DNA from: Hydrogenophaga sp. PBL-H3
GTDB lineage: Bacteria > Pseudomonadota > Gammaproteobacteria > Burkholderiales > Burkholderiaceae_C
Assembly (NCBI RefSeq): GCF_010104355.1
Contig: NZ_CP044974.1
Coordinates: 1-64,000, forward strand
Direction: 5' to 3'
Length of the DNA: 64,000 bases
Part shown: in pieces, positions 1-64,000 of the stretch
Layout of the letters: each line of letters begins with the position of its first letter
How positions within the stretch are numbered: the first letter of the stretch is position 1
Program-made: the position numbers and the translations under genes
The notes under the pieces: model-generated
Told to the model about the DNA's origin: nothing
The model's database searches: none
Seen by the model: the letters and a program-made list of their open reading frames with translations, nothing else

Positions 1-1212
1 ATGAGCAGAAAACCGACAACGACAGGGCGAACACGCGCCGCGCCGCCGTTCAATGAAACGGACTACCGCGATGCGCTCATGCGCGCAGGCATGAGCGAAG
101 AAGACGCGGCCAGCCTCGCCCGACGCACGGCCGAGGCCCGCAAGGCATCGGCCGACGCTGCCGCGCCGGCCTCGGAACTCCTGGGCCTACCGTCCCCGGC
201 CGACGAAGCGGCCTTCGAGTCCAGCGCGGCGGCCGGCACGCCGGCCAGCAACGCACCCGCGAAGAAGCTCGCGCGCACAGCGAAGGAGAAGCCGATTCGC
301 GCCGTCTTCGACTACCGCAACGGCAAGATTCCCGAGCGCGTGCGCGACCTGATCGAAGCCCACCTTGCCATCGAGCGCGAGGACGCCAAGAGCGCCGGCA
401 CGCTAGGCTTCATGACTCGCGCGCTCGCCATCGCTACGCTGCCGCACAGGCGGCAGGACGAATACCGCTTCGTTCGCAAGAACGGCGACTTCGTGCTCAC
501 GATGATGACGGCCCACCCCGAAGGGCTTCCCTTCGGGACGGTGCCGCGCATGCTGCTGACCTGGGTTTGCACGGAAGCCGTGCAAACCGGCGAGCGCGTC
601 TTGCACCTGGGCAATTCGCTGGCCGAGTATCTGGACGAGCTGGGCATGCACAGCTCGGGCGGCAAGCGCGGAGACATCACGCGCCTGAAACACGCCATGA
701 CGACGCTTTTCAGCGCCGTCATTTCGTGCCACTACGAGGGGGCCGATTCGTGGGCCTTGTCCAACGTCCTGCTGGCTGATCGCGTCGAGTGGTGGCAACC
801 GCAGAACCCCGAGCAGGCCGGGCAATGGCAATCGAATCTCCAGCTTTCCGAACCGTTCTTCAAGGAGTGCATCGAGCACCCCTTGCCGGTTGACGTTCGC
901 GCGATGCGCTCGCTCGGAAAGTCGCCCCTGGCGCTGGACATCTATGTGTGGCTGTCGCACCGCATGAGCTACTTGTCGCGCCGCACGACCATTCCCTGGG
1001 TGTCGCTCGCCGGCCAGTTCGGTGCCGGCTACGCGATGGACGAACAGGGCTTGCGCGACTTCAAGCGCGCCTTCCTGCGCGAGTTGAAGCATGTGATGGT
1101 GGTCTATCCCGAGGCGAAAGTCGCCGATTCGCCGAACGGGCTTGTGCTGTACCCAAGCCCTCCGCATGTGCCGTTCAGCAGCGCGCCTAAGCAGCGCCGG
1201 CTTCCGCTATGA
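1..1212 (+). CDS. repA: plasmid replication initiator RepA
   Basis: This 403-residue protein resembles the plasmid RepA initiator family, which binds origin repeats and recruits host replication factors. The first ~95 residues are Ala/Pro-rich and low complexity; the conserved part runs from about residue 100 to 385 and includes a stretch resembling winged-helix initiators (around TRALAIATLPHRR and SPLALDIYVWLSHRM). The ATG is the first base of the window, so its promoter and ribosome site are not visible and an upstream start cannot be excluded. The stop overlaps the next gene's ATG (ATGA). The likely origin lies 7 kb away near 8.2 kb. The family call is from sequence character; no search was run. 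Confidence 0.75.
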   Translation: MSRKPTTTGRTRAAPPFNETDYRDALMRAGMSEEDAASLARRTAEARKASADAAAPASELLGLPSPADEAAFESSAAAGTPASNAPAKKLARTAKEKPIRAVFDYRNGKIPERVRDLIEAHLAIEREDAKSAGTLGFMTRALAIATLPHRRQDEYRFVRKNGDFVLTMMTAHPEGLPFGTVPRMLLTWVCTEAVQTGERVLHLGNSLAEYLDELGMHSSGGKRGDITRLKHAMTTLFSAVISCHYEGADSWALSNVLLADRVEWWQPQNPEQAGQWQSNLQLSEPFFKECIEHPLPVDVRAMRSLGKSPLALDIYVWLSHRMSYLSRRTTIPWVSLAGQFGAGYAMDEQGLRDFKRAFLRELKHVMVVYPEAKVADSPNGLVLYPSPPHVPFSSAPKQRRLPL

Positions 1213-1688
1213 ACCGCCGCCAGTTCCTGGCCGCGCTGGCCTGCGCCTGCACGCTCGGCTTCGCCTCGGCCGCGCGGGCCGACTTCGCCGGCCCGGTGAT
1301 CGCCATCCTTGACGGCGACACCATCGACGTGCTGATTGACCGCCAGCCCGTGCGCGTGCGCCTCGCGCAGATCGACGCGGCCGAGAAGCGGCAAGCCTTC
1401 GGCACCCGCTCCCGTCAGGCGCTTTCCTCGCTGGTCTTCCGCCAGTCCGTCACCGTCGCCGATGCCGGCCGCGACCGCTACGGCCGCGCGCTCGGCACCG
1501 TCTATGTCTCCGGCGTCAACGTCAACGCCGAAATGGTTCGCCAGGGCATGGCCTGGGTGTATCGCCAATACGCGACCGACCGAAGCCTGTTCGCGCTGGA
1601 GGACGAAGCACGCGCCGGCCGGCGCGGCTTGTGGGCCGACCCGTCGTCGGTTCCGCCGTGGCAGTTTCGGCATCGTCAACACGAATAA
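1209..1688 (+). CDS. nuc: secreted thermonuclease-family (SNase) nuclease
   Basis: A 159-residue staphylococcal-nuclease-fold protein. It begins with a signal peptide (MNRRQFLAAL, hydrophobic core, likely cleavage after ...SAARA). The SNase features follow: ILDGDTIDV with the metal-binding Asp, VRVRLAQIDAAE with the Arg and Glu active-site positions, and DRYGRALG with the second Arg. Such nucleases degrade DNA or RNA in the periplasm; several broad-host-range plasmids carry one with unclear benefit, possibly linked to transfer. The ATG overlaps the repA stop by 4 bases, implying translational coupling. The length is normal for the family. Confidence 0.85.
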   Translation: MNRRQFLAALACACTLGFASAARADFAGPVIAILDGDTIDVLIDRQPVRVRLAQIDAAEKRQAFGTRSRQALSSLVFRQSVTVADAGRDRYGRALGTVYVSGVNVNAEMVRQGMAWVYRQYATDRSLFALEDEARAGRRGLWADPSSVPPWQFRHRQHE

Positions 1689-1697
1689 GGTATCGGT

Positions 1698-1913
1698 ATG
1701 TCAGAGCGCATCAATCCAGATTTTTACACCGTCAAACATGCTCCGCTCGGTGAGCTTATGAGCATGGAAAAGACGGACATCGTTCAGATGGAGCTAAAGC
1801 GCCGAGCGGCCGAGGCGCTGCAACAGGCTTACGCACTTTATCTGAATGCCTTCGGCGATGCTGCGGCCGGGCAGTTTTCCGACGATGCCGGGCGGCTGGT
1901 TCGTCACGAATAG
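1698..1913 (+). CDS. small hypothetical protein
   Basis: A 71-residue acidic soluble protein (MSERINPDFY...) of unknown function. It starts 9 bases after the nuclease stop, with AAGG upstream of the ATG at 1698, so it is probably the third gene of the repA operon. No domain, signal peptide or membrane segment is recognised. The central part (KTDIVQMELKRRAAEALQQAYALYLNAF) looks helical. A stable GC hairpin follows the stop by about 17 bases. The gene call rests on position and plausible composition only. Confidence 0.5.
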   Translation: MSERINPDFYTVKHAPLGELMSMEKTDIVQMELKRRAAEALQQAYALYLNAFGDAAAGQFSDDAGRLVRHE

Positions 1914-1930
1914 AACCAGGACATTACTCA

Positions 1931-1947
1931 CCCCGGCATAGCCGGGG
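1931..1947. terminator. GC hairpin after the repA-nuc operon
   Basis: CCCCGGC-ATA-GCCGGGG is a perfect 7-bp stem with a 3-base loop, followed by a C/G-rich then TTTC stretch. It lacks a long U-run, so it may be a weak intrinsic terminator or an mRNA-stabilising hairpin. Confidence 0.45.
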
Positions 1948-2207
1948 CCGGGCTTTCGTGCTTCGCATCGAGCCTGCGCACTTCGCGCTTGTCTCGACCC
2001 CTTCGGGCGTCAATCCCTTTCGGACGCGCTTTGCGGTTCGGGTTTGGATTGCTTGCTCTCTTTCAGGTTATCACGCCGTTCTCGGCGTCAAGGGCTGCGC
2101 GTTCCGCTTGCGGCCTGCCGGCCGTTCCACCCCTGACGCCTGCGCTGCGGCGTGCTGCCTTCGGTCGCAAAGGGCAATCCCGCCCTACGTTCAACCGGAG
2201 GTTTCAC

Positions 2208-2729
2208 ATGGTTCAGATGAAGCTGTCTTTCGACAACATCAACAGCGACGAGTCGCTGTATGTCCGAGACGCTGACGGCGTATATCAGGTTGCCACCGCC
2301 GCCCAGGTTCTGGCCGGCGCTCGCAAGGCCGCCGACTCGCTGGCCCTTCCGGGCCAACAATTCAGCAGCCCGCAGGCAGTCAAAGACTTCCTGGTCGCCA
2401 AGCTGGCGGGCATCGAACACGAAGTGTTCGGCGTCATTTTCACCGACAGCCAACATCGGCTGATCGCCTACAAAGAGATGTTCAGCGGCACCATTGATGC
2501 CGCGTCCGTGTATCCACGGGAAATCGTGAAAACCGCCTTGCGGCTGAACGCTTCCGCGCTCATTTTCACTCACAACCACCCAAGTGGCATCGCTTCACCT
2601 AGCGAAGCTGATAAGCGCCTAACGGCCCGGCTCAAAGAGGCGTTGAGCCTTATAGACGCGCGCGTGCTCGACCACATCATTGTGGCCGGCTCCAGCACGC
2701 TATCGTTCGCCGAACACGGCCTTCTATGA
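2208..2729 (+). CDS. RadC-like JAB-domain protein
   Basis: A 173-residue protein with the RadC/JAB metalloprotease-like fold. The JAMM-type signature is visible as FTHNHPSG followed by SEADKRLT, and the C-terminal [19 protein letters not shown] is typical of RadC. Plasmid-borne RadC proteins are short, lack the N-terminal helix-hairpin-helix of chromosomal RadC, and have no proven function. The start is the ATG at 2208, chosen because CCGGAGG lies 8 bases upstream; the open frame extends further upstream but without a ribosome site. A strong hairpin follows the stop. Confidence 0.85.
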
Positions 2730-2730
2730 A

Positions 2731-2751
2731 GAATGGGGCTTTGCCCCATTC
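2731..2751. terminator. hairpin immediately after the radC-like gene
   Basis: GAATGGGGC-TTT-GCCCCATTC is a perfect 9-bp stem with a 3-base loop directly after the stop codon. There is no long T-run, so the terminator assignment is likely but not certain. Confidence 0.55.
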
Positions 2752-2966
2752 CTTCAACGTGCGGTAATGCCCAATGGCGACAGGCCCGCGCGATCGAGGC
2801 GCTGCGGCTGTCACCAAACCCGTGCAATTCCGCCGCCAGTGATCCACGTCGGCCAGCCGTCCGACCACTGGCGGGTTCCTGCCCACATACCCACCGGCCT
2901 GCTACGGGAGTAGTAGGCACCCTTCGCGGCCCGTGGATATGTGGACAGCATTCAAAGGCCGGCCAC

Positions 2967-3169
2967 TGGTGACACCGCGGCCGACCAGGTGCGCGGCCGA
3001 TGTCACCATCGGCCAGTCTGGTGACAGGCAGATCCATCGAGCTGGATTCGCCCGTCACCATCCCCAAGATGGCGACACGCCATCGAGCTGGCCAGCTCGG
3101 CCGCGTCACCAACGATTCCCCTTCATGTGGTGACAGATCCCGCCGGCGCCGGCGGGATGTTCGTCACCA
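2967..3169. repeat. array of four 42-bp palindromic repeats
   Basis: Four units lie at 2967-3008, 3019-3060, 3070-3111 and 3128-3169. Each is exactly 42 bp and is bounded by TGGTGACA (once TGGCGACA) and [T/C]GTCACCA. The 26-bp interiors differ but are themselves largely palindromic; the fourth contains a perfect 22-bp palindrome at 3136-3157. Starts are spaced 52, 51 and 58 bp. Related units occur at 6989-7145 and 14017-14058. They could be protein-binding sites, REP-like elements or bidirectional terminators. Confidence 0.85.
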
Positions 3170-3735
3170 ACAAGCCCGACCGCCTTCGGCGTCGAAGACG
3201 CCCTTTCCCCCACCCTGCCCAGGGCAGGAGGGGGCGGTGTGTAGGCCCGCGCAGCGGGCAACCAGTCCATGCACACCGCGACACGTCGCCGTGCTGCACA
3301 CAAGCCCGCAGACTGCCGCCACGTCGGCAGACTGCACACAGCCGGGCCGGCTGGTTCATGCACGCTGCCCCCGCCGCTGGCGGTGGAGAAAGGCGGCTTT
3401 GCCGCTACGCAGCCGGCGCGGCCGTCTGGTTGTGCCGCCTGCGTCGGCCGTAGGGCGCTCGCGTTCCGCGCCCGCCCTTGGTGGCATGTCGTCATCGTCC
3501 GGTGGCGTTGCTCCACTGCGCACCTTTCGCCTGCCCTAGACGGTAGTCCAGCCATGCCGTCGCTCCAAGGGCCGGGCAAGCCCTGAAATCCTCACCCGTT
3601 CGCACTCGCTGCGCTCGCTTGCGCTGCGGCTTCCGGTTTCTCCCTTTCCGCGCCGTCCTGTCCGGCCCACCTACGGGCAATCACGGCGAAAGGCACTCAG
3701 CGGAGCAAGGTTCAACACCACAGGAGAAATGCGAC
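3170..3735. other. gene-free interval upstream of a small operon
   Basis: This GC-rich stretch shows no convincing coding potential on either strand. It holds short G/C runs and a repeated GCAGACTGC near 3309-3337. The ribosome site AGGAG at 3722-3726 belongs to the next gene. No clear promoter was recognised. Confidence 0.4.
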
Positions 3736-4053
3736 ATGACTCACCAACAAGTTCAGTTTGAAAAGCCGGCTCAAGCATCTAGCAGAGCAGAGGTTGAACA
3801 GCAGAAAACCGGGGGAATGAAGCCGATGAAAAACAAGGTAATGGCGTGGGTGGACGTGCTGCCGGGCGTGGAAGCGACGGGGCTTCAGGCCAAGCGTGAC
3901 GACATCGCCGAGCTGATGGCCGAGGCGGCCGAGCTGACCCGCAAAGCCGAGGAACTGCGCAGCCGGGCCTATTTCGCCGCGTGCAGCCTCGAAGGCGAAG
4001 CCCGCAGCCGCTGGACGCTGGAGCAGATCGACGCAGCCAAGCGCAACGCCTGA
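3736..4053 (+). CDS. hypothetical plasmid protein
   Basis: A 105-residue protein (MTHQQVQFEK...) of unknown function. The ATG at 3736 has AGGAG 9 bases upstream. Residues 1-35 look disordered; about 55-100 form a probable amphipathic helix (KRDDIAELMAEAAELTRKAEELRSRA is split by Ala/Glu/Lys periodicity) suggesting a coiled coil. It begins a run of small genes (3736-5906) characteristic of plasmid backbones, upstream of a DUF3560-type protein and separated from it by 60 bp. Confidence 0.6.
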   Translation: MTHQQVQFEKPAQASSRAEVEQQKTGGMKPMKNKVMAWVDVLPGVEATGLQAKRDDIAELMAEAAELTRKAEELRSRAYFAACSLEGEARSRWTLEQIDAAKRNA

Positions 4054-4113
4054 CAACTTCCCGGAGTGCCCCAGGCGGGGCGCTCCCCTTCTCAACTACC
4101 AGGAGCAAAGACC

Positions 4114-4920
4114 ATGAACGCATACGAACAGAAGCAAGCCGCCCGCAAGGCCCGTTACGAGGAACGCGCCGAGCAGGCCAGCGCCGAGAGCGCGAGCACC
4201 TACAACCGCGCCCGAGACATGGCCCAGGCGATCCCCTTCGGCCAGCCGATCCTTGTCGGCCATCACAGCGAGACGCGCGACCGCAACTATCGTGACCGCA
4301 TCCATACCACCTATGGCAAAGCCTTCGCCCTGCAAGACAAGGCCAAGCACTACGAGCAGAAAGCGGCGAGCGTGGGCACTGGCGGCATTTCGAGTGACGA
4401 CCCGGACGCCATCGAGAAGCTGCGCGCCGAGCTGGCGAACGTCGAGCAGGCCCAGGAGCGCATGAAGGCCGCGAACAAGGCCATTCGCACCCACAAGACC
4501 GAGGAAACACGCATTGCCGCACTGGTGGCCCAGGGTTTGACCGAGGCCCAGGCGGCCGAGCTGCTGAAACCGGACTTCGCGGGCCGCGTCGGCTTCCCGT
4601 CCTACGCCTTGAGCAACAACAACGCGAACGCCCGCCGCATCGCTGGCCGCATCGCCGAGCTGGAGAAGCGCCGCCAGCGTGTCGATGTAGAGCAGGAGGC
4701 CGAGGGCTACACCTACCGCGAGGACACCGAGGAAAACCGCGTCATGTTCGTGTTCCCCGGCAAGCCCGACGAGGCCACGCGCGCCCTGTTGAAGCGCCAC
4801 GCCTTCAAGTGGTCGCCGTCCCGTGGTGCCTGGGTTCGCCAACTGAACAACGCCGGCATTTGGGCCGGCCAGGAAGTGAAAAAAGCCCTGAATGCGCTTA
4901 CCAAAGTTGGTGACGTGTAA
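4114..4920 (+). CDS. DUF3560-type protein
   Basis: A 268-residue protein resembling the DUF3560 family found on broad-host-range plasmids. The N-terminal half has the family pattern (YEERAEQASAESAS, IPFGQPILVGHHSE, DRNYRDRI), followed by a charged helical region and a C-terminal segment HAFKWSPSRGAWVRQL that resembles the end of plasmid-encoded methylase-associated domains. The ATG at 4114 is preceded by CAGGAGC. The function is not known; it is presumably an accessory or maintenance protein. Confidence 0.7.
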   Translation: MNAYEQKQAARKARYEERAEQASAESASTYNRARDMAQAIPFGQPILVGHHSETRDRNYRDRIHTTYGKAFALQDKAKHYEQKAASVGTGGISSDDPDAIEKLRAELANVEQAQERMKAANKAIRTHKTEETRIAALVAQGLTEAQAAELLKPDFAGRVGFPSYALSNNNANARRIAGRIAELEKRRQRVDVEQEAEGYTYREDTEENRVMFVFPGKPDEATRALLKRHAFKWSPSRGAWVRQLNNAGIWAGQEVKKALNALTKVGDV

Positions 4921-4962
4921 TAGCCAATCTGGTATATTTTGGACTAGGCGCAGTGTCCAATA

Positions 4963-4986
4963 GGAAGGCCGGGAGCCCGGCCTTCC
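4963..4986. terminator. perfect 11-bp-stem hairpin between genes
   Basis: GGAAGGCCGGG-AG-CCCGGCCTTCC forms an 11-bp stem with a 2-base loop, 42 bp after the DUF3560-type gene and 20 bp before the next start. TTGGAC...GTCCAA just upstream (about 4939-4960) is a second inverted repeat, and TATATT at about 4933 could be a -10. The hairpin may terminate the upstream transcript or act as a regulatory leader. Confidence 0.5.
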
Positions 4987-5006
4987 CATCCTGAAAGGAG
5001 GATGAC

Positions 5007-5189
5007 ATGCGAATCATCGACGACCTGATCGTGAAGACTGCAACCGCAATCCTGCGCGGCGTCATGGCGGTTGGAGCTGGCCTTGTCTATGTCCAGTTTT
5101 TCGCCCTGACCGTCGCCGTTTCGATGGTCGGCACCACCGCCCTGGCGGTGATTCTCGCCGCTGCCAAGGCGGCCATTTTCGGAGGTTGA
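5007..5189 (+). CDS. small inner-membrane protein
   Basis: A 60-residue protein with one or two hydrophobic segments (about residues 15-35 and 36-57) and a short charged N-terminus (MRIIDDLIVK). It has an almost ideal Shine-Dalgarno sequence, AAAGGAGG at 4994-5001, indicating strong translation. It lies 3 bp before the next gene. No family is recognised; entry-exclusion, toxin or membrane-anchor roles are possible but unsupported. Confidence 0.6.
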   Translation: MRIIDDLIVKTATAILRGVMAVGAGLVYVQFFALTVAVSMVGTTALAVILAAAKAAIFGG

Positions 5190-5192
5190 ACA

Positions 5193-5588
5193 ATGGCAAC
5201 GAAGAAGGCGCACACCGCCGAGCTGATGAAGCTGGCCGGAGAGCTGCCCGCACTTATCGAGGGATTGGAAGCGGACATTGCCGCCGTGTCCGCTCGCATG
5301 GCCGAGCTGAAAAAAGCCGGCCTTGTGTACGCAAGCGAGCACTGGCGCAAGGACGCGAACGACGAGCCGAAATACTTCTATCTGCTGTATCCGCAGAAGC
5401 ACGGAGAGCCGCGCCGCCGCGACTACATCGGATGCGATGCGGCCAAGATTGCCGAAGCCCGCGCCGGCATCGCTCGGGCCAAGGAGTACGACGAGCTGGC
5501 CGCCCGCCTGTCCAGCCTGTCGGGCCGCGTCCACCACGTCGCCGGCACGCTGCAAGACGCCCGCCGCTACCTCACCAGCAAACGCTAA
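5193..5588 (+). CDS. hypothetical coiled-coil protein
   Basis: A 131-residue protein (MATKKAHTAE...) preceded by GGAGG. Residues 1-45 and 85-125 are Ala/Leu/Glu-rich and probably form helical hairpins around a central segment with EHWRKDANDEPKYFYLLYPQ and RRRDYIGCD. A family is not recognised. It is packed between two small genes in the same orientation, so it is likely an operon member. Confidence 0.6.
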   Translation: MATKKAHTAELMKLAGELPALIEGLEADIAAVSARMAELKKAGLVYASEHWRKDANDEPKYFYLLYPQKHGEPRRRDYIGCDAAKIAEARAGIARAKEYDELAARLSSLSGRVHHVAGTLQDARRYLTSKR

Positions 5589-5612
5589 CCCCCGCCACGG
5601 AGGCAACGACCC

Positions 5613-5906
5613 ATGACCACCACCATGACCCTGCCCGATGGATTCACCGCCAAGGCGCTGGACGCCGCCGCGTCCGCGCTCGATGCCGTCGCGGCCGGCC
5701 TGCCCTTCCAGGTCGATGACCTGATCGCCGGAGCGATGGCGCTCGAATGGATGACGACCAACACCACGCAGGCGGCACAGACCTATGACCTGCTGCACCG
5801 TGTCCGCGTCCTCGTGAACGGCCGAGGCTTCGCCCGGACGACCGAGGGGCGCGCAGAAGCTGGCCGGCTGGTGTCGATGGTGCGCGCCCTGCGGGCCGAG
5901 CACTGA
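5613..5906 (+). CDS. hypothetical plasmid protein
   Basis: A 97-residue, Ala-rich soluble protein (MTTTMTLPDG...). It lies 24 bp after the preceding stop, with GGAGG upstream. It looks mostly helical, with no motif identified. It is the last gene before the kfrA promoter region. Confidence 0.55.
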   Translation: MTTTMTLPDGFTAKALDAAASALDAVAAGLPFQVDDLIAGAMALEWMTTNTTQAAQTYDLLHRVRVLVNGRGFARTTEGRAEAGRLVSMVRALRAEH

Positions 5907-5952
5907 CCCCCCACCGGCCGGGCAACCCCCGGCCATTTTTACCCCTTGCGCG

Positions 5953-5977
5953 GTAATAATAGTAATAGTATTATTAC
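5953..5977. promoter_or_regulatory. AT-rich inverted repeat upstream of kfrA
   Basis: GTAATAATA-N7-TATTATTAC is a perfect 9-bp inverted repeat in an otherwise GC-rich region, 30 bp before the kfrA ATG. KfrA proteins repress their own promoters by binding inverted repeats near the start, so this is a candidate KfrA operator. AAAGGAG at about 5990-5996 is the kfrA ribosome site. Confidence 0.65.
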
Positions 5978-6006
5978 GACTACAACGACGAAAGGAGCGC
6001 CGAGTC

Positions 6007-6978
6007 ATGGCACTGAACCAGGAAATCAAAGAACGCATCTTTGCCGCCGCCGATGAACTGCACGCGGCCAGCCCGAACGGCGAGTTCCCGAACGTCGAAG
6101 CCGTTCGCCAACTCAGCCGCGCCGGCATGAACAACGTGGTCGAGGCCATGAAGGAATGGCGCGCCAAGCAGCGCAAGCAAGTGCAGGCCGTCCGCGAGCC
6201 GCTGCCGGCAGAGCTGCACGGCGTCTTGCAGACAGCCGGGCAAAGCCTTTGGGAGACGGCGCAGCAACTGGCGAACGAATCGCTAGAGGCCGCGCGGGCC
6301 GCCTTCGAGGCCGAGAAAACCGACCTCACCGAGCTATCGGCGCAGCAGTCGGCCGCCTTCGAGGCGCAGACGGGAGAGCTGGAAGCCGCCCAGGCCCGCA
6401 TTGTCGAGCTGGAAGCCCAGGCCGCCGCCGCCATCGAGCAGCAGCATAAGCAAGCCGGCGAGCTGGCCGAGCTGCGCACGCAGCACGAAGACAGCCAGCG
6501 CCGCGCCACCCTGGCCGAGCAGAAGGCCCAGGAGACGGAGCACCGGGCGGCCGAGCTACGCGCCGAGCTGGATCGAGCGCACCAGGACGCCGACCGCTTG
6601 CGCCAAGAACGCGACGAGGCCAAGGCCCGCCGCGATCAAGCCGACGTGCGCGCCGAGGAAGCCGAAGGCGAGCGCGACGACGCCCTGCGCCAACTGGCGG
6701 CCGGCAATGCCGAGCTGGCCGGCCTGCGCGCGAAGATGACCGCCGAGGCCGAGCAACACGCCGAGCAACGCAAGCGCGCGGCCGAAGAAGTTCACCGCAG
6801 CGCCGAACGCATGACCAAGGCCGAGAGCGAGCGCGACAAAGCCCGCGATGCCGCCGCCACGGCCCGCGAGGACGCGGCGAAGCTGCGCGGCGAGCTGGAG
6901 GCCGTCAAGACGCAGAACGCCGCCCTGCTGGCCGCCTTGAAGCCCGCAGCGCAGTCGAAGCGCCCGCCGAAGGCTTGA
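6007..6978 (+). CDS. kfrA: KfrA-like DNA-binding coiled-coil protein
   Basis: A 323-residue protein with the KfrA layout: a small N-terminal DNA-binding domain (about residues 1-60, with VEAVRQLSRAGMNNVVEAM as the probable helix-turn-helix) followed by an uninterrupted Ala/Glu/Arg-rich coiled coil to about residue 310. KfrA of IncP-type plasmids is an autorepressor that aids stable inheritance, possibly as a nucleoid-like organising protein. The AT-rich palindrome just upstream supports autoregulation. Three 42-bp repeats follow the stop. Confidence 0.85.
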   Translation: MALNQEIKERIFAAADELHAASPNGEFPNVEAVRQLSRAGMNNVVEAMKEWRAKQRKQVQAVREPLPAELHGVLQTAGQSLWETAQQLANESLEAARAAFEAEKTDLTELSAQQSAAFEAQTGELEAAQARIVELEAQAAAAIEQQHKQAGELAELRTQHEDSQRRATLAEQKAQETEHRAAELRAELDRAHQDADRLRQERDEAKARRDQADVRAEEAEGERDDALRQLAAGNAELAGLRAKMTAEAEQHAEQRKRAAEEVHRSAERMTKAESERDKARDAAATAREDAAKLRGELEAVKTQNAALLAALKPAAQSKRPPKA

Positions 6979-6988
6979 CCTTCGCCAT

Positions 6989-7145
6989 TGGTGACGCGAT
7001 CGCGGCCAGGCCCGGGCGGCCGCGTCACCAATCGAACCCGGCCGCGTGGTGACAGGAAGATCCACCAGGTTGGCCAACTTTGTCACCAATGGCCCCGCCG
7101 TAGTGGTGACAGCGCATCGAGCTGGCCAGCTCGCCGGCGTCACCA
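6989..7145. repeat. array of three 42-bp palindromic repeats
   Basis: Units lie at 6989-7030, 7047-7088 and 7104-7145, each exactly 42 bp and bounded by TGGTGAC[A/G] and [T/C]GTCACCA. They fill the kfrA-primase intergenic gap. Interiors match those of the 3-kb array in pieces: CATCGAGCTGGCCAGCTCG recurs in the unit at 3070. The last unit ends 16 bp before the next ATG. Confidence 0.85.
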
Positions 7146-7160
7146 ACGAAGGAGAACAGC

Positions 7161-8147
7161 ATGCAGCACGACCGAACCCGCGCCGCCGTATCCCGCCAGC
7201 TCAAGGGCATGGGTGCGAGCCTGTACGAAGTCGGCATTCGCCACGCAGAGCGCGGCATGCTCAATCGGGAGTGGAGCGAGGCCGACATCATGAAGTCGCT
7301 GGACTGGCTCAAGCGCGAGAACTTCAAGGGCTGCGACATCTACGTTCGCCCGGCGCGCTCCGCGCCGAGCCGGCTCATTCTGGTGGACGACTTGAGCATG
7401 GGCACGCTGGCCCGGCTCCAGGCCGGCCCCTACCCTGCCGCCGTCACCGTGCAGACCAGTCCGGGCAACTATCAGGCGTGGATCAAGCTGGACGACGACA
7501 TGCCGGCCGACGTGCGGCGCGAGGTGGCCCGCCATCTTGCGCGCGAGTACGGCGGCGACCCGAATAGCGCCGACTCGGCGCACTACGGCCGGCTGGCCGG
7601 CTTCACCAACCGCAAGCCCGAACACATCGACGCGGCGGGCCGTTCGCCGTTCGTACTGCTGGACAGCTACAACGGCCGCCCGGCCAGTGGCGCGGCCGAG
7701 CTGGTGCAGATCGCGCGAGGCGTGATCGAGCGCGAGCGCGAGCAAGCCCGCAGCATGGCCGCGCACGTCCAGCGGGAGGCCCGCAACATGCCCCAGGCCG
7801 CGACCAGGACGCCGCAGACGGCCCAAGAGCTGGCCGAGTGGTATCGCAGCCTATGGCACAGCCTGAAAACGCAGTTCGGCGGCGACTTCGACGCCAGCCG
7901 GGCCGACTGGATGGCCGCCGTCGCCATGTTCCGCAAGGGCTACGCCTTCCAGGACGTGGCCGACGCCATCGCGCAGCACAGCCCAGGAATCGACGGCCGC
8001 AAGGGCGCGGCCGTGGCCGACTACGTGACCAGGACGGCCGGCAAGGCCGAAATCTGGCACGAGCTGAAAGCCCAGGGCGCAGACTATGCCGACGTGGCCG
8101 ACGCGCTGCTGTCACTCGCCCAGGATCGCGCGCAGAACCGGCCCTAG
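7161..8147 (+). CDS. RepB-type DNA primase domain protein
   Basis: A 328-residue protein resembling the RepB primase family that primes plasmid replication. The visible family pattern is RLILVDDLSMGTLARL, VQTSPGNYQAWIKL and LAREYGGDPNSADSAHYGRLAGFTN, where conserved Asp and His residues form the primase centre. The C-terminal third (about 210-328) is an alpha-helical extension. The ATG at 7161 has GGAG upstream. A DnaA-box/iteron region follows immediately, which fits an origin-specific primase. Confidence 0.75.
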   Translation: MQHDRTRAAVSRQLKGMGASLYEVGIRHAERGMLNREWSEADIMKSLDWLKRENFKGCDIYVRPARSAPSRLILVDDLSMGTLARLQAGPYPAAVTVQTSPGNYQAWIKLDDDMPADVRREVARHLAREYGGDPNSADSAHYGRLAGFTNRKPEHIDAAGRSPFVLLDSYNGRPASGAAELVQIARGVIEREREQARSMAAHVQREARNMPQAATRTPQTAQELAEWYRSLWHSLKTQFGGDFDASRADWMAAVAMFRKGYAFQDVADAIAQHSPGIDGRKGAAVADYVTRTAGKAEIWHELKAQGADYADVADALLSLAQDRAQNRP

Positions 8148-8156
8148 CCTCGGCTG

Positions 8157-8447
8157 GCTTGTGGATAAGCCTGTTGATGGCCGAAGTTATCCACGATGAA
8201 CTTGTCTTGCCTAAGAAGGCCAGCCGAATCAAGGGCTTGCGTATCCAATCCACAGAACGGCGCGATGAATCTATCTTGCGCCCTGCGCTGAAACTGTCTT
8301 GCCGCTACGCTGAAACTGTCTTGAGACGGCGCGGCCAGGATGGCCGGAAAGCCTTACAGGACAAGGCTTTGCGAGCGTTCGCGCACCCATCCCCCTATAG
8401 CTTTTGCCTGTAGGTTTTTCTTTCCTATAAATATTTATTGCCTGTAG
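8157..8447. other. probable plasmid origin of replication (oriV I)
   Basis: Two DnaA boxes face each other: TTGTGGATAAG at 8159-8169 (reverse of TTATCCACA) and TTATCCACG at 8188-8196. Iteron-like repeats TGAA[A/T]CT[G/A]TCTTGC lie at 8266, 8289 and 8311 (22-23 bp period), with a related copy at 8197, three periods upstream of 8266. An AT-rich stretch at 8407-8447 is framed by two TTGCCTGTAG repeats and may be the unwinding element. This combination is typical of iteron plasmids. The remaining bases to 8800 show nothing recognisable. Confidence 0.7.
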
Positions 8448-8807
8448 TGGGAGCGCCCGGAATTGTGGACATTCCGGCCGAGCTGCGGGCCGAGCGGATC
8501 ACACACCTCCCCTCGCGCGGGCCTGCGGCCCTTCGGGGAGAAAGGCGTCTTCGACGCTTGAACCCCCTACCCTACCCTTCCCCCTTTGAACCATCGCCTG
8601 CGCGCGCAGACGGGCCGCCTACGCACGTTCTCGCCCTGGGTGGCCCTACCCCACACGCCCGCGCCTTCGGCCTTCTGGCGGCCTTTTACGGCCTTTTGCG
8701 CTGCGCTCGTTTTCTGGCTTTCGTCAGAGTGCATGAAACCGCTGTTTTTCCTAGTGCGATGGCGTGCCGCTCGCGTTTCTTGTTGTTTTCTTGTTGTTTT
8801 CTACCTG

Positions 8808-8837
8808 TTGCATTTCCTGTTTTCTCGGTGTTATACT
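8808..8837 (+). promoter_or_regulatory. promoter for ssb-korA-parAB operon
   Basis: TTGCAT (8808-8813) and TATACT (8832-8837) with an 18-bp spacer look like a sigma-70 promoter, about 45 bp before the ssb start. AGGAG at 8867-8871 is the ssb ribosome site. Two TTCTTGTTGTTTTC-like repeats precede the -35. Confidence 0.6.
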
Positions 8838-8880
8838 TCGAGCACGGCCACCTTCGGCCGTTCAACCAGGAGAAACCGAC

Positions 8881-9237
8881 ATGCAGAAGAACGTCTTCGT
8901 GGGCAATCTCGCCAAGGCCGTTGTCGTCAGCGGCAACGGTGATCGCGCCGTCGCACGCTTCACCCTCATTTCCAACGAATACGCCGGCAAGGACAAGGAA
9001 ACCGGCGAGGCGCGCGAACGCTCGGTGTCGATCCAGTTCACCGCCTTCCGGGCCAAGGCCGAGGCCATCGCCAAGAACGCGATGAAGGGCGATCAACTGA
9101 TCGTTGACTACCGCATCGAGAACAACAACTTCCAGAAGGATGGCGAGGACGTGTACGGCTACAACTTCGTGGTGGAGGACTTCACTTTCGGCGCTCCGGG
9201 CAAGGAGAAGCGCGAACAGTTCCGGGCGGGCCAATGA
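8881..9237 (+). CDS. ssb: plasmid single-stranded DNA-binding protein
   Basis: A 118-residue OB-fold SSB (MQKNVFVGNLAKAV, ISNEYAGKDKETGEARERSVSIQFTAF split over the central strands). It lacks the acidic DDDIPF-like C-terminal tip that chromosomal SSBs use to recruit partners and ends in EKREQFRAGQ, as in short plasmid SSBs. It coats single strands during replication or transfer. The ATG at 8881 has AGGAG upstream; the next gene starts directly after the stop, which suggests co-transcription with the korA-like and par genes. Confidence 0.85.
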   Translation: MQKNVFVGNLAKAVVVSGNGDRAVARFTLISNEYAGKDKETGEARERSVSIQFTAFRAKAEAIAKNAMKGDQLIVDYRIENNNFQKDGEDVYGYNFVVEDFTFGAPGKEKREQFRAGQ

Positions 9238-9627
9238 ATGACGGCCGCCACCCCAAGGATGAGCGAAGCGGAGTTCGCCCGCGTCGCTGCGACGTGTAGC
9301 AAGTGGTCGGAGCGTTCCTTGGGTGTAGCGCGTGCCCTACTGGTCGAAGGTGTGCCGCTGTCCGATGCGGCAGCGGCGCACGAAATGTCCAGGCAGCAGG
9401 CGAACGTCGTTCGCAACCGCTTCATGGCGAAGGCCGAGAAGCAGCGCGTCGATGCGTTCATGGCACGCGAGAAGCCCAAGCTGGCCGCCACCGTCTTGGA
9501 GCCGTTCGACCAGGACATGCGAACCCTACGGGACAAGGGCTACACGATCCGCCAGATCGTCGCATTCCTGCGCGAACAAGGCATTGAAACCTCAGTGACA
9601 ACCGTCCGCAATTTCTTGAAGGAGTAA
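9238..9627 (+). CDS. KorA/TrfB-like transcriptional repressor
   Basis: A 129-residue protein. Residues 8-75 follow the TrfB/KorA pattern: an N-terminal SEAEFARVA helix and a helix-turn-helix around LSDAAAAHEMSRQQANVVRNR. In IncP-like plasmids this repressor controls the central control operon, including its own promoter. The C-terminal ~45 residues (GYTIRQIVAFLREQG...) look like a second small helical DNA-binding or dimerisation segment not found in RK2 KorA. It starts immediately after ssb and precedes parA by 6 bp. Confidence 0.75.
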   Translation: MTAATPRMSEAEFARVAATCSKWSERSLGVARALLVEGVPLSDAAAAHEMSRQQANVVRNRFMAKAEKQRVDAFMAREKPKLAATVLEPFDQDMRTLRDKGYTIRQIVAFLREQGIETSVTTVRNFLKE

Positions 9628-9633
9628 CCGGGC

Positions 9634-10428
9634 ATGAAAACGCTAGTTCTTGCGAACCAGAAAGGCGGAGTCGGCAAGTCGGCCGTCGCCGTCCAGTTCG
9701 CCTACTACCTCGCCGACGTGCTGAAAAAGCGCGTCCTCGTGATCGACTTCGACCACCAACGCAACACGTCGAAAGCCATCCGCACGGGCGGCCTCGCCAC
9801 CGTGTCCGCCATCACCAGCAGCCGCCTTCTGACCTCGAAGACCGACGCCGCGAGCATCGAGCACGCTGATTTTGTCTTGGTGCCCGGCGATGCCGAGCTT
9901 ATCAAGATGGAGAAGCAGGCCGCCGAGCACAACAAGTTCGCCACGAACCTTTACACGTTCCTGGCCGACATTGCCGACCGCTTCGATGTGTGCGTCATCG
10001 ACACCAACCCGAACCCGGACATTCGCCAACTGGCGAGCCTCGTCGTCGGCGACTTCGTGCTGTCTCCGCTCCAGCTCAACCAGGAAGCCATCGACGGCAT
10101 CGGCGACTTGCTGAATCACGACAACATCGGGATTCGCAAGATCAAGGCGACCATCAACAAGAAGCTGGAGCTGATCGGCATCCTTCCCAACATCGTGGAG
10201 CCGACCCCCTTCCAGCGCGAGAACCTGCGCGACCTGTCGGCCGCCTTCGCCAAGCTGCTGATTCCCCTCGGTGCCGGCTTTGCCGCCATCAAGAAGACGA
10301 CCGCCATTCCAGAAGCGCAAGCCGCTGGCCTGCCCGTCTGGAAGCTCGGCAAGAGCAGCGCCCGCGAAGCCTGGGCGCACATCCGCCCCGTGTTCTCCAA
10401 GATCGCCACGCAAATGGGAGTTGAGTAA
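9634..10428 (+). CDS. parA: ParA/IncC-like partition ATPase
   Basis: A 264-residue Walker-type ParA ATPase. The deviant Walker A is NQKGGVGKSAVAVQF near residue 6-20, the A' motif is LVIDFDHQRNTS, and Walker B-like CVIDTNPN follows. It lacks an N-terminal DNA-binding domain, as in type Ib or short IncC proteins. With ParB it would move plasmid copies along the nucleoid. The parB ATG overlaps the stop (TAATG). It belongs to module I and is unrelated at the sequence level to the longer ParA at 60,945-62,177. Confidence 0.9.
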   Translation: MKTLVLANQKGGVGKSAVAVQFAYYLADVLKKRVLVIDFDHQRNTSKAIRTGGLATVSAITSSRLLTSKTDAASIEHADFVLVPGDAELIKMEKQAAEHNKFATNLYTFLADIADRFDVCVIDTNPNPDIRQLASLVVGDFVLSPLQLNQEAIDGIGDLLNHDNIGIRKIKATINKKLELIGILPNIVEPTPFQRENLRDLSAAFAKLLIPLGAGFAAIKKTTAIPEAQAAGLPVWKLGKSSAREAWAHIRPVFSKIATQMGVE

Positions 10429-11570
10429 TGGCCCTTGACCTGTCCGCACTGGAAGAAAAGCCCGTCCCGGCCGGCCCCGCTGCCGCGCAGCCGGACGGCA
10501 AGGCGATGCGCGTCAAGCTGACCGACATCGAACCCGATCCGAACCAGCCGCGCACCGAGAAGAAGCCGGAGGAAATCGAGGAAATCGGCCAGAACATCAA
10601 GGAACGGGGCGTGAAGCTGCCCATTTCCGTGAAGCCGCACCCGACGAAGCCCGGCAAGTGGATCATCAACGACGGCGAGCTGCGCTATCTCGGCTCGGAG
10701 TGGGCCAAGGTCGAAGACATCCCCGTGGTTGTCGATGAAGACTTTGACGACTTCGACCAAGTGAACGCGAACGAAAAACGCTTCGCGCTGCGCCCGATGG
10801 AACTCGCCAAGTTCATCAAGCGCAAGCTGGACGAAGGCGTGAAGAAGGGAGAAGTCGCCCGCCGCCTGGGCAAGCCGGCGAACGCCATCACCGAGCTGCT
10901 TGCACTGGTCGAAGCGCCCGCCTGCATCGAGGCCGTCTATACGTCCGGCCGCTGCACGTCGCCGAAGACTCTCTACGAGCTGCGCGCACTCGCCGAGAAG
11001 TTCCCCGAGCAGGTGCAGGAGTGGTGCGACACGGCCGAGGACATCACGCGCCGGAGCGTGGCCGACCTGGGCGACGTGCTGAAAGGCAAGAAGAAGCCAG
11101 TCGCTCCCCTGCCCTCGCCTGCCGACGCTGGCGGCACCGACACGGGCGGCGGCGCTGGAGCTGGCACCGAAGGCGGCGACGGCGACCCGGAAAAATTTCG
11201 TCATGACGAAATTTCGGGCGGCAATCAGGGCGGCACCGACAAGCAAGGCACAGAGCCGAAGGCCAAGCCGAAGGCGACCCCCGGCACCGATGGCGGCACC
11301 GATGGCGACGACACGGGCGCGGGCGGCACTGAACCCGGCGACCTGGGCGAGTTGACCAGTTGGCCGCGTGGCAAGGCCGTATCCGACCCGGACGCCATGA
11401 AAAAGCCGCTGTTGCTGGTCGAGTACGAAGGGCGCGCGGCGGCTGTCCTGCTGAATCGTAGGCCGACCACGCCCGGCCTGATCCGCATCCGCTACGAAGA
11501 TGGCGGCGGCGATGATGAAGTCGATGCCGGCCGCTGCAAGATCAACCTCTTGACGGAGAGCGACAAATGA
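10428..11570 (+). CDS. parB: ParB/KorB-like centromere-binding protein
   Basis: A 380-residue ParB-domain protein. The ParB/Srx N-domain is visible in DIEPDPNQPRTEKKPEEIEE and NDGELRYLGSEWA, followed by a KorB-type helix-turn-helix around KGEVARRLGKPANAITELLAL (about residues 145-165). A long Gly/Asp/Thr-rich linker (about 225-305) leads to a C-terminal dimerisation domain. KorB proteins both partition plasmids and repress operons. A perfect 22-bp palindrome lies inside its linker-coding part. The stop overlaps the next ATG. Confidence 0.88.
   Translation: MALDLSALEEKPVPAGPAAAQPDGKAMRVKLTDIEPDPNQPRTEKKPEEIEEIGQNIKERGVKLPISVKPHPTKPGKWIINDGELRYLGSEWAKVEDIPVVVDEDFDDFDQVNANEKRFALRPMELAKFIKRKLDEGVKKGEVARRLGKPANAITELLALVEAPACIEAVYTSGRCTSPKTLYELRALAEKFPEQVQEWCDTAEDITRRSVADLGDVLKGKKKPVAPLPSPADAGGTDTGGGAGAGTEGGDGDPEKFRHDEISGGNQGGTDKQGTEPKAKPKATPGTDGGTDGDDTGAGGTEPGDLGELTSWPRGKAVSDPDAMKKPLLLVEYEGRAAAVLLNRRPTTPGLIRIRYEDGGGDDEVDAGRCKINLLTESDK
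11193..11214. promoter_or_regulatory. 22-bp perfect palindrome within parB
   Basis: A fully symmetric 22-bp sequence centred on TTCGTCATGACGAA (11197-11210), located inside the linker-coding part of parB. The same 14-bp core recurs at 12227-12240 upstream of mobC. It is a candidate operator or parS for the KorA-like or ParB protein. Confidence 0.6.
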
Positions 11571-12109
11571 ACCGGCACAGCGGCGCAGCCGCCTTTCCCC
11601 ACCCCGCCCGCAAGGGCGGAAGGGGGCGGCGTGCTACATCGTGGCCCGGCCGTGCCTGGGCTGTCCTGGCCGCGCTGATCGTCTGCGGGCTGGCCGTGGC
11701 GTTTGCTGTCGGCAGACAGCAAGCCCACGCAGCGCAGCCGGGGGAAGCCTGCGACCTTCACTTTTCCAACGGCACGACCCTGGCGGGCGTGCCCGTTGCG
11801 AAAACAGTCGAGCAGCAGGCGAGGGGACTTGCCAAGCGTGACGACGTAGGCCGAGGCATGTTGTTCACCTGGGCGAAGGCGGAACCGCGCGTGTTCTGGA
11901 TGCGAGATACCCGCGTTCCTTTGTCCATCGGGTTCTTTGACGACACGGGGCTTTTGTTTGCCATCGAGGACATGCAGCCGGAAACCGACGACTACCATTT
12001 CTCGATCAAGCCAGCATCCGACGCGCTGGAACTTGCACGAGGGCAGTTCCAGGCGCACGGATTGAAAGAGGGTGTCCGACTGACCGGGCGAACTTGTTCA
12101 CCGCTGTAG
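11567..12109 (+). CDS. DUF192 family protein
   Basis: A 180-residue protein with an N-terminal membrane segment (about residues 29-48, AWAVLAALIVCGLAVAFAVG) and a periplasmic DUF192 domain. Typical DUF192 motifs are visible: TVEQQARGLAKRD, GRGMLFTW, VFWMRDTRVPLSIGFFD, and a C-terminal ELARGQFQAHGL. The function is unknown; such proteins occur in plasmid backbones near par genes. Its start overlaps the parB stop by 4 bases, so it is probably the last gene of the ssb-par operon, ended by the terminator just downstream. Confidence 0.85.
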   Translation: MNRHSGAAAFPHPARKGGRGRRATSWPGRAWAVLAALIVCGLAVAFAVGRQQAHAAQPGEACDLHFSNGTTLAGVPVAKTVEQQARGLAKRDDVGRGMLFTWAKAEPRVFWMRDTRVPLSIGFFDDTGLLFAIEDMQPETDDYHFSIKPASDALELARGQFQAHGLKEGVRLTGRTCSPL

Positions 12110-12130
12110 GCCACGTTTCGATGCCAAGCA

Positions 12131-12154
12131 AAAGCCGCCGTAAGGCGGCTTTTT
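12131..12154 (+). terminator. intrinsic terminator of the par operon
   Basis: AAAGCCGCC-GTAA-GGCGGCTTTTT is a 9-bp GC-rich stem with a T-run, 21 bp after the DUF192 gene. This is the clearest classic rho-independent terminator in module I. Confidence 0.85.
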
Positions 12155-12226
12155 CGTTCCCATCACGAAATTCTTCCGTGAGTGTCGGGTGCAAGACCGC
12201 GTTTCCCGACAAAAGAGGGCCAAAAC

Positions 12227-12240
12227 TTCGTCATGACGAA
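12227..12240. promoter_or_regulatory. second copy of the TTCGTCATGACGAA palindrome
   Basis: Perfect 14-bp palindrome identical to the core at 11197-11210, placed between the par-operon terminator and the mobC promoter/oriT. Its position suggests an operator controlling mobilization. Confidence 0.6.
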
Positions 12241-12266
12241 AAGAGTGTGGGGGGGTGTGGGCTAAT

Positions 12267-12276
12267 GCAGGATAGG
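12267..12276 (-). other. probable oriT nic site
   Basis: On the minus strand this reads CCTATCCTGC, matching the RP4/MOBP nic core (TATCCTG|C). It lies upstream of mobC and the relaxase, the usual oriT position. The cleaved bond would be between 12268 and 12267. The flanking TTAGCC/ATTAGCC repeats may be the relaxase-binding part. Confidence 0.65.
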
Positions 12277-12285
12277 CTAACGCCG

Positions 12286-12304
12286 GTAGTGTGTGCTACA
12301 CTAC
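12286..12304. promoter_or_regulatory. inverted repeat at the mobC promoter
   Basis: GTAGTGT-GTGCT-ACACTAC is a perfect 7-bp inverted repeat 41 bp before mobC. It overlaps possible -10 elements (TAGTGT, TACACT) and is a candidate operator for autoregulation. GGAGG lies just upstream of the mobC ATG. Confidence 0.55.
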
Positions 12305-12344
12305 GTTTGCACATTGACCCCCCCACCCCGATTAGGAGGCACCT

Positions 12345-12944
12345 ATGCCGCGCAAGGCCGAGATTGGGGCGACACGAGATAGCTACGTATATCGTCTTCG
12401 CGTACCCGCTCCGTTGAAGGCGCAATGGGACGAGCATTGCGCCAAGCAAGACAAGAATCCGTCCGTGGTGATGCGGGCGCTGATGCGCTACATCATCCAG
12501 GACGACATGCCTCCCGACGTTCGCCGCTGGATTGCAGAGCAAACCGAGGGCGAGCCGGACGACGGGCCGAAAGAACGCCTTGAAGTCCGTTTCACTCCGA
12601 CCGAGTTCCAGGGCATCACGGCCCGTTCCGAGGCCGAGGGCTGTTCGCCGCAGCGTTGGGTTATCAACTGCGTGCGCGCGAGCCTCACGCACGAACCGCA
12701 GTTCACGATGGAGACGACGAAAGCCCTATGGGAGTCGTCCTACCAGCTTCGGGCTATCGGTCGGAATCTGAACCAGATCGCCAAGCGGTTGAACGAAGGC
12801 AAGCCGGCGAACATCAAGACCGAGCAGATAGAGAAGCTGGCGACGTACATCTACCGGCATACCGATAAGGTGGCGGCCGTACAGGACGCCAGCCTTAGCC
12901 GTTGGGGCATCCAGGTGAAAGGGGCCGGCGATGGCGAAGCGTGA
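12345..12944 (+). CDS. mobC: MobC-like mobilization accessory protein
   Basis: A 199-residue protein with the MobC signature RAIGRNLNQIAKRLNEG at about residues 136-152 and an upstream helical region. MobC proteins help the relaxase melt or bind oriT. The ATG at 12345 has AGGAGG upstream. The gene overlaps the relaxase start by 14 bases. An N-terminal region resembling ribbon-helix-helix repressors (DSYVYRLRVPAPLKAQWDEH) fits autoregulation through the inverted repeat at 12286-12304. Confidence 0.8.
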   Translation: MPRKAEIGATRDSYVYRLRVPAPLKAQWDEHCAKQDKNPSVVMRALMRYIIQDDMPPDVRRWIAEQTEGEPDDGPKERLEVRFTPTEFQGITARSEAEGCSPQRWVINCVRASLTHEPQFTMETTKALWESSYQLRAIGRNLNQIAKRLNEGKPANIKTEQIEKLATYIYRHTDKVAAVQDASLSRWGIQVKGAGDGEA

Positions 12945-14016
12945 GATTGACGGCGTTATCAAGGATTGGGGCGAACGCGCGGATTACGGCCGCGTCCAGG
13001 GCCGCAAGGGTAAGAACATCGCGGGCGGGCGCTATGCCAAGGCCGCGCCGACCAAGAGGCCGGCCGGGCGTGAAAAGCTGGCAGCGACCGTGCGCAAGGC
13101 TCCCGAAGTCATGGTGAAGATTTCGGGCGGCGGTAAGGACATGCGCAGCATCAAGGCGCACATGGACTACATATCGCGGAACGGGGCCGTCGAGCTGGAG
13201 GACGAGCAGGGCAGGGTTCACCAGGGCAAGGAAGACGTGCGAGCTGTCCGCGACGACTGGCGCGGCGGTGGCATCCCCTACGAGGATGGCAAGAAGCGCG
13301 AGGCGTTCAACATCGTGCTGTCCATGCCGCCCGGCACCGACCGGGCTTCGGTGAAGAATGCAGCCCGCGCCTTCGCGTCCGAGCTGTTCGGCAATCACCA
13401 GTACGTTTTTGCCGCACACGACGACGAGAAGCACCCGCACGTTCACCTAGCCGTCAAGGCTGTTGACCTGGACGGCGTGAGGCTCAACCCGCGCAAGGCC
13501 GACTTGCAGCACTGGCGCGAGACGTTCGCCGAGAAGTTGCGGGAGCAGGGCATCGAGGCCAACGCAACGCCCAGGAAGGTGCGGGGCGTGGTGCAGAAGG
13601 CCGAGAAGCAGGCCGTCCGCCACATCGACCGAGAACACGCCAAAGGCAGGCGCAAGGCACCGGCCCGCGTGTCCGCCTCGCAGCGTGAGGCGGCCGAGCT
13701 GGAGGCAAGGGCAGGGCGCAAGCACGTCAACCCGGCGCACGACAACATCATCGCGCAGCGCAAGAGCGTGCAGCACGATTTCGGCACGGTGGCGCGGGCG
13801 CTGGCAACCGGCGACCAGGACGACAAGCGCCTAGCGGTCGAGGTTGTCCAGTTCGTCAAGCAGATGCCGCCGATCAAGACGCGGCACGCCGAGCAGGTCG
13901 AGGCGTTGCAGCGGGCCACGGTGCAGCAGGGCGGGCAGGGCGTCGAGCAGACGCAGCAGCCAGGGAAGCCAAGCCCGGAGCAGGGCAGGGCAGAGGACAA
14001 GGGGCGCGGGCGTTGA
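12931..14016 (+). CDS. MOBP-type relaxase
   Basis: A 361-residue relaxase. The metal-binding His triad motif is HDDEKHPHVHLAVK (about residues 162-175), preceded by the MDYISRNG motif common to this relaxase group. It would nick oriT and pilot the strand during conjugation. It has no helicase or primase extension, and the C-terminus is a Gln/Pro-rich tail. The stop is one base before the eighth 42-bp repeat, and IS1071 begins 70 bp later, so any further mobilization or mating-pair genes are absent here. Confidence 0.85.
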   Translation: MAKREIDGVIKDWGERADYGRVQGRKGKNIAGGRYAKAAPTKRPAGREKLAATVRKAPEVMVKISGGGKDMRSIKAHMDYISRNGAVELEDEQGRVHQGKEDVRAVRDDWRGGGIPYEDGKKREAFNIVLSMPPGTDRASVKNAARAFASELFGNHQYVFAAHDDEKHPHVHLAVKAVDLDGVRLNPRKADLQHWRETFAEKLREQGIEANATPRKVRGVVQKAEKQAVRHIDREHAKGRRKAPARVSASQREAAELEARAGRKHVNPAHDNIIAQRKSVQHDFGTVARALATGDQDDKRLAVEVVQFVKQMPPIKTRHAEQVEALQRATVQQGGQGVEQTQQPGKPSPEQGRAEDKGRGR

Positions 14017-14058
14017 TGGTGACAGGCAGATCCACCAGGTTGGTGGATTCTGTCACCA
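14017..14058. repeat. single 42-bp palindromic repeat after the relaxase
   Basis: TGGTGACA and TGTCACCA bound a 26-bp interior that contains ATCCACCA-GGT-TGGTGGAT, so the unit can form one long hairpin. It shares GGCAGATCCA with the unit at 3019 and AGATCCACCAGGTTGG with the unit at 7047. It directly abuts the relaxase stop. Confidence 0.85.
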
Positions 14059-14230
14059 ACGGCCTTGACACGATTTCGCTTATAAGGGGTCTCCTCGTTT
14101 TCAGTGCAATAAGTGACGGTACGCAAAGCTAGCACTGGCGCGGGGGTGGTCTGGGTAGACCGTTGATTTCATTGACTTTCCTGTTCGCTTTGTAAACGGG
14201 TATGGTGGCCTCCCACTTTTGAGGTTCACG

Positions 14231-17200
14231 ATGCAGGGTTGGCACACAACGTTTTTTGGGGATGCGTGGGCTCCCCCGCGATATCAGCGATTCGAGATGA
14301 AGGCATTTTTCACCTTCGATGGTGCCGAGCGCGACGCAATCAATGCACGCCGAGGTGATTCCCACAAGCTTGGTCTGGCGCTCCATATTGGTTTCCTGCG
14401 CATGAGTGGGCGTTTGCTCGGTGCCTTTCGGGTAATTCCAGTAGCCTTGTGGCGCCACCTTGGCAACGAGCTTGGCATTGCAGCACCAGAAGTCGCCTCG
14501 CTGAGAGCCATGTATGAACGCGGGCGCACGCTATTCGATCACCAACAAGTAGCCTGCACGGTCCTTGGATTCCAGTGGATGAGCGAGCACCAGCGCCGCT
14601 CACTGGTACGTGAACTGCGCGACGAAGTGGCGCGCTGCGCCGACCGCGATCAGCTACTCGTGCGGGCGCGTCAATGGCTGTACAAGAACAAGCTGGTGAT
14701 CGTGCACGAGCGGGCAATTCGGACACTGATTGCGGCGGCACTTGCCCAGCTTGAAGTTGAAACAGGCACCGCCATCGCCGCCAGCGTTGATCCAGCAACA
14801 CTTGATCGCTGGCGAGCCTCAGTTTCAGAGCTGCGCCCAGATGGACAAACCCAGCAGAGTTGGCTATGGGCTGCACCGGCGAAACACTCAACCCGCCAAA
14901 TCAGCGAGGTACTGGAGCGCATCGACCTGCTTTACACGCTGGACGTTCATAAGCACCTGGCAGACATCCCCGATCTCATCTTGCGCCGCTACGCGCGCCG
15001 ACTTGTCTCCAGGCCGCCCTCAGCCGGAGCCAAGATCAAAGAGCCAGCGCGCACCGTGGAGGTCGCATGCTTTCTTCGGTATTGCCTGTTCACCACCACA
15101 GACCAGTTGATCCTTATGGTGCAGCGCCGGATCGCCGATCTGTGGCGTCAGGCTGCCGCCGATGTCCCCGCTACCGTCAATTGGGCCGCAATGTACAAAA
15201 CGCTGCTCGGCGAACTTGTTGCCTTGAGCGCGCAAGGTGCGGTGCCAGATGCTGAGTTGCGTGCCCGTCTTGAAGCCTTGATCACCGAAACCCAGAAACG
15301 CAAACCACCGAGCAGGGCCTCCCTGGTCCGCGAGGGATTGATTGATGGAATTCGCCCCGTGCGGTCGTTGCTCGTCGCCATTGCAAAGCTGCCCTGGCAG
15401 GCCACCGGCGAGCATCCTGCCATCGAGTACCTTGCCAAGCTGCAAGCTTTATCCTAGAAACGGCAGTTGCGGCACCAAAAATCGCCCAAGTGCTTGAGGC
15501 AGGAGGGCTAATCGGCGCGGCCTGGACTCACCCATTTGGAACTGCTCCGCAGCTGCCATGAACAGCCATAAGTTCCTGCCAGCAAACGATTTTCTGCGTT
15601 CACGTCATGGCTCAACTGCCGTTTCTAGGTTTATATCTCAAAGGATCCAGAAAGCTGCCAGTTGAAGTGGTGGCACCAAGTCTGGGAATGATCTGGCAGG
15701 TTTCGATCTCCAGCCCAGACCGGGAACGGGCGTTTCAGGCGTTGGAGGTGGCCACCCTGTTTGCCCTGCGCCGCGCGGTGCGCAATGGCTCGGTCTGGAT
15801 TGAGCACAGCCTGAGCTTTCGGGGTCGTGCGCGCTTGTTCTTCACGGACGAGCGTTGGCAGGCAGAGTCCAAGAAACACTATGCCCGTCTATCGTTACCC
15901 AGCAAGGCTGCCACTTTCTTGAAGCCTTTGCTGGCCAGAGTAACTGCCGGTGTCGATGCGGTGGCCGCTGCAGCCCGCAGTGGCGTACTGCGCGTGGATG
16001 ATGAACTCCATTTGTCGCCATTGCCCGCAGAGGACGAAGACCCAGAAGTGACCAAGCTGCGCGCGGCTTTGGATCACCGCATCGGTGAGGTTCAATTGCC
16101 GGAAGTGATTCTGGCCGTTGACGCCCAGGTGCGCTTTAGCTGGATCATGCTCGGACGTGAGCCGCGCTCTACCGACGAGCTGCTGATGGTCTATGCCGGC
16201 ATCATGGCCCACGGCACCAGTCTGACTGCGGTCGAATGCGCGCGCATGATTCCGCAATTGTCTGCCACCAGCATTCGCCAGGCCATGCGCTGGGCGCGGG
16301 ACGAACGGCGTCTGAGCCAGGCCTGCCAGGCTGTGCTGGAATTCATGCAGCGACACCCGATTGCCGCCACCTGGGGGCGGTCCGATTTGGCATCTTCTGA
16401 CATGATGACCATGGAGACCACCAAACGGGTGTGGCAAGCCCGGCTTGATCCTCGGCGCAACACACCTTCCATTGGAATCTACTCCCATGTAAAAGACCGG
16501 TGGGGCATCTTCCATGCGCAGCCCTTTGTGCTCAATGAGCGCCAGGCGGGCGTGGCCATTGAAGGTGTCATCCGCCAAGAAAAGCTGGAGACCAGCCAGC
16601 TTGCTGTGGATACCCATGGCTACACCGACTTTGCCATGTCACATGCCCGTTTGCTTGGTTTTGATCTTTGCCCGCGGTTGAAGGAACTCAAACAGCGCCA
16701 CCTCTTTGTGCCACGCGGCACCAAAGTGCCCGCAGAAATCGCTGCGGTGTGCGAAGCCAATGTCGACGTCGCTTTGATCGAAAAGCATTGGGATAGTCTG
16801 GTGCACCTGGCAGCCTCGGTCATGAGCGGACATGCCAGTGCGGTGGCAGCTCTTGCGCGGTTCGGTTCTGCCGCCCAGGGCGATCCAATCTATGAGGCTG
16901 GCGTGCAATTGGGGCGGTTGCTGCGTACGGCGTTTTTGGCTGACTACTTTGTCAAGGACGCTTTCAGGAACGAGTTGCGCCGGGTGCTCAATCGGGGCGA
17001 GGCTGTTAACGCCCTCAAGCGCGCCATTTATACCGGCCGGATCAGCCCGGCGCAGGCCAAACGTGTCGATGAAATGCAGGCTGTGGCCGATGCGTTGAGC
17101 CTGATGGCCAACATCGTGATGGCGTGGAATACCTCACAGATGCAGGCGGTCCTGGATCGCTGGTCGAACCGCCGCCAGGTCATTCCACCGGAACTGATCG

Positions 17201-17328
17201 GGAAGATTGCGCCCACCAGGCTGGAGAGCATCAACTTGCGGGGTGTGTTTCGCTTCCCGGTTGACCGCTATGCTGACCAAATCCTGCCTTCGCGGCCAAA
17301 TGCATCGATAACTGGCACCAATGGATGA
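14231..17328 (+). pseudogene. tnpA: IS1071 transposase tnpA, disrupted copy
   Basis: Tn3-family transposase broken by the MITE at 15453-15629: the N-terminal part reads to a stop at 15455-15457 just inside the insertion, and the remainder resumes at 15635. A T6 run at 14252-14257 (T5 in copy 3) shifts the frame, and loss of one C near 14290 restores it. Residues about 9-20 are therefore scrambled (FGDAWAPPRYQR instead of LGMRGLPRDISD). It is inactive as a transposase. Confidence 0.95.
15453..15629. mobile_element. 177-bp MITE-like insertion in IS1071 copy 1
   Basis: Non-coding element with perfect 17-bp terminal inverted repeats (CCTAGAAACGGCAGTTG) and a 5-bp target duplication TTTAT at 15448-15452 and 15630-15634. 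No transposase is encoded, so it must have moved in trans. The termini beginning CC and the TSD size suggest an IS1380-like parent, which is inference only. IS1071 copies 2 and 3 show the empty site. Confidence 0.9.
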
Positions 17329-17471
17329 AACCGACCACGGTTTGACGCCACGAATCGCAGATTTGAAAGTGAACAGGAAAGTCAATGAAATCAACGATCT
17401 ACCAACACCACCTCCGCGCCAGTGCTAGCTTTTCGTACCGTCACTTATTGCACTGAAAACGAGGAGACCCC

Positions 17472-17881
17472 TGCAAGTGCGCCAGCAGCAGACCAGGCCG
17501 CTGATGCAGCAGTTCCACAGCTGGCTGGCCGGGCATGCGCCCACGCTGCTGCCCAAGTCGCCGCTGGGGCAGGCCTTCGGCTACGCGCTGAGCAACTGGC
17601 AGGCGCTGAACACCTTCGTGGAGCACGGCATCCTGGAGGCGGACAACAACTGGAGCGAGCGAGCGCTGAAGCCGGTGGTGCTGTCCAGGAAGAACTGGCT
17701 GTTCGCCGGCTCCGAGCGCGGTGGGCAGGCTGCGGCCGTGGCCTTCAGCCTGATCGAGACGGCCAAGCTCAACGGGGTGGAGCCGTACGCCTACCTGCGT
17801 GACGTGCTGGAGAGGATCAACGGCCATCGCCAGGACCGGCTGCACGAGTTGCTGCCCATGCATTGGAAGCCGGCAGCATGA
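17472..17881 (+). pseudogene. IS66 transposase tnpC, 3' fragment
   Basis: The last ~135 residues of an IS66 TnpC: SNWQALNTFVEHG, the conserved ADNNWSERALKPVVLSRKNWLFAGSE block, and LNGVEPYAYLRDVLERI. The N-terminal three quarters, with the rest of the DDE centre, are missing because IS1071 copy 1 cuts in. It is non-functional. Confidence 0.9.
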
Positions 17882-18405
17882 GCGAGCGGGCACCGCCGAT
17901 GCAGGACGTGGCGCTGATCGAGTCTCTGGGCCGCGCCACGAGCCTGCAGCTGTACCAGCTGGCGGCGGTGGTCGAGAGGCTGCTGACGGACCCGCGGCGC
18001 ATCGTGGCTATCCGCCGGGACCTGCACCTGGGGCAGGTGGTGCGCTTCTACGACGATCGCCACGACAAGATGCGGCTGGGACGGGTCATCGAGATGCGCG
18101 ACACGCAGGTGACCCTGGAGGGCACCGAGGTGCGAGGGCAGTGGAGGCTGCCCTACGCGGCGATCGAGCCGCCCATGCCGGGTGACAGGCCGCAGACGGC
18201 CGCCGCGGCGACAGAGCCAAGCCCACCGCGACCCACGCGGGCGGACTTCCACCGCGGCCAGAAGATCTCCTTCACGGATCGCCACCTGCAGGTCCATGTG
18301 GGTGTGATCACGCGCTGCAATCCCAAGACGGCCACCGTCTCCACCGGCGACGGCAACTCCTGGAGCGTGCCCTACGGCGCCCTCAGGCACGTACTGGACG
18401 TCTGA
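17878..18405 (+). CDS. IS66-associated passenger protein, unknown function
   Basis: A 175-residue protein (MSERAPPMQD...) that starts inside the tnpC stop (ATGA overlap) and lies inside the IS66 remnant. It shows two similar segments, LHLGQVVRFYDDRHDKMRLGRVIEM (about 55-80) and FHRGQKISFTDRHLQVHVGVITRC (about 125-150), each like a small beta-barrel repeat with a basic character. It may bind nucleic acid. Some IS66 elements carry such an accessory gene; its function is not known. Confidence 0.6.
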   Translation: MSERAPPMQDVALIESLGRATSLQLYQLAAVVERLLTDPRRIVAIRRDLHLGQVVRFYDDRHDKMRLGRVIEMRDTQVTLEGTEVRGQWRLPYAAIEPPMPGDRPQTAAAATEPSPPRPTRADFHRGQKISFTDRHLQVHVGVITRCNPKTATVSTGDGNSWSVPYGALRHVLDV

Positions 18406-18454
18406 GGGCGGAAAGCGACGAGCCCGTCAAGCACGGGGATGCTCGGACACTTAC

Positions 18455-18759
18455 CGAGTTCCTGCAGATAACGCCGCAAGGTCAACAGCGAGCGCATCCA
18501 TCTCTCCGAGGATTGCGCGCGCGCGTGAGAGCACTGTTCGACCCGCTGCGGTGAACTCCGCCGAATGCGCTGACCGCCTGAGTAACTGTGTCCCCAGGCT
18601 TTGCTCAAGCTCAGTGACGCGGCGGCTAACCGCTGAGGGCACTAGATTCACCTGCCGTGCCGCGCGGGATAGACTGCCGTGCTCTTCTATCGCGAGGAGT
18701 ACTCGAAGATTCTGCGGGTTGAGGTGAGCGCGGGCGCTTGTCGGTAAGTGCCTCGTCAT
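18455..18759 (-). pseudogene. LysR-type regulator, N-terminal fragment
   Basis: The first ~101 residues of a LysR regulator: the helix-turn-helix is clear (LRVLLAIEEHGSLSRAARQV, then PSAVSRRVTELE and a wing LGTQLLRRS). It is truncated where the IS66 end begins, the stop TAA being supplied by that end. The ligand-binding domain is lost. It is not the ccdR fragment at 25,707 and its target is unknown. Confidence 0.85.
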
Positions 18760-18960
18760 ACGGGCGTTTGCCTCACCAAAAATATCGAGTTTGCACTCTC
18801 TATGTGGTTGGAAGCATAAGGTACAAAACAGTTCCTGAAAGTCGCCAAGCTACGAGCGTCATCATGTCGCAGTGTGGCCCCCTCACAAATTGCGATCTAT
18901 CCTTCTACTTGCAGATAAGAATGTGAGCGAACCGCCGCGAATTTCTTATCCCGCCGACTT

Positions 18961-19092
18961 CTGCCTCTGCCTCTGCCTCTGCCTCTGCCTCTGCCTCTGC
19001 CTCTGCCTCTGCCTCTGCCTGTGCCTCTGCCTTCTGACTTCGCCTCTGCGTTTACCTGTCGTCTGCTGCCTGCTGCCTGCTGCCTGCTGCCT
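18961..19092. repeat. (CTGCCT)n hexamer array and TGCTGCC heptamers
   Basis: About eleven CTGCCT units run from 18961 to about 19032 with one G variant, followed at about 19064-19092 by four CTGCTGC-type heptamers. The stretch from 18760 to 19210 is otherwise free of genes. It separates the LysR remnant from the 3' end of the ccd operon. Confidence 0.9.
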
Positions 19093-19210
19093 AGGCTCAG
19101 GGAAGCCCGCAAGGCGGGTCAGAACAATGTCGAAGGAACCACATGGTGGTACTTCAGCGCAAAGAGCTAGTTTACCTCTGGCCGCGGACCTAAGCGCGCG
19201 TCCACCATTC

Positions 19211-19909
19211 TTAGCTTACGTTAGCCTTGAGAAAGCTGACCGTGGACTCGAACGATTTCGTCGCTGCGTCAGGTGCATACCCGAATGAGCGAATCGAATT
19301 GAAGAATCCGTGACCGGCACCTGCATATACAAGTGTTTCCTGCTGGCCAGGCTTGTTCAAGGCCTTCTCTAGGATTTCCTGAACCGCCGGCGGGATATGA
19401 GCATCTTGGTCACCTACATGCACCTGAGTGGGACACTTCAATGAAAAGAGCGACTCCTGATAGTCTTGGACGCGAACTGGGTAGAAGGAAATACAGGCAT
19501 CGATACCGCCGTTCGCAGCCATGTTAAGCGCAAACTTCCCGCCAAGGCAGAAACCGAGGACACTCACCCGACCATTGCAGCTCGGGTGCGCTCTCAAAGC
19601 GTCCACTGCCGCATAGCAGTCAGCGACACCAAGGGTTTCGTCCATCGATTCCCACAAACCGATTGCCTTTGTACGCTCCGCATCGGAATACCCGAGCTCA
19701 ATGCGAGGGGAGATCTGGTTGAACACGTCCGGAACGAGCACGGCGAAGCCAGCGTCAGCAAATTGCTCGGCCGCCAAGCGCATCGCATTGTTTGCTCCGA
19801 AAATTTCGGGCAGCAAAACGATTCCTGGCTGCGGTGAGTCTGCCCTCGACGTGAAGTACCCGTCAAAATCGCCGTGCGCAGAAGGAATTCTGAAGTTAAA
19901 GCTATCCAT
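19211..19909 (-). CDS. ccdE: dienelactone hydrolase
   Basis: A 232-residue alpha/beta hydrolase. The catalytic Cys lies in LGFCLGGKF (about C121), Asp in VGDQDAH (about 169), and His in GAGHGFFN (about H200), the C-D-H triad of dienelactone hydrolases. It opens chlorinated or plain dienelactone to maleylacetate. The ATG at 19909 overlaps the cycloisomerase stop by 8 bases, so the two are translationally coupled. It is the last gene of the ccd operon. Placement in a dioxygenase-reductase-cycloisomerase cluster supports the assignment. Confidence 0.9.
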   Translation of the reverse strand: MDSFNFRIPSAHGDFDGYFTSRADSPQPGIVLLPEIFGANNAMRLAAEQFADAGFAVLVPDVFNQISPRIELGYSDAERTKAIGLWESMDETLGVADCYAAVDALRAHPSCNGRVSVLGFCLGGKFALNMAANGGIDACISFYPVRVQDYQESLFSLKCPTQVHVGDQDAHIPPAVQEILEKALNKPGQQETLVYAGAGHGFFNSIRSFGYAPDAATKSFESTVSFLKANVS

Positions 19910-21089
19910 TTTTTCGTGCGTAGAAGTTGATTTTCTCATGGTCAAGCTGGACCCCGAGCCCGATTCCGTCCGGAACGACCACTTCGTAGTCCCGATAGAC
20001 CGTAGGTGCAGTCGTAAGGTCATCGGCTAACAGCAGCGGACCAATCAGCTCGCATCCCCACGCGAGCTCCGGCAGCGCGCTGAATAGCTGAAGGCCCGCG
20101 GCTGTCCCGATGGAACTCTCTAGCGCCATGCCACCGTAAATCGGAATCCCGGCAGCCTCAGCCACACCCGCGGCCTTGTACGCTCGACGGATGCCACCAC
20201 CCTTGGCGATTTTTACGCCATACACGTCAGTCGAACAGGCCTTGAAGGAGGCGTATGCATCATGGCTGTCCCAAAGACCTTCATCGGCAGCAATGGGAAT
20301 ATCCAGGCGCGCTGCGACCCGCGCCATACCTTCATGGTTCCACCGCGGAAGTGGTTGCTCGATCAACCCAAAACCCGCCCTCTGCAATCTGGGCAGCAGG
20401 CGCATGCAAGTCGGTTCGTCCCAAGCTTGATTGAGGTCTACCGTGAACACGGCGGCGGCGTCGATCTTCCATACAGCTTCGGCCGTTTGAATCGCGCGGG
20501 CCGTCTCCTCCAAAGGATCCCCCATTCCGATCTTAAGCTTGAAGGTTCGATGCTTTTTCGCCTCGAGTTGCCGCTCCGCGTCTGCAACGTCGTATGAGAG
20601 ATCACCGGACGCTAAAGCCCACAGTACAGGAATCGAAGATCGTGCCCGTCCACCGTAAAGCGCGCTGACCGGTACACCGTACAACTTGCTCACAGCGTCA
20701 TGCACGGCGACATCGACCGCCGCTTTGGCAAAGTTGTTTCTGGCTGACGCACGGTCCATCGCTTTGAGAATTAACTCGTGAGAAAAGACATTGACGCCCC
20801 GCACGGCCGGCGCTAGGTATCTATCTATGATCTCCTTGATGGTCTCGCTGCATTCACCACCCCAGAAAGCAGTGCCGGCGGGGGTTCCGCCCTCGCCATA
20901 GCCGACGGCACCACTACTGGTTCTCAGAGTAACCATTACGAGCGACTGTGTCCCGTGCGTTCCACTGGAGTGGTTGTGAACTTTCTTCAGTGGCAGATCG
21001 ACGATTTGAGTTTCAATCGACTCGATGGTGTCGGTCGGCGCTCCACCGGTTTGTGCACCTAAGGTTTGTTGGCTGGACATGTTATGCAT
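19902..21089 (-). CDS. ccdD: chloromuconate cycloisomerase
   Basis: An enolase-superfamily muconate cycloisomerase of about 395 residues. The catalytic Lys pair is in FKLKIGMG, metal ligands are in VDLNQAW, LIEQPL and AADEGLWD, and the second-side Lys is in VKIAKGGGI. It converts chloro-cis,cis-muconate to dienelactone with loss of chloride. The start is uncertain: ATG at 21089 overlaps the reductase stop, and ATG at 21080 (MSSQQTLG) is 9 bases further in; neither has a strong ribosome site. Chloro specificity is inferred from the gene cluster. Confidence 0.88.
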   Translation of the reverse strand: MHNMSSQQTLGAQTGGAPTDTIESIETQIVDLPLKKVHNHSSGTHGTQSLVMVTLRTSSGAVGYGEGGTPAGTAFWGGECSETIKEIIDRYLAPAVRGVNVFSHELILKAMDRASARNNFAKAAVDVAVHDAVSKLYGVPVSALYGGRARSSIPVLWALASGDLSYDVADAERQLEAKKHRTFKLKIGMGDPLEETARAIQTAEAVWKIDAAAVFTVDLNQAWDEPTCMRLLPRLQRAGFGLIEQPLPRWNHEGMARVAARLDIPIAADEGLWDSHDAYASFKACSTDVYGVKIAKGGGIRRAYKAAGVAEAAGIPIYGGMALESSIGTAAGLQLFSALPELAWGCELIGPLLLADDLTTAPTVYRDYEVVVPDGIGLGVQLDHEKINFYARKNG

Positions 21090-22161
21090 GCGGAGAATTT
21101 GATTGATCCGGACGCACACCGCCCCATGCGTTCCTGAGCAGCTTTTCGATGGCGCCAGCACTGAGCGGCACTGGGTTCGCATATGGCTTGCTCATTACGG
21201 CCTGAACAACAACAGGAATGTCCGATTCAGCCATGCCGAGGTCCTTCAAAGCGACTGTGGCGCCGCTGCTCTTGGTCATGTCGTACAGCTTGGCCGGCAC
21301 GTCGCCGCCTCCAAGTGCACGCTCCATAATCTTGAGTGCGTCTGTCACGGCAGGCGTGTTGTAAGCGAGAGCATGCGGGAGTACCACCGCGTGTGTCTCG
21401 GCATGAGGAAGATTTAAAGTTCCCCCTAACGTATGACAAAGCTTGTGGTGCAGTCCCATGGAGGTGGACGCCAGACAAATCCCGCACAGCCATGATCCAT
21501 ACAGCGCGCTCGCACGAGCGTCCAGATCGGCTGGATCTGACTTGATGCGCGGAAGACTGTCGTATAGGGCAGTAATTCCCTCTGACGCCATCAACGATAC
21601 AATCGGATTGCAATCCTGCGCATAAAGCGCCTCAGCGGCGTGGGCTAAAGCATTTAAGCCGCTCGCAACAGACATTAAGGGCGGAAGAGTGAGCGTCAGC
21701 TCAACGTCGTAGACAACGGTTTCCGGCAGCACTCTAAGTGTCCGCTGCGTCGTCTTTACTCCGTTTTCGGTTTGCCCCAGTATTGGTGTCATCTCCGAGC
21801 CGGCGTAAGTCGTCGGCACCACGAGCTGAGGTAGATCGGTGTGCAGTGCAATTGCCTTAGATAGACCGATGGACGACCCACCACCAATGGCCACCACCCC
21901 GTCTATAGCTTGCTCTTGCACAAGCTCCAGAACACGGGCCGTAACATCAGTGGGTGTGTGCATGGCAGCGCCCGAAAAGGTCGCCGCGTGCAAATCACCA
22001 AGGCGAGCCTTCACGCGGTCGGCATCCGCAGTCTGCTGTGAGGTGGAGACAACCAGAACTCGCCGGCAGCCAAGGGCCTCGACCTCCCGCTTCAATGCGG
22101 ATATCGTCCCACGGCCGAAGACTACCCGGCTGGCTAGGCCCTGATATGTGAAGTCAGGCAT
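21082..22161 (-). CDS. ccdF: maleylacetate reductase
   Basis: A 359-residue iron-containing-alcohol-dehydrogenase-type protein. The NAD(P)-binding GGGSSIG follows VVAIG, and conserved metal-site regions are LNALAHAAEALY and GLHHKLCHTLGG. It reduces maleylacetate to 3-oxoadipate, the last specific step of the modified ortho pathway, and can release chloride from 2-chloromaleylacetate. Its stop overlaps the possible cycloisomerase start. The preceding YCII gene ends only 9 bases away. Confidence 0.92.
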   Translation of the reverse strand: MPDFTYQGLASRVVFGRGTISALKREVEALGCRRVLVVSTSQQTADADRVKARLGDLHAATFSGAAMHTPTDVTARVLELVQEQAIDGVVAIGGGSSIGLSKAIALHTDLPQLVVPTTYAGSEMTPILGQTENGVKTTQRTLRVLPETVVYDVELTLTLPPLMSVASGLNALAHAAEALYAQDCNPIVSLMASEGITALYDSLPRIKSDPADLDARASALYGSWLCGICLASTSMGLHHKLCHTLGGTLNLPHAETHAVVLPHALAYNTPAVTDALKIMERALGGGDVPAKLYDMTKSSGATVALKDLGMAESDIPVVVQAVMSKPYANPVPLSAGAIEKLLRNAWGGVRPDQSNSPHA

Positions 22162-22170
22162 CGCAGGGGC

Positions 22171-22506
22171 TCAAGCAACTGAGTCGGCGTAGAGCGGACT
22201 GTCATCGGTGGGAATATTGAACTTCCCGTCGAACACCGCTCGAATCCAAGGCTGAATGAACACCACAGCTCGCAAACCTGCTTTGGTGAACGGGTCGTCA
22301 TCTACGAACTTCCGGGCTTCAGCCATATCAGCCACTTTCACCACGTAACTGCCTCCTTTAACAGATTTCCCGTCATCGGTGAATGTGGCCCCTGCAGCAA
22401 GCACCTTTGCAGCATTCACTTCCATATACTTGCGGTGCTCGGATACGACAGCTTGCCTCTTAGAGGCGGTACCTGGGAGATCCTGAAAGAAGATTGCGAC
22501 GTACAT
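22171..22506 (-). CDS. YCII-domain protein, possible dehalogenase
   Basis: A 111-residue YCII/YciI-like ferredoxin-fold protein: MYVAIFFQD, REHRKYMEV-like SEHRKYMEVNAAKVLAAG, GSYVVKVADMAEARKFVDDDPFTKAGLR. The ATG at 22506 has GGAG 8 bases upstream. The family includes TftG, the chlorohydroxyquinol dehydrochlorinase of 2,4,5-T degradation, and muconolactone-isomerase-like enzymes. Lying directly upstream of ccdF, it could remove chloride from a pathway intermediate. The exact reaction is not established. Confidence 0.75.
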   Translation of the reverse strand: MYVAIFFQDLPGTASKRQAVVSEHRKYMEVNAAKVLAAGATFTDDGKSVKGGSYVVKVADMAEARKFVDDDPFTKAGLRAVVFIQPWIRAVFDGKFNIPTDDSPLYADSVA

Positions 22507-22519
22507 ATTTTCTCCAGTG

Positions 22520-23068
22520 TTAATTCGATGAGACATCGGCCGGCGGCCGCGTTTCGGGATCGGCATCGGCATTGGCAAGATCTGGGATGGAACTTGCCAA
22601 AAGCTTGAGCAGCGCTCGAAGCGAGCCCATCTCCACCACGCCCATCCGCTCAGCCCATTCGTTCTCGATGCGTTTACCAATGTCTGTTGCGATGCGCATC
22701 ATTTCGATACCTTTGGGAGACATCTGTACGATGTTCACTCTCCGGTCGGACGGATCCTTGCGAATCTCCAAGTATCCGAGGGACACCAATGAGTCGACCA
22801 AATAACCCATACTCTGTTTTGCCATCCCAGCGCGTCTGGCCAAATCCGACACAGAGGCGCCCACCAACGGCAAGTGCCTAAATACAGCGCCATGAGCTTC
22901 CCGTATTTCTGGGTATCCCGACGTCGCGAGCGCCTTATAGACCCGTGATGCCTGAGCCTCGAAGGGGATTCGCAGCAGAGAGCTGAGAGTTCCCGTCAGA
23001 GAGCCCATCGTTGCATTAGGATCCGGGGCCCATGCGAGGCCGTCTTCAGTTGAGGGTGATGGTTTCAT
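22520..23068 (-). CDS. MarR-family transcriptional regulator
   Basis: A 182-residue MarR regulator. The winged helix is visible as LVGASVSDLARRAGMAKQSMGYLVDSLVSLGYLEIRKDPSDRRVNIVQMSPKG. Such repressors usually respond to aromatic ligands. It sits within the ccd operon between the binding-protein and YCII genes, separated by 13 bp from the latter, so it may regulate this part of the operon, especially as ccdR is truncated. Its own operator is not identified. Confidence 0.88.
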   Translation of the reverse strand: MKPSPSTEDGLAWAPDPNATMGSLTGTLSSLLRIPFEAQASRVYKALATSGYPEIREAHGAVFRHLPLVGASVSDLARRAGMAKQSMGYLVDSLVSLGYLEIRKDPSDRRVNIVQMSPKGIEMMRIATDIGKRIENEWAERMGVVEMGSLRALLKLLASSIPDLANADADPETRPPADVSSN

Positions 23069-23126
23069 AGGTTCTTGCCTTCATCGCGACGCTCTCTTTA
23101 CGGACCCAAGGCGAGCAGGAGCCGGG

Positions 23127-24107
23127 CTATTCCGCCCTCGCACCTGACCTGCGGACAGCCTCGCCCCACTTGATGCGCTCGCTCTCCATATAAGAGGAGA
23201 ACTCGTCTGAACCGAGCCAAGTGATCTCGTTACCACTGGTGCGCGCGAAGGTCTCGAATTTTGCTGAGCGGATCGTGCTTTGCAGGTGAGCCTCCAGTAC
23301 GCGAACAATCTCGTCCGGCGTGCGCCGTGGAACCACGTAGCCATACCAGGCTACGGCACTGAAGTGCCTTAGACCGGACTCGCTAACTGTCGGAATGTCC
23401 GGTGCAATGCCGAGCCTCTTAGCGGAAGTAACAGCGAGAGCCTTGAGCTTGCCGCTGCGAACCAACGGCAACGTTGCGGTGGGCGTCACGAACGCCAGCT
23501 GGACGTGTTCGCCGACAGCTAGGGAGAGCGGGTCGCCCGCTGCAACATGAAGAAGATCAACGCCTGCGCGCGCGTTCAGCATGGCGCCAGCCAGATGCCC
23601 AGTACTCCCGACCGCATACGTTGCGAAGGTAAGTTTCCGGGGATTTGCTCTCGCGTAGGAAAGCATGCCGGGAAAATCGCTGAAGGGCATGTGATTTCCA
23701 GCCACGATGACGTTCGCAGCGGACGCCACCATGCCGACCGCGCGAAACGCCTTGTCCGGCTCGAGTGAAGAACTCGCATACAGCGTTGGATTGATTGCCA
23801 CGTTCGGCGTAGCCGCCATCAGCAATGTGTAGCCATCGTGTGGGCTACGAGAGGCCAGCTCAGTGCCCACCGTTCCGCCTGCTCCCGGCCTGTTCTCCAC
23901 GAGAACAGGCTGCTTCAGACGCTCGGCAAGTCCCTCTGCGATTAAACGAGTGAGTGAGTCGCTCGCCGTACCTGCAGCAAAGGGCACAACGATACGGACT
24001 GGCTTCGTTGGGTAAGCATTCTGCTGCGCAAAAGTGCCGACGCTCACCAAACCGGCGCCAGTGCCCAGCAGCAATTTACGTCTGCGGATAGAAGTAGGAC
24101 CAGTCAT
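23127..24107 (-). CDS. tripartite tricarboxylate transporter (Bug) binding protein
   Basis: A 326-residue periplasmic Bug/TctC-type binding protein. It has a twin-arginine-like signal (SIRRRKLLLGTGAG), then the family pattern YPTKPVRIVVPFAAG, VENRPGAGG and LMAATPNVAINP. Bug proteins are abundant in Burkholderiales and bind carboxylates or aromatic acids; membrane TctA/B partners are not nearby. It is within the ccd operon, so it may bind a chloroaromatic substrate or intermediate. Confidence 0.9.
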   Translation of the reverse strand: MTGPTSIRRRKLLLGTGAGLVSVGTFAQQNAYPTKPVRIVVPFAAGTASDSLTRLIAEGLAERLKQPVLVENRPGAGGTVGTELASRSPHDGYTLLMAATPNVAINPTLYASSSLEPDKAFRAVGMVASAANVIVAGNHMPFSDFPGMLSYARANPRKLTFATYAVGSTGHLAGAMLNARAGVDLLHVAAGDPLSLAVGEHVQLAFVTPTATLPLVRSGKLKALAVTSAKRLGIAPDIPTVSESGLRHFSAVAWYGYVVPRRTPDEIVRVLEAHLQSTIRSAKFETFARTSGNEITWLGSDEFSSYMESERIKWGEAVRRSGARAE

Positions 24108-24457
24108 ATTTCATCAAGCCTCACACTAAACGCCCGCAGAGACCTTTTCGCCCTAGCGAAGCGCTTCGCAGACAGATACTCGTGCGGGTACTCACAGCTC
24201 TCTTTCATGCCGCCAGTCAAGACCTGACGCTGCGGAAGCGAGACCACCGAAGGCAGCTGCATGTCCTATCGTGATCCGCAGGCCAGTCGATTGCTCATTT
24301 CCGCGCGCCCGCCGAGAAAACGACTCAATGGCGGCCCAGCAAAGGGAGCTCCATTCCGTCGCGAAGGTGCGACGGGACGATGGTGCGAAATGCACCCGCG
24401 ACCCCAATTACCGTTTCGCGCCCATCACCACTTTGGACCACTGGTGATGCCGACCGA
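24108..24457. other. gap within the ccd gene cluster
   Basis: 350 bp between ccdC and the Bug gene. Short open frames exist but show no family pattern or ribosome site. It could hold a second promoter for the downstream genes; none is obvious. Confidence 0.4.
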
Positions 24458-25204
24458 CTACGCCGGATCGAGCTTGAAGTCCTTGCGCAGAACCTTGGCG
24501 CCGTTGGCATCTTCAAGGTTGTGAATCAGCGCCGGACGAACACCTTCTACGCAGTCGCTATCGACCCACTTTCCGCCCGTGAAGTACGATTGCGTGGTGT
24601 GCTCCAGAAAACCGGGAGCACGAATCTTGAAGTGCACGTGAGCCGGCCTCCAAGGATGCCGCCCCATCATCTCGAGCAGCTTGCCGCTCGGCCCGTGATG
24701 CGGAATCGGATACGGCGCAGGAACACGGGTGCGAATCCGGTACTCACCGTCTGCACCAATGATCTTCTTACCCCGGTAGGAGTCTTGGGGAAGTTCAGGA
24801 TCGAAACCGCTGTAATGTCCGTGATTGTCCGAGTGCCACACGAACATTTCCGCGCCCTTAATAGGCTTGCCCGCCAGGTCCGTCACCCGCCCTTCGAGTA
24901 CCAAAGGCTCGCTGCCATCGTCGAGAGTCTTAATTTCGTCGTTGATGACCGGTACGTTCTCCAGGAAGTACGGTCCCTCGACGTTCGTAGTGGAGCCCTT
25001 GCGGTGCTTCATTTCATTGTCAGTGATGGTGGCGTTGAACCACAGATCACAAACCAGAGGGATCTCGTACTCTGGCGCCTTCGCGTACTGCATCAAGAAG
25101 CCCACGCCTGCGCGGTATTCCTCGAAAGTGACGTCGTGACGGGACAGGACCTCACGCACCGCTTTCACGATGTCGTAGACCACGGTTTCGACGCGGTTTG
25201 CCAT
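24458..25204 (-). CDS. ccdC: chlorocatechol 1,2-dioxygenase
   Basis: A 248-residue intradiol ring-cleavage dioxygenase with an N-terminal helical dimerisation domain (about 1-75) and a catalytic beta-sandwich. The non-haem Fe(III) ligands appear as Tyr131 (NHGHYSG), Tyr165 (PAPYPIP) and His189/His191 (RPAHVHF). It converts (chloro)catechol to (chloro)-cis,cis-muconate. The length fits chlorocatechol rather than hydroxyquinol dioxygenases. It is divergent from the ccdR remnant across a 502-bp control region. GGAG lies upstream of its ATG. Confidence 0.92.
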   Translation of the reverse strand: MANRVETVVYDIVKAVREVLSRHDVTFEEYRAGVGFLMQYAKAPEYEIPLVCDLWFNATITDNEMKHRKGSTTNVEGPYFLENVPVINDEIKTLDDGSEPLVLEGRVTDLAGKPIKGAEMFVWHSDNHGHYSGFDPELPQDSYRGKKIIGADGEYRIRTRVPAPYPIPHHGPSGKLLEMMGRHPWRPAHVHFKIRAPGFLEHTTQSYFTGGKWVDSDCVEGVRPALIHNLEDANGAKVLRKDFKLDPA

Positions 25205-25274
25205 GGAGCTCTCCTTTGCGTTGCTCTGGTTGAAGGAATGCGGCGGATTATCGACCTAATGTCTGTCTTTCTAG

Positions 25275-25292
25275 CCTAGGGTTGACCCTAGG
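25275..25292. promoter_or_regulatory. CCTAGGGT inverted repeat upstream of ccdC
   Basis: CCTAGGGT-TG-ACCCTAGG is a perfect 8-bp inverted repeat 71 bp upstream of the ccdC ATG. It is a candidate operator for the MarR protein or the ccd promoter. TACC-AAAAA-GGTA at about 25679-25691, nearer ccdR, is a separate repeat. The ccdC-ccdR intergenic gap (25205-25706) holds no gene. Confidence 0.5.
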
Positions 25293-25706
25293 ATTGGTGC
25301 GCGGCTACGTCGGCTCAGTGGGAAAAACGTACTTAGGCCCATTTGTTCGTTGCGTGTAGACCTTGAGTGCCGCCTTGGCGACAGCAGATGTGCGGCGGAT
25401 CTGCCAGCGGCCCGCGTGAAATCGGGCGCGCACCGACATACTCTGTGTCGTTCCCCGCGACGCTGACGGGGTTAATCCGCCATCACAGCGACCTCTCGGG
25501 CACCACTTTTCCAGTCCGGCACGCGATCAATGCGGCGGGTGCATGCAATCCACGCCAGCTGCAGCGTGCGATGCATACCTCCTCCGGCTCCACCGATCCA
25601 CATCCCTGCTCGATCTCGCGACCGTGGAATGTACGGACTGCGCGCCTGTTGATCCAATATCATCTTTGGAATCGTGATTACCAAAAAGGTATCGGTGTAG
25701 GTCTCT

Positions 25707-26327
25707 ATGGAACTCCGTCACCTCCGGTACTTCGTTACCGTCGCGGAAGAGCGCAGCTTTCGCCGTGCATCACAGCGGCTTCACGTGTCTCAACCGCCCC
25801 TATCGCGCATGATCAAGCAGCTCGAAGCGGAAATTGGGGTGGAACTCTTTGATCGCTCTCCGACCGGCGTAGACGTGACTGCGGCAGGTGCGGTGTTCCT
25901 GGAGGAGGCAAGGCGGGCGCTCCACGTAGCGAACGACGCGGTTGAGAAATCCCAGCGCGCGGCACGGGGGGATTTCGGCCACATAGAAGTGGCCTACTAT
26001 GGATCGGTGATCTTTGGCGTGATACCGCGCCTATTGGGCGAGTACCGGCAACTTAAGCCTCGGGTCGCTGTTCGGTTGTCAAGCTTGACGAAGGACCGCC
26101 AAATTCGTGCGCTGCGCGAGGGTTGGTTAGACGTTGGCTTTGCTCGCTACTACAGGTCAGAGCCTGATATTGCGTCTGAAATTGTGTGGCGGGAGCCCAT
26201 CGTCCTTGCCGTGCATGCCGATCACCCACTCACTGGCAACACTAGTGTTGCAATGGCTGAACTGCGCGACGAGCCGTTGATTGTGTTCCCCAGTGCACCT
26301 CGCCCCAGCTTTGCCGACGAGCTGCTA
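25707..26327 (+). pseudogene. ccdR: ccdR, LysR regulator truncated by IS1071
   Basis: About 207 residues of a CatR/TfdR-type LysR regulator: a full helix-turn-helix (MELRHLRYFVTVAEERSFRR then SQPPLSRMIKQLEAEIG) and about half of the inducer-binding domain. Relatives are about 295 residues; the rest is removed by IS1071 copy 2, which adds eight foreign residues (GVSSFSVQ). It may still bind DNA but is unlikely to respond normally to muconate. Confidence 0.9.
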
Positions 26328-29300
26328 GGGGTCTCCTCGTTTTCAGTGCAATAAGTGACGGTACGCAAAGCTAGCACTGGCGCGGGGGTGGTCTGGGTAG
26401 ACCGTTGATTTCATTGACTTTCCTGTTCGCTTTGTAAACGGGTATGGTGGCCTCCCACTTTTGAGGTTCACGATGCAGGGTTGGCACACAACGTTTTTTG
26501 GGGATGCGTGGGCTCCCCCGCGATATCAGCGACTTCGAGATGAAGGCATTTTTCACCTTCGATGGTGCCGAGCGCGACGCAATCAATGCACGCCGAGGTG
26601 ATTCCCACAAGCTTGGTCTGGCGCTCCATATTGGTTTCCTGCGCATGAGTGGGCGTTTGCTCGGTGCCTTTCGGGTAATTCCAGTAGCCTTGTGGCGCCA
26701 CCTTGGCAACGAGCTTGGCATTGCAGCACCAGAAGTCGCCTCGCTGAGAGCCATGTATGAACGCGGGCGCACGCTATTCGATCACCAACAAGTAGCCTGC
26801 ACGGTCCTTGGATTCCAGTGGATGAGCGAGCACCAGCGCCGCTCACTGGTACGTGAACTGCGCGACGAAGTGGCGCGCTGCGCCGACCGCGATCAGCTAC
26901 TCGTGCGGGCGCGTCAATGGCTGTACAAGAACAAGCTGGTGATCGTGCACGAGCGGGCAATTCGGACACTGATTGCGGCGGCACTTGCCCAGCTTGAAGT
27001 TGAAACAGGCACCGCCATCGCCGCCAGCGTTGATCCAGCAACACTTGATCGCTGGCGAGCCTCAGTTTCAGAGCTGCGCCCAGATGGACAAACCCAGCAG
27101 AGTTGGCTATGGGCTGCACCGGCGAAACACTCAACCCGCCAAATCAGCGAGGTACTGGAGCGCATCGACCTGCTTTACACGCTGGACGTTCATAAGCACC
27201 TGGCAGACATCCCCGATCTCATCTTGCGCCGCTACGCGCGCCGACTTGTCTCCAGGCCGCCCTCAGCCGGAGCCAAGATCAAAGAGCCAGCGCGCACCGT
27301 GGAGGTCGCATGCTTTCTTCGGTATTGCCTGTTCACCACCACAGACCAGTTGATCCTTATGGTGCAGCGCCGGATCGCCGATCTGTGGCGTCAGGCTGCC
27401 GCCGATGTCCCCGCTACCGTCAATTGGGCCGCAATGTACAAAACGCTGCTCGGCGAACTTGTTGCCTTGAGCGCGCAAGGTGCGGTGCCAGATGCTGAGT
27501 TGCGTGCCCGTCTTGAAGCCTTGATCACCGAAACCCAGAAACGCAAACCACCGAGCAGGGCCTCCCTGGTCCGCGAGGGATTGATTGATGGAATTCGCCC
27601 CGTGCGGTCGTTGCTCGTCGCCATTGCAAAGCTGCCCTGGCAGGCCACCGGCGAGCATCCTGCCATCGAGTACCTTGCCAAGCTGCAAGCTTTATATCTC
27701 AAAGGATCCAGAAAGCTGCCAGTTGAAGTGGTGGCACCAAGTCTGGGAATGATCTGGCAGGTTTCGATCTCCAGCCCAGACCGGGAACGGGCGTTTCAGG
27801 CGTTGGAGGTGGCCACCCTGTTTGCCCTGCGCCGCGCGGTGCGCAATGGCTCGGTCTGGATTGAGCACAGCCTGAGCTTTCGGGGTCGTGCGCGCTTGTT
27901 CTTCACGGACGAGCGTTGGCAGGCAGAGTCCAAGAAACACTATGCCCGTCTATCGTTACCCAGCAAGGCTGCCACTTTCTTGAAGCCTTTGCTGGCCAGA
28001 GTAACTGCCGGTGTCGATGCGGTGGCCGCTGCAGCCCGCAGTGGCGTACTGCGCGTGGATGATGAACTCCATTTGTCGCCATTGCCCGCAGAGGACGAAG
28101 ACCCAGAAGTGACCAAGCTGCGCGCGGCTTTGGATCACCGCATCGGTGAGGTTCAATTGCCGGAAGTGATTCTGGCCGTTGACGCCCAGGTGCGCTTTAG
28201 CTGGATCATGCTCGGACGTGAGCCGCGCTCTACCGACGAGCTGCTGATGGTCTATGCCGGCATCATGGCCCACGGCACCAGTCTGACTGCGGTCGAATGC
28301 GCGCGCATGATTCCGCAATTGTCTGCCACCAGCATTCGCCAGGCCATGCGCTGGGCGCGGGACGAACGGCGTCTGAGCCAGGCCTGCCAGGCTGTGCTGG
28401 AATTCATGCAGCGACACCCGATTGCCGCCACCTGGGGGCGGTCCGATTTGGCATCTTCTGACATGATGACCATGGAGACCACCAAACGGGTGTGGCAAGC
28501 CCGGCTTGATCCTCGGCGCAACACACCTTCCATTGGAATCTACTCCCATGTAAAAGACCGGTGGGGCATCTTCCATGCGCAGCCCTTTGTGCTCAATGAG
28601 CGCCAGGCGGGCGTGGCCATTGAAGGTGTCATCCGCCAAGAAAAGCTGGAGACCAGCCAGCTTGCTGTGGATACCCATGGCTACACCGACTTTGCCATGT
28701 CACATGCCCGTTTGCTTGGTTTTGATCTTTGCCCGCGGTTGAAGGAACTCAAACAGCGCCACCTCTTTGTGCCACGCGGCACCAAAGTGCCCGCAGAAAT
28801 CGCTGCGGTGTGCGAAGCCAATGTCGACGTCGCTTTGATCGAAAAGCATTGGGATAGTCTGGTGCACCTGGCAGCCTCGGTCATGAGCGGACATGCCAGT
28901 GCGGTGGCAGCTCTTGCGCGGTTCGGTTCTGCCGCCCAGGGCGATCCAATCTATGAGGCTGGCGTGCAATTGGGGCGGTTGCTGCGTACGGCGTTTTTGG
29001 CTGACTACTTTGTCAAGGACGCTTTCAGGAACGAGTTGCGCCGGGTGCTCAATCGGGGCGAGGCTGTTAACGCCCTCAAGCGCGCCATTTATACCGGCCG
29101 GATCAGCCCGGCGCAGGCCAAACGTGTCGATGAAATGCAGGCTGTGGCCGATGCGTTGAGCCTGATGGCCAACATCGTGATGGCGTGGAATACCTCACAG
29201 ATGCAGGCGGTCCTGGATCGCTGGTCGAACCGCCGCCAGGTCATTCCACCGGAACTGATCGGGAAGATTGCGCCCACCAGGCTGGAGAGCATCAACTTGC

Positions 29301-29532
29301 GGGGTGTGTTTCGCTTCCCGGTTGACCGCTATGCTGACCAAATCCTGCCTTCGCGGCCAAATGCATCGATAACTGGCACCAATGGATGAAACCGACCACG
29401 GTTTGACGCCACGAATCGCAGATTTGAAAGTGAACAGGAAAGTCAATGAAATCAACGATCTACCAACACCACCTCCGCGCCAGTGCTAGCTTTTCGTACC
29501 GTCACTTATTGCACTGAAAACGAGGAGACCCC
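26328..29532 (+). mobile_element. IS1071, copy 2
   Basis: Full-length 3,205-bp IS1071 with both ~110-bp inverted repeats. It separates the ccd and dca clusters. Flanks TGCTA and AGCTC are not a target duplication. It truncates ccdR on the left and dcaR on the right, showing that deletions or IS1071-IS1071 recombination created these junctions. Confidence 0.97.
26504..29389 (+). CDS. tnpA: IS1071 transposase TnpA (5' frameshift)
   Basis: Tn3-family DDE transposase. The native start is probably ATG at 26473 (MQGWHTTF), but a T6 run at 26494-26499 (T5 in copy 3) shifts the frame after eight codons. The first in-frame ATG after the shift is 26504, giving 961 of about 971 residues. The catalytic C-terminal region (VDTHGYTDFAMS, LCPRLKELKQRHLF, and FRNELRRVLNRGEAVNALKRAIY) is intact. 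It may remain active from the internal start or by slippage. Confidence 0.9.
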   Translation: MRGLPRDISDFEMKAFFTFDGAERDAINARRGDSHKLGLALHIGFLRMSGRLLGAFRVIPVALWRHLGNELGIAAPEVASLRAMYERGRTLFDHQQVACTVLGFQWMSEHQRRSLVRELRDEVARCADRDQLLVRARQWLYKNKLVIVHERAIRTLIAAALAQLEVETGTAIAASVDPATLDRWRASVSELRPDGQTQQSWLWAAPAKHSTRQISEVLERIDLLYTLDVHKHLADIPDLILRRYARRLVSRPPSAGAKIKEPARTVEVACFLRYCLFTTTDQLILMVQRRIADLWRQAAADVPATVNWAAMYKTLLGELVALSAQGAVPDAELRARLEALITETQKRKPPSRASLVREGLIDGIRPVRSLLVAIAKLPWQATGEHPAIEYLAKLQALYLKGSRKLPVEVVAPSLGMIWQVSISSPDRERAFQALEVATLFALRRAVRNGSVWIEHSLSFRGRARLFFTDERWQAESKKHYARLSLPSKAATFLKPLLARVTAGVDAVAAAARSGVLRVDDELHLSPLPAEDEDPEVTKLRAALDHRIGEVQLPEVILAVDAQVRFSWIMLGREPRSTDELLMVYAGIMAHGTSLTAVECARMIPQLSATSIRQAMRWARDERRLSQACQAVLEFMQRHPIAATWGRSDLASSDMMTMETTKRVWQARLDPRRNTPSIGIYSHVKDRWGIFHAQPFVLNERQAGVAIEGVIRQEKLETSQLAVDTHGYTDFAMSHARLLGFDLCPRLKELKQRHLFVPRGTKVPAEIAAVCEANVDVALIEKHWDSLVHLAASVMSGHASAVAALARFGSAAQGDPIYEAGVQLGRLLRTAFLADYFVKDAFRNELRRVLNRGEAVNALKRAIYTGRISPAQAKRVDEMQAVADALSLMANIVMAWNTSQMQAVLDRWSNRRQVIPPELIGKIAPTRLESINLRGVFRFPVDRYADQILPSRPNASITGTNG

Positions 29533-29627
29533 AGCTCCGCAGCCACTTCGTAGCTGCCATGCCGTTCCAGCGCCAGGAATGCTCGGATCAAATCCCATTG
29601 GGGAGTGGTCGGACCATCTCGGGTCAT
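29533..29627 (-). pseudogene. dcaR: dcaR remnant (LysR N-terminus)
   Basis: The first 31-32 residues of a LysR regulator (MTRDGPTTPQWDLIRAFLAL, then ERHGSYEVAAEL) before IS1071 copy 2 cuts in. The ATG at 29627 has AAGGAG about 9 bases upstream. It follows dcaB in the position where aniline clusters carry their LysR regulator, so the name is from context. It is non-functional. Confidence 0.8.
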
Positions 29628-29674
29628 GAATGGTGCTCCTTGGGTGGCTCGTGGCTGCCTGCAAGCATCCAGCG

Positions 29675-30688
29675 TCATGAAAATCGCACCTGCAGCGCAG
29701 GGCTGGCGGCACGGGTGCGGCAAGCGAGCAACCAGCCCGCGGCCACGTCGTCCTCGTCGAGCACCGAACTGTCCAAGCGCTGCACCTCGCCGGCCTGCAG
29801 GCGGCACATGCACGAGGCGCATTCGCCGACGCGGCAGGCGTGCGGCGCTGGCAGTCCGGCGCGCAGCATGGCGGACAGCAGAAGTTCGCCGGCACGCACC
29901 GGCACGGCGTGGGTCTGGCCTTTCATCAGGACCGTGAGCAGCGCCTCGGGGCCATCACCTGCGGCTTCCTCGCTCGCACCTTCCACGGCGGCGCCGAAGT
30001 CCTCCCGGTGCACACGCTGGGCATCGAACCCGGCGACCTGGAGACTGGCGCCCACGGCGTGCATGAAGGGTTCCGGACCGCACATGTAGGCGTCGGCCTG
30101 GTCCAGCCCCTGCGCCTGCGCCACCAGAACGGCCTGCGTAGGAAGGCCCTGCTCGGCGTCATACCAGTGGACGATCTCCAGGCGCCCCGCAGCGGCATCC
30201 TGCAACGCCTGCAACTCGGCCAACAGCATGGCCGTGGCCCGGTCGCGGTTAGCGTAGAAGAGCCGCACGCGCGCCGCACCGCGCGCCAGCGCCTCGCGAG
30301 CCAGCGCGAACACCGGTGCGATGCCGCTGCCGCCGGCGTACAGCAGCAGCGGCTGCCCGGGCCGCGCCAGGGTGAAGTGCCCGGCGGGGGGAAGAACCTG
30401 CAACTGCAGGCCCGGCCGGGCGTTGTCGCACAGCCAGTTCGAGACGCGGCCGCCGGCAACGCGGCGCACCAGCACGCTGATCGGCTGCCCTGTCACGGGC
30501 TCGCTGGTGATCGAGTAGCAGCGCCAGTGCTCGTCGCCCTGCACTTCGACCGCCAGCGTCAGGTACTGGCCCGGCTGGAACGTGAACTTCGGCTGCTGCT
30601 CATCGTCCACGCGCAGGCTGAGCAGGATGGCGTCGCTCCCCTGGGCCGTGACGTCGGTGATGGTGAGGGATTGCGCCCGCTTCGCCAT
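29675..30688 (-). CDS. dcaB: aniline dioxygenase reductase component
   Basis: A 337-residue three-domain reductase: FAD-binding (RCYSITSEP), NAD-binding (LLLYAGGSGIAPVFAL and MCGPEPFM), and a C-terminal plant-type [2Fe-2S] domain with Cys residues in CRVGECASCMC and a distal ACR. It passes electrons from NAD(P)H to the Rieske oxygenase. The start is ATG 30688. It lies 11 bp after the small-subunit gene and just before the dcaR remnant. Confidence 0.92.
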   Translation of the reverse strand: MAKRAQSLTITDVTAQGSDAILLSLRVDDEQQPKFTFQPGQYLTLAVEVQGDEHWRCYSITSEPVTGQPISVLVRRVAGGRVSNWLCDNARPGLQLQVLPPAGHFTLARPGQPLLLYAGGSGIAPVFALAREALARGAARVRLFYANRDRATAMLLAELQALQDAAAGRLEIVHWYDAEQGLPTQAVLVAQAQGLDQADAYMCGPEPFMHAVGASLQVAGFDAQRVHREDFGAAVEGASEEAAGDGPEALLTVLMKGQTHAVPVRAGELLLSAMLRAGLPAPHACRVGECASCMCRLQAGEVQRLDSSVLDEDDVAAGWLLACRTRAASPALQVRFS

Positions 30689-30699
30689 TGACGCCGCCT

Positions 30700-31344
30700 T
30701 CAGAGGAAGAACGAGTTGTTGCCCTGGGGGCGGTCGCTGTCGATCAGATTGACCTGCTTGAGCACGATGCTCAGGCCAGCTTCCGTCTCGCGCAGAACGA
30801 AACCATTCCAGCCCGCCAGCACGCGGCCGTGGCCCTCGCGCGACTCGACCAGCGTGAAGCTGTAGCGCGCACGCCATTCGTCCGAGCGCCCTGGGCTCGC
30901 CCACACCTCGAGTCCGCTGAACTGGCGAGCGGTACGAGAGGTCGGGAACTGCGAGAAGGCCAGCCCCGTTCCCAGCCGCGTCACCCGGTCCAGGAGGCGG
31001 CGCCTGTCGTGGAATTCCAGCGTGACGCTGCATCTCGGGTCCGGAGCGGGCGAGACAGCAGGAATCCAGTAGACGCATTCTTCGGCGAACAGTGCCAGCC
31101 ACTGGACGTATGCGTCCTGCGTGAGCGCCCCCTGGTCCAGCAGCCTCGCCTCCACGGTCAGCATTCGGACGATGTCGCGCTCACGCGCCGCATCGACGGT
31201 GCCGGGCTCGCGCACCACCGCCCGGGCCAGGTCGGCGGAGACGTCCATCAGCCAGTCGTAGAACGATGCGACCACATACAGCGATGGCGGTTGATGGCGG
31301 TACCCTTGCCGCCCAGCGGCGGGTTGCTGCGTCGCTGTGCTCAT
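30700..31344 (-). CDS. dcaA2: aniline dioxygenase small (beta) subunit
   Basis: A 214-residue ring-hydroxylating dioxygenase beta subunit: VEARLLDQG, WLALFAEECVYWIP, LEFHDRRRLLDRVTRL, and a C-terminal VLKQVNLIDSDRPQGNNSFFL. The subunit is structural in the alpha3beta3 oxygenase. The start at 31344 is a 4-base overlap (ATGA) with the large-subunit stop, implying stoichiometric coupled translation. Confidence 0.92.
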   Translation of the reverse strand: MSTATQQPAAGRQGYRHQPPSLYVVASFYDWLMDVSADLARAVVREPGTVDAARERDIVRMLTVEARLLDQGALTQDAYVQWLALFAEECVYWIPAVSPAPDPRCSVTLEFHDRRRLLDRVTRLGTGLAFSQFPTSRTARQFSGLEVWASPGRSDEWRARYSFTLVESREGHGRVLAGWNGFVLRETEAGLSIVLKQVNLIDSDRPQGNNSFFL

Positions 31345-32690
31345 GCCAGCCTCCCCTTGTCCATGCGCAGCGTTGGCTCTGCCTGCATCAGGCGCTTCCA
31401 CTGCGCGTAGTAGTTGCGCATGTGCAGTTCGGTGGTCACCGGTCCGCGGATGATTCCGTCCTCGACCGGCACGTCTTTGCCGGACTCGTGGTGCCGGCTC
31501 ATGTCGACCCACTCGTCCTCGGGGCTGTTGCACAACCCGCGCTGGCACTCCTCGAAGTTGGCGGCGTCGTCCATCTCGCCCATGACGGGGAAATCCTCCT
31601 GCGTGCGCAGGCGCATGGTGTTGACCTCTGCGTCCACGTCTCTGCGCCGGGTGGCATGCCAGCTTACCGAGGTTTCGCCCACCGCCAGAGGCTGGATCAC
31701 CTGCACCTGGTTGCCGATCAGCGCCAGATTGGGAAAGATGTTGAGGTTCATGCCCGCCCCGACAGTGGTGTCGAGCACGCGTTGGGCCTGATCGCGGCTG
31801 TGGGTGGCGGCCACGTGGGCCTCGTAGGGCTCACGCCCCGGCTGCGGGCGCTGCTCGCGCCAGGCGGAGTTGCGGTGCATCTCGGGACGCTGGTCGACCA
31901 CCGTATGCCCGTTGTCGAGCGCGTTGTTGCTCATGCGGGTGCGGTCGGCGTCGGCGAAGTAGGCCATGTCGCCGCCACCGTAGCGTTCCTTGGTCATCAC
32001 CAGCAGCGACTGGTGCGAGAACGGCACGTGGTAGCCGTCGCCCGCGTTGTCCCAGACCAGTTTCCAGTTGCAGCCGACGCGAAAGCGCTGAGCGCCGGCC
32101 AAGACGATGTTCTGAGCGCCCCCATTGTGCTCGATCCAGGCGTCCAGATAGCGTGTGGCATTGCCGAGGTGCTCGGCCAGGGGCGGCGCCTCGGAGTTCA
32201 GGGTAGCGAAGATGAAGCCCTTGTACGACGCCACCTGCGCAGGCCGCGCAAGGTGCATGTCGCGCGCCTTGAAGGCCGGGCCATAGGCGTTCTTGCCGGG
32301 AATGCCGAACAACTGACCTCGGTTGTCGAAACGCCAGCCGTGGTAGGGGCAGGTGAAGTTGGCGGCGTTTCCTTGGTGCTCGCGGCAGACGGTTGAGCCG
32401 CGGTGCGAGCAACGGTTGGAGAACACGCGAATTTGCCCCTCTTCGTCGCGAGTCACGATGACCTCGCGCACACCGATCCAGGCTTGCTTGAAATCGTTGG
32501 GCTCGGGGATTTCGCTCTCGTGGGCCAGATAGACCCAAGTGGCCGCGAAGATGTTGTTCATCTCGCGGGAGAAGATGGCTTCGTCGGTATAGAGGCGACG
32601 ATGCACCCGATCTTCCTGGACCAGATCATCCCAGTCGCCCTGGGCGGCGGGCGTCCGTGGAAGGACGGATATCTTGGCGGTGTTTGTCAT
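31341..32690 (-). CDS. dcaA1: aniline dioxygenase large (alpha) subunit
   Basis: A 449-residue Rieske oxygenase alpha subunit. The [2Fe-2S] ligands are in CSHRG and CPYHGW (about residues 93-118) and the mononuclear iron ligands in DNAGDGYHVPFSH. It carries out dioxygenation at the amino-bearing carbon and its neighbour, releasing ammonia and giving (chloro)catechol. Neighbouring Q and T genes identify the aniline-type family (Dca/Tdn/Tad). Substrate range for chlorinated anilines is inferred from its association with the ccd cluster. Confidence 0.93.
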   Translation of the reverse strand: MTNTAKISVLPRTPAAQGDWDDLVQEDRVHRRLYTDEAIFSREMNNIFAATWVYLAHESEIPEPNDFKQAWIGVREVIVTRDEEGQIRVFSNRCSHRGSTVCREHQGNAANFTCPYHGWRFDNRGQLFGIPGKNAYGPAFKARDMHLARPAQVASYKGFIFATLNSEAPPLAEHLGNATRYLDAWIEHNGGAQNIVLAGAQRFRVGCNWKLVWDNAGDGYHVPFSHQSLLVMTKERYGGGDMAYFADADRTRMSNNALDNGHTVVDQRPEMHRNSAWREQRPQPGREPYEAHVAATHSRDQAQRVLDTTVGAGMNLNIFPNLALIGNQVQVIQPLAVGETSVSWHATRRRDVDAEVNTMRLRTQEDFPVMGEMDDAANFEECQRGLCNSPEDEWVDMSRHHESGKDVPVEDGIIRGPVTTELHMRNYYAQWKRLMQAEPTLRMDKGRLA

Positions 32691-32726
32691 GGGGGTTTCC
32701 TTGTTCCTCTTCGATTGCCTATGGCC

Positions 32727-33488
32727 TTAGGCCGGCAAGGCCGAAATGTCCTGCGGTGTCGCGGGAAGGCGCCCCGCGTCGAGCAGGCGCCGCCCCAACG
32801 CGATCACGCGCTCGGGATCCAGGGCCTGCTGCGATTCCTGCTGCACGCGGACCCATTCGTCGTCGTCGAACAACGCACGGTGGTAGGCCATGAGCTTCTG
32901 CTGCAGGAACTGCCGATCCGCTTCCGGGTGCCCCTGGATACCCAGGAACTGCCCATTCACCAGGAAAACTTCGTGCGGGATCGTCTGCGAGGACGCCAGC
33001 TGAACGCCGCCCGGCGGCAGGGTGGTCACGCATTCGCCGTGGCTTTGCACCAGCACGGTGGGGCCTGCGCCGACCTGAGGGCCAAACAGCACCTGGGCCT
33101 CGCTGCTCCATTCCAGCCGGTCCGCGCCCAGCTTGAAGCGACCGGACGGATTTCTCCCGACCTCCCCGCCCAAAGCGGCTGCGATGGCCTGGGCGCCGAA
33201 GCAAAGCCCGACCACCGGCCCCTCGCCACGCTGCGCCGCACCTCGCAGGAACGCCAGCAGGTTGCTCACCAGGGGCGTCTGCGCGTCATCGATCACCGAC
33301 TTGGGACTGCCGCTGATGACATGCCCTGAATAATCGAATGCCTTCTCGAGAAAATCATTTTCAACAGGCTGGATAATCTCCCATTCTTCATTTTCCCGGC
33401 CAAAGGCCGAGATCATTTTTTCCTGCAACTCCAAGTCACCCGATGCATCCGAGCACCATATAACTGCGTACTTCTTCATGGCAGTCAT
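32727..33488 (-). CDS. dcaT: glutamine amidotransferase-like protein
   Basis: A 253-residue class-I glutamine-amidotransferase-fold protein: VVGLCFGAQAIAAALGG contains the nucleophile Cys, and IQGHPEADRQF the catalytic His-x-Glu. In aniline clusters T is thought to hydrolyse gamma-glutamylanilide, controlling its level. The start is taken as ATG 33488 (MTAMKKYAV), which overlaps the stop of a 39-codon duplicate upstream (TGATG). A further in-frame ATG lies at 33479. Confidence 0.88.
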   Translation of the reverse strand: MTAMKKYAVIWCSDASGDLELQEKMISAFGRENEEWEIIQPVENDFLEKAFDYSGHVISGSPKSVIDDAQTPLVSNLLAFLRGAAQRGEGPVVGLCFGAQAIAAALGGEVGRNPSGRFKLGADRLEWSSEAQVLFGPQVGAGPTVLVQSHGECVTTLPPGGVQLASSQTIPHEVFLVNGQFLGIQGHPEADRQFLQQKLMAYHRALFDDDEWVRVQQESQQALDPERVIALGRRLLDAGRLPATPQDISALPA

Positions 33489-33607
33489 CAGAAAATCTCC
33501 CATTCTTCATTTTCCCGGCCAAAGGCCGAGATCATTTTTTCCTGCAAATCCAGGTCGCCCGATGCATCCGAGCACCATATAACTGCGTACTTCTTCATGG
33601 CAGTCAT
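33488..33607 (-). pseudogene. 39-codon duplicate of the dcaT 5' end
   Basis: A 119-bp tandem duplication of the dcaT start lies between dcaQ and dcaT. It encodes MTAMKKYAVIWCSDASGDLD and about 19 further residues, then stops in EIF*. Its ATG overlaps the dcaQ stop, and its stop overlaps the dcaT ATG (both TGATG). The copies differ at three bases, so the duplication is not brand-new. It may only serve as a translational relay. Confidence 0.75.
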
Positions 33608-35085
33608 CAGAAAAGCTCGAAATATTCACGATGCTCCCAGTTGGTAACCGGATCACCCGAGAAATCCACCTGCCCTTCGGCATCAACGAACCTTTTCCAT
33701 TCGCTGCGCCGCAAATGCAACCAATAACGGATGAATTCCTCGCCGAATGCCTCACGGAAGAATTTCGAGGTTTCCAGCACCTCCAGCGCCTCGGACAGGT
33801 TATGAGGCAGGATGGTGACGTCCGCCGCATAGGGTGTTTCCTGCAGCGGCCCCGGATCGAGTTGGCGGCGGATGCCGTCGATCCCGGAAAACACCTGGGA
33901 AGCCAGGTAGAGATAGGGGTTGGCCGCCGGCTCGCCGATCCGGTTCTCCACCCGGCTGGCCGGGTCGCCGGGTGCGGAGATGACACGCGCCATCGCGGCG
34001 CGGTTGTCCTTGGCCCAGGTCACGCGATCTGGCGCCAGCGAATACGGGCGGCGACGGCGGTAGCCGTTGATCGTCGGCGTGGTGAAGCTCGACGCTGCGC
34101 AGGCATGCTCGAGCAGCCCGCCGACGTAGGAGCGCCCCAGCGCCGAGAGCGCCTCGCCCGGCTGCGGAATGAAGGCGTTGGCGCCCGAGTCCCGCGCCGT
34201 GAGTGACTGGTGGAGGTGCCAGCCGGAGGCTACAAAGCCTTGGATGGCGGGCTTGCACATGAAGCTCGCGAGATAGCCTCGCCGACGGCAGACCTGCTTG
34301 ACCGCGTTGCGGAACAGCACCATCGTGTCCGCCACGTCCAGGCCGGGCATCACGTCGAAGGTGGTCTCCATCTGGCTCGGCGCCCACTCGTCCTCGATGC
34401 TGCGCAGGGGCATCCCCAGGGCCAACAGGTGCTGGCGCACCTCGGCCATGATGGGCTCGACCTCGTCCAGGTGGTTCTCCAGCAGGTACGAATACCCTTT
34501 GGCCACCGGCATCACCTTGGGAGGCGCCGCAGGCGTTCCGGGGCCGCCAAGGGTTTCGGGCTCCAGGCAGGGATCGACGATGCGCGTCAGATACCACTCG
34601 ACCTCGAGGCCGGCCTGGTAGTCGTAGCCCAGGTCCTGCATCTCGGCCAGCGCCTTTTTCAGGATGGCGCGCGGACTCAACGCGAACGGGCGCCCACTGG
34701 TCATGTAAAGGTCGGCCAGCATCCAGCCGGTGCGATCCGCCCAGGGCAGGATGCGAAACGTGGTGGGGTCCGGGACCATCACGACGTTCGGGCTGCCGGC
34801 CAGTTCGGCGCTGCCGAGGCCCCCGTCGGCAGAGAAAGGGTTGAATACGATGGCGCTGGCGGTATCGAAAAAGAACGGCGCCATCGTGATCTCCGAGCCG
34901 CTGGCGAATGCCGACTTGAGCGCGGCGACCGACAGCATTTTTCCGCGCAGCAGTCCGTACTGATCCGGCCAAGACAACCGAACCATCTGCAGCCCCGCTT
35001 TCTCAATTTTATTCAGGACGTCTGCTGCTGCGGCTTTCTGGGTATCCGACCAGATGCCGTGCTTTTCAATGAATTTCCCGCTCAT
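33607..35085 (-). CDS. dcaQ: glutamine synthetase-like gamma-glutamylanilide synthase
   Basis: A 492-residue glutamine-synthetase-fold protein. The visible signatures are the ATP-binding-like GWHLHQSL after MCKPAIQGF and the R-E-N-R... GEPAANPYLYLASQV motif. In aniline pathways Q ligates glutamate to aniline; the gamma-glutamylanilide is the dioxygenase substrate. The ATG at 35085 begins the operon; its stop overlaps the next ATG. Length is normal for the class. Assigned by fold and cluster context. Confidence 0.9.
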   Translation of the reverse strand: MSGKFIEKHGIWSDTQKAAAADVLNKIEKAGLQMVRLSWPDQYGLLRGKMLSVAALKSAFASGSEITMAPFFFDTASAIVFNPFSADGGLGSAELAGSPNVVMVPDPTTFRILPWADRTGWMLADLYMTSGRPFALSPRAILKKALAEMQDLGYDYQAGLEVEWYLTRIVDPCLEPETLGGPGTPAAPPKVMPVAKGYSYLLENHLDEVEPIMAEVRQHLLALGMPLRSIEDEWAPSQMETTFDVMPGLDVADTMVLFRNAVKQVCRRRGYLASFMCKPAIQGFVASGWHLHQSLTARDSGANAFIPQPGEALSALGRSYVGGLLEHACAASSFTTPTINGYRRRRPYSLAPDRVTWAKDNRAAMARVISAPGDPASRVENRIGEPAANPYLYLASQVFSGIDGIRRQLDPGPLQETPYAADVTILPHNLSEALEVLETSKFFREAFGEEFIRYWLHLRRSEWKRFVDAEGQVDFSGDPVTNWEHREYFELF

Positions 35086-35362
35086 CGCGTCTCCTAGGTT
35101 ATTTGCGGCTAATTATATTAGTCGGCGATACTTGATGATCTAGGGGAAAACCCTTCAAATTCACCGTCTTTTTTTATTATCATAGATCAAAAATGATGCG
35201 TACATCCGGGAAAACACCAATCCCGCCGAGCGGGTTGCGGCCGGCATGGCACTTGATCGACCCAGAACGCTGCACCGGCTGAAGCGCACCGACTCGCGAA
35301 GCTTCACAAATGTCGCCTTCATCGGAAGGCTCGGAGCACCCGAAGCAAGACAGGAGAACACG
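35086..35362. promoter_or_regulatory. divergent dcaQ / oxidoreductase control region
   Basis: AT-rich intergenic DNA between divergent genes. CTAAT-TAT-ATTAG at 35109-35121 is a small inverted repeat near the dcaQ side. TTATTATCATAGATCAAAAATGATG at about 35175-35198 is AT-rich and may carry the rightward promoter. AGGAG at 35352 serves the rightward gene. No exact operator can be assigned. Confidence 0.5.
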
Positions 35363-37711
35363 ATGGCAGAGCGATCATTCGTCGAGGAAGTCAAGAAGCT
35401 CAGGCTGGGCGAAGGCGAGGTGTTCCGCGGCGAAGGCATCCTGGCGGTGACCAAGGCGCTGCTGGAATCGGGCGTGGCCTACGTGGCCGGCTACCAGGGC
35501 TCGCCGATCTCGCACCTGATGGACGTGCTGGCCGACGCGCAGGACATCCTCGCCGACCACGGCATCCGCTTCGAGAACAGCGCCAGCGAGGCGACCGCCG
35601 CAGCCACGCTGGCGGCCTCCGTCAACTACCCGCTGCGCGGCGCCATCACCTTCAAAGCCACCGTCGGCACCAACGTCGCCTCCGATGCCCTGGCCAACCT
35701 GGCCTCCGGCGGCGTCACCGGTGGCGCGCTGATCATCGTGGGCGAGGACTACGGCGAGGGCTCATCGATCATGCAGGAGCGCAGCCACGCCTTTGCGATG
35801 AAGTCGCAGATGTGGCTGCTCGACCCCCGGCCCAACCTGCCCAGCATCGTCCAGTCGGTCAAGGACGGCTTCGAGCTGTCCGAGGCCAGCCACACGCCCG
35901 TGATGCTGCAGATGCGCATCCGCTCCTGCCACCTGCACGGGCATTTCATCTCCGGGGCCAACCGCCGGCCGGCCTTCACGGTCAAGGATGCCCTGGAGAA
36001 CCCCGCGCGCGACGTCAACCGCATCGTGCTGCCGCCGGCCTCCTTCCTGCACGAGCGCGAGAAGATCGAGCAGCGCTGGCCCGCGGCCATCCGCTTCATC
36101 GAGGAGCGCTGCCTCAACGAATTCTTCGCGGAGGACATGGCCGATGTCGGGATCGCGCTGCAAGGCGGCGGCTACAACACCCTGATCCGTGCCCTGCAGA
36201 AGCTCGGTCTAGCGAACGTGCATGGCGACTCGAAGATCCCGCTGTACGTCATGAACGTGGCCTATCCGCTGGTGGACGCCGAATTCGAGCGATTCTGCCG
36301 TGGCAAGCGCGCCGTGCTGGTCGTCGAAGAAGGACAGCCGAACTTCGTCGAGCAGAACGTGGCCAACATCCTGCGGCAACTGGACATCGACACCAAGTTG
36401 CACGGCAAGGACGTGCTGCCGCTGGCAGGCGACTACAACACGGCCACGGTGCTCGCCGGCGTGCGCGCCTTCCTGGAGCGCTATGGTTTCGTCGAACCCC
36501 AGGCCCAGCCCGAACGGCGCCAGCGTCCCATCGGCATTCCCGTGATCGCGGTGCCCGCCGCACCGCCCGCAGCTCCGGCGCCGGCGATGCGCCAGCCAGC
36601 CCTGGCCTTCGCCGATGGCGACCTGGAGGACGATGCCCAGGACGATGGCGATGGCAACCGCATCCCCGTGGGCAGCCCCGTGGGCAGCATCATGGCGTAC
36701 CAGCAAGGATGGCTTGCCGCAGCTGACGACCTCCCGCCGTTGAGCGAGACCGTGCATCCACGCCCTCCGGGCCTGTGCACCGGCTGCCCGGAGCGGCCGA
36801 TCTTCACCGCCATCAAGCTGATCGAGCGCGAATTGGGCGCGCACCACATCAGCGCCGACATCGGCTGCCACCTGTTCTCCATCTTGCCGCCATTCAACCT
36901 GGGCAGCACGACCATGGGCTACGGTTTGGGCAGCGCCAGCTCGGCTGCCTTCACCGTCGCCCCGGGCAGCGCCCCAGCCGCCAAGCGGGCGATCTCGATC
37001 ATGGGTGATGGCGGCTTCTGGCACAACGGCCTGACCTCCGGCATCGCCAACGCGGTTTTCAACCGCAGCGACAATCTGACCGTCATCGTCGACAACAACT
37101 ACAGCTCGGCCACCGGCGGCCAGGACATTCCGTCCTCGCGCGCGCTCAATCCAACGCGCAGCACGGGCCACGAGATCGAGCGCGCCGTCAAGGGCGTGGG
37201 CGTCGACTGGGTGCGCACCATCAAGCGCACCTATGACCTGAAGGCCATGATGGCCACGCTGCGCGAGGCGCTGACCACGCCCGAGCAAGGCCCCAAGGTG
37301 CTCATCGCCCAGAGCGAATGCATGCTCAACCGGCAGCGCCGCGAGAAGAAGCAGGTGCGCCAGGCGCTCGCCGACGGCCAGCGCGTGGTGCGGGAACGCT
37401 TCGGCGTCGATCCCGACACCTGCACGGGCGACCATTCCTGCATCCGGCTGTCGGGCTGCCCCTCGCTCTCCATCCGAGACAACCCGGATCCGCTGCGCAC
37501 CGACCCGGTGGCCATGGTCATCGACAGCTGCGTGGGCTGCGGCAACTGCGGCGAAGTCGCGCATGCAGCCGTGCTCTGTCCTTCGTTCTACCGCGCCCAG
37601 ATCGTGAGCAACCCGACACGCTGGGACCGGCTGCTCCAGCGCGTGCGCACCGCCGTGATCGGCTGGCTGCAGCGCGGCGATGCCCGCCGCCGCGCCCGCT
37701 ACGCCTTCTGA
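35363..37711 (+). CDS. indolepyruvate ferredoxin oxidoreductase-like alpha subunit
   Basis: A 782-residue TPP-dependent 2-oxoacid:ferredoxin oxidoreductase. N-terminal pyrimidine-binding features include GYQGSPISHLMD and NSASEATAAATLA; the central CTGCPERP and IGCHLF, and the TPP motif GDGGFWHNGLTSG...VDNNYSSATGG, follow. A C-terminal region has CVGCGNCGE and further cysteines for Fe-S centres. The start ATG 35363 has AGGAG upstream. The pathway link to aniline metabolism is unknown; it is divergent from dcaQ. Confidence 0.85.
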   Translation: MAERSFVEEVKKLRLGEGEVFRGEGILAVTKALLESGVAYVAGYQGSPISHLMDVLADAQDILADHGIRFENSASEATAAATLAASVNYPLRGAITFKATVGTNVASDALANLASGGVTGGALIIVGEDYGEGSSIMQERSHAFAMKSQMWLLDPRPNLPSIVQSVKDGFELSEASHTPVMLQMRIRSCHLHGHFISGANRRPAFTVKDALENPARDVNRIVLPPASFLHEREKIEQRWPAAIRFIEERCLNEFFAEDMADVGIALQGGGYNTLIRALQKLGLANVHGDSKIPLYVMNVAYPLVDAEFERFCRGKRAVLVVEEGQPNFVEQNVANILRQLDIDTKLHGKDVLPLAGDYNTATVLAGVRAFLERYGFVEPQAQPERRQRPIGIPVIAVPAAPPAAPAPAMRQPALAFADGDLEDDAQDDGDGNRIPVGSPVGSIMAYQQGWLAAADDLPPLSETVHPRPPGLCTGCPERPIFTAIKLIERELGAHHISADIGCHLFSILPPFNLGSTTMGYGLGSASSAAFTVAPGSAPAAKRAISIMGDGGFWHNGLTSGIANAVFNRSDNLTVIVDNNYSSATGGQDIPSSRALNPTRSTGHEIERAVKGVGVDWVRTIKRTYDLKAMMATLREALTTPEQGPKVLIAQSECMLNRQRREKKQVRQALADGQRVVRERFGVDPDTCTGDHSCIRLSGCPSLSIRDNPDPLRTDPVAMVIDSCVGCGNCGEVAHAAVLCPSFYRAQIVSNPTRWDRLLQRVRTAVIGWLQRGDARRRARYAF

Positions 37712-37787
37712 ACGGCATGCCGCACCGCAAGCCGAGCCCCAACGCCGATGCACCAACCGTTCCACCTCTCTCGCTTCAACCAGAACC

Positions 37788-38603
37788 ATGAGCCCCCGTG
37801 ACCTTCCTCCAGCGACGCTGACCGAACCGATCAAGATCGCCGTCCTGGCGATGGGTGGCGAAGGCGGTGGCGTGCTTGCCGACTGGATCGTCGACCTCGG
37901 CGAAGCCAATGGCTGGTTCGCCCAGACCACCTCCGTGCCCGGAGTCGCGCAGCGCACCGGTGCGACGATCTACTACGTGGAATTGTTCCCTGGCGCCGAC
38001 GTTCCAGGAGCGCGGGCGCCCGTGCTCGCCCAGGCGCCACTGCCCGGGGATGTGGACATCGTGCTGGCCTCCGAGCTCATGGAAGCCGGCCGGGCCGTCC
38101 AGCGGGGCTTCGTGACGTCGCACAACACGACGCTGATCACTTCCACGCACCGCGTCTACTCGATCGCCGAGAAATCGGCGATGGGTGACGGCCGGGTCGA
38201 CAGCGCCGCTCTCCTGCGACAGGCCGGACGGGCGGCCAGGCGCTTCATCAGCTTCGACATGGCCGAGGCCGCCGAGCGCACCGGCAGCGTGCTCAGTGCG
38301 GTCCTGTTCGGCGCCCTGAGCGGCTCGGGGGTGCTGCCGTTCAGCTGCAAGCAGTTCGAAGAGACCATCGAACGCGGTGGTGTCGGTGTCAAGCCCAGCC
38401 TCAAGGCCTTCGACTTGGGCCAGGCCGAAGCGCGCAAGGCCGATACCGACGCGCCCCCATCCAAGCCGCGTGCGCCGCAGTCCGCCGCCGCCGATGTTCA
38501 GCCGAGCCACCCCGCCGTGGCCCGCCTGGTCGCGCGCGCACTCCAACTGCCCGCCAGCGTGCGCGGCACCGCCGTCGAGGGGGTCCGCCGTCTCGTGGAC
38601 TAG
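37788..38603 (+). pseudogene. 2-oxoacid:ferredoxin oxidoreductase beta/gamma subunit, truncated
   Basis: The first 271 residues of the partner subunit: AVLAMGGEGGGVLADWIVDLGE, QTTSVPGVAQRTGATIYYVE and VDIVLASELMEAGRA are typical of the gamma-type domain. The stop TAG is made at the junction with IS1071 copy 3 (TA|GGGG). Comparable proteins with this N-terminal domain are often longer, so the C-terminus is probably missing. It follows the alpha gene by 76 bp. Confidence 0.75.
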
Positions 38604-39144
38604 GGGTCTCCTCGTTTTCAGTGCAATAAGTGACGGTACGCAAAGCTAGCACTGGCGCGGGGGTGGTCTGGGTAGACCGTTGATTTCATTGACTTTCCTG
38701 TTCGCTTTGTAAACGGGTATGGTGGCCTCCCACTTTTGAGGTTCACGATGCAGGGTTGGCACACAACGTTTTTGGGGATGCGTGGGCTCCCCCGCGATAT
38801 CAGCGACTTCGAGATGAAGGCATTTTTCACCTTCGATGGTGCCGAGCGCGACGCAATCAATGCACGCCGAGGTGATTCCCACAAGCTTGGTCTGGCGCTC
38901 CATATTGGTTTCCTGCGCATGAGTGGGCGTTTGCTCGGTGCCTTTCGGGTAATTCCAGTAGCCTTGTGGCGCCACCTTGGCAACGAGCTTGGCATTGCAG
39001 CACCAGAAGTCGCCTCGCTGAGAGCCATGTATGAACGCGGGCGCACGCTATTCGATCGTAAGCGTTCCGCGAACCCATCTTTCATCTCACCGTTGAAGCT
39101 GCGAACCTCGGGTCTTCGCAATCAACGAACGAGACGAGGTGGAC

Positions 39145-39486
39145 ATGGATCGACAGCAGATGGAACGGTGCCTGGAGCAAGTGGCGGCGTATCGTGCCTC
39201 TGGCCAGAAGGCGCAGGTATGGGCCGAGGCCAACGGGGTGCCAGCGGGAACGCTGCAAAGCTGGTGCGCACATGCGCGGCGCTGGCAGGCGCGGCTCGAC
39301 GGCGTCAGCCCTGAGCCCTCGCCAGCCGCCAGGCCGAGCGGCTTCGTGGCCGCCCGCGTGGCGCCTGGTGCCGCATCGACATCGGTGCGCGTCGAATTGA
39401 ACGTGGGAGGCACCCGGCTCGATCTGCATTGGCCGCTGGCGCACACGCGTGAACTCGCTTCGCTGCTGCGGGAGTTCGGCCGATGA
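39145..39486 (+). CDS. tnpA: IS66 accessory protein TnpA
   Basis: A 113-residue IS66 Orf1-type protein with a helix-turn-helix-like region (EQVAAYRASGQKAQVWAEANGVPAGTLQSWCAHARRW). It is required with TnpB and TnpC for IS66 transposition. ATG 39145 is preferred (GAGG upstream); an in-frame GTG at 39139 is possible. The stop overlaps the tnpB start by 4 bases. Confidence 0.85.
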   Translation: MDRQQMERCLEQVAAYRASGQKAQVWAEANGVPAGTLQSWCAHARRWQARLDGVSPEPSPAARPSGFVAARVAPGAASTSVRVELNVGGTRLDLHWPLAHTRELASLLREFGR

Positions 39487-39824
39487 TTCGCATCGACGTC
39501 ATCTGGCTGGCGCTTGGCGCGGCCGACCTGCGCGGGGGCATCGACACGCTGTTGGCCCAAGTGGTGCGCGGCTTCGCGCTGGGCGCGCAAGCCCACCACG
39601 CCTACGTGTTTGCCAACCGCCGCGCCGACCGGCTCAAGGTGCTGGTCTACGACGGCGCGGGCATGTGGCTGTGCACCCGGCGGCTGCAAGCGGGCAGCTT
39701 CGCCTGGCCGCGCCAGGACACGGGGTCACTTCAACTCACGCGCGAGCAGTTCGACTGGCTCGTCGCGGGCCTGCCGTGGCAGCGCCTGGGCAGCGCGCAG
39801 CCGCAGTCGATCACGGTGGTCTGA
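39483..39824 (+). CDS. tnpB: IS66 Orf2-like protein TnpB
   Basis: A 113-residue IS66 TnpB: VIWLALGAADLRGGIDTLLAQV, DRLKVLVYDGAGMWLCTRRLQ and a C-terminal FDWLVAGLPWQR are the classic family pattern. Its molecular role is not defined. It is translationally coupled to tnpA through ATGA and precedes tnpC by 79 bp containing a long hairpin. Confidence 0.95.
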   Translation: MIRIDVIWLALGAADLRGGIDTLLAQVVRGFALGAQAHHAYVFANRRADRLKVLVYDGAGMWLCTRRLQAGSFAWPRQDTGSLQLTREQFDWLVAGLPWQRLGSAQPQSITVV

Positions 39825-39874
39825 ATGCGCTCGATTCGAGGTCGGGATTTGCGCGTTTGTCTATTGGAGAAAGT

Positions 39875-39906
39875 CATGCCTCGCGCGCACGCGCGCGCGA
39901 GGCATG
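39875..39906. promoter_or_regulatory. 14-bp-stem hairpin over the tnpC start
   Basis: CATGCCTCGCGCGC-ACGC-GCGCGCGAGGCATG is a perfect 14-bp stem with a 4-base loop. Its 3' arm includes the first ATG of tnpC (39904), so it can mask the ribosome site or start and limit transposase synthesis. Confidence 0.7.
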
Positions 39907-41487
39907 ATGGCGGCCATGCTCGAAGGCCCGGACACCCACACGATCGATGCGCCGGGCGCACTGGATTCGATGCAGGAGCTGCGCGATGTGATCGGGCGCA
40001 TGCAAGGCGAGCTGAAGTTCAAGCAAACCAGGATCGAGGCGCTGAACTTCGAGATCGCGCGGCTGAAGCGCTGGCGCTTCGGCTCCTCCAGCGAGAGCCT
40101 GGAGACGAGCACGCAGGCGGTGCTGTTCGATCAGATCCTGGCCGACACGGCGCTGGAAGACCGCGCCGCCCAGCAAGACCAGAAGCCACCGGTAGCGCCA
40201 CCCCGGGCCAAAGGCCAGGCGGTGCGCCAGGCGCTGCCGGCGAGCCTGCCGCGCATCGATCACCATCACGAGATCGAGCAGACCCACTGCGAGTGCGGCC
40301 AGCCCTTCAAGCGCATCGGCCAAGAAGTCAGCGAGCAGCTCGATTGCGTGCCGGCCCAATTCTTCGTGCTGCGCCATATCCGCGGCAAGTACGCCTGCAC
40401 GTGCTGCCAGACGATCCAGGCCGCGCCGATGCCCGCGCAGATCATCGACAAAGGCATCCCCGCGCCGGGCCTGCTCGCGCAGGTGGTGGTGGCCAAGCAC
40501 GACGATCACTTGCCGCTGTACCGGCAGGAAGAGATCTACGCGCGCTCTGGCGTGCACATCCCGCGCTCGAGCATGGCCCAGTGGATCGGCATCTGCGGGG
40601 TGCGTCTGGCACCGCTGGCCGATGCACTGAAGGGCTTCATCCTCAGCCACGGTGTGATCCACGCCGACGAGACGCCGGTGTCGCTGCTGGCGCCGGGGCG
40701 CGGCAAGACCAAACGGGCCTACGTCTGGGTCTACCGCACGACCAACTTCGTGGCCCAGCGCGCGGTGCTGTTCGACTTCACCGCCAGCCGCGCCGGCGAA
40801 CATCCGCGGCGCGTGCTGCGAGGCTTCGGCGGCACGCTGGTCAGCGACGATTACAGCGGCTATTTTGGGCTTCAGGCGCAAGGCGTCAGCGCCGCACTAT
40901 GCTGGGCCCACGCGCGGCGCAAGCTGTTCGAGGCGCACGAGTTCAACGCCAGCCAGATCGCCGGCCAGGCGGTGGCGCTGATCGCAAAGCTGTACGAGGT
41001 CGAGCGCGAGGCGCGCGAACTCGAACCCCAGGCACGGTGGCTGCTGCGCCAGCAACGCTCCAGGCCCATCGTCCAGGCCCTGCACCTCTGGCTGACCGGG
41101 CAGCGCCAGAAGCTGGCCAATGCCGACGTGACGGCCAAGGCGATCGATTATTCGCTGAGCAATTGGCGCGCGCTCACGCGCTACCTGGACGACGGCGACG
41201 TCCCAATCGACAACAACGCGGCGGAGAACGCGGTGCGCCCGCTGTGCGTTGGCCGCAAGAATTGGCTTTTTGTAGGCTCGCAGCAGGCCGGCGAGCGCGC
41301 TGGCGTGGTCATGAGCCTGATCGAGTCGGCCAAACTAAACGGGCACGATCCCTGGGCCTACCTCAAGGACGTCTTCGAGCGTCTGCCCACGCTCAAGCAG
41401 CGCGACCTCGCGCAGCTGCTGCCGCACAACTGGCGGCCTGCCACCGACATCGCCGTGCCAAACGCGGCGCTCGCCGCCGCCGCGTAG
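39904..41487 (+). CDS. tnpC: IS66 transposase TnpC
   Basis: A 527-residue DDE transposase. Domains: N-terminal coiled coil with FEIARLKRWRFGSSSE, zinc-finger-like HCECGQPFKRIG and YACTCCQTIQ, then the catalytic domain with HADETPV (first Asp), SDDYSGYF (second Asp) and the conserved DNNAAENAVRPLCVGRKNWLFVGS with the Glu. Starts at 39904, 39907 and 39916 are possible. It is intact and could act in trans on the IS66 remnant at 17.5-18.5 kb only if the ends are compatible. Confidence 0.95.
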   Translation: MMAAMLEGPDTHTIDAPGALDSMQELRDVIGRMQGELKFKQTRIEALNFEIARLKRWRFGSSSESLETSTQAVLFDQILADTALEDRAAQQDQKPPVAPPRAKGQAVRQALPASLPRIDHHHEIEQTHCECGQPFKRIGQEVSEQLDCVPAQFFVLRHIRGKYACTCCQTIQAAPMPAQIIDKGIPAPGLLAQVVVAKHDDHLPLYRQEEIYARSGVHIPRSSMAQWIGICGVRLAPLADALKGFILSHGVIHADETPVSLLAPGRGKTKRAYVWVYRTTNFVAQRAVLFDFTASRAGEHPRRVLRGFGGTLVSDDYSGYFGLQAQGVSAALCWAHARRKLFEAHEFNASQIAGQAVALIAKLYEVEREARELEPQARWLLRQQRSRPIVQALHLWLTGQRQKLANADVTAKAIDYSLSNWRALTRYLDDGDVPIDNNAAENAVRPLCVGRKNWLFVGSQQAGERAGVVMSLIESAKLNGHDPWAYLKDVFERLPTLKQRDLAQLLPHNWRPATDIAVPNAALAAAA

Positions 41488-44361
41488 AACCATCCTTCAA
41501 CACGCCGTCATCGACGGCGCAAGGGTGTCGTTCGCGGAACGCTTACATTCGATCACCAACAAGTAGCCTGCACGGTCCTTGGATTCCAGTGGATGAGCGA
41601 GCACCAGCGCCGCTCACTGGTACGTGAACTGCGCGACGAAGTGGCGCGCTGCGCCGACCGCGATCAGCTACTCGTGCGGGCGCGTCAATGGCTGTACAAG
41701 AACAAGCTGGTGATCGTGCACGAGCGGGCAATTCGGACACTGATTGCGGCGGCACTTGCCCAGCTTGAAGTTGAAACAGGCACCGCCATCGCCGCCAGCG
41801 TTGATCCAGCAACACTTGATCGCTGGCGAGCCTCAGTTTCAGAGCTGCGCCCAGATGGACAAACCCAGCAGAGTTGGCTATGGGCTGCACCGGCGAAACA
41901 CTCAACCCGCCAAATCAGCGAGGTACTGGAGCGCATCGACCTGCTTTACACGCTGGACGTTCATAAGCACCTGGCAGACATCCCCGATCTCATCTTGCGC
42001 CGCTACGCGCGCCGACTTGTCTCCAGGCCGCCCTCAGCCGGAGCCAAGATCAAAGAGCCAGCGCGCACCGTGGAGGTCGCATGCTTTCTTCGGTATTGCC
42101 TGTTCACCACCACAGACCAGTTGATCCTTATGGTGCAGCGCCGGATCGCCGATCTGTGGCGTCAGGCTGCCGCCGATGTCCCCGCTACCGTCAATTGGGC
42201 CGCAATGTACAAAACGCTGCTCGGCGAACTTGTTGCCTTGAGCGCGCAAGGTGCGGTGCCAGATGCTGAGTTGCGTGCCCGTCTTGAAGCCTTGATCACC
42301 GAAACCCAGAAACGCAAACCACCGAGCAGGGCCTCCCTGGTCCGCGAGGGATTGATTGATGGAATTCGCCCCGTGCGGTCGTTGCTCGTCGCCATTGCAA
42401 AGCTGCCCTGGCAGGCCACCGGCGAGCATCCTGCCATCGAGTACCTTGCCAAGCTGCAAGCTTTATATCTCAAAGGATCCAGAAAGCTGCCAGTTGAAGT
42501 GGTGGCACCAAGTCTGGGAATGATCTGGCAGGTTTCGATCTCCAGCCCAGACCGGGAACGGGCGTTTCAGGCGTTGGAGGTGGCCACCCTGTTTGCCCTG
42601 CGCCGCGCGGTGCGCAATGGCTCGGTCTGGATTGAGCACAGCCTGAGCTTTCGGGGTCGTGCGCGCTTGTTCTTCACGGACGAGCGTTGGCAGGCAGAGT
42701 CCAAGAAACACTATGCCCGTCTATCGTTACCCAGCAAGGCTGCCACTTTCTTGAAGCCTTTGCTGGCCAGAGTAACTGCCGGTGTCGATGCGGTGGCCGC
42801 TGCAGCCCGCAGTGGCGTACTGCGCGTGGATGATGAACTCCATTTGTCGCCATTGCCCGCAGAGGACGAAGACCCAGAAGTGACCAAGCTGCGCGCGGCT
42901 TTGGATCACCGCATCGGTGAGGTTCAATTGCCGGAAGTGATTCTGGCCGTTGACGCCCAGGTGCGCTTTAGCTGGATCATGCTCGGACGTGAGCCGCGCT
43001 CTACCGACGAGCTGCTGATGGTCTATGCCGGCATCATGGCCCACGGCACCAGTCTGACTGCGGTCGAATGCGCGCGCATGATTCCGCAATTGTCTGCCAC
43101 CAGCATTCGCCAGGCCATGCGCTGGGCGCGGGACGAACGGCGTCTGAGCCAGGCCTGCCAGGCTGTGCTGGAATTCATGCAGCGACACCCGATTGCCGCC
43201 ACCTGGGGGCGGTCCGATTTGGCATCTTCTGACATGATGACCATGGAGACCACCAAACGGGTGTGGCAAGCCCGGCTTGATCCTCGGCGCAACACACCTT
43301 CCATTGGAATCTACTCCCATGTAAAAGACCGGTGGGGCATCTTCCATGCGCAGCCCTTTGTGCTCAATGAGCGCCAGGCGGGCGTGGCCATTGAAGGTGT
43401 CATCCGCCAAGAAAAGCTGGAGACCAGCCAGCTTGCTGTGGATACCCATGGCTACACCGACTTTGCCATGTCACATGCCCGTTTGCTTGGTTTTGATCTT
43501 TGCCCGCGGTTGAAGGAACTCAAACAGCGCCACCTCTTTGTGCCACGCGGCACCAAAGTGCCCGCAGAAATCGCTGCGGTGTGCGAAGCCAATGTCGACG
43601 TCGCTTTGATCGAAAAGCATTGGGATAGTCTGGTGCACCTGGCAGCCTCGGTCATGAGCGGACATGCCAGTGCGGTGGCAGCTCTTGCGCGGTTCGGTTC
43701 TGCCGCCCAGGGCGATCCAATCTATGAGGCTGGCGTGCAATTGGGGCGGTTGCTGCGTACGGCGTTTTTGGCTGACTACTTTGTCAAGGACGCTTTCAGG
43801 AACGAGTTGCGCCGGGTGCTCAATCGGGGCGAGGCTGTTAACGCCCTCAAGCGCGCCATTTATACCGGCCGGATCAGCCCGGCGCAGGCCAAACGTGTCG
43901 ATGAAATGCAGGCTGTGGCCGATGCGTTGAGCCTGATGGCCAACATCGTGATGGCGTGGAATACCTCACAGATGCAGGCGGTCCTGGATCGCTGGTCGAA
44001 CCGCCGCCAGGTCATTCCACCGGAACTGATCGGGAAGATTGCGCCCACCAGGCTGGAGAGCATCAACTTGCGGGGTGTGTTTCGCTTCCCGGTTGACCGC
44101 TATGCTGACCAAATCCTGCCTTCGCGGCCAAATGCATCGATAACTGGCACCAATGGATGAAACCGACCACGGTTTGACGCCACGAATCGCAGATTTGAAA
44201 GTGAACAGGAAAGTCAATGAAATCAACGATCTACCAACACCACCTCCGCGCCAGTGCTAGCTTTTCGTACCGTCACTTATTGCACTGAAAACGAGGAGAC
44301 CCCTAGATAGGGATACCCGACTGGCTGATTTGCGCATCCGGTCAGCGCTTCGGCGACCCCG

Positions 44362-44562
44362 GTGTATGCGTCAAGTAACTTGTGGATGAATTCGACAGCG
44401 ATCGTGCTCAGGCATATCGACCTAGTGGACGCCACCATTGACCACGTGGCCTGCCTCGGCAGCTGGATACAGATGCCGCGCAACGACCGCACCGCGATCT
44501 TTACGGCTGCCCTGCATGCGGGCGAGGCGTTAGAGTACATCCTGGCCCGGGAGATGCCGTGA
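44362..44562 (+). CDS. small hypothetical protein
   Basis: A 66-residue protein whose frame opens shortly after IS1071 copy 3, so it could be the 3' part of a longer gene cut by the transposon. It contains DLVDATIDHVACLGSWIQM and HAGEALEYILAREMP. The stop overlaps the next ATG (GTGATG). Function is unknown. Confidence 0.45.
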   Translation: MYASSNLWMNSTAIVLRHIDLVDATIDHVACLGSWIQMPRNDRTAIFTAALHAGEALEYILAREMP

Positions 44563-45020
44563 TGACCGCTGTCCGCGCCCGCGTCGCTCCGTGGGACCCC
44601 GGCGAGTCGCCGCTAGCAGCGGTCGCGGCGTACACGGGCAACATGCTGGGGCAAGCCCTATCCGCTGTCCCGGTGCTTTTTCTTGTCAGAATCTCAGTGA
44701 TGCTCTCGACCGCCCGTGCCGCCGCTTCCGCTCCTTCGGGCCTTGATCCCGTCGACCCTTTGCACGCCATGCTGCTGGCATCGGGGTATACGGACTTGCG
44801 CGTCGTCGACGGCGTCTTGTGCGCGGTGCGCCGGTTTAATTTCACGACGGCGATCATCGTCGGGCTGGATCCTGTCGGCTACGTGCGCCGGTACTGTTAC
44901 GAGCACGGGTCGGATGCCCGCGCCGCGCTGGCAGCTTGGAACGGGCGCGAGCACCCGCCGGCTCCCTGGATCAAGTGCAAAGGCGCGGGCATCGACTTGC
45001 TGAACCCTTCGTTCGCCTGA
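44562..45020 (+). CDS. hypothetical protein
   Basis: A 152-residue protein (MTAVRARVAP...) of unknown family. The second half looks ordered (DPLHAMLLASGYTDLRVVDGV, FNFTTAIIVGLD, GYVRRYCYEHGSDARAALAAW), and the final residues PWIKCKGAGIDLLNPSFA are distinctive. It is coupled to the preceding small gene through overlapping stop/start. It may belong to the original plasmid accessory region. Confidence 0.55.
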   Translation: MTAVRARVAPWDPGESPLAAVAAYTGNMLGQALSAVPVLFLVRISVMLSTARAAASAPSGLDPVDPLHAMLLASGYTDLRVVDGVLCAVRRFNFTTAIIVGLDPVGYVRRYCYEHGSDARAALAAWNGREHPPAPWIKCKGAGIDLLNPSFA

Positions 45021-45043
45021 AATAACCGCACCCGCTTGCGGCA

Positions 45044-45066
45044 CACGTCGCTCGACAAGCGACGTG
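45044..45066. terminator. hairpin after the hypothetical gene pair
   Basis: CACGTCGCT-CGACA-AGCGACGTG is a 9-bp stem with a 5-base loop, 24 bp after the stop. The following 650 bp (to 45726) show no convincing gene; scattered short frames lack starts with ribosome sites. Confidence 0.5.
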
Positions 45067-45726
45067 CAGCACTGGCCTCAGGCTCGGCCGAACGGCAGCG
45101 TGGCCTTGGATCATTCTGACCGAGCTGGGCGTCGACATGGCGCTTCTGGCTGCGCTGCTTCGCTTAGCGACGGCTTTGTGCCGCTCGCGACATCGCGTAG
45201 TCTCGTGCAATATCTCGCGCGCCTGGCCATGCCCGGGAGGGCAGGGCGCAAGATTGGGAAAGACAAGGATCGCATCTAGTGTTCGGGTTGGGGTAGCGAC
45301 TGTAGCAACGCCGCCTCTGCCTTCGACGACGCGCCGTTTCCAGAAGCCGTCCATACGGACCGCGCGTATGAATGCTTCAAAGCCGTGCGGCGCTCCACCG
45401 TCGCGGCATTGGGCCGAGTGCCTCTCAACTTCGCGCAGGTTCACCTCGATCGCGTGCACCTGCGCAGCCGTCCGCCACCCCTAAGACGGCGGTCCCGCAA
45501 GCTGATCGGCCCGTGGGCCTGCTTCGGCCGGAAGACTTCACCACAGGTCGCCCGACCGCTCGCTCGCGTTGACGAAAGCAGCGATCGCCATGGTGCTGAG
45601 GTGCGCGAAGCGCTGCCGTTTCCATAGGGGAGCTCGCGCGCATGCGTGACGCGTTCCGGAGGGCCGCCTGGGGTCAGTACGTCATCCGATAGCATCGACC
45701 CCTTTCAGATCCACCAAGAACAGACA

Positions 45727-45936
45727 ATGGCCACATCCAAAACGCCTCCCGCCCCGCCGGCGAAGAAGGCAGCCGCCAAGCGGTCGCCCAACGCGGCCTT
45801 CATGAAGACGCTCACCCCCAGCGCCGAGCTCGCCGCCGTCATCGGCTCGGCGCCATTGGCACGCACCGAGGTTGTCAAGCAGCTCTGGGTCTACATCAAG
45901 GCGCACAACCTGCAGGATGAGAAGAACAAGTGTTGA
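45727..45936 (+). pseudogene. SWIB/MDM2-domain protein, 3' truncated
   Basis: The N-terminal ~68 residues of a SWIB-domain protein: a Lys/Ala/Pro-rich tail then MKTLTPSAELAAVIG, LARTEVVKQLWVYIKAHNLQD and EKNK, which is the first half of the SWIB fold. The IS21-family element starts at 45931, giving a spurious final codon and stop. Full SWIB proteins of Burkholderiales are longer. Its intact role is unknown (DNA/chromatin-like topology proteins). Confidence 0.85.
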
Positions 45937-46012
45937 TTTCCATCTAGAAGTGACCCACTAAGCCCGGTGATTGGAGTGAACCCCTGTGGCTGGACCACGG
46001 GGCTCATGCGAA

Positions 46013-46810
46013 CTAAGCCGCCTTCCGAGCAAGCTGGGATTCGAATTCGTTGGGTGGAAGATAACCGAGCGCCGAGTGAAGCCGCTTTGCGTTGTAGACC
46101 TCTTCAATGAACCGTGGAAGCCGGCTGGCGACATCACTGAAGGTCTCGTAGCCGCCGATGTAGACGTCCTCGACCTTGAGCGTCTTCATGAAGCTCTCGG
46201 CCTGCGCATTGTGGTACGGATTGCCGGGCGAGCTCATCGACCCGCGCAGCCCGGCTTCCTGCAGGGCCCTGCGATAGGTTTCACTTGCATATTGCGATCC
46301 CCTGTCCGTGTGAAAGATGCAGCCAGCCGGAGGTTGTCGGTCCTCCACTGCAGATCGCAATGCGGCCAGAGCCAGCGTCGTGTCGATGTTGCGCGAGATC
46401 GCGTAGCCCACCACCTTGCGGCTACAAGCATCCAGAATCGCGGCCAGGTAGCAAAACCCCGAAGCGATGCGGATGTAGGTGAAGTCGGCGACCCAGACCT
46501 CGTTCGGCCGCGTCGGGATGACGTTGCGATAAAGGTTCGGGAAGATCGGCGAATCGTGCTTGCTGTCGGTGGTTCGAACGAATCGCCTGCGAAGCTTGAT
46601 GCCCAGGCCTTGGGCCCTCATCACGCGTGCGACCCGCTTGTGATTGACCACATGGCCGCGGCGGCGCAATTCGTGTGTCACGCGCCGGTAGCCGTAGCCT
46701 GGCACCTCGTCCTGGATGGACCCAATCAACTCGGCGAGCCGGGCGTCTCCCAAATCTTCGTCCACTGCCGTCGACCGGTAGTAGAACGTGCTGCGCGGAA
46801 GATCGATCAC
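46013..46810 (-). CDS. IS3-family transposase OrfB (copy A)
   Basis: A 265-residue DDE integrase-type transposase: HTH_21 region [15 protein letters not shown], then VWVADFTYI (first Asp), HTDRGSQY (second Asp) and [12 protein letters not shown] (Glu). It begins with a GTG overlapping the OrfA stop, in the -1 frame, so the active enzyme is made by frameshifting to OrfAB. Confidence 0.95.
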
Positions 46811-47169
46811 TTGGCACCCCCGTCGAATGGAGCAGGCTTCGGGCCGGTGACGATTGATAAGTTCTCGTTGTCGCTCACGAGGCGAAGGCGTGGAGTTTTT
46901 TTGACAAGGTCGAGCTCCATGGTGAGCTGGCCGACCTTGCGTTCGAGGGCCGCGATCTTGGCCTCGTATTCCGTGATGACCGATGCCTCAGCCTCTTCGG
47001 TGCTCAGCTCTCCCCGGTCGTACTGCGTCAGCCAGAGCTGAATCAGGTTGGTCGACAGGGTGTACTTCTTCGCCGCATCGCGCCGGCCGATGGCACCGCT
47101 GCGAATGTCCTGGCATAGCTGAATCTTGAACTCCGGCGCGTGGCGCCGGTATGGACCTCTTGATGACAT
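46807..47169 (-). CDS. IS3-family OrfA with -1 frameshift site (copy A)
   Basis: A 120-residue DNA-binding helix-turn-helix/leucine-zipper protein ([23 protein letters not shown] and [23 protein letters not shown]). An A7 run (T7 at 46896-46902) allows -1 slippage; after the shift the frame joins OrfB. The C-terminal tail after the A7 run is specific to the unshifted product. Confidence 0.93.
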
Positions 47170-47314
47170 GACCTTCTCCTGGTTGAAGGCCCGGTCAGCG
47201 TATCAGTTCTGATTTGCCCCGTGGTCCAGCCACAGGGGTTCACTCCAGATTTCCATCTAAATCTGACCCACGTAAGAACCCTAACCTGCTGCTTTTAGCG
47301 GCAGGAGCACAGGA

Positions 47315-48880
47315 GTGATTGACGTGGCGACACTGAGTGTCATCAGACGTTGGGCATTGCGTGAGCAACTGTCCATCCGGGAGATAGCCCGACGCACGGG
47401 CCTGTCTCGCAACACCATCCGCAAGTACCTTCGCGAGGGTGAGGCGGCGCCCAGCTACGCGAAGCGGGTCAGCCCGAGCAAGCTCGATGCGTATGCAGAG
47501 AAGCTTGGCGCCTGGCTCAAGAGCGAGGCATCGAGATCGCGCAAGCAGCGGCGCACCCTCAAACAGATGCATGCAGACTTGGCCGCGCTCGGCTACCAGG
47601 GCTCCTACAACCGCGTGGCCGCCTTCGCGCGGGCATGGCACGCGCATCGCCACGAGGTGGAGCAGACCACCGGTCGAGGCACATTCGTGCCGCTGGCCTT
47701 CGGCCCGGGCGAGGCGTTCCAGTTCGACTGGAGCGAGGACTGGGCCGTCATCGGCGGGGAGCGCACCAAGCTGCAGGTCGCGCACTTCAAGCTCAGCCAC
47801 AGCCGGGCCTTCCTGGTGCGGGCATACCCACTGCAGACCCACGAGATGCTGTTCGACGCGCACAACCGCGCCTTCGAAGTGTTGGGCGGCGTGCCGCGAC
47901 GAGGCATCTACGACAACATGAAGACGGCCGTGGATCGCGTGCGCCGCGGCAAGGAGCGCGACGTCAACGCGCGCTTCAGCGCCATGGTCAGCCACTACCT
48001 GTTCGAGGCCGAGTTCTGCAACCCGGCTTCGGGCTGGGAGAAGGGTCAGGTGGAGAAGAATGTGCGCGATGCGCGTCACCGGCTGTGGCAGCCCGTCCCG
48101 GCGTTCGCGACGCTGCCGATGCTCAACGACTGGCTCGAGCAACGCTGCAAGGCGCTGTGGGGCGAGATCACTCACGGCAAGCTGCCCGGCACTCTGGCCG
48201 ACGTGTGGGCCCAGGAGCGGCCGCTGCTGATGCCCGTGCCTCGTCCCTTCGACGGCTTCGTCGAGCACACCAAGCGCGTCTCACCCACCTGCCTGGTGCA
48301 CTTCGAGCGCAACCGCTACAGCGTGCCCGCGTCCTATGCGAACCGCCCGGTGAGCCTGCGGGTCTACGCAGACCGCCTGGTCGTGGCGGCCGAGGGGCAG
48401 CTCCTGTGCGAGCACACGCGGATCATCGACCGTCGCCACGATACGGCCGGCCAGACCGTCTACGACTGGCGTCACTACCTGGCGGTGCTGCAACGCAAGC
48501 CGGGGGCGTTGAGGAACGGCGCGCCCTTCAGTGAGCTGCCGCAGGGCTTCAGACGGTTGCAGACCGTCCTGCTCAAGCAGCCCGGTGGCGACCGGGAGAT
48601 GGTGGAGATCCTCGCGCTCGTCTTGCACCACGACGAGCAGGCCGTGCTGACCGCGGTCGAGCTGTCACTGGAAGCGGGCGTCGCGAGCAAGACGCATGTG
48701 CTGAACGTCCTGCATCGGCTGCTCGACGGCAAGCCGGTGGCGCCAGCGCCGGTGACGGCGCCTCAGGCGTTGCGCCTTGCAAACGAACCCCAGGCCAATG
48801 TGCTGCGCTATGACTCCCTCAGAGGACGCGTGACTGCAGCCGATCCGATCATCATCCAGGAGGTGCGCCATGCGCCATGA
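47315..48880 (+). CDS. istA: IS21-family transposase IstA
   Basis: A 521-residue IstA. N-terminal helix-turn-helix [24 protein letters not shown], followed by the DDE domain: FQFDWSED (Asp), YDNMKTAVD (Asp) and [11 protein letters not shown] (Glu). A GTG start at 47315 is supported by AGGA upstream. It overlaps istB by 11 bases. Together with IstB it catalyses transposition. Confidence 0.95.
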
Positions 48881-49676
48881 CCCCGCCAGTGCAGCCATCG
48901 TCATCATGCTGCGTGAACTCAAGATGCACGGCATGGCGCACGCCGTGGCCGAACTCGCCGAGCAGGGCTCGCCGGCGTTCGAGGCCGCGCAGCCGATGCT
49001 CTCGCAGTTGCTCAAGGCCGAGACGGCCGAACGCGAGGTGCGCTCGGTGGCCTACCAGTTGAAGCTGGCACGCTTCCCGGCCTACCGCGACCTCACAGGC
49101 TTCGACTTCCAGCACAGCGAGGTCAATGAAGCCTTGGTGCGGCAGTTGCATCGATGCGAGTTCATGGAGGACGCCCAGAACGTGGTGCTCGTCGGTGGCC
49201 CGGGCACGGGCAAGACCCACATCGCCACGGCGCTGGGTGTGCAGGCCATCGAGCATCACCACCGGCGTGTGAGGTTCTTCTCCACGGTCGAACTGGTCAA
49301 CGCGCTCGAGCAGGAGAAGGCCAGCGGCAACCCGGGCCACATCGCGCATCGGCTGATGTACGCGGACATGGTGATCCTCGACGAGCTCGGCTACCTGCCG
49401 TTCAGCGCCTCGGGCGGGGCGTTGTTGTTCCATCTGCTCTCGAAGCTCTACGAGCGCACGAGCGTGGTGATCACGACGAACCTGAGCTTCAGCGAGTGGG
49501 CCAGCGTGTTCGGCGATGCGAAGATGACGACGGCGCTGCTGGACCGGCTCACGCATCACTGCCATATCCTGGAGACCGGCAACGACAGCTTCCGCTTCAA
49601 GCACAGCTCGGCTCAACCCGTTCAGGCAGACCAACCCAGAAAGAAGGAGAAGACCAAGAACTTATCCACACCGTGA
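48870..49676 (+). CDS. istB: IS21-family ATPase IstB
   Basis: A 268-residue DnaC/IstB-type AAA+ ATPase: Walker [18 protein letters not shown], Walker [15 protein letters not shown], and sensor region [18 protein letters not shown]. It helps IstA select targets. It overlaps the istA end and is intact. The short Lys-rich tail ([10 protein letters not shown]) is common in the group. Confidence 0.96.
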
Positions 49677-49721
49677 GCCACCAGGCTCGCAAAGAGGGTG
49701 GGTCAATATTGGATGGAAATG

Positions 49722-49927
49722 CCGGGTCAGGATTGCATGGAACTCAACAGGCTATCATTTTCGAGTACGAAAATCGGTGCTATTGAAGTGGAGCCTTGGT
49801 GGTGGGGGGGCGAATGGGCGTACTTCAGCGAGCAGGCGCGGTGCGGGAACAACTTCGGTCCCGATGTCGTGTAGGCCTTTGGGAAGATGGTGCACTTAGT
49901 GTTGAGTTCCATGCAATCCTGACCCGG
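49722..49927. repeat. inverted pair of IS21 right ends
   Basis: The 28-bp right end at 49722-49749 recurs as an exact inverted copy at 49900-49927 (TGTTGAGTTCCATGCAATCC...). The 150 bp between are gene-free. This suggests a second IS21 element once abutted here and was removed, leaving its end, next to IS3-type element 2. Confidence 0.85.
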
Positions 49928-49933
49928 CGGGGG

Positions 49934-51531
49934 TGCGGATAAAAACTTGGACTGGTTTTATGCCGCAAGTCCAAGGCTCACCCGGTATTCGATGGGGCTG
50001 AGAGAGCCAAGGGAGATCTTGATCCGCTTCTCGTTGTACCAGCGGATGTACGAGTCGACCACTTCAATGAACTGCTCGATGGTCGTGCCCTTCCAGTCCC
50101 GAGGATAGAACAGTTCGTTTTTGAGGCGACCGAAGAAGCCTTCGCAAGCCGCATTGTCCGGAGAACAGGCCTTGCGGGACATCGAGCGGATGAGGTTGGC
50201 ATCGCTCATTCTTGATAGCCAGCCTGGCCAGCGATAGTGGCCGCCGCGGTCGGAGTGGACCACAGGCCGGTCAGCGGTGTCCGTCACCGTCTCGATGGCT
50301 GCATCCAGCATGGTATTGACCAGCTCAGCGTCGGGGCTCGTGCCAATGGTCCAGCTCACCACCATGCCGTCGAAGCAATCGATGATCGGCGACAGGTAAA
50401 CCTTGCCGGCGGGGATCTGGAACTCTGTGATGTCCGTGAGCCACTTCTCATTGGGTGCCGCAGCCTGGAAGTCGCGGTTGATGATGTTCTCTGGTGCTGG
50501 ACTGATCTCCCCCAGGTACGAGGCGTATCTGCGCTTCTTGTGCATTGGAACAACCAGGCGCTCCTGCTTCATCAGCCGCTGCACCACCTTCTCCGAGATG
50601 TTGACCTGCTGCCTGGTCAGCGAGGCCTGTAGCCTGCGGTAGCCGTAGCAACGGTGGTTCGACTCGAAGATCTCGGTGATGGACTGACGCACTTGGAGGT
50701 ACTTGTCACCCACCGCTGCGCGGGCCCGATGGTAGAAGTACGAGCTACGTGCAAGACCCAACTGTCCAAGGAGCTCTGGCAAGTCATAGTGCTCCTTGAG
50801 GGCGTCAATCAGCAGTGTCTTCTCCCGGTTGGACAGGAGCTGCAGATCGACGCCCAGGCCTTTTTTTAACAGTTCATTGGCCTTGTTCAAGAGGTCCTGC
50901 TCAAGGCGCAGTTGCCTGACTTCGCGGCGCAACGCATCAACCTCGCGCTCGAGCTCGTCGCGCTCTTGAGCCCGTGGGGACTGATTGGTGTGTTTCATGG
51001 ATGCGGGTGCCTCACGTCCCAGAAGCTGGTTCTTCCAGTTGTACAACGTCGGCCTGCTCACACCAAGCTTCTGAGCAACCACCTGCGCACTTCCCTCACG
51101 AGTGCACAGTTCGAGGACCGCCAGCTTCTTCAGTTGCGGCGGCCGAGGTGCACTGACGGCCCTGCCGACAACGCGCTGCCGGGAGTTGGGGTCCAGTTCA
51201 TCAATCCAGGCACGCAGCAAATCGCGGCACGGATAGCCCAACGCCTTGACCGTGGAGGCGATGCAGCGCCCGTGCTCGGCGTAGTGTTTGACAGCCTGCT
51301 CCTTCTGAGTTTGAGAATACTTCGGCTTTGAGCGCACGTAGCCGGACGACAGGTCCAGGCGCCGCTCGTACTCCTCATGCCAGCTCTTCAAAGAGTTCTT
51401 CGTCGGGTAGCCCAACTGGCGGATAGTCGCCCCGGTGCGCTTGCCCAGCTTGATGTAGAGCGTGACCGCTCGGATGCGGTCTTCATATGAATACATGAAC
51501 TACTTTCAGGTAGTCCAAGTTTTCCGCCGCA
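49934..51531 (-). mobile_element. IS3-family (IS150-like) element
   Basis: Ends TGCGGATAAAAACTTGGACT (left) and the complement of TGCGGCGGAAAACTTGGACT (right) bracket one transposase ORF. The symmetry extends into GGGGG/CCCCC flanks, so exact borders may be up to 5 bp wider (49929-51536). No target duplication is evident. Confidence 0.8.
49958..51496 (-). CDS. IS150-type fused OrfAB transposase
   Basis: A 512-residue protein combining two N-terminal helix-turn-helix/zipper parts (GKRTGATIRQLGYPTKNSLK, VAQKLGVSRPTLYNWKNQLL) and a DDE integrase domain (WLTDITEF, HSDRGGHYRW, NAACEGFFGRLKNE). In the IS150 group OrfA and OrfB are usually in different frames and joined by slippage; here they are already in one frame across an A7 run (T7 at 50861-50867). 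Either this lineage is fused or a one-base change fixed the fusion. Confidence 0.93.
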   Translation of the reverse strand: MYSYEDRIRAVTLYIKLGKRTGATIRQLGYPTKNSLKSWHEEYERRLDLSSGYVRSKPKYSQTQKEQAVKHYAEHGRCIASTVKALGYPCRDLLRAWIDELDPNSRQRVVGRAVSAPRPPQLKKLAVLELCTREGSAQVVAQKLGVSRPTLYNWKNQLLGREAPASMKHTNQSPRAQERDELEREVDALRREVRQLRLEQDLLNKANELLKKGLGVDLQLLSNREKTLLIDALKEHYDLPELLGQLGLARSSYFYHRARAAVGDKYLQVRQSITEIFESNHRCYGYRRLQASLTRQQVNISEKVVQRLMKQERLVVPMHKKRRYASYLGEISPAPENIINRDFQAAAPNEKWLTDITEFQIPAGKVYLSPIIDCFDGMVVSWTIGTSPDAELVNTMLDAAIETVTDTADRPVVHSDRGGHYRWPGWLSRMSDANLIRSMSRKACSPDNAACEGFFGRLKNELFYPRDWKGTTIEQFIEVVDSYIRWYNEKRIKISLGSLSPIEYRVSLGLAA

Positions 51532-51639
51532 CCCCCAACGGGTCAAATTTCGGCCGGCGCCTGGAGTGAACCCCTGTGGCTGGACCACGGGGCAAATCAG
51601 AACTGATACGCTGACCGGGCCTTCAACCAGGAGAAGGTC

Positions 51640-52002
51640 ATGTCATCAAGAGGTCCATACCGGCGCCACGCGCCGGAGTTCAAGATTCAGCTATGCCAGG
51701 ACATTCGCAGCGGTGCCATCGGCCGGCGCGATGCGGCGAAGAAGTACACCCTGTCGACCAACCTGATTCAGCTCTGGCTGACGCAGTACGACCGGGGAGA
51801 GCTGAGCACCGAAGAGGCTGAGGCATCGGTCATCACGGAATACGAGGCCAAGATCGCGGCCCTCGAACGCAAGGTCGGCCAGCTCACCATGGAGCTCGAC
51901 CTTGTCAAAAAAACTCCACGCCTTCGCCTCGTGAGCGACAACGAGAACTTATCAATCGTCACCGGCCCGAAGCCTGCTCCATTCGACGGGGGTGCCAAGT
52001 GA
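51640..52002 (+). CDS. IS3-family OrfA with -1 frameshift site (copy B)
   Basis: Identical in sequence to copy A OrfA (120 residues, HTH plus leucine zipper). The A7 slippery run is at 51907-51913; a -1 shift there reads [14 protein letters not shown] and continues into OrfB. Confidence 0.93.
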
Positions 52003-52796
52003 TCGATCTTCCGCGCAGCACGTTCTACTACCGGTCGACGGCAGTGGACGAAGATTTGGGAGACGCCCGGCTCGCCGAGTTGATTGGGTCCATCCAGGAC
52101 GAGGTGCCAGGCTACGGCTACCGGCGCGTGACACACGAATTGCGCCGCCGCGGCCATGTGGTCAATCACAAGCGGGTCGCACGCGTGATGAGGGCCCAAG
52201 GCCTGGGCATCAAGCTTCGCAGGCGATTCGTTCGAACCACCGACAGCAAGCACGATTCGCCGATCTTCCCGAACCTTTATCGCAACGTCATCCCGACGCG
52301 GCCGAACGAGGTCTGGGTCGCCGACTTCACCTACATCCGCATCGCTTCGGGGTTTTGCTACCTGGCCGCGATTCTGGATGCTTGTAGCCGCAAGGTGGTG
52401 GGCTACGCGATCTCGCGCAACATCGACACGACGCTGGCTCTGGCCGCATTGCGATCTGCAGTGGAGGACCGACAACCTCCGGCTGGCTGCATCTTTCACA
52501 CGGACAGGGGATCGCAATATGCAAGTGAAACCTATCGCAGGGCCCTGCAGGAAGCCGGGCTGCGCGGGTCGATGAGCTCGCCCGGCAATCCGTACCACAA
52601 TGCGCAGGCCGAGAGCTTCATGAAGACGCTCAAGGTCGAGGACGTCTACATCGGCGGCTACGAGACCTTCAGTGATGTCGCCAGCCGGCTTCCACGGTTC
52701 ATTGAAGAGGTCTACAACGCAAAGCGGCTTCACTCGGCGCTCGGTTATCTTCCACCCAACGAATTCGAATCCCAGCTTGCTCGGAAGGCGGCTTAG
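51999..52796 (+). CDS. IS3-family transposase OrfB (copy B)
   Basis: Identical 265-residue DDE transposase to copy A ([24 protein letters not shown]). GTG start overlaps the OrfA stop by 4 bases; the real product is likely OrfAB made by frameshifting. Confidence 0.95.
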
Positions 52797-52837
52797 TTCG
52801 CATGAGCCCCGTGGTCCAGCCACAGGGGTTCACTCCA

Positions 52838-53044
52838 GCCAACACCCAGGGGATCGTCCAGCTTGCGCTGCCCATCGTTTCGGATGCGCTGAACGCCGGG
52901 CAACTTGCCCTCGTGCTGGACCAATTCCCGTTGGCGCCACGCTGGGTCAAGATCATGGTCCCCTCGGCTCGCCTGGAGTTGGTTCGGGTCAAACTCCTTT
53001 TCGACGGAATGGCGGCGCAGATGATGTCCGCGGAACCCGTGTAA
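52838..53044 (+). pseudogene. LysR-type regulator, C-terminal remnant
   Basis: About 68 residues of a LysR ligand-binding domain end: GIVQLALPIVSDALNAGQLA, LDQFPLAPRWVKIMVPSARL, LLFDGMAAQM. The frame continues upstream of copy B (51541-51561 reads GQISAGA after removing the element), so copy B split it, and the IS150-like element removed the rest. It is not obviously the partner of the N-terminal fragment at 18,455-18,759. Confidence 0.65.
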
Positions 53045-53842
53045 GCGCGCACGCTCATTTCCTTCCTTCACTCGACGCGACGCTGCGTCTGGGCCTGGAT
53101 CGGGCTTTAAAGAATTCCGCTGCCGCTGCTTGCCCAACGGACTCTCGTTCAATGTCATGACGTCGCCGCGACGCAGGAAGACCGGAATCGGCTTGACGCA
53201 GAGACAACGCCATCGGGCGTGTAAATGATCACGACGCCCGGACAGCAAGGTCATGAGCTAGCGCAGGCCGTGTCGAACAAAATGCCCTGCTGATCGGGCA
53301 CCTCGTCCTTCGTCATCGGCCAAAGCACCGATGGCGAGGCGAGGCGAAGGCGAAGGCAAAGGCAAAGGCAAAGGCAAAGGCAAAGGCAAAGGCAAAGGCA
53401 AAGGCAAGAGTTTCAATGGCATCGGACTTTAGGCAAGGCGTCATTGTTGTTGCCGTTTGATGGCCCTTACTGTCTCAGTCCCGTCCTGCGAGCCAGGAAG
53501 CCATCGCGATGACAAGGCCGCGCTTCTATTGCGGGCAAACTCCGGTGAACCAAAGAGCAGCGCAGCCGCTGCCATGTGGAGCGCGGATGCATAGCAATTT
53601 GGCGTCGCTTTGTCCGCCGCGCTGGCGAAGCAGGCAACGACCGTCCGCACGCTGTTCTGCAGCCTTTCGGTGAGGCGGCAGCTGCCAGCAGCCAGCAGCC
53701 AGCAGGCCAGGAAGCGCTCGCACATCGTGCAGACTCGCGCCCCCGAAGTACCGCCATTCAAAGAGATTCGCTCGAACGGGTCGGAGAAGGGTTCGATAAG
53801 TTGCGCGTTATGGTGCCCAAGTCCGATGGTTGTTCTGGGGGT
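53045..53842. other. gene-free interval with (GGCAAA)n hexamers
   Basis: No convincing gene. About nine GGCAAA units run from 53354 to 53406, preceded by GGCGA variants. Near 53678-53708 lie CAGCAGC-type repeats, reminiscent in reverse of the repeat pair at 18.96-19.09 kb. Confidence 0.7.
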
Positions 53843-55783
53843 TCAGCTATGGGGACGCTTCCAAAACCCCCGCATCGCCCGCAACCTCTCATCGCGTTCC
53901 GTCGTGAGGTACATCGACGTCGTCCCGATCGACGCATGCCCCAGGTTGTTCTGCACGATCTGGATCGGCACCGGTCGCTGCCCTCCCCTGCCGTGCAATG
54001 CGTGCGAGGCGTGGGAATGGCGAAGCCAATGGGAGCTGGCCTTTCGAAGGCGCTCGCCATCCTCCCCGCCTACGCCGTCGGCCACCTGCGCAAGAAAATT
54101 CTTCATGGCCTGGTAAAGCCCCGAGGCCGACCAGGCAGAGGGTCGCTCGAGCCCCGCTTCAAACCGTGCCATCACGTGGATGCCTCGATTGCTCGGCGCG
54201 GTGACCGCGCGCTCCAGGCCGAATCGGCCCAGCTCATCAGCGAGTTCGTCAACCAGCTCATGCGGCACCGGCACTTGGCGGACCCTCGCGCCCTTGCCCA
54301 CCACCGTGAGCATCCAGTCGGTCGCGGTCGAGCCATCGACATCGCGGTACGCGACCCGCTCGAGGTCCTCGCACTTCACATGCGTGATTTCGGCGAGTCG
54401 CAGCCCGGTGGCATACAGCCACCGCATGCCGCGCCGAAGTCGCCGCGCGGCTTCCGTGTCGACCTGGCGCTCGAGCATGGCGTCGAGGTGGTCCCACTGC
54501 GTGAACGTCAAGGTTCGGTTGGAGCCCAGCGGCCGCAGGGGTTGGACCGGCATCGCCAGGGCCGCGAACGGGTTGCCCGTCACATAGCCCTGGCTCACCA
54601 GAAAACCGAACAGGCTTCTGAGAATGTTCAGCGCATGCCGCAGCGCAGCCGGTGCCAACGGTCCCTCGAAGGGCCGCCACAGCGGCGACCAGCGTTGGCG
54701 ATGCCGCGGCCCGCACCAGGACGCCGGCGGGTTCTGCAGGAAGTCCCGGAACGCCGGGGCGTCTTCCACGGCCAATGAAGACAGCGCCTTGTTCCGCTCG
54801 AGGACAGCCCACAGCAACAGCCGCTCCGCTTCCCGGCGATACGCGCGCTGCGTGGCGGTGAGCTCGCCGTCTTTCGTCCCTCGCCCTTTCGAAGTCAGCC
54901 AGGCACCGATGGCCGCATAGTCGTCGGCGGCCACAAGCAGGCATTTTTCAGGCGGTGCACGGAATCGGCCCGCGGAGCCGTCAAGCTCCGACGGCACCAC
55001 GAATTTTTCCAAGGGCCGAAGGGCCGTCGCCGCCGGCAGCACTTCGGTCAGCGAATCAAAAGTCAAATCCGATCGCCGCTGCGCCGCATGTGCACCGACG
55101 CGCAAGCCCAGCGCCGTCTCGTGGGTCTGCAGCCATTCGAGGATGCGCGAGGCCTTGCGCTCCCCCACGCCGGGCACCTGAACCCACCAGCGAGCGCCGA
55201 CGCCATTCATGTGCTCCACGAGATCGAACAGCGTGTTCAATTTCGCGCGCTCGAGGCGCCCCGCAAGCCGAGGGTTCAGCCAAGCCCCCACCCGATCGCC
55301 CGGTCGGGGGTCTTGAGCGACAAGGTTTTGAAGCCACTGCAGTGCCTCGAGTTGCCGCGCGATGATGCGCCCGCGACGCGTGGGGGACGAAGCGCCCTGC
55401 CCTGCCCTGCCCCCGCCAGCTTTGCCAGTGCGCGGGTACGCCTCTTCATAGGCCTGGAGCTGCTCGTCTTCGGAGAACTCTTCCATCCCCTGCGCGAGCG
55501 CGAACTCGGCCAAGGTCGGTTGCGCAGGTGCTGCGCTGAAGCGTTCCGGATCGAGCCGCAGCAGCCGGGCGGTGCCCGGCTTGTTTTCGCGTTCGGCGGC
55601 CGCCGCGAACGCATCCTGGATCCAGGCGATCGTCCGGCGGACGGTCCGCAAATCCGTGTGTTCACCTTCGACGCGCAGATATCGGTCCCAGCTCGCGCGC
55701 TCGTCGACGCCCTGGGACAGCGCCCGCATGAAGGCGAAGTGGCTGCTGTCGAGTTTTCGGGGAGGCGGCGGGGGCTTGCGCAT
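53843..55783 (-). CDS. large tyrosine recombinase/integrase
   Basis: A 646-residue tyrosine recombinase. The catalytic Arg is in YATGLRLAEITH (about 458), then HWLRHSHAS (His-x-x-Arg, about 588-591), LGHASIGTTSMYL (His and the nucleophile Tyr, about 613-622). An unusual N-terminal half (about 1-290) includes a helix-hairpin-helix-like VPGVGERKASRILEWL. It is about twice the usual length. It could catalyse integration or cointegrate resolution. A small gene lies 9 bp upstream, likely co-transcribed. Confidence 0.88.
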   Translation of the reverse strand: MRKPPPPPRKLDSSHFAFMRALSQGVDERASWDRYLRVEGEHTDLRTVRRTIAWIQDAFAAAAERENKPGTARLLRLDPERFSAAPAQPTLAEFALAQGMEEFSEDEQLQAYEEAYPRTGKAGGGRAGQGASSPTRRGRIIARQLEALQWLQNLVAQDPRPGDRVGAWLNPRLAGRLERAKLNTLFDLVEHMNGVGARWWVQVPGVGERKASRILEWLQTHETALGLRVGAHAAQRRSDLTFDSLTEVLPAATALRPLEKFVVPSELDGSAGRFRAPPEKCLLVAADDYAAIGAWLTSKGRGTKDGELTATQRAYRREAERLLLWAVLERNKALSSLAVEDAPAFRDFLQNPPASWCGPRHRQRWSPLWRPFEGPLAPAALRHALNILRSLFGFLVSQGYVTGNPFAALAMPVQPLRPLGSNRTLTFTQWDHLDAMLERQVDTEAARRLRRGMRWLYATGLRLAEITHVKCEDLERVAYRDVDGSTATDWMLTVVGKGARVRQVPVPHELVDELADELGRFGLERAVTAPSNRGIHVMARFEAGLERPSAWSASGLYQAMKNFLAQVADGVGGEDGERLRKASSHWLRHSHASHALHGRGGQRPVPIQIVQNNLGHASIGTTSMYLTTERDERLRAMRGFWKRPHS

Positions 55784-55792
55784 GGCGCGGGG

Positions 55793-56050
55793 TCAGGTCG
55801 TGGCGCGCGGCGTTTTTGAAGCGGCCCAGAATTTCCACCAGGGCCGCGACGGCGTCACGGGGTCTGGCAGCTGCGCGACCTGGCTGGCCCGCAGGCGTTG
55901 GCGGTGCGCAACCTCCAAGGCATGCGCGATACCGTGGGCCTTCCGATCGCCGCGCAAGGCCTGGGCACGCCAGGCCACCGCGAGTTGCTCGAGTTGAGCG
56001 TCATCGAGACTGTCGAGCTGCGAAGGCGTGGGAAGGTTGCTGTGTGCCAT
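55793..56050 (-). CDS. small protein paired with the recombinase
   Basis: An 85-residue protein (MAHSNLPTPS...) ending in WWKFWAASKTPRATT. It looks helical and basic in the middle (ALEVAHRQRLRASQ). It precedes the recombinase by 9 bp on the same strand, so it may be a recombination directionality factor or accessory; that role is only inferred. ATG 56050. Confidence 0.6.
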   Translation of the reverse strand: MAHSNLPTPSQLDSLDDAQLEQLAVAWRAQALRGDRKAHGIAHALEVAHRQRLRASQVAQLPDPVTPSRPWWKFWAASKTPRATT

Positions 56051-56349
56051 CGGATGGGCGGGACGATTAAAAGCTGGACATCATGCGGTGCAACGCTGCG
56101 AGCCCCGGCCCACAAGGGCACGAAATTGCATCTTACTAAATTTACTTATCATCAATGCGATTTTGTGATGCTCCGAGCCGTGCTTTGGGAGAAGCTCTTT
56201 TTAAGTCGTTGATTTCAATGGAGTTTTTGCGCTCGCGAAGTTGGAATGAGATATGCCCGTCCAGAGGCGGGCTCCCCATTTCACTGCCGTGGACGCTGCG
56301 GGGAGTCCCCCCTTTCCAGCGGCGAATCCCAATTGCTCTCACATTGGTC
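56051..56349. other. promoter region of the recombinase operon
   Basis: Relatively AT-rich between about 56120 and 56250, with TTACTAAATTTACTTATCATC at about 56132, a plausible promoter area for the leftward genes. No gene is evident. The IS21-family target duplication begins at 56342. Confidence 0.45.
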
Positions 56350-56485
56350 CCGGATGGCCACCCAAAATCCCCCACCCGTGGCCACCTCAAACTCCTCCAC
56401 CTGAACTGATCGGGAGAGGGTTGTAGGCCGGTGCCACCGGCCCCCTTTGGACAGGACGTGAACTGACCTCCCGAGCGAGGAGGTC

Positions 56486-58057
56486 GTGGAGTTGAACGTC
56501 TTGAAGCCAAACAAGAAAACCACCATCCAGACGCTGCTGGCGCGAGGAGCCGGCCAGCGGGAGATTGCCCGCATCACGGGGATCGACCGCAAAACGATCC
56601 GCAAGTACCAGGCGGCGATGGCCGGCGCAAATTCCTCCGGGGTGGCCACCGGCTCGGCGCCTCTGAAGGAGGGCGAGAAAGCGGCCCAAAATCCCCCACC
56701 CCGGCCACCGGCGCACACCTCGGCGTGCGAACCCTGGCGCGAGTTCATCCAGGCGCAGCTGCTGCTCAAGCGAAACGCCATGGCGATCTACCAGGACCTG
56801 GTGGACGTCCACGGCTTCGGCCATGGCTACAACAGCGTCAAGCGGTTCGTCGCGCAGCTGCGCTCGCGCGAGCCGGAGCAGTTCGACCGGCTGGAGTTCG
56901 CCCCCGGCGAGGAGGCGCAGGTCGATTACGGCGAGGGCGCGATGACGCTGGATCCGGTCAGCGGCCGCTGGAAGCGCCCGCGGCTGTTCGTGATGACGCT
57001 GCGCTACTCGCGTCGCAGCTTCCGCCGGGTGGTGTGGAAATCCGGCCAGCAGGAGTGGGCCGAGCTGCACGAGCAGGCGTTTCGCTACTTCGGCGGGGTG
57101 GTGCGCTATGTCGTGCTGGACAACCTCAAGGAAGGTGTGCTCAAGCCCGATCTGTACGAGCCGGAGCTCAACCCGGTGTACGCCTCGCTGCTGGCCCATT
57201 ACGGCTGCGTGGCGGACCCGGCACGGGTGCGCGACCCCAACCGCAAGGGCAGCGTGGAAAACGCGATCCAGCACACGCAGGACACGGCGCTCAAGGGCCG
57301 GCGGTTCGACTCACTGCAGGCACAAAATGAGTTCCTCGAGCGCTGGGAGAGCACATGGGCGGCCAAGCGCATTCACGGGCGCGAGAAGCGCCAGGTGCAG
57401 GCCATGTTCGAGGAGGAGCGTGCCAGTTTGCTGCCGCTGCCGATCACCCGCTTCGCCTTCTTCCGCGAGATGGTGCGCACGGTGTGCGACGACACCACGG
57501 TGCGGGTGGACAGCAGCAATTACGCTGCCCGTCCGGCGGCCATCGGTGCGAAGGTGACGGTGCGCCTGTACGCCCACCTGGTGGAGATCCGGGACCGGCA
57601 GACCGGCGCGCTGTTGCGCACGCACGCGCGCAGCGAACGGCGGGGTGCCACCGTGCTGCCCGAGGACGAGCGGCCGTTCAACCCGAGCCGGCAGACCGAG
57701 CTGCTGTGGAAGCTGGCGCGCGAGATCGGCCCCCATTGCCTGGCGCTGTGCCAGCAGTGGTTTGCTCGCGAAGGACGCGTCGGGCAGCGGCGCATGTGGG
57801 GGCTGGTCGGGCTGGCGCGTCACCATCCGGCGGCGCTGGTGGAGCAGGCCTGCGCGCTGGCGGTGCAGCAGCAGCGCGCCACGCTGAAGGCCATCACGGC
57901 CATGGTGGGCGAGCTAGCCGAGGCGGCAGCCGCCGCGTCGCCTGTGGCGCCGCCATTGACGCAGCGCGACGAGCTGATCCGCGATGCAGCCACGTACGCG
58001 GACTTCTTCGCCGCCGCGACCGGTGGCGTGCCGGTGGCCGGGGAGTGGCTGCAATGA
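56486..58057 (+). CDS. istA: IS21-family transposase IstA
   Basis: A 523-residue IstA: helix-turn-helix GAGQREIARITGIDRKTIRKYQ, then the DDE domain with QVDYGEGA (Asp), VLDNLKEGV (Asp) and RKGSVENAIQHTQ (Glu). GTG start at 56486 is preceded by GAGGAGG. It differs from the first IS21 element's IstA. Its stop overlaps istB. Confidence 0.95.
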   Translation: MELNVLKPNKKTTIQTLLARGAGQREIARITGIDRKTIRKYQAAMAGANSSGVATGSAPLKEGEKAAQNPPPRPPAHTSACEPWREFIQAQLLLKRNAMAIYQDLVDVHGFGHGYNSVKRFVAQLRSREPEQFDRLEFAPGEEAQVDYGEGAMTLDPVSGRWKRPRLFVMTLRYSRRSFRRVVWKSGQQEWAELHEQAFRYFGGVVRYVVLDNLKEGVLKPDLYEPELNPVYASLLAHYGCVADPARVRDPNRKGSVENAIQHTQDTALKGRRFDSLQAQNEFLERWESTWAAKRIHGREKRQVQAMFEEERASLLPLPITRFAFFREMVRTVCDDTTVRVDSSNYAARPAAIGAKVTVRLYAHLVEIRDRQTGALLRTHARSERRGATVLPEDERPFNPSRQTELLWKLAREIGPHCLALCQQWFAREGRVGQRRMWGLVGLARHHPAALVEQACALAVQQQRATLKAITAMVGELAEAAAAASPVAPPLTQRDELIRDAATYADFFAAATGGVPVAGEWLQ

Positions 58058-58824
58058 GCATGTCGATCGCCGAACTTGAACGCACCCTGGCGCAGCTTCG
58101 CCTGTCCGGGGCGCGCGACACATTGCAGACGCGCCTGGAGCAGGCGCAGGCCTCGCAGATGACGGCGCAGGAGCTGCTGGCGCTGCTGCTGCAAGACGAA
58201 CTCGATCGCCGCCAGAGCCGCCTGATCGACAAGCGCTACAAGGACTCGCACCTGGACGAGAAGGTCACGCTGGCCGAGATCGACTGGTCGTTCAACCCGA
58301 AGGTGCCGCGCGCGGCCTGCTTCGAGCTGCAGACGCTCAAGTTCGTCAGCGAGGGCGCCAACGCCCTGTTGATCGGCAAGCCCGGCACGGGCAAGAGCCA
58401 TGTAGCCAAGGCGGTGGCCTACCACGCCGTGCAGCAGGGGCTGAAGGTCGCCTATCTGGAGGCCGACACCGACTTCGGCCGCTACGCCTTGGCCGAACCC
58501 CGAGAGCGCGAGCTGATGCTGCAGCGGCTGCTGGCGGCCGACCTCCTGGTGCTGGACGACCTGTTCCTGGCCAAGCGCGTCTCGGAGGTGGCGGCGGAGT
58601 TGCTGCAGACCCTGGTCCATCAACGGCATCGCCGCCGCGCCAGCGTGCTGGTGACGTCCAACCGGGTGATCCGGGACTGGGGCACCTACCTGGGCGACAT
58701 GACGATGGCATCCACCATCCTCGACCGGCTGATGCACCGTTCCCGCCTGCTGGAGTTCGAGGGCAAGAGCTACCGGCTGAAGGAGGCGGCTCAGCGCCTG
58801 GCCATCAAGGCGCCGGCGGACTGA
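58054..58824 (+). CDS. istB: IS21-family ATPase IstB
   Basis: A 256-residue IstB: Walker A LIGKPGTGKSHVAKAVAY, Walker B ADLLVLDDLFLAKRV, sensor VLVTSNRVIRDWGTYLGD. ATGA overlap with istA. Intact; it should partner this IstA rather than the other. Confidence 0.96.
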   Translation: MSMSIAELERTLAQLRLSGARDTLQTRLEQAQASQMTAQELLALLLQDELDRRQSRLIDKRYKDSHLDEKVTLAEIDWSFNPKVPRAACFELQTLKFVSEGANALLIGKPGTGKSHVAKAVAYHAVQQGLKVAYLEADTDFGRYALAEPRERELMLQRLLAADLLVLDDLFLAKRVSEVAAELLQTLVHQRHRRRASVLVTSNRVIRDWGTYLGDMTMASTILDRLMHRSRLLEFEGKSYRLKEAAQRLAIKAPAD

Positions 58825-59074
58825 CCCTCAGGCGCGCCCGCCGTGGACAAGCCACCCGTCCACAGGACAGGCCTGTGGACGGCCCCTGCGGCGATCGTGG
58901 CCTGCCCACCGCTCCCCGGCGGCCGCCTCCGGCCTGACGCGCTTCGCTTGCCGAACAGCCGTCAAAGAAGAAAAGACGAGAATCCCCCCGTCCTGGCCTG
59001 GAGGAATTTGCCCGGCCATAGGTGGGGGAGTTTGAGGTGGCCATCCGGGCATTGGTCAGTCGCCCCCGCCGCGG

Positions 59075-60166
59075 TCAAGCCAACTTTCGAAGCTTTCGCA
59101 GGCCGTCAACGACGGCGTGCTCAAGAAGCTCAGGCTTGAGTTCAGCATAGGTGTCGGCCTCAATGACGATCGTCAGCTCCCCCCCCTTTCCGCGGGTCGC
59201 AGTGCCGAACTTGTGGTCTTGGGACTGCAATTCGATGCGCTCGACTTTCTCGAAGCGAGGACTTACATCGATGAGTCTTGCAACGACCACAGCGGCAGAC
59301 AGATTCTGCCCGCGAACCTTTTCGGCGCGCTTGAGCACTCCGCGACGATCCTTTTCGAGCGCCGCATGGATCTGCTCCGCATGACGAAAGTTGATCTCTA
59401 GCGGGCTTCTGAAGCAGTCGACGATGGCGTCGGGCAGCTGAGCAACCAGGAGGGCTTTTCGCACCCACGTGTGGCTGACGCCTAACGCTTCCGCCAGTTG
59501 GCGTTGGGTTGGAAAAAGCTGCTCGTCGAGCGCGCGCTGGTACATCACGCCTTGCTCGAACGAGGACAGGTCGGCGCGCTCCCGGTTCTCCCTATCCATG
59601 AGTTCAAAAAGCGCCTTGTCGCCCAGGTCTTCGATCCATACCGATGCAAGCACCGGGATCCCGAGCTCGAGGCAGGCCTGGTGCCTCCGGTGGCCAAAGA
59701 CCAGTTCGAACTCCCCCGGAAGATCGATCACAGGCCGCACAAGGATTGGCTGGACGTTGCCTCCGGCGTGCTCGATATCAGCCTTCAGGCCGGCAAATTC
59801 GCTCGTCGCGAACGAGGCCTTGTGACGGTTAGCGTAGCGGCTGTGGCGGATGGTCTTCGGATCCATCTTGCGCGTGGGTAGCGCGCCTTCGTACTGGCGC
59901 AGCTTGTCCCGCAAGGACGCCATCTCACCCTCCACCTGCTGGATCTGCCCTCGAAACGCGAGCATCTGTCCGGGTCCCGTACGCGGAAGAAAGCCGCCCA
60001 CAGCTGCGGGTGGAAACCTGGTTTCCATGCCTGGGGCTGCGGACGGCGCCTGATCCGGTGCGGGCGGAGAAACCGGCATATTGGGCGCTGACCTTTCCAA
60101 GTCGGCCGGGAGAGAGAGCCCTGCCGTCAGTGCTTCGAGTCGCTTGCGTGTGCTTGCCATGGTCAT
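59075..60166 (-). CDS. parB: ParB-family centromere-binding protein (module II)
   Basis: A 363-residue ParB. N-terminal linker with a coiled coil (FRGQIQQVEGEMASLRDKLRQYEG), then the ParB N-domain (PILVRP, FELVFGHRRHQACLELGIPV, ELMDRENRERADLSSFEQG) and a helix-turn-helix QRQLAEALGVSHTWVRKALLVAQLPD. Start ATG 60166, with AAGGA upstream, overlaps the preceding frame's stop (ATGA); ATG 60160 is an alternative. It is not related closely to the module I ParB. One 19-bp palindrome lies inside the gene at 60010. Confidence 0.9.
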   Translation of the reverse strand: MTMASTRKRLEALTAGLSLPADLERSAPNMPVSPPAPDQAPSAAPGMETRFPPAAVGGFLPRTGPGQMLAFRGQIQQVEGEMASLRDKLRQYEGALPTRKMDPKTIRHSRYANRHKASFATSEFAGLKADIEHAGGNVQPILVRPVIDLPGEFELVFGHRRHQACLELGIPVLASVWIEDLGDKALFELMDRENRERADLSSFEQGVMYQRALDEQLFPTQRQLAEALGVSHTWVRKALLVAQLPDAIVDCFRSPLEINFRHAEQIHAALEKDRRGVLKRAEKVRGQNLSAAVVVARLIDVSPRFEKVERIELQSQDHKFGTATRGKGGELTIVIEADTYAELKPELLEHAVVDGLRKLRKLA

Positions 60167-60911
60167 GCTTCCTTGTAGAGGCGCGAGACTGATTCGGAGT
60201 GTCCGCGTCGGATTTCGGCACGCAGGACGGGACCACGTTCGGTGCCATAGTGCGGCGTCCATAGGCGACAGAATGCCGACATCTGGTCAGTATGGAATTC
60301 TCTCGAAGAGCCACCCACCTGCGACACTTCGCTGGAAACCAGGTTTCCACTGTTCCAAGTAGCCAGGACGGGAGCCCTACCTTTGGTCGAAGTTGGGCAC
60401 GGGCTGCGGCCCTGCCCTCTGCTGTGTGCTGTAGGCTCGGACGTGGAAACCTGGTTTCCACATCCACCCCCTGCGCAGTTTCTGCGCACGCTTGCCCGCG
60501 GATTCGATGTCTCGCCCCGAAGTCTGTTCGACGTTAGATGTGTGATCGTGGCGTTCCGCGCGGCCTCCAGGCCGGATGTGGAGACCTGGTTTCCAGATCC
60601 GGCGCTTGCGGCTCGCTGACGTGAGCCCGCCGGCCCTGTGAACGCGGCACCCGCACTTGGCCGGCGCGCCGATCGCCTGCCTTCGATTTCCTCCACGACT
60701 GCCGAGCCCTGTATGGCAACCTGGTTTCCACAAAACTCTTCGAGTTTTCGAGCGACGCATGGCTCCGGGATCGATGCGCAACGCATGTTCTGATCCGACG
60801 CCAGTCGGAAGAGTTGGGCTCCGGCCGCGCCCACCAAACTCATCGCGGAAACCTGGTTTCCACACGCCCTGAGATTTGCAGCCGACAACTGCGTGGAAAC
60901 CAGGTTTCCAC
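60010..60911. repeat. seven 19-bp parS-like palindromes
   Basis: Copies of GTGGAAACC[T/A]GGTTTCCAC lie at 60010 (last base differs), 60332, 60443, 60578, 60713, 60845 and 60893. An eighth is at 62134-62152 inside parA. Copies at 60443 and 60893 are perfect; the others have one to three changes. Centres of the six intergenic copies are 111, 135, 135, 132 and 48 bp apart, all multiples of three. They are the likely ParB-binding centromere. Confidence 0.9.
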
Positions 60912-60948
60912 CGTTGCGCCGGTCGCTGCTGGTCCCTCTCCGCTTCAT
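60163..60948 (-). CDS. candidate 261-codon frame spanning the centromere array
   Basis: An open frame linking parA and parB with ATGA overlaps at both ends: its ATG (60948) overlaps the parA stop and its TGA (60163) overlaps the parB ATG. It contains all six palindromes of the array in one phase, each read as G-N-[Q/L]-V-[S/A]. The rest is low in recognisable structure, rich in Arg, Ser, Ala and Cys. It may encode a real repetitive protein or simply be an open spacer kept for translational coupling. No family is recognised. Confidence 0.35.
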   Translation of the reverse strand: MKRRGTSSDRRNGGNLVSTQLSAANLRACGNQVSAMSLVGAAGAQLFRLASDQNMRCASIPEPCVARKLEEFCGNQVAIQGSAVVEEIEGRRSARRPSAGAAFTGPAGSRQRAASAGSGNQVSTSGLEAARNATITHLTSNRLRGETSNPRASVRRNCAGGGCGNQVSTSEPTAHSRGQGRSPCPTSTKGRAPVLATWNSGNLVSSEVSQVGGSSREFHTDQMSAFCRLWTPHYGTERGPVLRAEIRRGHSESVSRLYKEA

Positions 60949-62177
60949 CGGTGCGCCCTGCCCTGGCCCTGCCAGGCGCCCACCATCGACTGCTCAACCA
61001 GTTCTACGAACGAGTCGTACGCCTCCACGGCGCGCTTGTAGGTCTTGGCCGCGCCCTCATACTTCTGCACGTCATAGACGGTGGCGAACTCCGCCGCCTT
61101 ATTGCTCGTCACACTGGTCTTGGGGATCTCGACCGGCAAGGTGTACTCACCATACGTCGCCTGGATCCACTGCCGCACGGCTGGCATCGCCGGATCGGAT
61201 GCGTCAACCCGGCTTAGAAGCACGTGTAGGAAATCAAAAGCCTTGCCCTCGCGGTCCTTGCTTTGACCGTCCAGGTTGCCCCCGAGGTCCGCGAGTAGCG
61301 ACCAGAACTGGGCCGAGGACGCGAAGTCCAACCCGGAGGGCGGCACCGGGACCACGATGCCGTTGGCAGCCCAAAGCGCGTTGATGGTGACGTAGGAGAG
61401 GGAAGGGGGGGTGTCAATGACAATAACGTCATAGAGATCGCGCACGCTTTCCAGCCCCATGTTGAGCACGTCCCAGAACTTGGCGCCAGGTTCCTGCATC
61501 TGGCGCGCCGGCAAGGCGAACTCGGCCGAGAAGAGGAAAGGGGCCGCGGCGACCAGGTCAATGCCGTCCCAATAGGTCGACCGGATGGCGTACCGAATGT
61601 CGCTTTGTGTACCGTCGCACAGCGGGCCGATGGTCATGTCCTCGGTCACCTCGGCCTCCGGGAGCAAACCGTGCAGCGTGGTGAGTGACCCTTGCGGATC
61701 GGTGTCGATCGCCAGGACTCGGTGGCCCCGCAGACTCAGCCCCTGCGCGAGGATCATGGCGGTGGTCGTCTTCGCCACCCCGCCCTTGAAGTTACCCACC
61801 GCGATCGTGATGGCCTTGCGGTCCGCGGGGCGCATCTTTTCGCCGCGGTAAGTGCGAGTCCAGCGCCGGAGCTCGTCCAAGCCAAAAACGCGCTTGCCGC
61901 CGGAAGGCGACAGGCGCCCGGCCGGAAGGTCCTCCTTGGTGATACGGTACGCAATGTGCGCCTTGTCCATCCCGCACAGCGCGGCCAGCTGCGCCGTGGA
62001 GTAGGTGGGGGCCGTCTTGCGGGCCTCGGGGGCCAGGAGCATGCCCCGGATCTGCTCGACCATGGAGCCGGCGCGGGCCGCTAGGCCAGCGATGCGCTCC
62101 ATGTTGATGGTTGGGCGCGGTGGGGCAATGTCAGTGGAAACCTGGTTTCCACCGACTGGCGGTACGAGAGCGGACAT
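60945..62177 (-). CDS. parA: type Ia ParA partition ATPase (module II)
   Basis: A 410-residue ParA with an N-terminal DNA-binding part (YSTAQLAALCGMDKAHIAYRI, a helix-turn-helix) and a Walker ATPase domain: VGNFKGGVAKTTTAMILA, LAIDTDPQGSLTTLHG and DVIVIDTPPS. Type Ia ParA proteins also repress their own promoter. A palindrome copy at 62134-62152 encodes GGNQVST in its N-terminus. Its start is 13 bp from an inverted repeat that may be its operator. The stop overlaps the next frame. Confidence 0.93.
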   Translation of the reverse strand: MSALVPPVGGNQVSTDIAPPRPTINMERIAGLAARAGSMVEQIRGMLLAPEARKTAPTYSTAQLAALCGMDKAHIAYRITKEDLPAGRLSPSGGKRVFGLDELRRWTRTYRGEKMRPADRKAITIAVGNFKGGVAKTTTAMILAQGLSLRGHRVLAIDTDPQGSLTTLHGLLPEAEVTEDMTIGPLCDGTQSDIRYAIRSTYWDGIDLVAAAPFLFSAEFALPARQMQEPGAKFWDVLNMGLESVRDLYDVIVIDTPPSLSYVTINALWAANGIVVPVPPSGLDFASSAQFWSLLADLGGNLDGQSKDREGKAFDFLHVLLSRVDASDPAMPAVRQWIQATYGEYTLPVEIPKTSVTSNKAAEFATVYDVQKYEGAAKTYKRAVEAYDSFVELVEQSMVGAWQGQGRAHR

Positions 62178-62190
62178 ATTGAAGAAGCCT

Positions 62191-62232
62191 CATTCGACAG
62201 AATTCGGCGATTCTATGAGAATCTGCCGAATG
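62191..62232. promoter_or_regulatory. inverted repeat upstream of parA (module II)
   Basis: CATTCGACAGAATTC and GAGAATCTGCCGAATG form an imperfect inverted repeat just upstream of the parA ATG. It is AT-richer than its surroundings and is a good candidate for the ParA operator/promoter. Confidence 0.6.
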
Positions 62233-62433
62233 AACAAGTTTCAGCCATTCTCCCCTGGAACACCCTCCGCGAAGTGTGAGGTTTATTGGGGAACCGGGGC
62301 TTTGGCGGGTCACCAACGCGTTCCGCCAAGGGGTTGAGACGGCCTTTCCCACCCGTGGGCACATCCTTATGGCCCTCTGCAGGGCTATGCACGGGGCGCT
62401 GAGGGATTGAAGGAGGGCGGTTGCCCATATCCA

Positions 62434-62538
62434 CTCACATCAAACCCCAAGCCACCTCACATCTTGGTTGATAGGAACCCAGATCTGCTCACCTCAAATC
62501 CCATCCGTTCTCACATTATTTCCCAAGGAACCTCACAC
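62434..62538 (+). repeat. iteron array of the module II origin
   Basis: CTCAC[A/C][T/C]-type iterons start at 62434, 62456, 62488, 62510 and 62532. Spacing is 22 bp except one step of 32 bp (22 plus about one helical turn). An inverted GTGTGAG copy is at 62274-62280. The array lies 170 bp upstream of the Rep gene, as in Rep_3 plasmids. Confidence 0.75.
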
Positions 62539-62656
62539 CAAGTGGTGCAAGCCATTGATCCAATTGAGGAAAATGAAACTTCAACTCTTCAATCTCCCAA
62601 GTGTTTCACTTCAACAGCTCAAGCGAAAGCACTCTGCCAACTGTGAATTGACGAAA

Positions 62657-62681
62657 TCACATTAGGCCGACATGATGTGAG
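62657..62681. promoter_or_regulatory. iteron-related inverted repeat at the rep start
   Basis: TCACAT (62657-62662) and ATGTGA (62675-62680) face each other with a 12-bp spacer, 24 bp before ATG 62704. Rep_3 initiators often repress their gene as dimers at such inverted half-iterons. The right arm overlaps a possible GTG start at 62677. Confidence 0.6.
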
Positions 62682-62703
62682 CTTCAGCACGAACACTACT
62701 TTC

Positions 62704-64000
62704 ATGGTCGAGGACGAATCCCCGCGCAGTTCGCCTCGCCCACCCCCCTCGGTCGAGGAGCAAAGCGTTGCCAAGGCCAACGAGGCCATCGCCATCCGCC
62801 CGAAGCGCGGACGCCTGACCCTGCTTTCTCGGCGCATCTATAACGCGCTGCTCTACCATTCCCAGCGTCAGGGCGTTGACGAGCCGGTTTACCGATTGGC
62901 CCTGAGCGAGTTGATCGGTGACGCACGCTTCAACTCCAACAACACGGAGCTGCTGAAGTCCCATCTGCGCGATATGCAGGCGACGACGATCGAATGGTCG
63001 ACCAGCAGCAGCTCGCTCAAGCGCTGGGTTTCGTCCCAGCTGCTGGGCACCGTGACCATCGAGGAGCAGGGCAGGGGGCGCCCGTGCATGGTCACTTGGC
63101 GCTATCCCGAGGAAATAAAGGAGCGCCTCGTCAAGCCCCACCAGTACACGCGGGTGTTGCTCGAGATGAGCAGCCAGATGCGCAGCTACTCGGCGGCCGT
63201 GCTCTACGAGATCGGTGCTCGTTACCTGACTTCGCCCGGTCGGTTGTCCATGCGAGAGGACGTAATGTGGTGGGCTGCGGTCCTGACCGGTCGCAGCGAT
63301 ATCAAGGAAGTGGACTACCGCTTCCTCAAGCGCGACGTCATCAGCAAGGCGATCGCCGAGATCGACGCCTTGTGCGAGGAGTTCGGGTTGGAGCTGATCG
63401 AGCACAAGAGAGGCCGCAAGATCGAGGAAATCCAGTTCCGAGTGGTCCCCAAGGTTCAGCAGCGGCTTGAGGACATCAACGCCGCCAACCGCAACGTTTT
63501 CGACCTGGAGCTGGTGGGGCGCCTGATTGCGCTGGGGATCAAGCAAGACGAGGCGCAGGACCTCTATGCAACCACGGACGAGGGGCAGATCCGCGCGACC
63601 CTGGATCACGTCGACGCGCGACTGCGCAGCGCTACGATGCCGGCTCTGAAATCGCCTGCCGCCTATTTCAAGGACGCACTCAAGAAGGGTTACGCGGGCG
63701 TCGGCATCGCGGTGCCCGCTTCGCCGCCGGACGAGCCAGGCGCCGCACCCGCTACGTCCGTTCCCACGCTGTCGGAGGGCGACCGCCTGCGGCGCATCCG
63801 CGAACTGTGGGAAAACGATCAGATGGCCAAGGCGCGCGCGATGTATGCGGAAATGCTGGAGCCGATGCAGGCGGAGTGGCGGACACGTTTCCAGGTCGAG
63901 CAGCTTGAGAAGGTTGCCTCTCCCATCGCGCGTGCCTGGCGCCGCGATGGGCCGGCCAGTCGCATTGCCGGGACGACGTTCTTCAAATGGCTGGCCGGCA
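62704..64000 (+). CDS. Rep_3-type replication initiator (partial)
   Basis: At least 432 residues, open to the window edge. The N-terminal region resembles Rep_3 winged-helix initiators: LTLLSRRIYNALLYHSQ, YRLALSELIGDARFNSNN, LGTVTIEEQGRG, PHQYTRVLLEMSSQMRSYSAAVLYEI and KEVDYRFLKRDVISKAIAEID. The C-terminal part is an extension common in large plasmids of beta-proteobacteria. ATG 62704 lacks a clear ribosome site; GTG 62677 in the same frame has AGG upstream. It is unrelated to the RepA at position 1. Confidence 0.8.
   Translation, partial: MVEDESPRSSPRPPPSVEEQSVAKANEAIAIRPKRGRLTLLSRRIYNALLYHSQRQGVDEPVYRLALSELIGDARFNSNNTELLKSHLRDMQATTIEWSTSSSSLKRWVSSQLLGTVTIEEQGRGRPCMVTWRYPEEIKERLVKPHQYTRVLLEMSSQMRSYSAAVLYEIGARYLTSPGRLSMREDVMWWAAVLTGRSDIKEVDYRFLKRDVISKAIAEIDALCEEFGLELIEHKRGRKIEEIQFRVVPKVQQRLEDINAANRNVFDLELVGRLIALGIKQDEAQDLYATTDEGQIRATLDHVDARLRSATMPALKSPAAYFKDALKKGYAGVGIAVPASPPDEPGAAPATSVPTLSEGDRLRRIRELWENDQMAKARAMYAEMLEPMQAEWRTRFQVEQLEKVASPIARAWRRDGPASRIAGTTFFKWLAG

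Follow-up and report, generated by a model that had tools for sequence, protein, structure and literature searches.

An open frame kept through a putative centromere between parA and parB in a family of partition operons

In the 64,000-nt window analyzed here (Hydrogenophaga sp. PBL-H3, GCF_010104355.1, NZ_CP044974.1 positions 1 to 64,000), parA and parB are separated by a single open frame that carries six copies of a parS-like palindrome, and the corresponding frame is free of stop codons in every related locus with a long spacer. We put the probability at roughly two in three that, taken jointly, the locus is a ParABS operon of type I whose putative centromere lies mostly between parA and parB, and that the spacer is a translated, sequence-neutral corridor through that centromere, in which translation itself is selected and the peptide is a by-product.

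Organization of the par locus

The features of the locus, in window coordinates, are as follows.

60945..62177, minus strand: parA, 410 codons, a ParA ATPase related to RepA/SopA
60163..60948, minus strand: spacer, a 261-codon open frame with six palindromes, presumed translated, no recognised family
59075..60160, minus strand: parB, annotated start at 60160, with a further in-frame ATG at 60166
60945..60948, minus strand: ATGA in which the parA stop and the spacer start codon overlap
60163..60166, minus strand: ATGA in which the spacer stop and the upstream parB ATG overlap
62704..64000, plus strand: replication initiation gene, divergent, continuing past the window end (gene table, coordinates converted)
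62134..62152, no strand: parS-like palindrome in the parA 5′ end, read GGNQVS
60893..60911, no strand: spacer parS-like palindrome 1, 0 mismatches
60845..60863, no strand: spacer parS-like palindrome 2, 1 mismatch
60713..60731, no strand: spacer parS-like palindrome 3, 2 mismatches
60578..60596, no strand: spacer parS-like palindrome 4, 2 mismatches
60443..60461, no strand: spacer parS-like palindrome 5, 0 mismatches
60332..60350, no strand: spacer parS-like palindrome 6, 1 mismatch
60010..60028, no strand: parS-like palindrome in the parB 5′ end, read METRFP, 1 mismatch

A previous reading of this DNA from its letters (hereafter the sequence-only reading) had described a 261-codon frame joined by ATGA overlaps to both par genes, and we confirmed it at 60948-60163, with the annotated parB start at 60160. 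This start, taken from the plasmid gene table, lies two codons after the ATG at 60166, and the N-termini of the relatives' ParB proteins align at it. The same table, incomplete by its own description, has no entry within the spacer stretch. The next genes that it lists downstream of parB are IS21 istB/istA; a repC directly 3′ in the same operon was not found, the rep gene being divergent and upstream of parA.

ParA has the profile matches of a Walker-type ATPase (AAA_31, 7.3e-32; CbiA, 4e-16), together with a weak N-terminal HTH_17 match (E 0.0095, 16.6 bits, under the cut-off of 27). It scores 226.8 bits against the RepA family TIGR03453, under the cut-off of 348.45, and the RepB-family score of ParB, 87.6 bits, is likewise under its cut-off of 201.5. 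Above cut-off in ParB are ParB_N (27.4 bits; cut-off 26.3), SoPB_HTH (37.4; 27), HTH_ParB (24.5; 22.6) and TIGR00180 (97.3 bits).

The palindrome array

The palindrome consensus, GTGGAAACCWGGTTTCCAC, is 19 bp and thus of odd length, with A/T at its centre here and C or G in some relatives. It has eight matches in the window, each with at most two mismatches, compared to 0.01 expected from shuffles, and when its 17-bp core was searched with up to two mismatches the whole genome held only these eight sites, all at the par locus. The spacer frame contains six of them (0-2 mismatches), and the 5′ ends of parB and parA hold one each. In parA, codons 1-25 outside the palindrome evolve as coding sequence (15 loci). 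Exact palindrome cores were present in 15 of 399 family genomes, and a fetched par locus with at least two exact cores was found in 12 of the 14 core-bearing genomes besides the window's own. The palindromes are presumed to bind ParB and would act as a centromere.

Related loci

The comparison comprised 40 rows. Excluded before the counts were the window's own genome (L001-L004), loci identical to the window in the region (L005, L018, L019 and L034), L011, whose matches are the same as those of L010, five loci with parA and parB nearly adjacent and no palindrome within 4 mismatches (L013-L017), and 14 short stretches (L020-L033), which were replaced by L050-L063. A spacer of at least 230 nt was present in 24 rows; as L061 and L065 repeat the L059 spacer, the long set consists of 22 distinct loci including that of the window, and their spacers measure 231-892 nt. 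Among the 16 shorter-spacer rows, two (L066 and L067) are duplicates of L047 and L046, so that 14 are distinct. The ParA tree, which omits the four duplicates as well as L012 and L063 (parA frame-shifted or incomplete), places the 22 long-spacer loci in one supported clade. A parA scan of viral contigs gave no match.

The spacer frame is kept open among relatives

In the frame that overlaps the parA stop, the 22 long spacers contain 0 stops in 2,721 codons, compared to 46 and 41 stops in the other two forward frames (counts omit the last 18 nt before parB). In the flanks used for comparison, which we assumed to be mostly non-coding, stops pooled over three frames amount to 2.6% (300 nt before parA) and 2.3% (250 nt after parB). 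In 21 of 22 loci the frame end falls between -5 and +31 nt relative to the parB ATG, and in L059 the frame is fused to parB; its length is 80 to 309 codons, or 487 in the fused case. Instead of ATGA, 4/22 loci have GTGA, TTGA or CTGA at the overlap with the parA stop, and in two loci (L056 and L057) the parA stop is TAG and the frame begins at a GTG one codon later. When palindromes and ends were masked, the spacers fell into 14 mutually unalignable types, which are not fully independent because all 22 loci sit in one ParA clade.

GC-rich DNA may hold long open frames by chance, and the spacers, with a GC of 58-71%, include three (L006, L007 and L042) without stops in all three forward frames. 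The shuffle P for an open frame ranges from 0.01 to 0.75 per locus and is 0.0145 for the window spacer alone; eleven spacers of at most 252 nt (P 0.23-0.75) give little information singly, and most of the weight comes from six types (P 0.0125-0.064). Single-locus shuffles alone would have been insufficient to reject chance. The product of the largest P per type over the 14 types is 10^-13.5, and a combination of 13 representatives by Fisher's method reaches only 6e-5. In simulations of four alignable groups, the observed substitutions led us to expect 9.3 new stops in the kept frame, and none was seen (the four group P values, in a product that we formed ourselves, give 7e-5). By comparison, the other two frames, with 12.4 and 9.7 expected, had 11 and 13 polymorphic stop sites: in these groups stops are gained and lost there as often as neutrality predicts, and never in the kept frame. 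The groups, which also served for pN/pS, cover 13 of the 22 loci, and L038 was placed with L036 and L043 though the masked comparison separates it. On the stop counts, the shuffles and the polymorphic stops we rejected a chance frame, and we hold this explanation to be very improbable.

One of the two suggestions of the sequence-only reading, a coupled spacer that lets reading continue across the centromere, is supported by these data: 22 of 22 spacers lack stops, the interior gaps of aligned spacers are multiples of three in 6/6 cases, and the frame ends at parB in 21/22. In the 14 distinct short-spacer relatives (14-202 nt), the frame is open to parB in seven and ends 15-69 nt short of it in the other seven; L058, a long branch inside the clade, has only an 89-nt spacer with a frame stopping 69 nt short. 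A tblastn search with the window's 261 residues, at E up to 1e-3, returned identical copies only. It was by reading the frame through every locus, not by tblastn, that the open-frame rule became visible.

Amino acid constraint and composition

The pN/pS of the spacer frame in the four alignable groups was 0.66-0.86, compared to 0.58-1.25 for the same DNA out of frame, 0.018-0.052 for parA and 0.057-0.136 for parB; this near-neutrality was measured in alignable relatives, the window's own spacer not being alignable. Mean GC in the 22 spacers varies little between codon positions (0.63/0.63/0.68, vs 0.64/0.48/0.83 in their parA genes), and the sequences indicate next to no constraint on the amino acids or the codon composition of the spacer. 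A weak coding constraint is possible in part of the spacers: each of the four groups has a pN/pS somewhat under 1, and in 5/22 (L006, L009, L036, L056 and L057) GC at position 2 is lower than at position 3 by 0.08 or more.

These exceptions bear on the idea that the spacer encodes a fast-evolving yet functional small protein, which would also fit the open frame in all 22 long loci and the start-like contexts in most of them. Such a protein would, however, have a pN/pS that, although a little under 1, falls inside the out-of-frame range, a mean codon-position GC that is nearly flat despite the coding-like position-2 dip in 5/22 spacers, and a length between 80 and 309 codons (487 when fused) over 14 unalignable types. 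Profile searches of the window frame gave no family match, and its predicted fold, from a single sequence, has a mean pLDDT of 37.8. We regard a small protein as improbable.

Palindrome phase

The centre-to-centre distances of the six spacer palindromes, 48, 132, 135, 135 and 111, are all multiples of three, as the sequence-only reading had noted; the a priori chance of this is (1/3)^5 = 0.4%. Its translations of the six as G-N-[Q/L]-V and of the parA copy as GGNQVS are also correct. The common phase applies to the six spacer copies but not to the parB copy, which is in another phase (METRFP).

Its second suggestion was a true repeat protein encoded by the centromere itself, with the palindromes as the repeats. 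The common G-N-[Q/L]-V reading in the window is what such a protein would give, and a single phase per locus was also found in L041, L048, L035 and L042. Across the relatives, taking one locus per type, the palindromes nevertheless occupy all three phases (22, 9 and 17), with mixed phases in 9 of 14 spacer types, so that a shared phase is not a conserved feature. Adjacent pairs were in the same phase in 18/34 cases vs 1/3 expected (p = 0.014); a common phase among neighbouring palindromes is a weak tendency and no family rule. Nor does an open frame need a shared phase, because the consensus palindrome can be read in all three frames without meeting a stop codon. Among the findings that the sequence-only reading had named as counting against it, stops are absent from the 22 long-spacer loci and frame-shifting gaps from the interior of the aligned spacers, but spacings are often not multiples of three and the exact ATGA is lost in some; the argument from phase therefore falls and the open frame stands.

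In alignable relatives, the sequence linking the palindromes is near neutral as well. As a family rule, a repeat protein was rejected on its pN/pS, in the out-of-frame range, on the flat codon-position GC and on the mixed phases, with tblastn finding only identical copies, and we consider it extremely improbable. Because the frame is kept open while the amino acids are near neutral and codon-position GC is nearly flat, we favour a translated corridor over a repeat protein.

Start and stop signals

In 15 loci the frame ends at +5, where an out-of-frame TAG is formed by parB codons 2 and 3. Codon 2 is GCT in 12 of them and TCT in 3; elsewhere in the same parB genes, these make up 61/755 other Ala codons and 6/318 other Ser codons. 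When the sequence before the spacer start is ranked against same-phase parA positions by its pairing to the anti-Shine-Dalgarno core, the median locus is among the best 5%; the pairing is unremarkable in some loci (rank 0.55 in L060, 0.25 in L064 and L059). The parB gene has its own such pairing in 22/22 loci (-5.4 to -10.9 kcal/mol, values without a computed background), and since it pairs by itself, coupling may be dispensable for its start.

The latter point weighs against the proposal that strict translational coupling is the sole reason for keeping the frame, parB starting only with ribosomes that come from parA and the ParA:ParB ratio being set in this way, with polarity and roadblocks irrelevant. 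Coupling is also not always needed, since in 7/14 short-spacer relatives the frame does not extend to parB. The proposal draws on the position of the frame end near the parB ATG in 21/22 long loci, on the TAG made by codons rare elsewhere in those genes, and on the alphaproteobacterial repABC loci, in which the repB start and repA stop overlap as ATGA in 15 of 29 readable cases. We judge strict coupling alone to be unlikely.

Proposed explanation

Under the corridor model, ribosomes leaving parA would translate through the parS array and stop at parB. The most likely route to a benefit would be that ribosomes cover the long RNA, so that Rho-dependent polarity spares parB; trailing ribosomes could also help RNA polymerase past ParB-bound parS, and the overlapping stop and start may hand ribosomes over to parB. 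We infer that ribosomes do translate the spacer frame, and the gain would be parB expression, through a polarity shield, roadblock relief or reinitiation. This suggests that being translated is the function of the spacer. A more tentative and rather doubtful extension is a centromere that needs translation, with moving ribosomes and polymerase clearing or penetrating ParB-parS and occupancy feeding back on parB expression.

These loci would represent one family with a measured open frame, apparently selected for translation and not for its product, through a probable centromere. If confirmed, the model accounts for parS sites inside the reading frames of some partition operons, cautions against annotating such ORFs either as ordinary genes or as empty DNA, and makes transcription and translation past a ParB-covered site testable.

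Comparison with known systems

In the type Ia systems F sopABC and P1 parABS, the centromere is downstream of the B gene. In contrast, most sites here lie between the A and B genes, with others inside the 5′ ends of both. Like type Ia proteins, ParB has a SopB-type HTH; an N-terminal DNA-binding region in ParA is indicated by a weak match only. The Bsr partition systems, which belong to secondary replicons of Burkholderiales, as far as the consulted portion of their description goes (PMC5450999), combine ParAB with palindromic centromeres, the Bsr parS being palindromic, 16 bp long and with CG at its centre. Our locus, from the same bacterial order, shares ParAB and palindromic sites with them; GTGGAAACCWGGTTTCCAC, at 19 bp and of odd length, does not have the 16-bp central-CG form given in that portion.

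In the literature search for translated centromere spacers, for which sources were available in part, only repD emerged, and on these texts repD of Ti plasmids is the nearest precedent. In Ti-plasmid repABC (pTiR10 and pTiC58 type), repD is a frame between the A and B genes with two RepB-binding sites, and a review states that it is transcribed and translated and that RepD is seemingly not involved in replication and partition (PMC6090056). A genome paper calls its role unclear, mentions the hypothesis that it ensures repB and repC expression, and gives the repD DNA of the plasmids studied 75.2% and 56.4% identity to pTiC58 and pTiR10 (PMC6546132). Long spacers were absent from our repABC sample (30 loci fetched, 29 readable, L083 not), in which 27/29 readable loci have no more than 81 nt from the repA stop to the repB start; no repB start was found in L070 and no convincing one in L095.

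The locus described here resembles repD in that its A and B genes are separated by an open frame carrying parS-like sites. It differs from repABC in that ParA and ParB fall below the RepA/RepB cut-offs and the replication gene is divergent, instead of a repC downstream. Compared with repD, its palindrome is 19 bp and centred on one base, its frame reaches 309 codons, and near-neutral amino acids together with a kept frame were measured over many loci. The idea advanced for RepD is similar, but the present loci, with unalignable spacers that follow a single rule, allow an evolutionary test of it.

The locus and its genomic setting

Over the par region, the window matches plasmid pPBL-H3_B2-2 of Hydrogenophaga sp. 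PBL-H3 at 100% identity; the window itself is one stretch (1-64000) of a 104,808-base contig. The order is parA, intervening frame, parB:

62177-60945, minus strand: parA
62134-62152: palindrome in the 5′ end of parA, held at the DNA level while its residues vary
60948-60163, minus strand: intervening frame of 261 codons
from 60166 or 60160, to 59075, minus strand: parB

The sequence-only reading had proposed a 261-codon frame joined to both par genes by ATGA overlaps, and the coordinates and both ATGA joints were confirmed. The plasmid gene table, incomplete by its own description, lists nothing inside the frame, and a Pfam and NCBIfam search of it with E-values up to 1 gave no family match. 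AlphaFold2 returned a mean pLDDT of 37.8 for the window frame as a single sequence, which is weak evidence because an alignment was impossible. The start of parA is annotated differently on identical DNA (62177 and 62102), giving 385 residues in PBL-H3 and PBS-H4 and 410 in WDL1; codons 1-25 are conserved, which argues for the 410-residue version.

Strain PBL-H3 is described as carrying linuron catabolic genes on a PromA gamma plasmid (PMC7039861). A 24,964-bp record, Variovorax sp. WDL1 plasmid 5, holds the par-bearing replicon of window 39001-64000 by itself and spans 90% of that interval at 100% identity. Among plasmid records, the par region was matched at ≥99% only by WDL1 plasmid 5, PBS-H4 plasmid 3 and PBL-H3. 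In PBL-H3, the plasmid is possibly a cointegrate with a second rep-par unit. Diverged direct repeats of 39 nt (family D5) at 62424-62538, between the divergent rep gene and parA, are possibly iterons of a replication origin, and inverted ATTCGGC/GCCGAAT-type repeats directly upstream of parA (about 62185-62232), spotted by eye only, are a possible ParA operator.

The spacer is open and frame-preserving across long-spacer relatives

Related parA-parB loci (given handles such as L035) came from plasmid records, from a ParB scan of species genomes (16 loci) and from palindrome searches of 399 family genomes, 15 of which had a match, and of four genera (4 more loci, 3 repeats). Without duplicates, the set comprises 36 distinct loci: 22 long-spacer loci, window included, in which parA and parB are 231-892 nt apart, and 14 short-spacer loci with 14-202 nt. 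When palindromes and ends were masked, the long spacers fell into 14 types that are mutually not alignable; even L035, the closest locus by ParA (95% identical), has a spacer of 372 nt, which could not be aligned with the 784-nt spacer of the window under the masked-comparison settings. Since all 22 long-spacer loci belong to one clade, the open frame that they share is one inherited rule surviving spacer turnover and not 14 inventions. L058, a locus within this clade on a long and hence uncertain branch, has a spacer of only 89 nt, with the frame ending 69 nt short of parB; this may be a secondary loss.

When the frame was checked in these homologous loci, the one overlapping the parA stop was open as far as the parB start in 22/22 long spacers, with no stop in 2,721 codons (final 18 nt omitted). 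The other two forward frames of the same spacers held 46 and 41 stops, and the flanks, assumed to be mostly non-coding, held 160 in 6,258 and 127 in 5,456 codons with the three frames pooled. In shuffles that preserved dinucleotides and palindromes, the probability of an open frame was 0.0105 to 0.75 per locus. None of the eleven spacers of 231-252 nt is informative by itself (P 0.23-0.75), and six types (L064, the window, L041, L044, L056 and L048; P 0.0125-0.064) carry most of the evidence. The product across the 14 types, taking the largest P per type, is 10^-13.5, and Fisher's method on 13 representatives, which is conservative for all-or-none outcomes, gives 6e-5.

The substitutions observed in the four alignable groups were expected to create 2.8, 1.6, 1.8 and 3.1 new stops in frame, and none was observed (joint P about 7e-5, as the product of the four group values); in the other two frames, 12.4 and 9.7 stops were expected in all and 11 and 13 polymorphic stop sites observed. 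Interior gaps in the aligned spacers were multiples of three in 6/6 cases, as proposed for a frame-preserving stretch. Between L060 and L059, the locus in which the frame is fused to parB, there is one single-base difference, judged from lengths and end contexts to lie at most 15 bases from the parB start.

The encoded peptide appears to matter little

The sequence-only reading had left the choice between a coupled spacer and a repeat protein encoded by the centromere, and codon-level conservation did not bear out the protein. In the four alignable groups (13/22 loci), pN/pS in frame was 0.85, 0.66, 0.71 and 0.86, within the range of 0.58-1.25 for the same DNA read out of frame, while parA of these loci gave 0.018-0.052 and parB 0.057-0.136. 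Mean GC per codon position was 0.63/0.63/0.68 in the 22 spacers and 0.64/0.48/0.83 in parA; GC at position 2 was at least 0.08 below position 3 in five spacers (L006, L009, L036, L056 and L057). These patterns suggest that the peptide hardly matters. The palindrome array is borne by an open, frame-preserving and nearly product-neutral stretch.

Palindromes, phase and the copy within parA

Eight palindromes in the window match GTGGAAACCWGGTTTCCAC with at most 2 mismatches (0.01 expected), and matches to the core with up to 2 mismatches in the whole genome are confined to these eight. Six of them lie inside the frame, all in one phase as first noted, and the window is an extreme case, with 5/5 adjacent pairs in phase. 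This regularity is not general: with one locus per spacer type, the palindromes are spread over the three phases (22/9/17), and 18/34 adjacent pairs share a phase (p = 0.014 against 1/3). Read in any of its three phases, the consensus palindrome is free of stops and therefore fits any frame of a translated stretch. The open frame, and not a shared palindrome phase, is the family rule. A variant palindrome, TGGCAACCNGGTTGCCA, occurs in L010 (Methylibium) and L012 (Sphaerotilus), where L010 parB and L012 parA appear frame-shifted.

At the palindrome within parA, synonymous change is nearly nil (pS 0.045, pN 0.149, ratio 3.3; 15 loci). Outside it, codons 1-25 are coding-like (pN/pS 0.33 in 15 loci), and the rest of parA gives 0.053. 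The free central base of this palindrome swaps Q and L, and G-N-[Q/L]-V is read in 33/36 parA 5′ ends (exceptions L012, L054 and L063). This fits a binding site embedded in a gene, in which the DNA is constrained and the protein yields.

Frame ends and a possible role in parB expression

Counted in nt from the parB ATG, the frame ends at -5 in the window, -4 in L035, +5 in 15 loci, +14 in three and +31 in L064, and in L059 it continues in frame into parB as a fusion. In the 15 loci at +5, a TAG stop lies out of frame across parB codons 2 and 3 (GCT AGC, GCT AGT or TCT AGT); its presence follows from the grouping, so that the codon choice is the informative part, and these loci are related and not independent events. 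Elsewhere in these parB genes GCT accounts for 61/755 Ala codons and TCT for 6/318 Ser codons, and codon 2 is GCG, GCC or GCA in the seven loci of other phases. Anti-Shine-Dalgarno core pairing at the spacer start, ranked against parA positions, falls within the best 5% at the median, with some loci unremarkable.

We infer that the frame is translated in the cell and that its use lies in parB expression. Ribosomes on the spacer RNA would shield it from polarity and could help polymerase to pass through ParB-bound sites. Polarity shielding is favoured because the rule is exceptionless only in long spacers, and because in seven of the 14 short spacers the frame stops 15-69 nt before parB, a distance that leaves little room for Rho to load. 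The tight frame ends and the TAG usage at parB codons 2 and 3 favour a hand-over of ribosomes at the parB start, which would act in addition to the shield. As the only reason for the open frame, however, hand-over is argued against by parB's own anti-Shine-Dalgarno pairing, seen in 22/22 long loci (no background computed).

Comparison with known systems

In the open-licence literature, we did not find a translated, sequence-neutral centromere spacer reported for this par family. The nearest parallel is repD of Ti plasmids, described as transcribed and translated between repA and repB and as containing two RepB sites, with a protein that, in that account, apparently has no part in replication and partition (PMC6090056). 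It has been hypothesised to secure repB and repC expression (PMC6546132). A RepA-RepB complex at the par site and upstream of repA may form a loop (PMC4231840), and parS between repA and repB is reported in Rhizobiales (PMC9040568). A sample of 30 repABC loci (27 resolved) held no long repA-repB spacer, so the test could not be extended to them. Unlike in repABC, ParA and ParB here score under the RepA and RepB cut-offs and repC is absent downstream of the par genes, and the palindrome is unlike the parS described for the Bsr partition systems of Burkholderiales secondary replicons (PMC5450999). By analogy, the present system would resemble repD in its working, yet it is not a member of that family.
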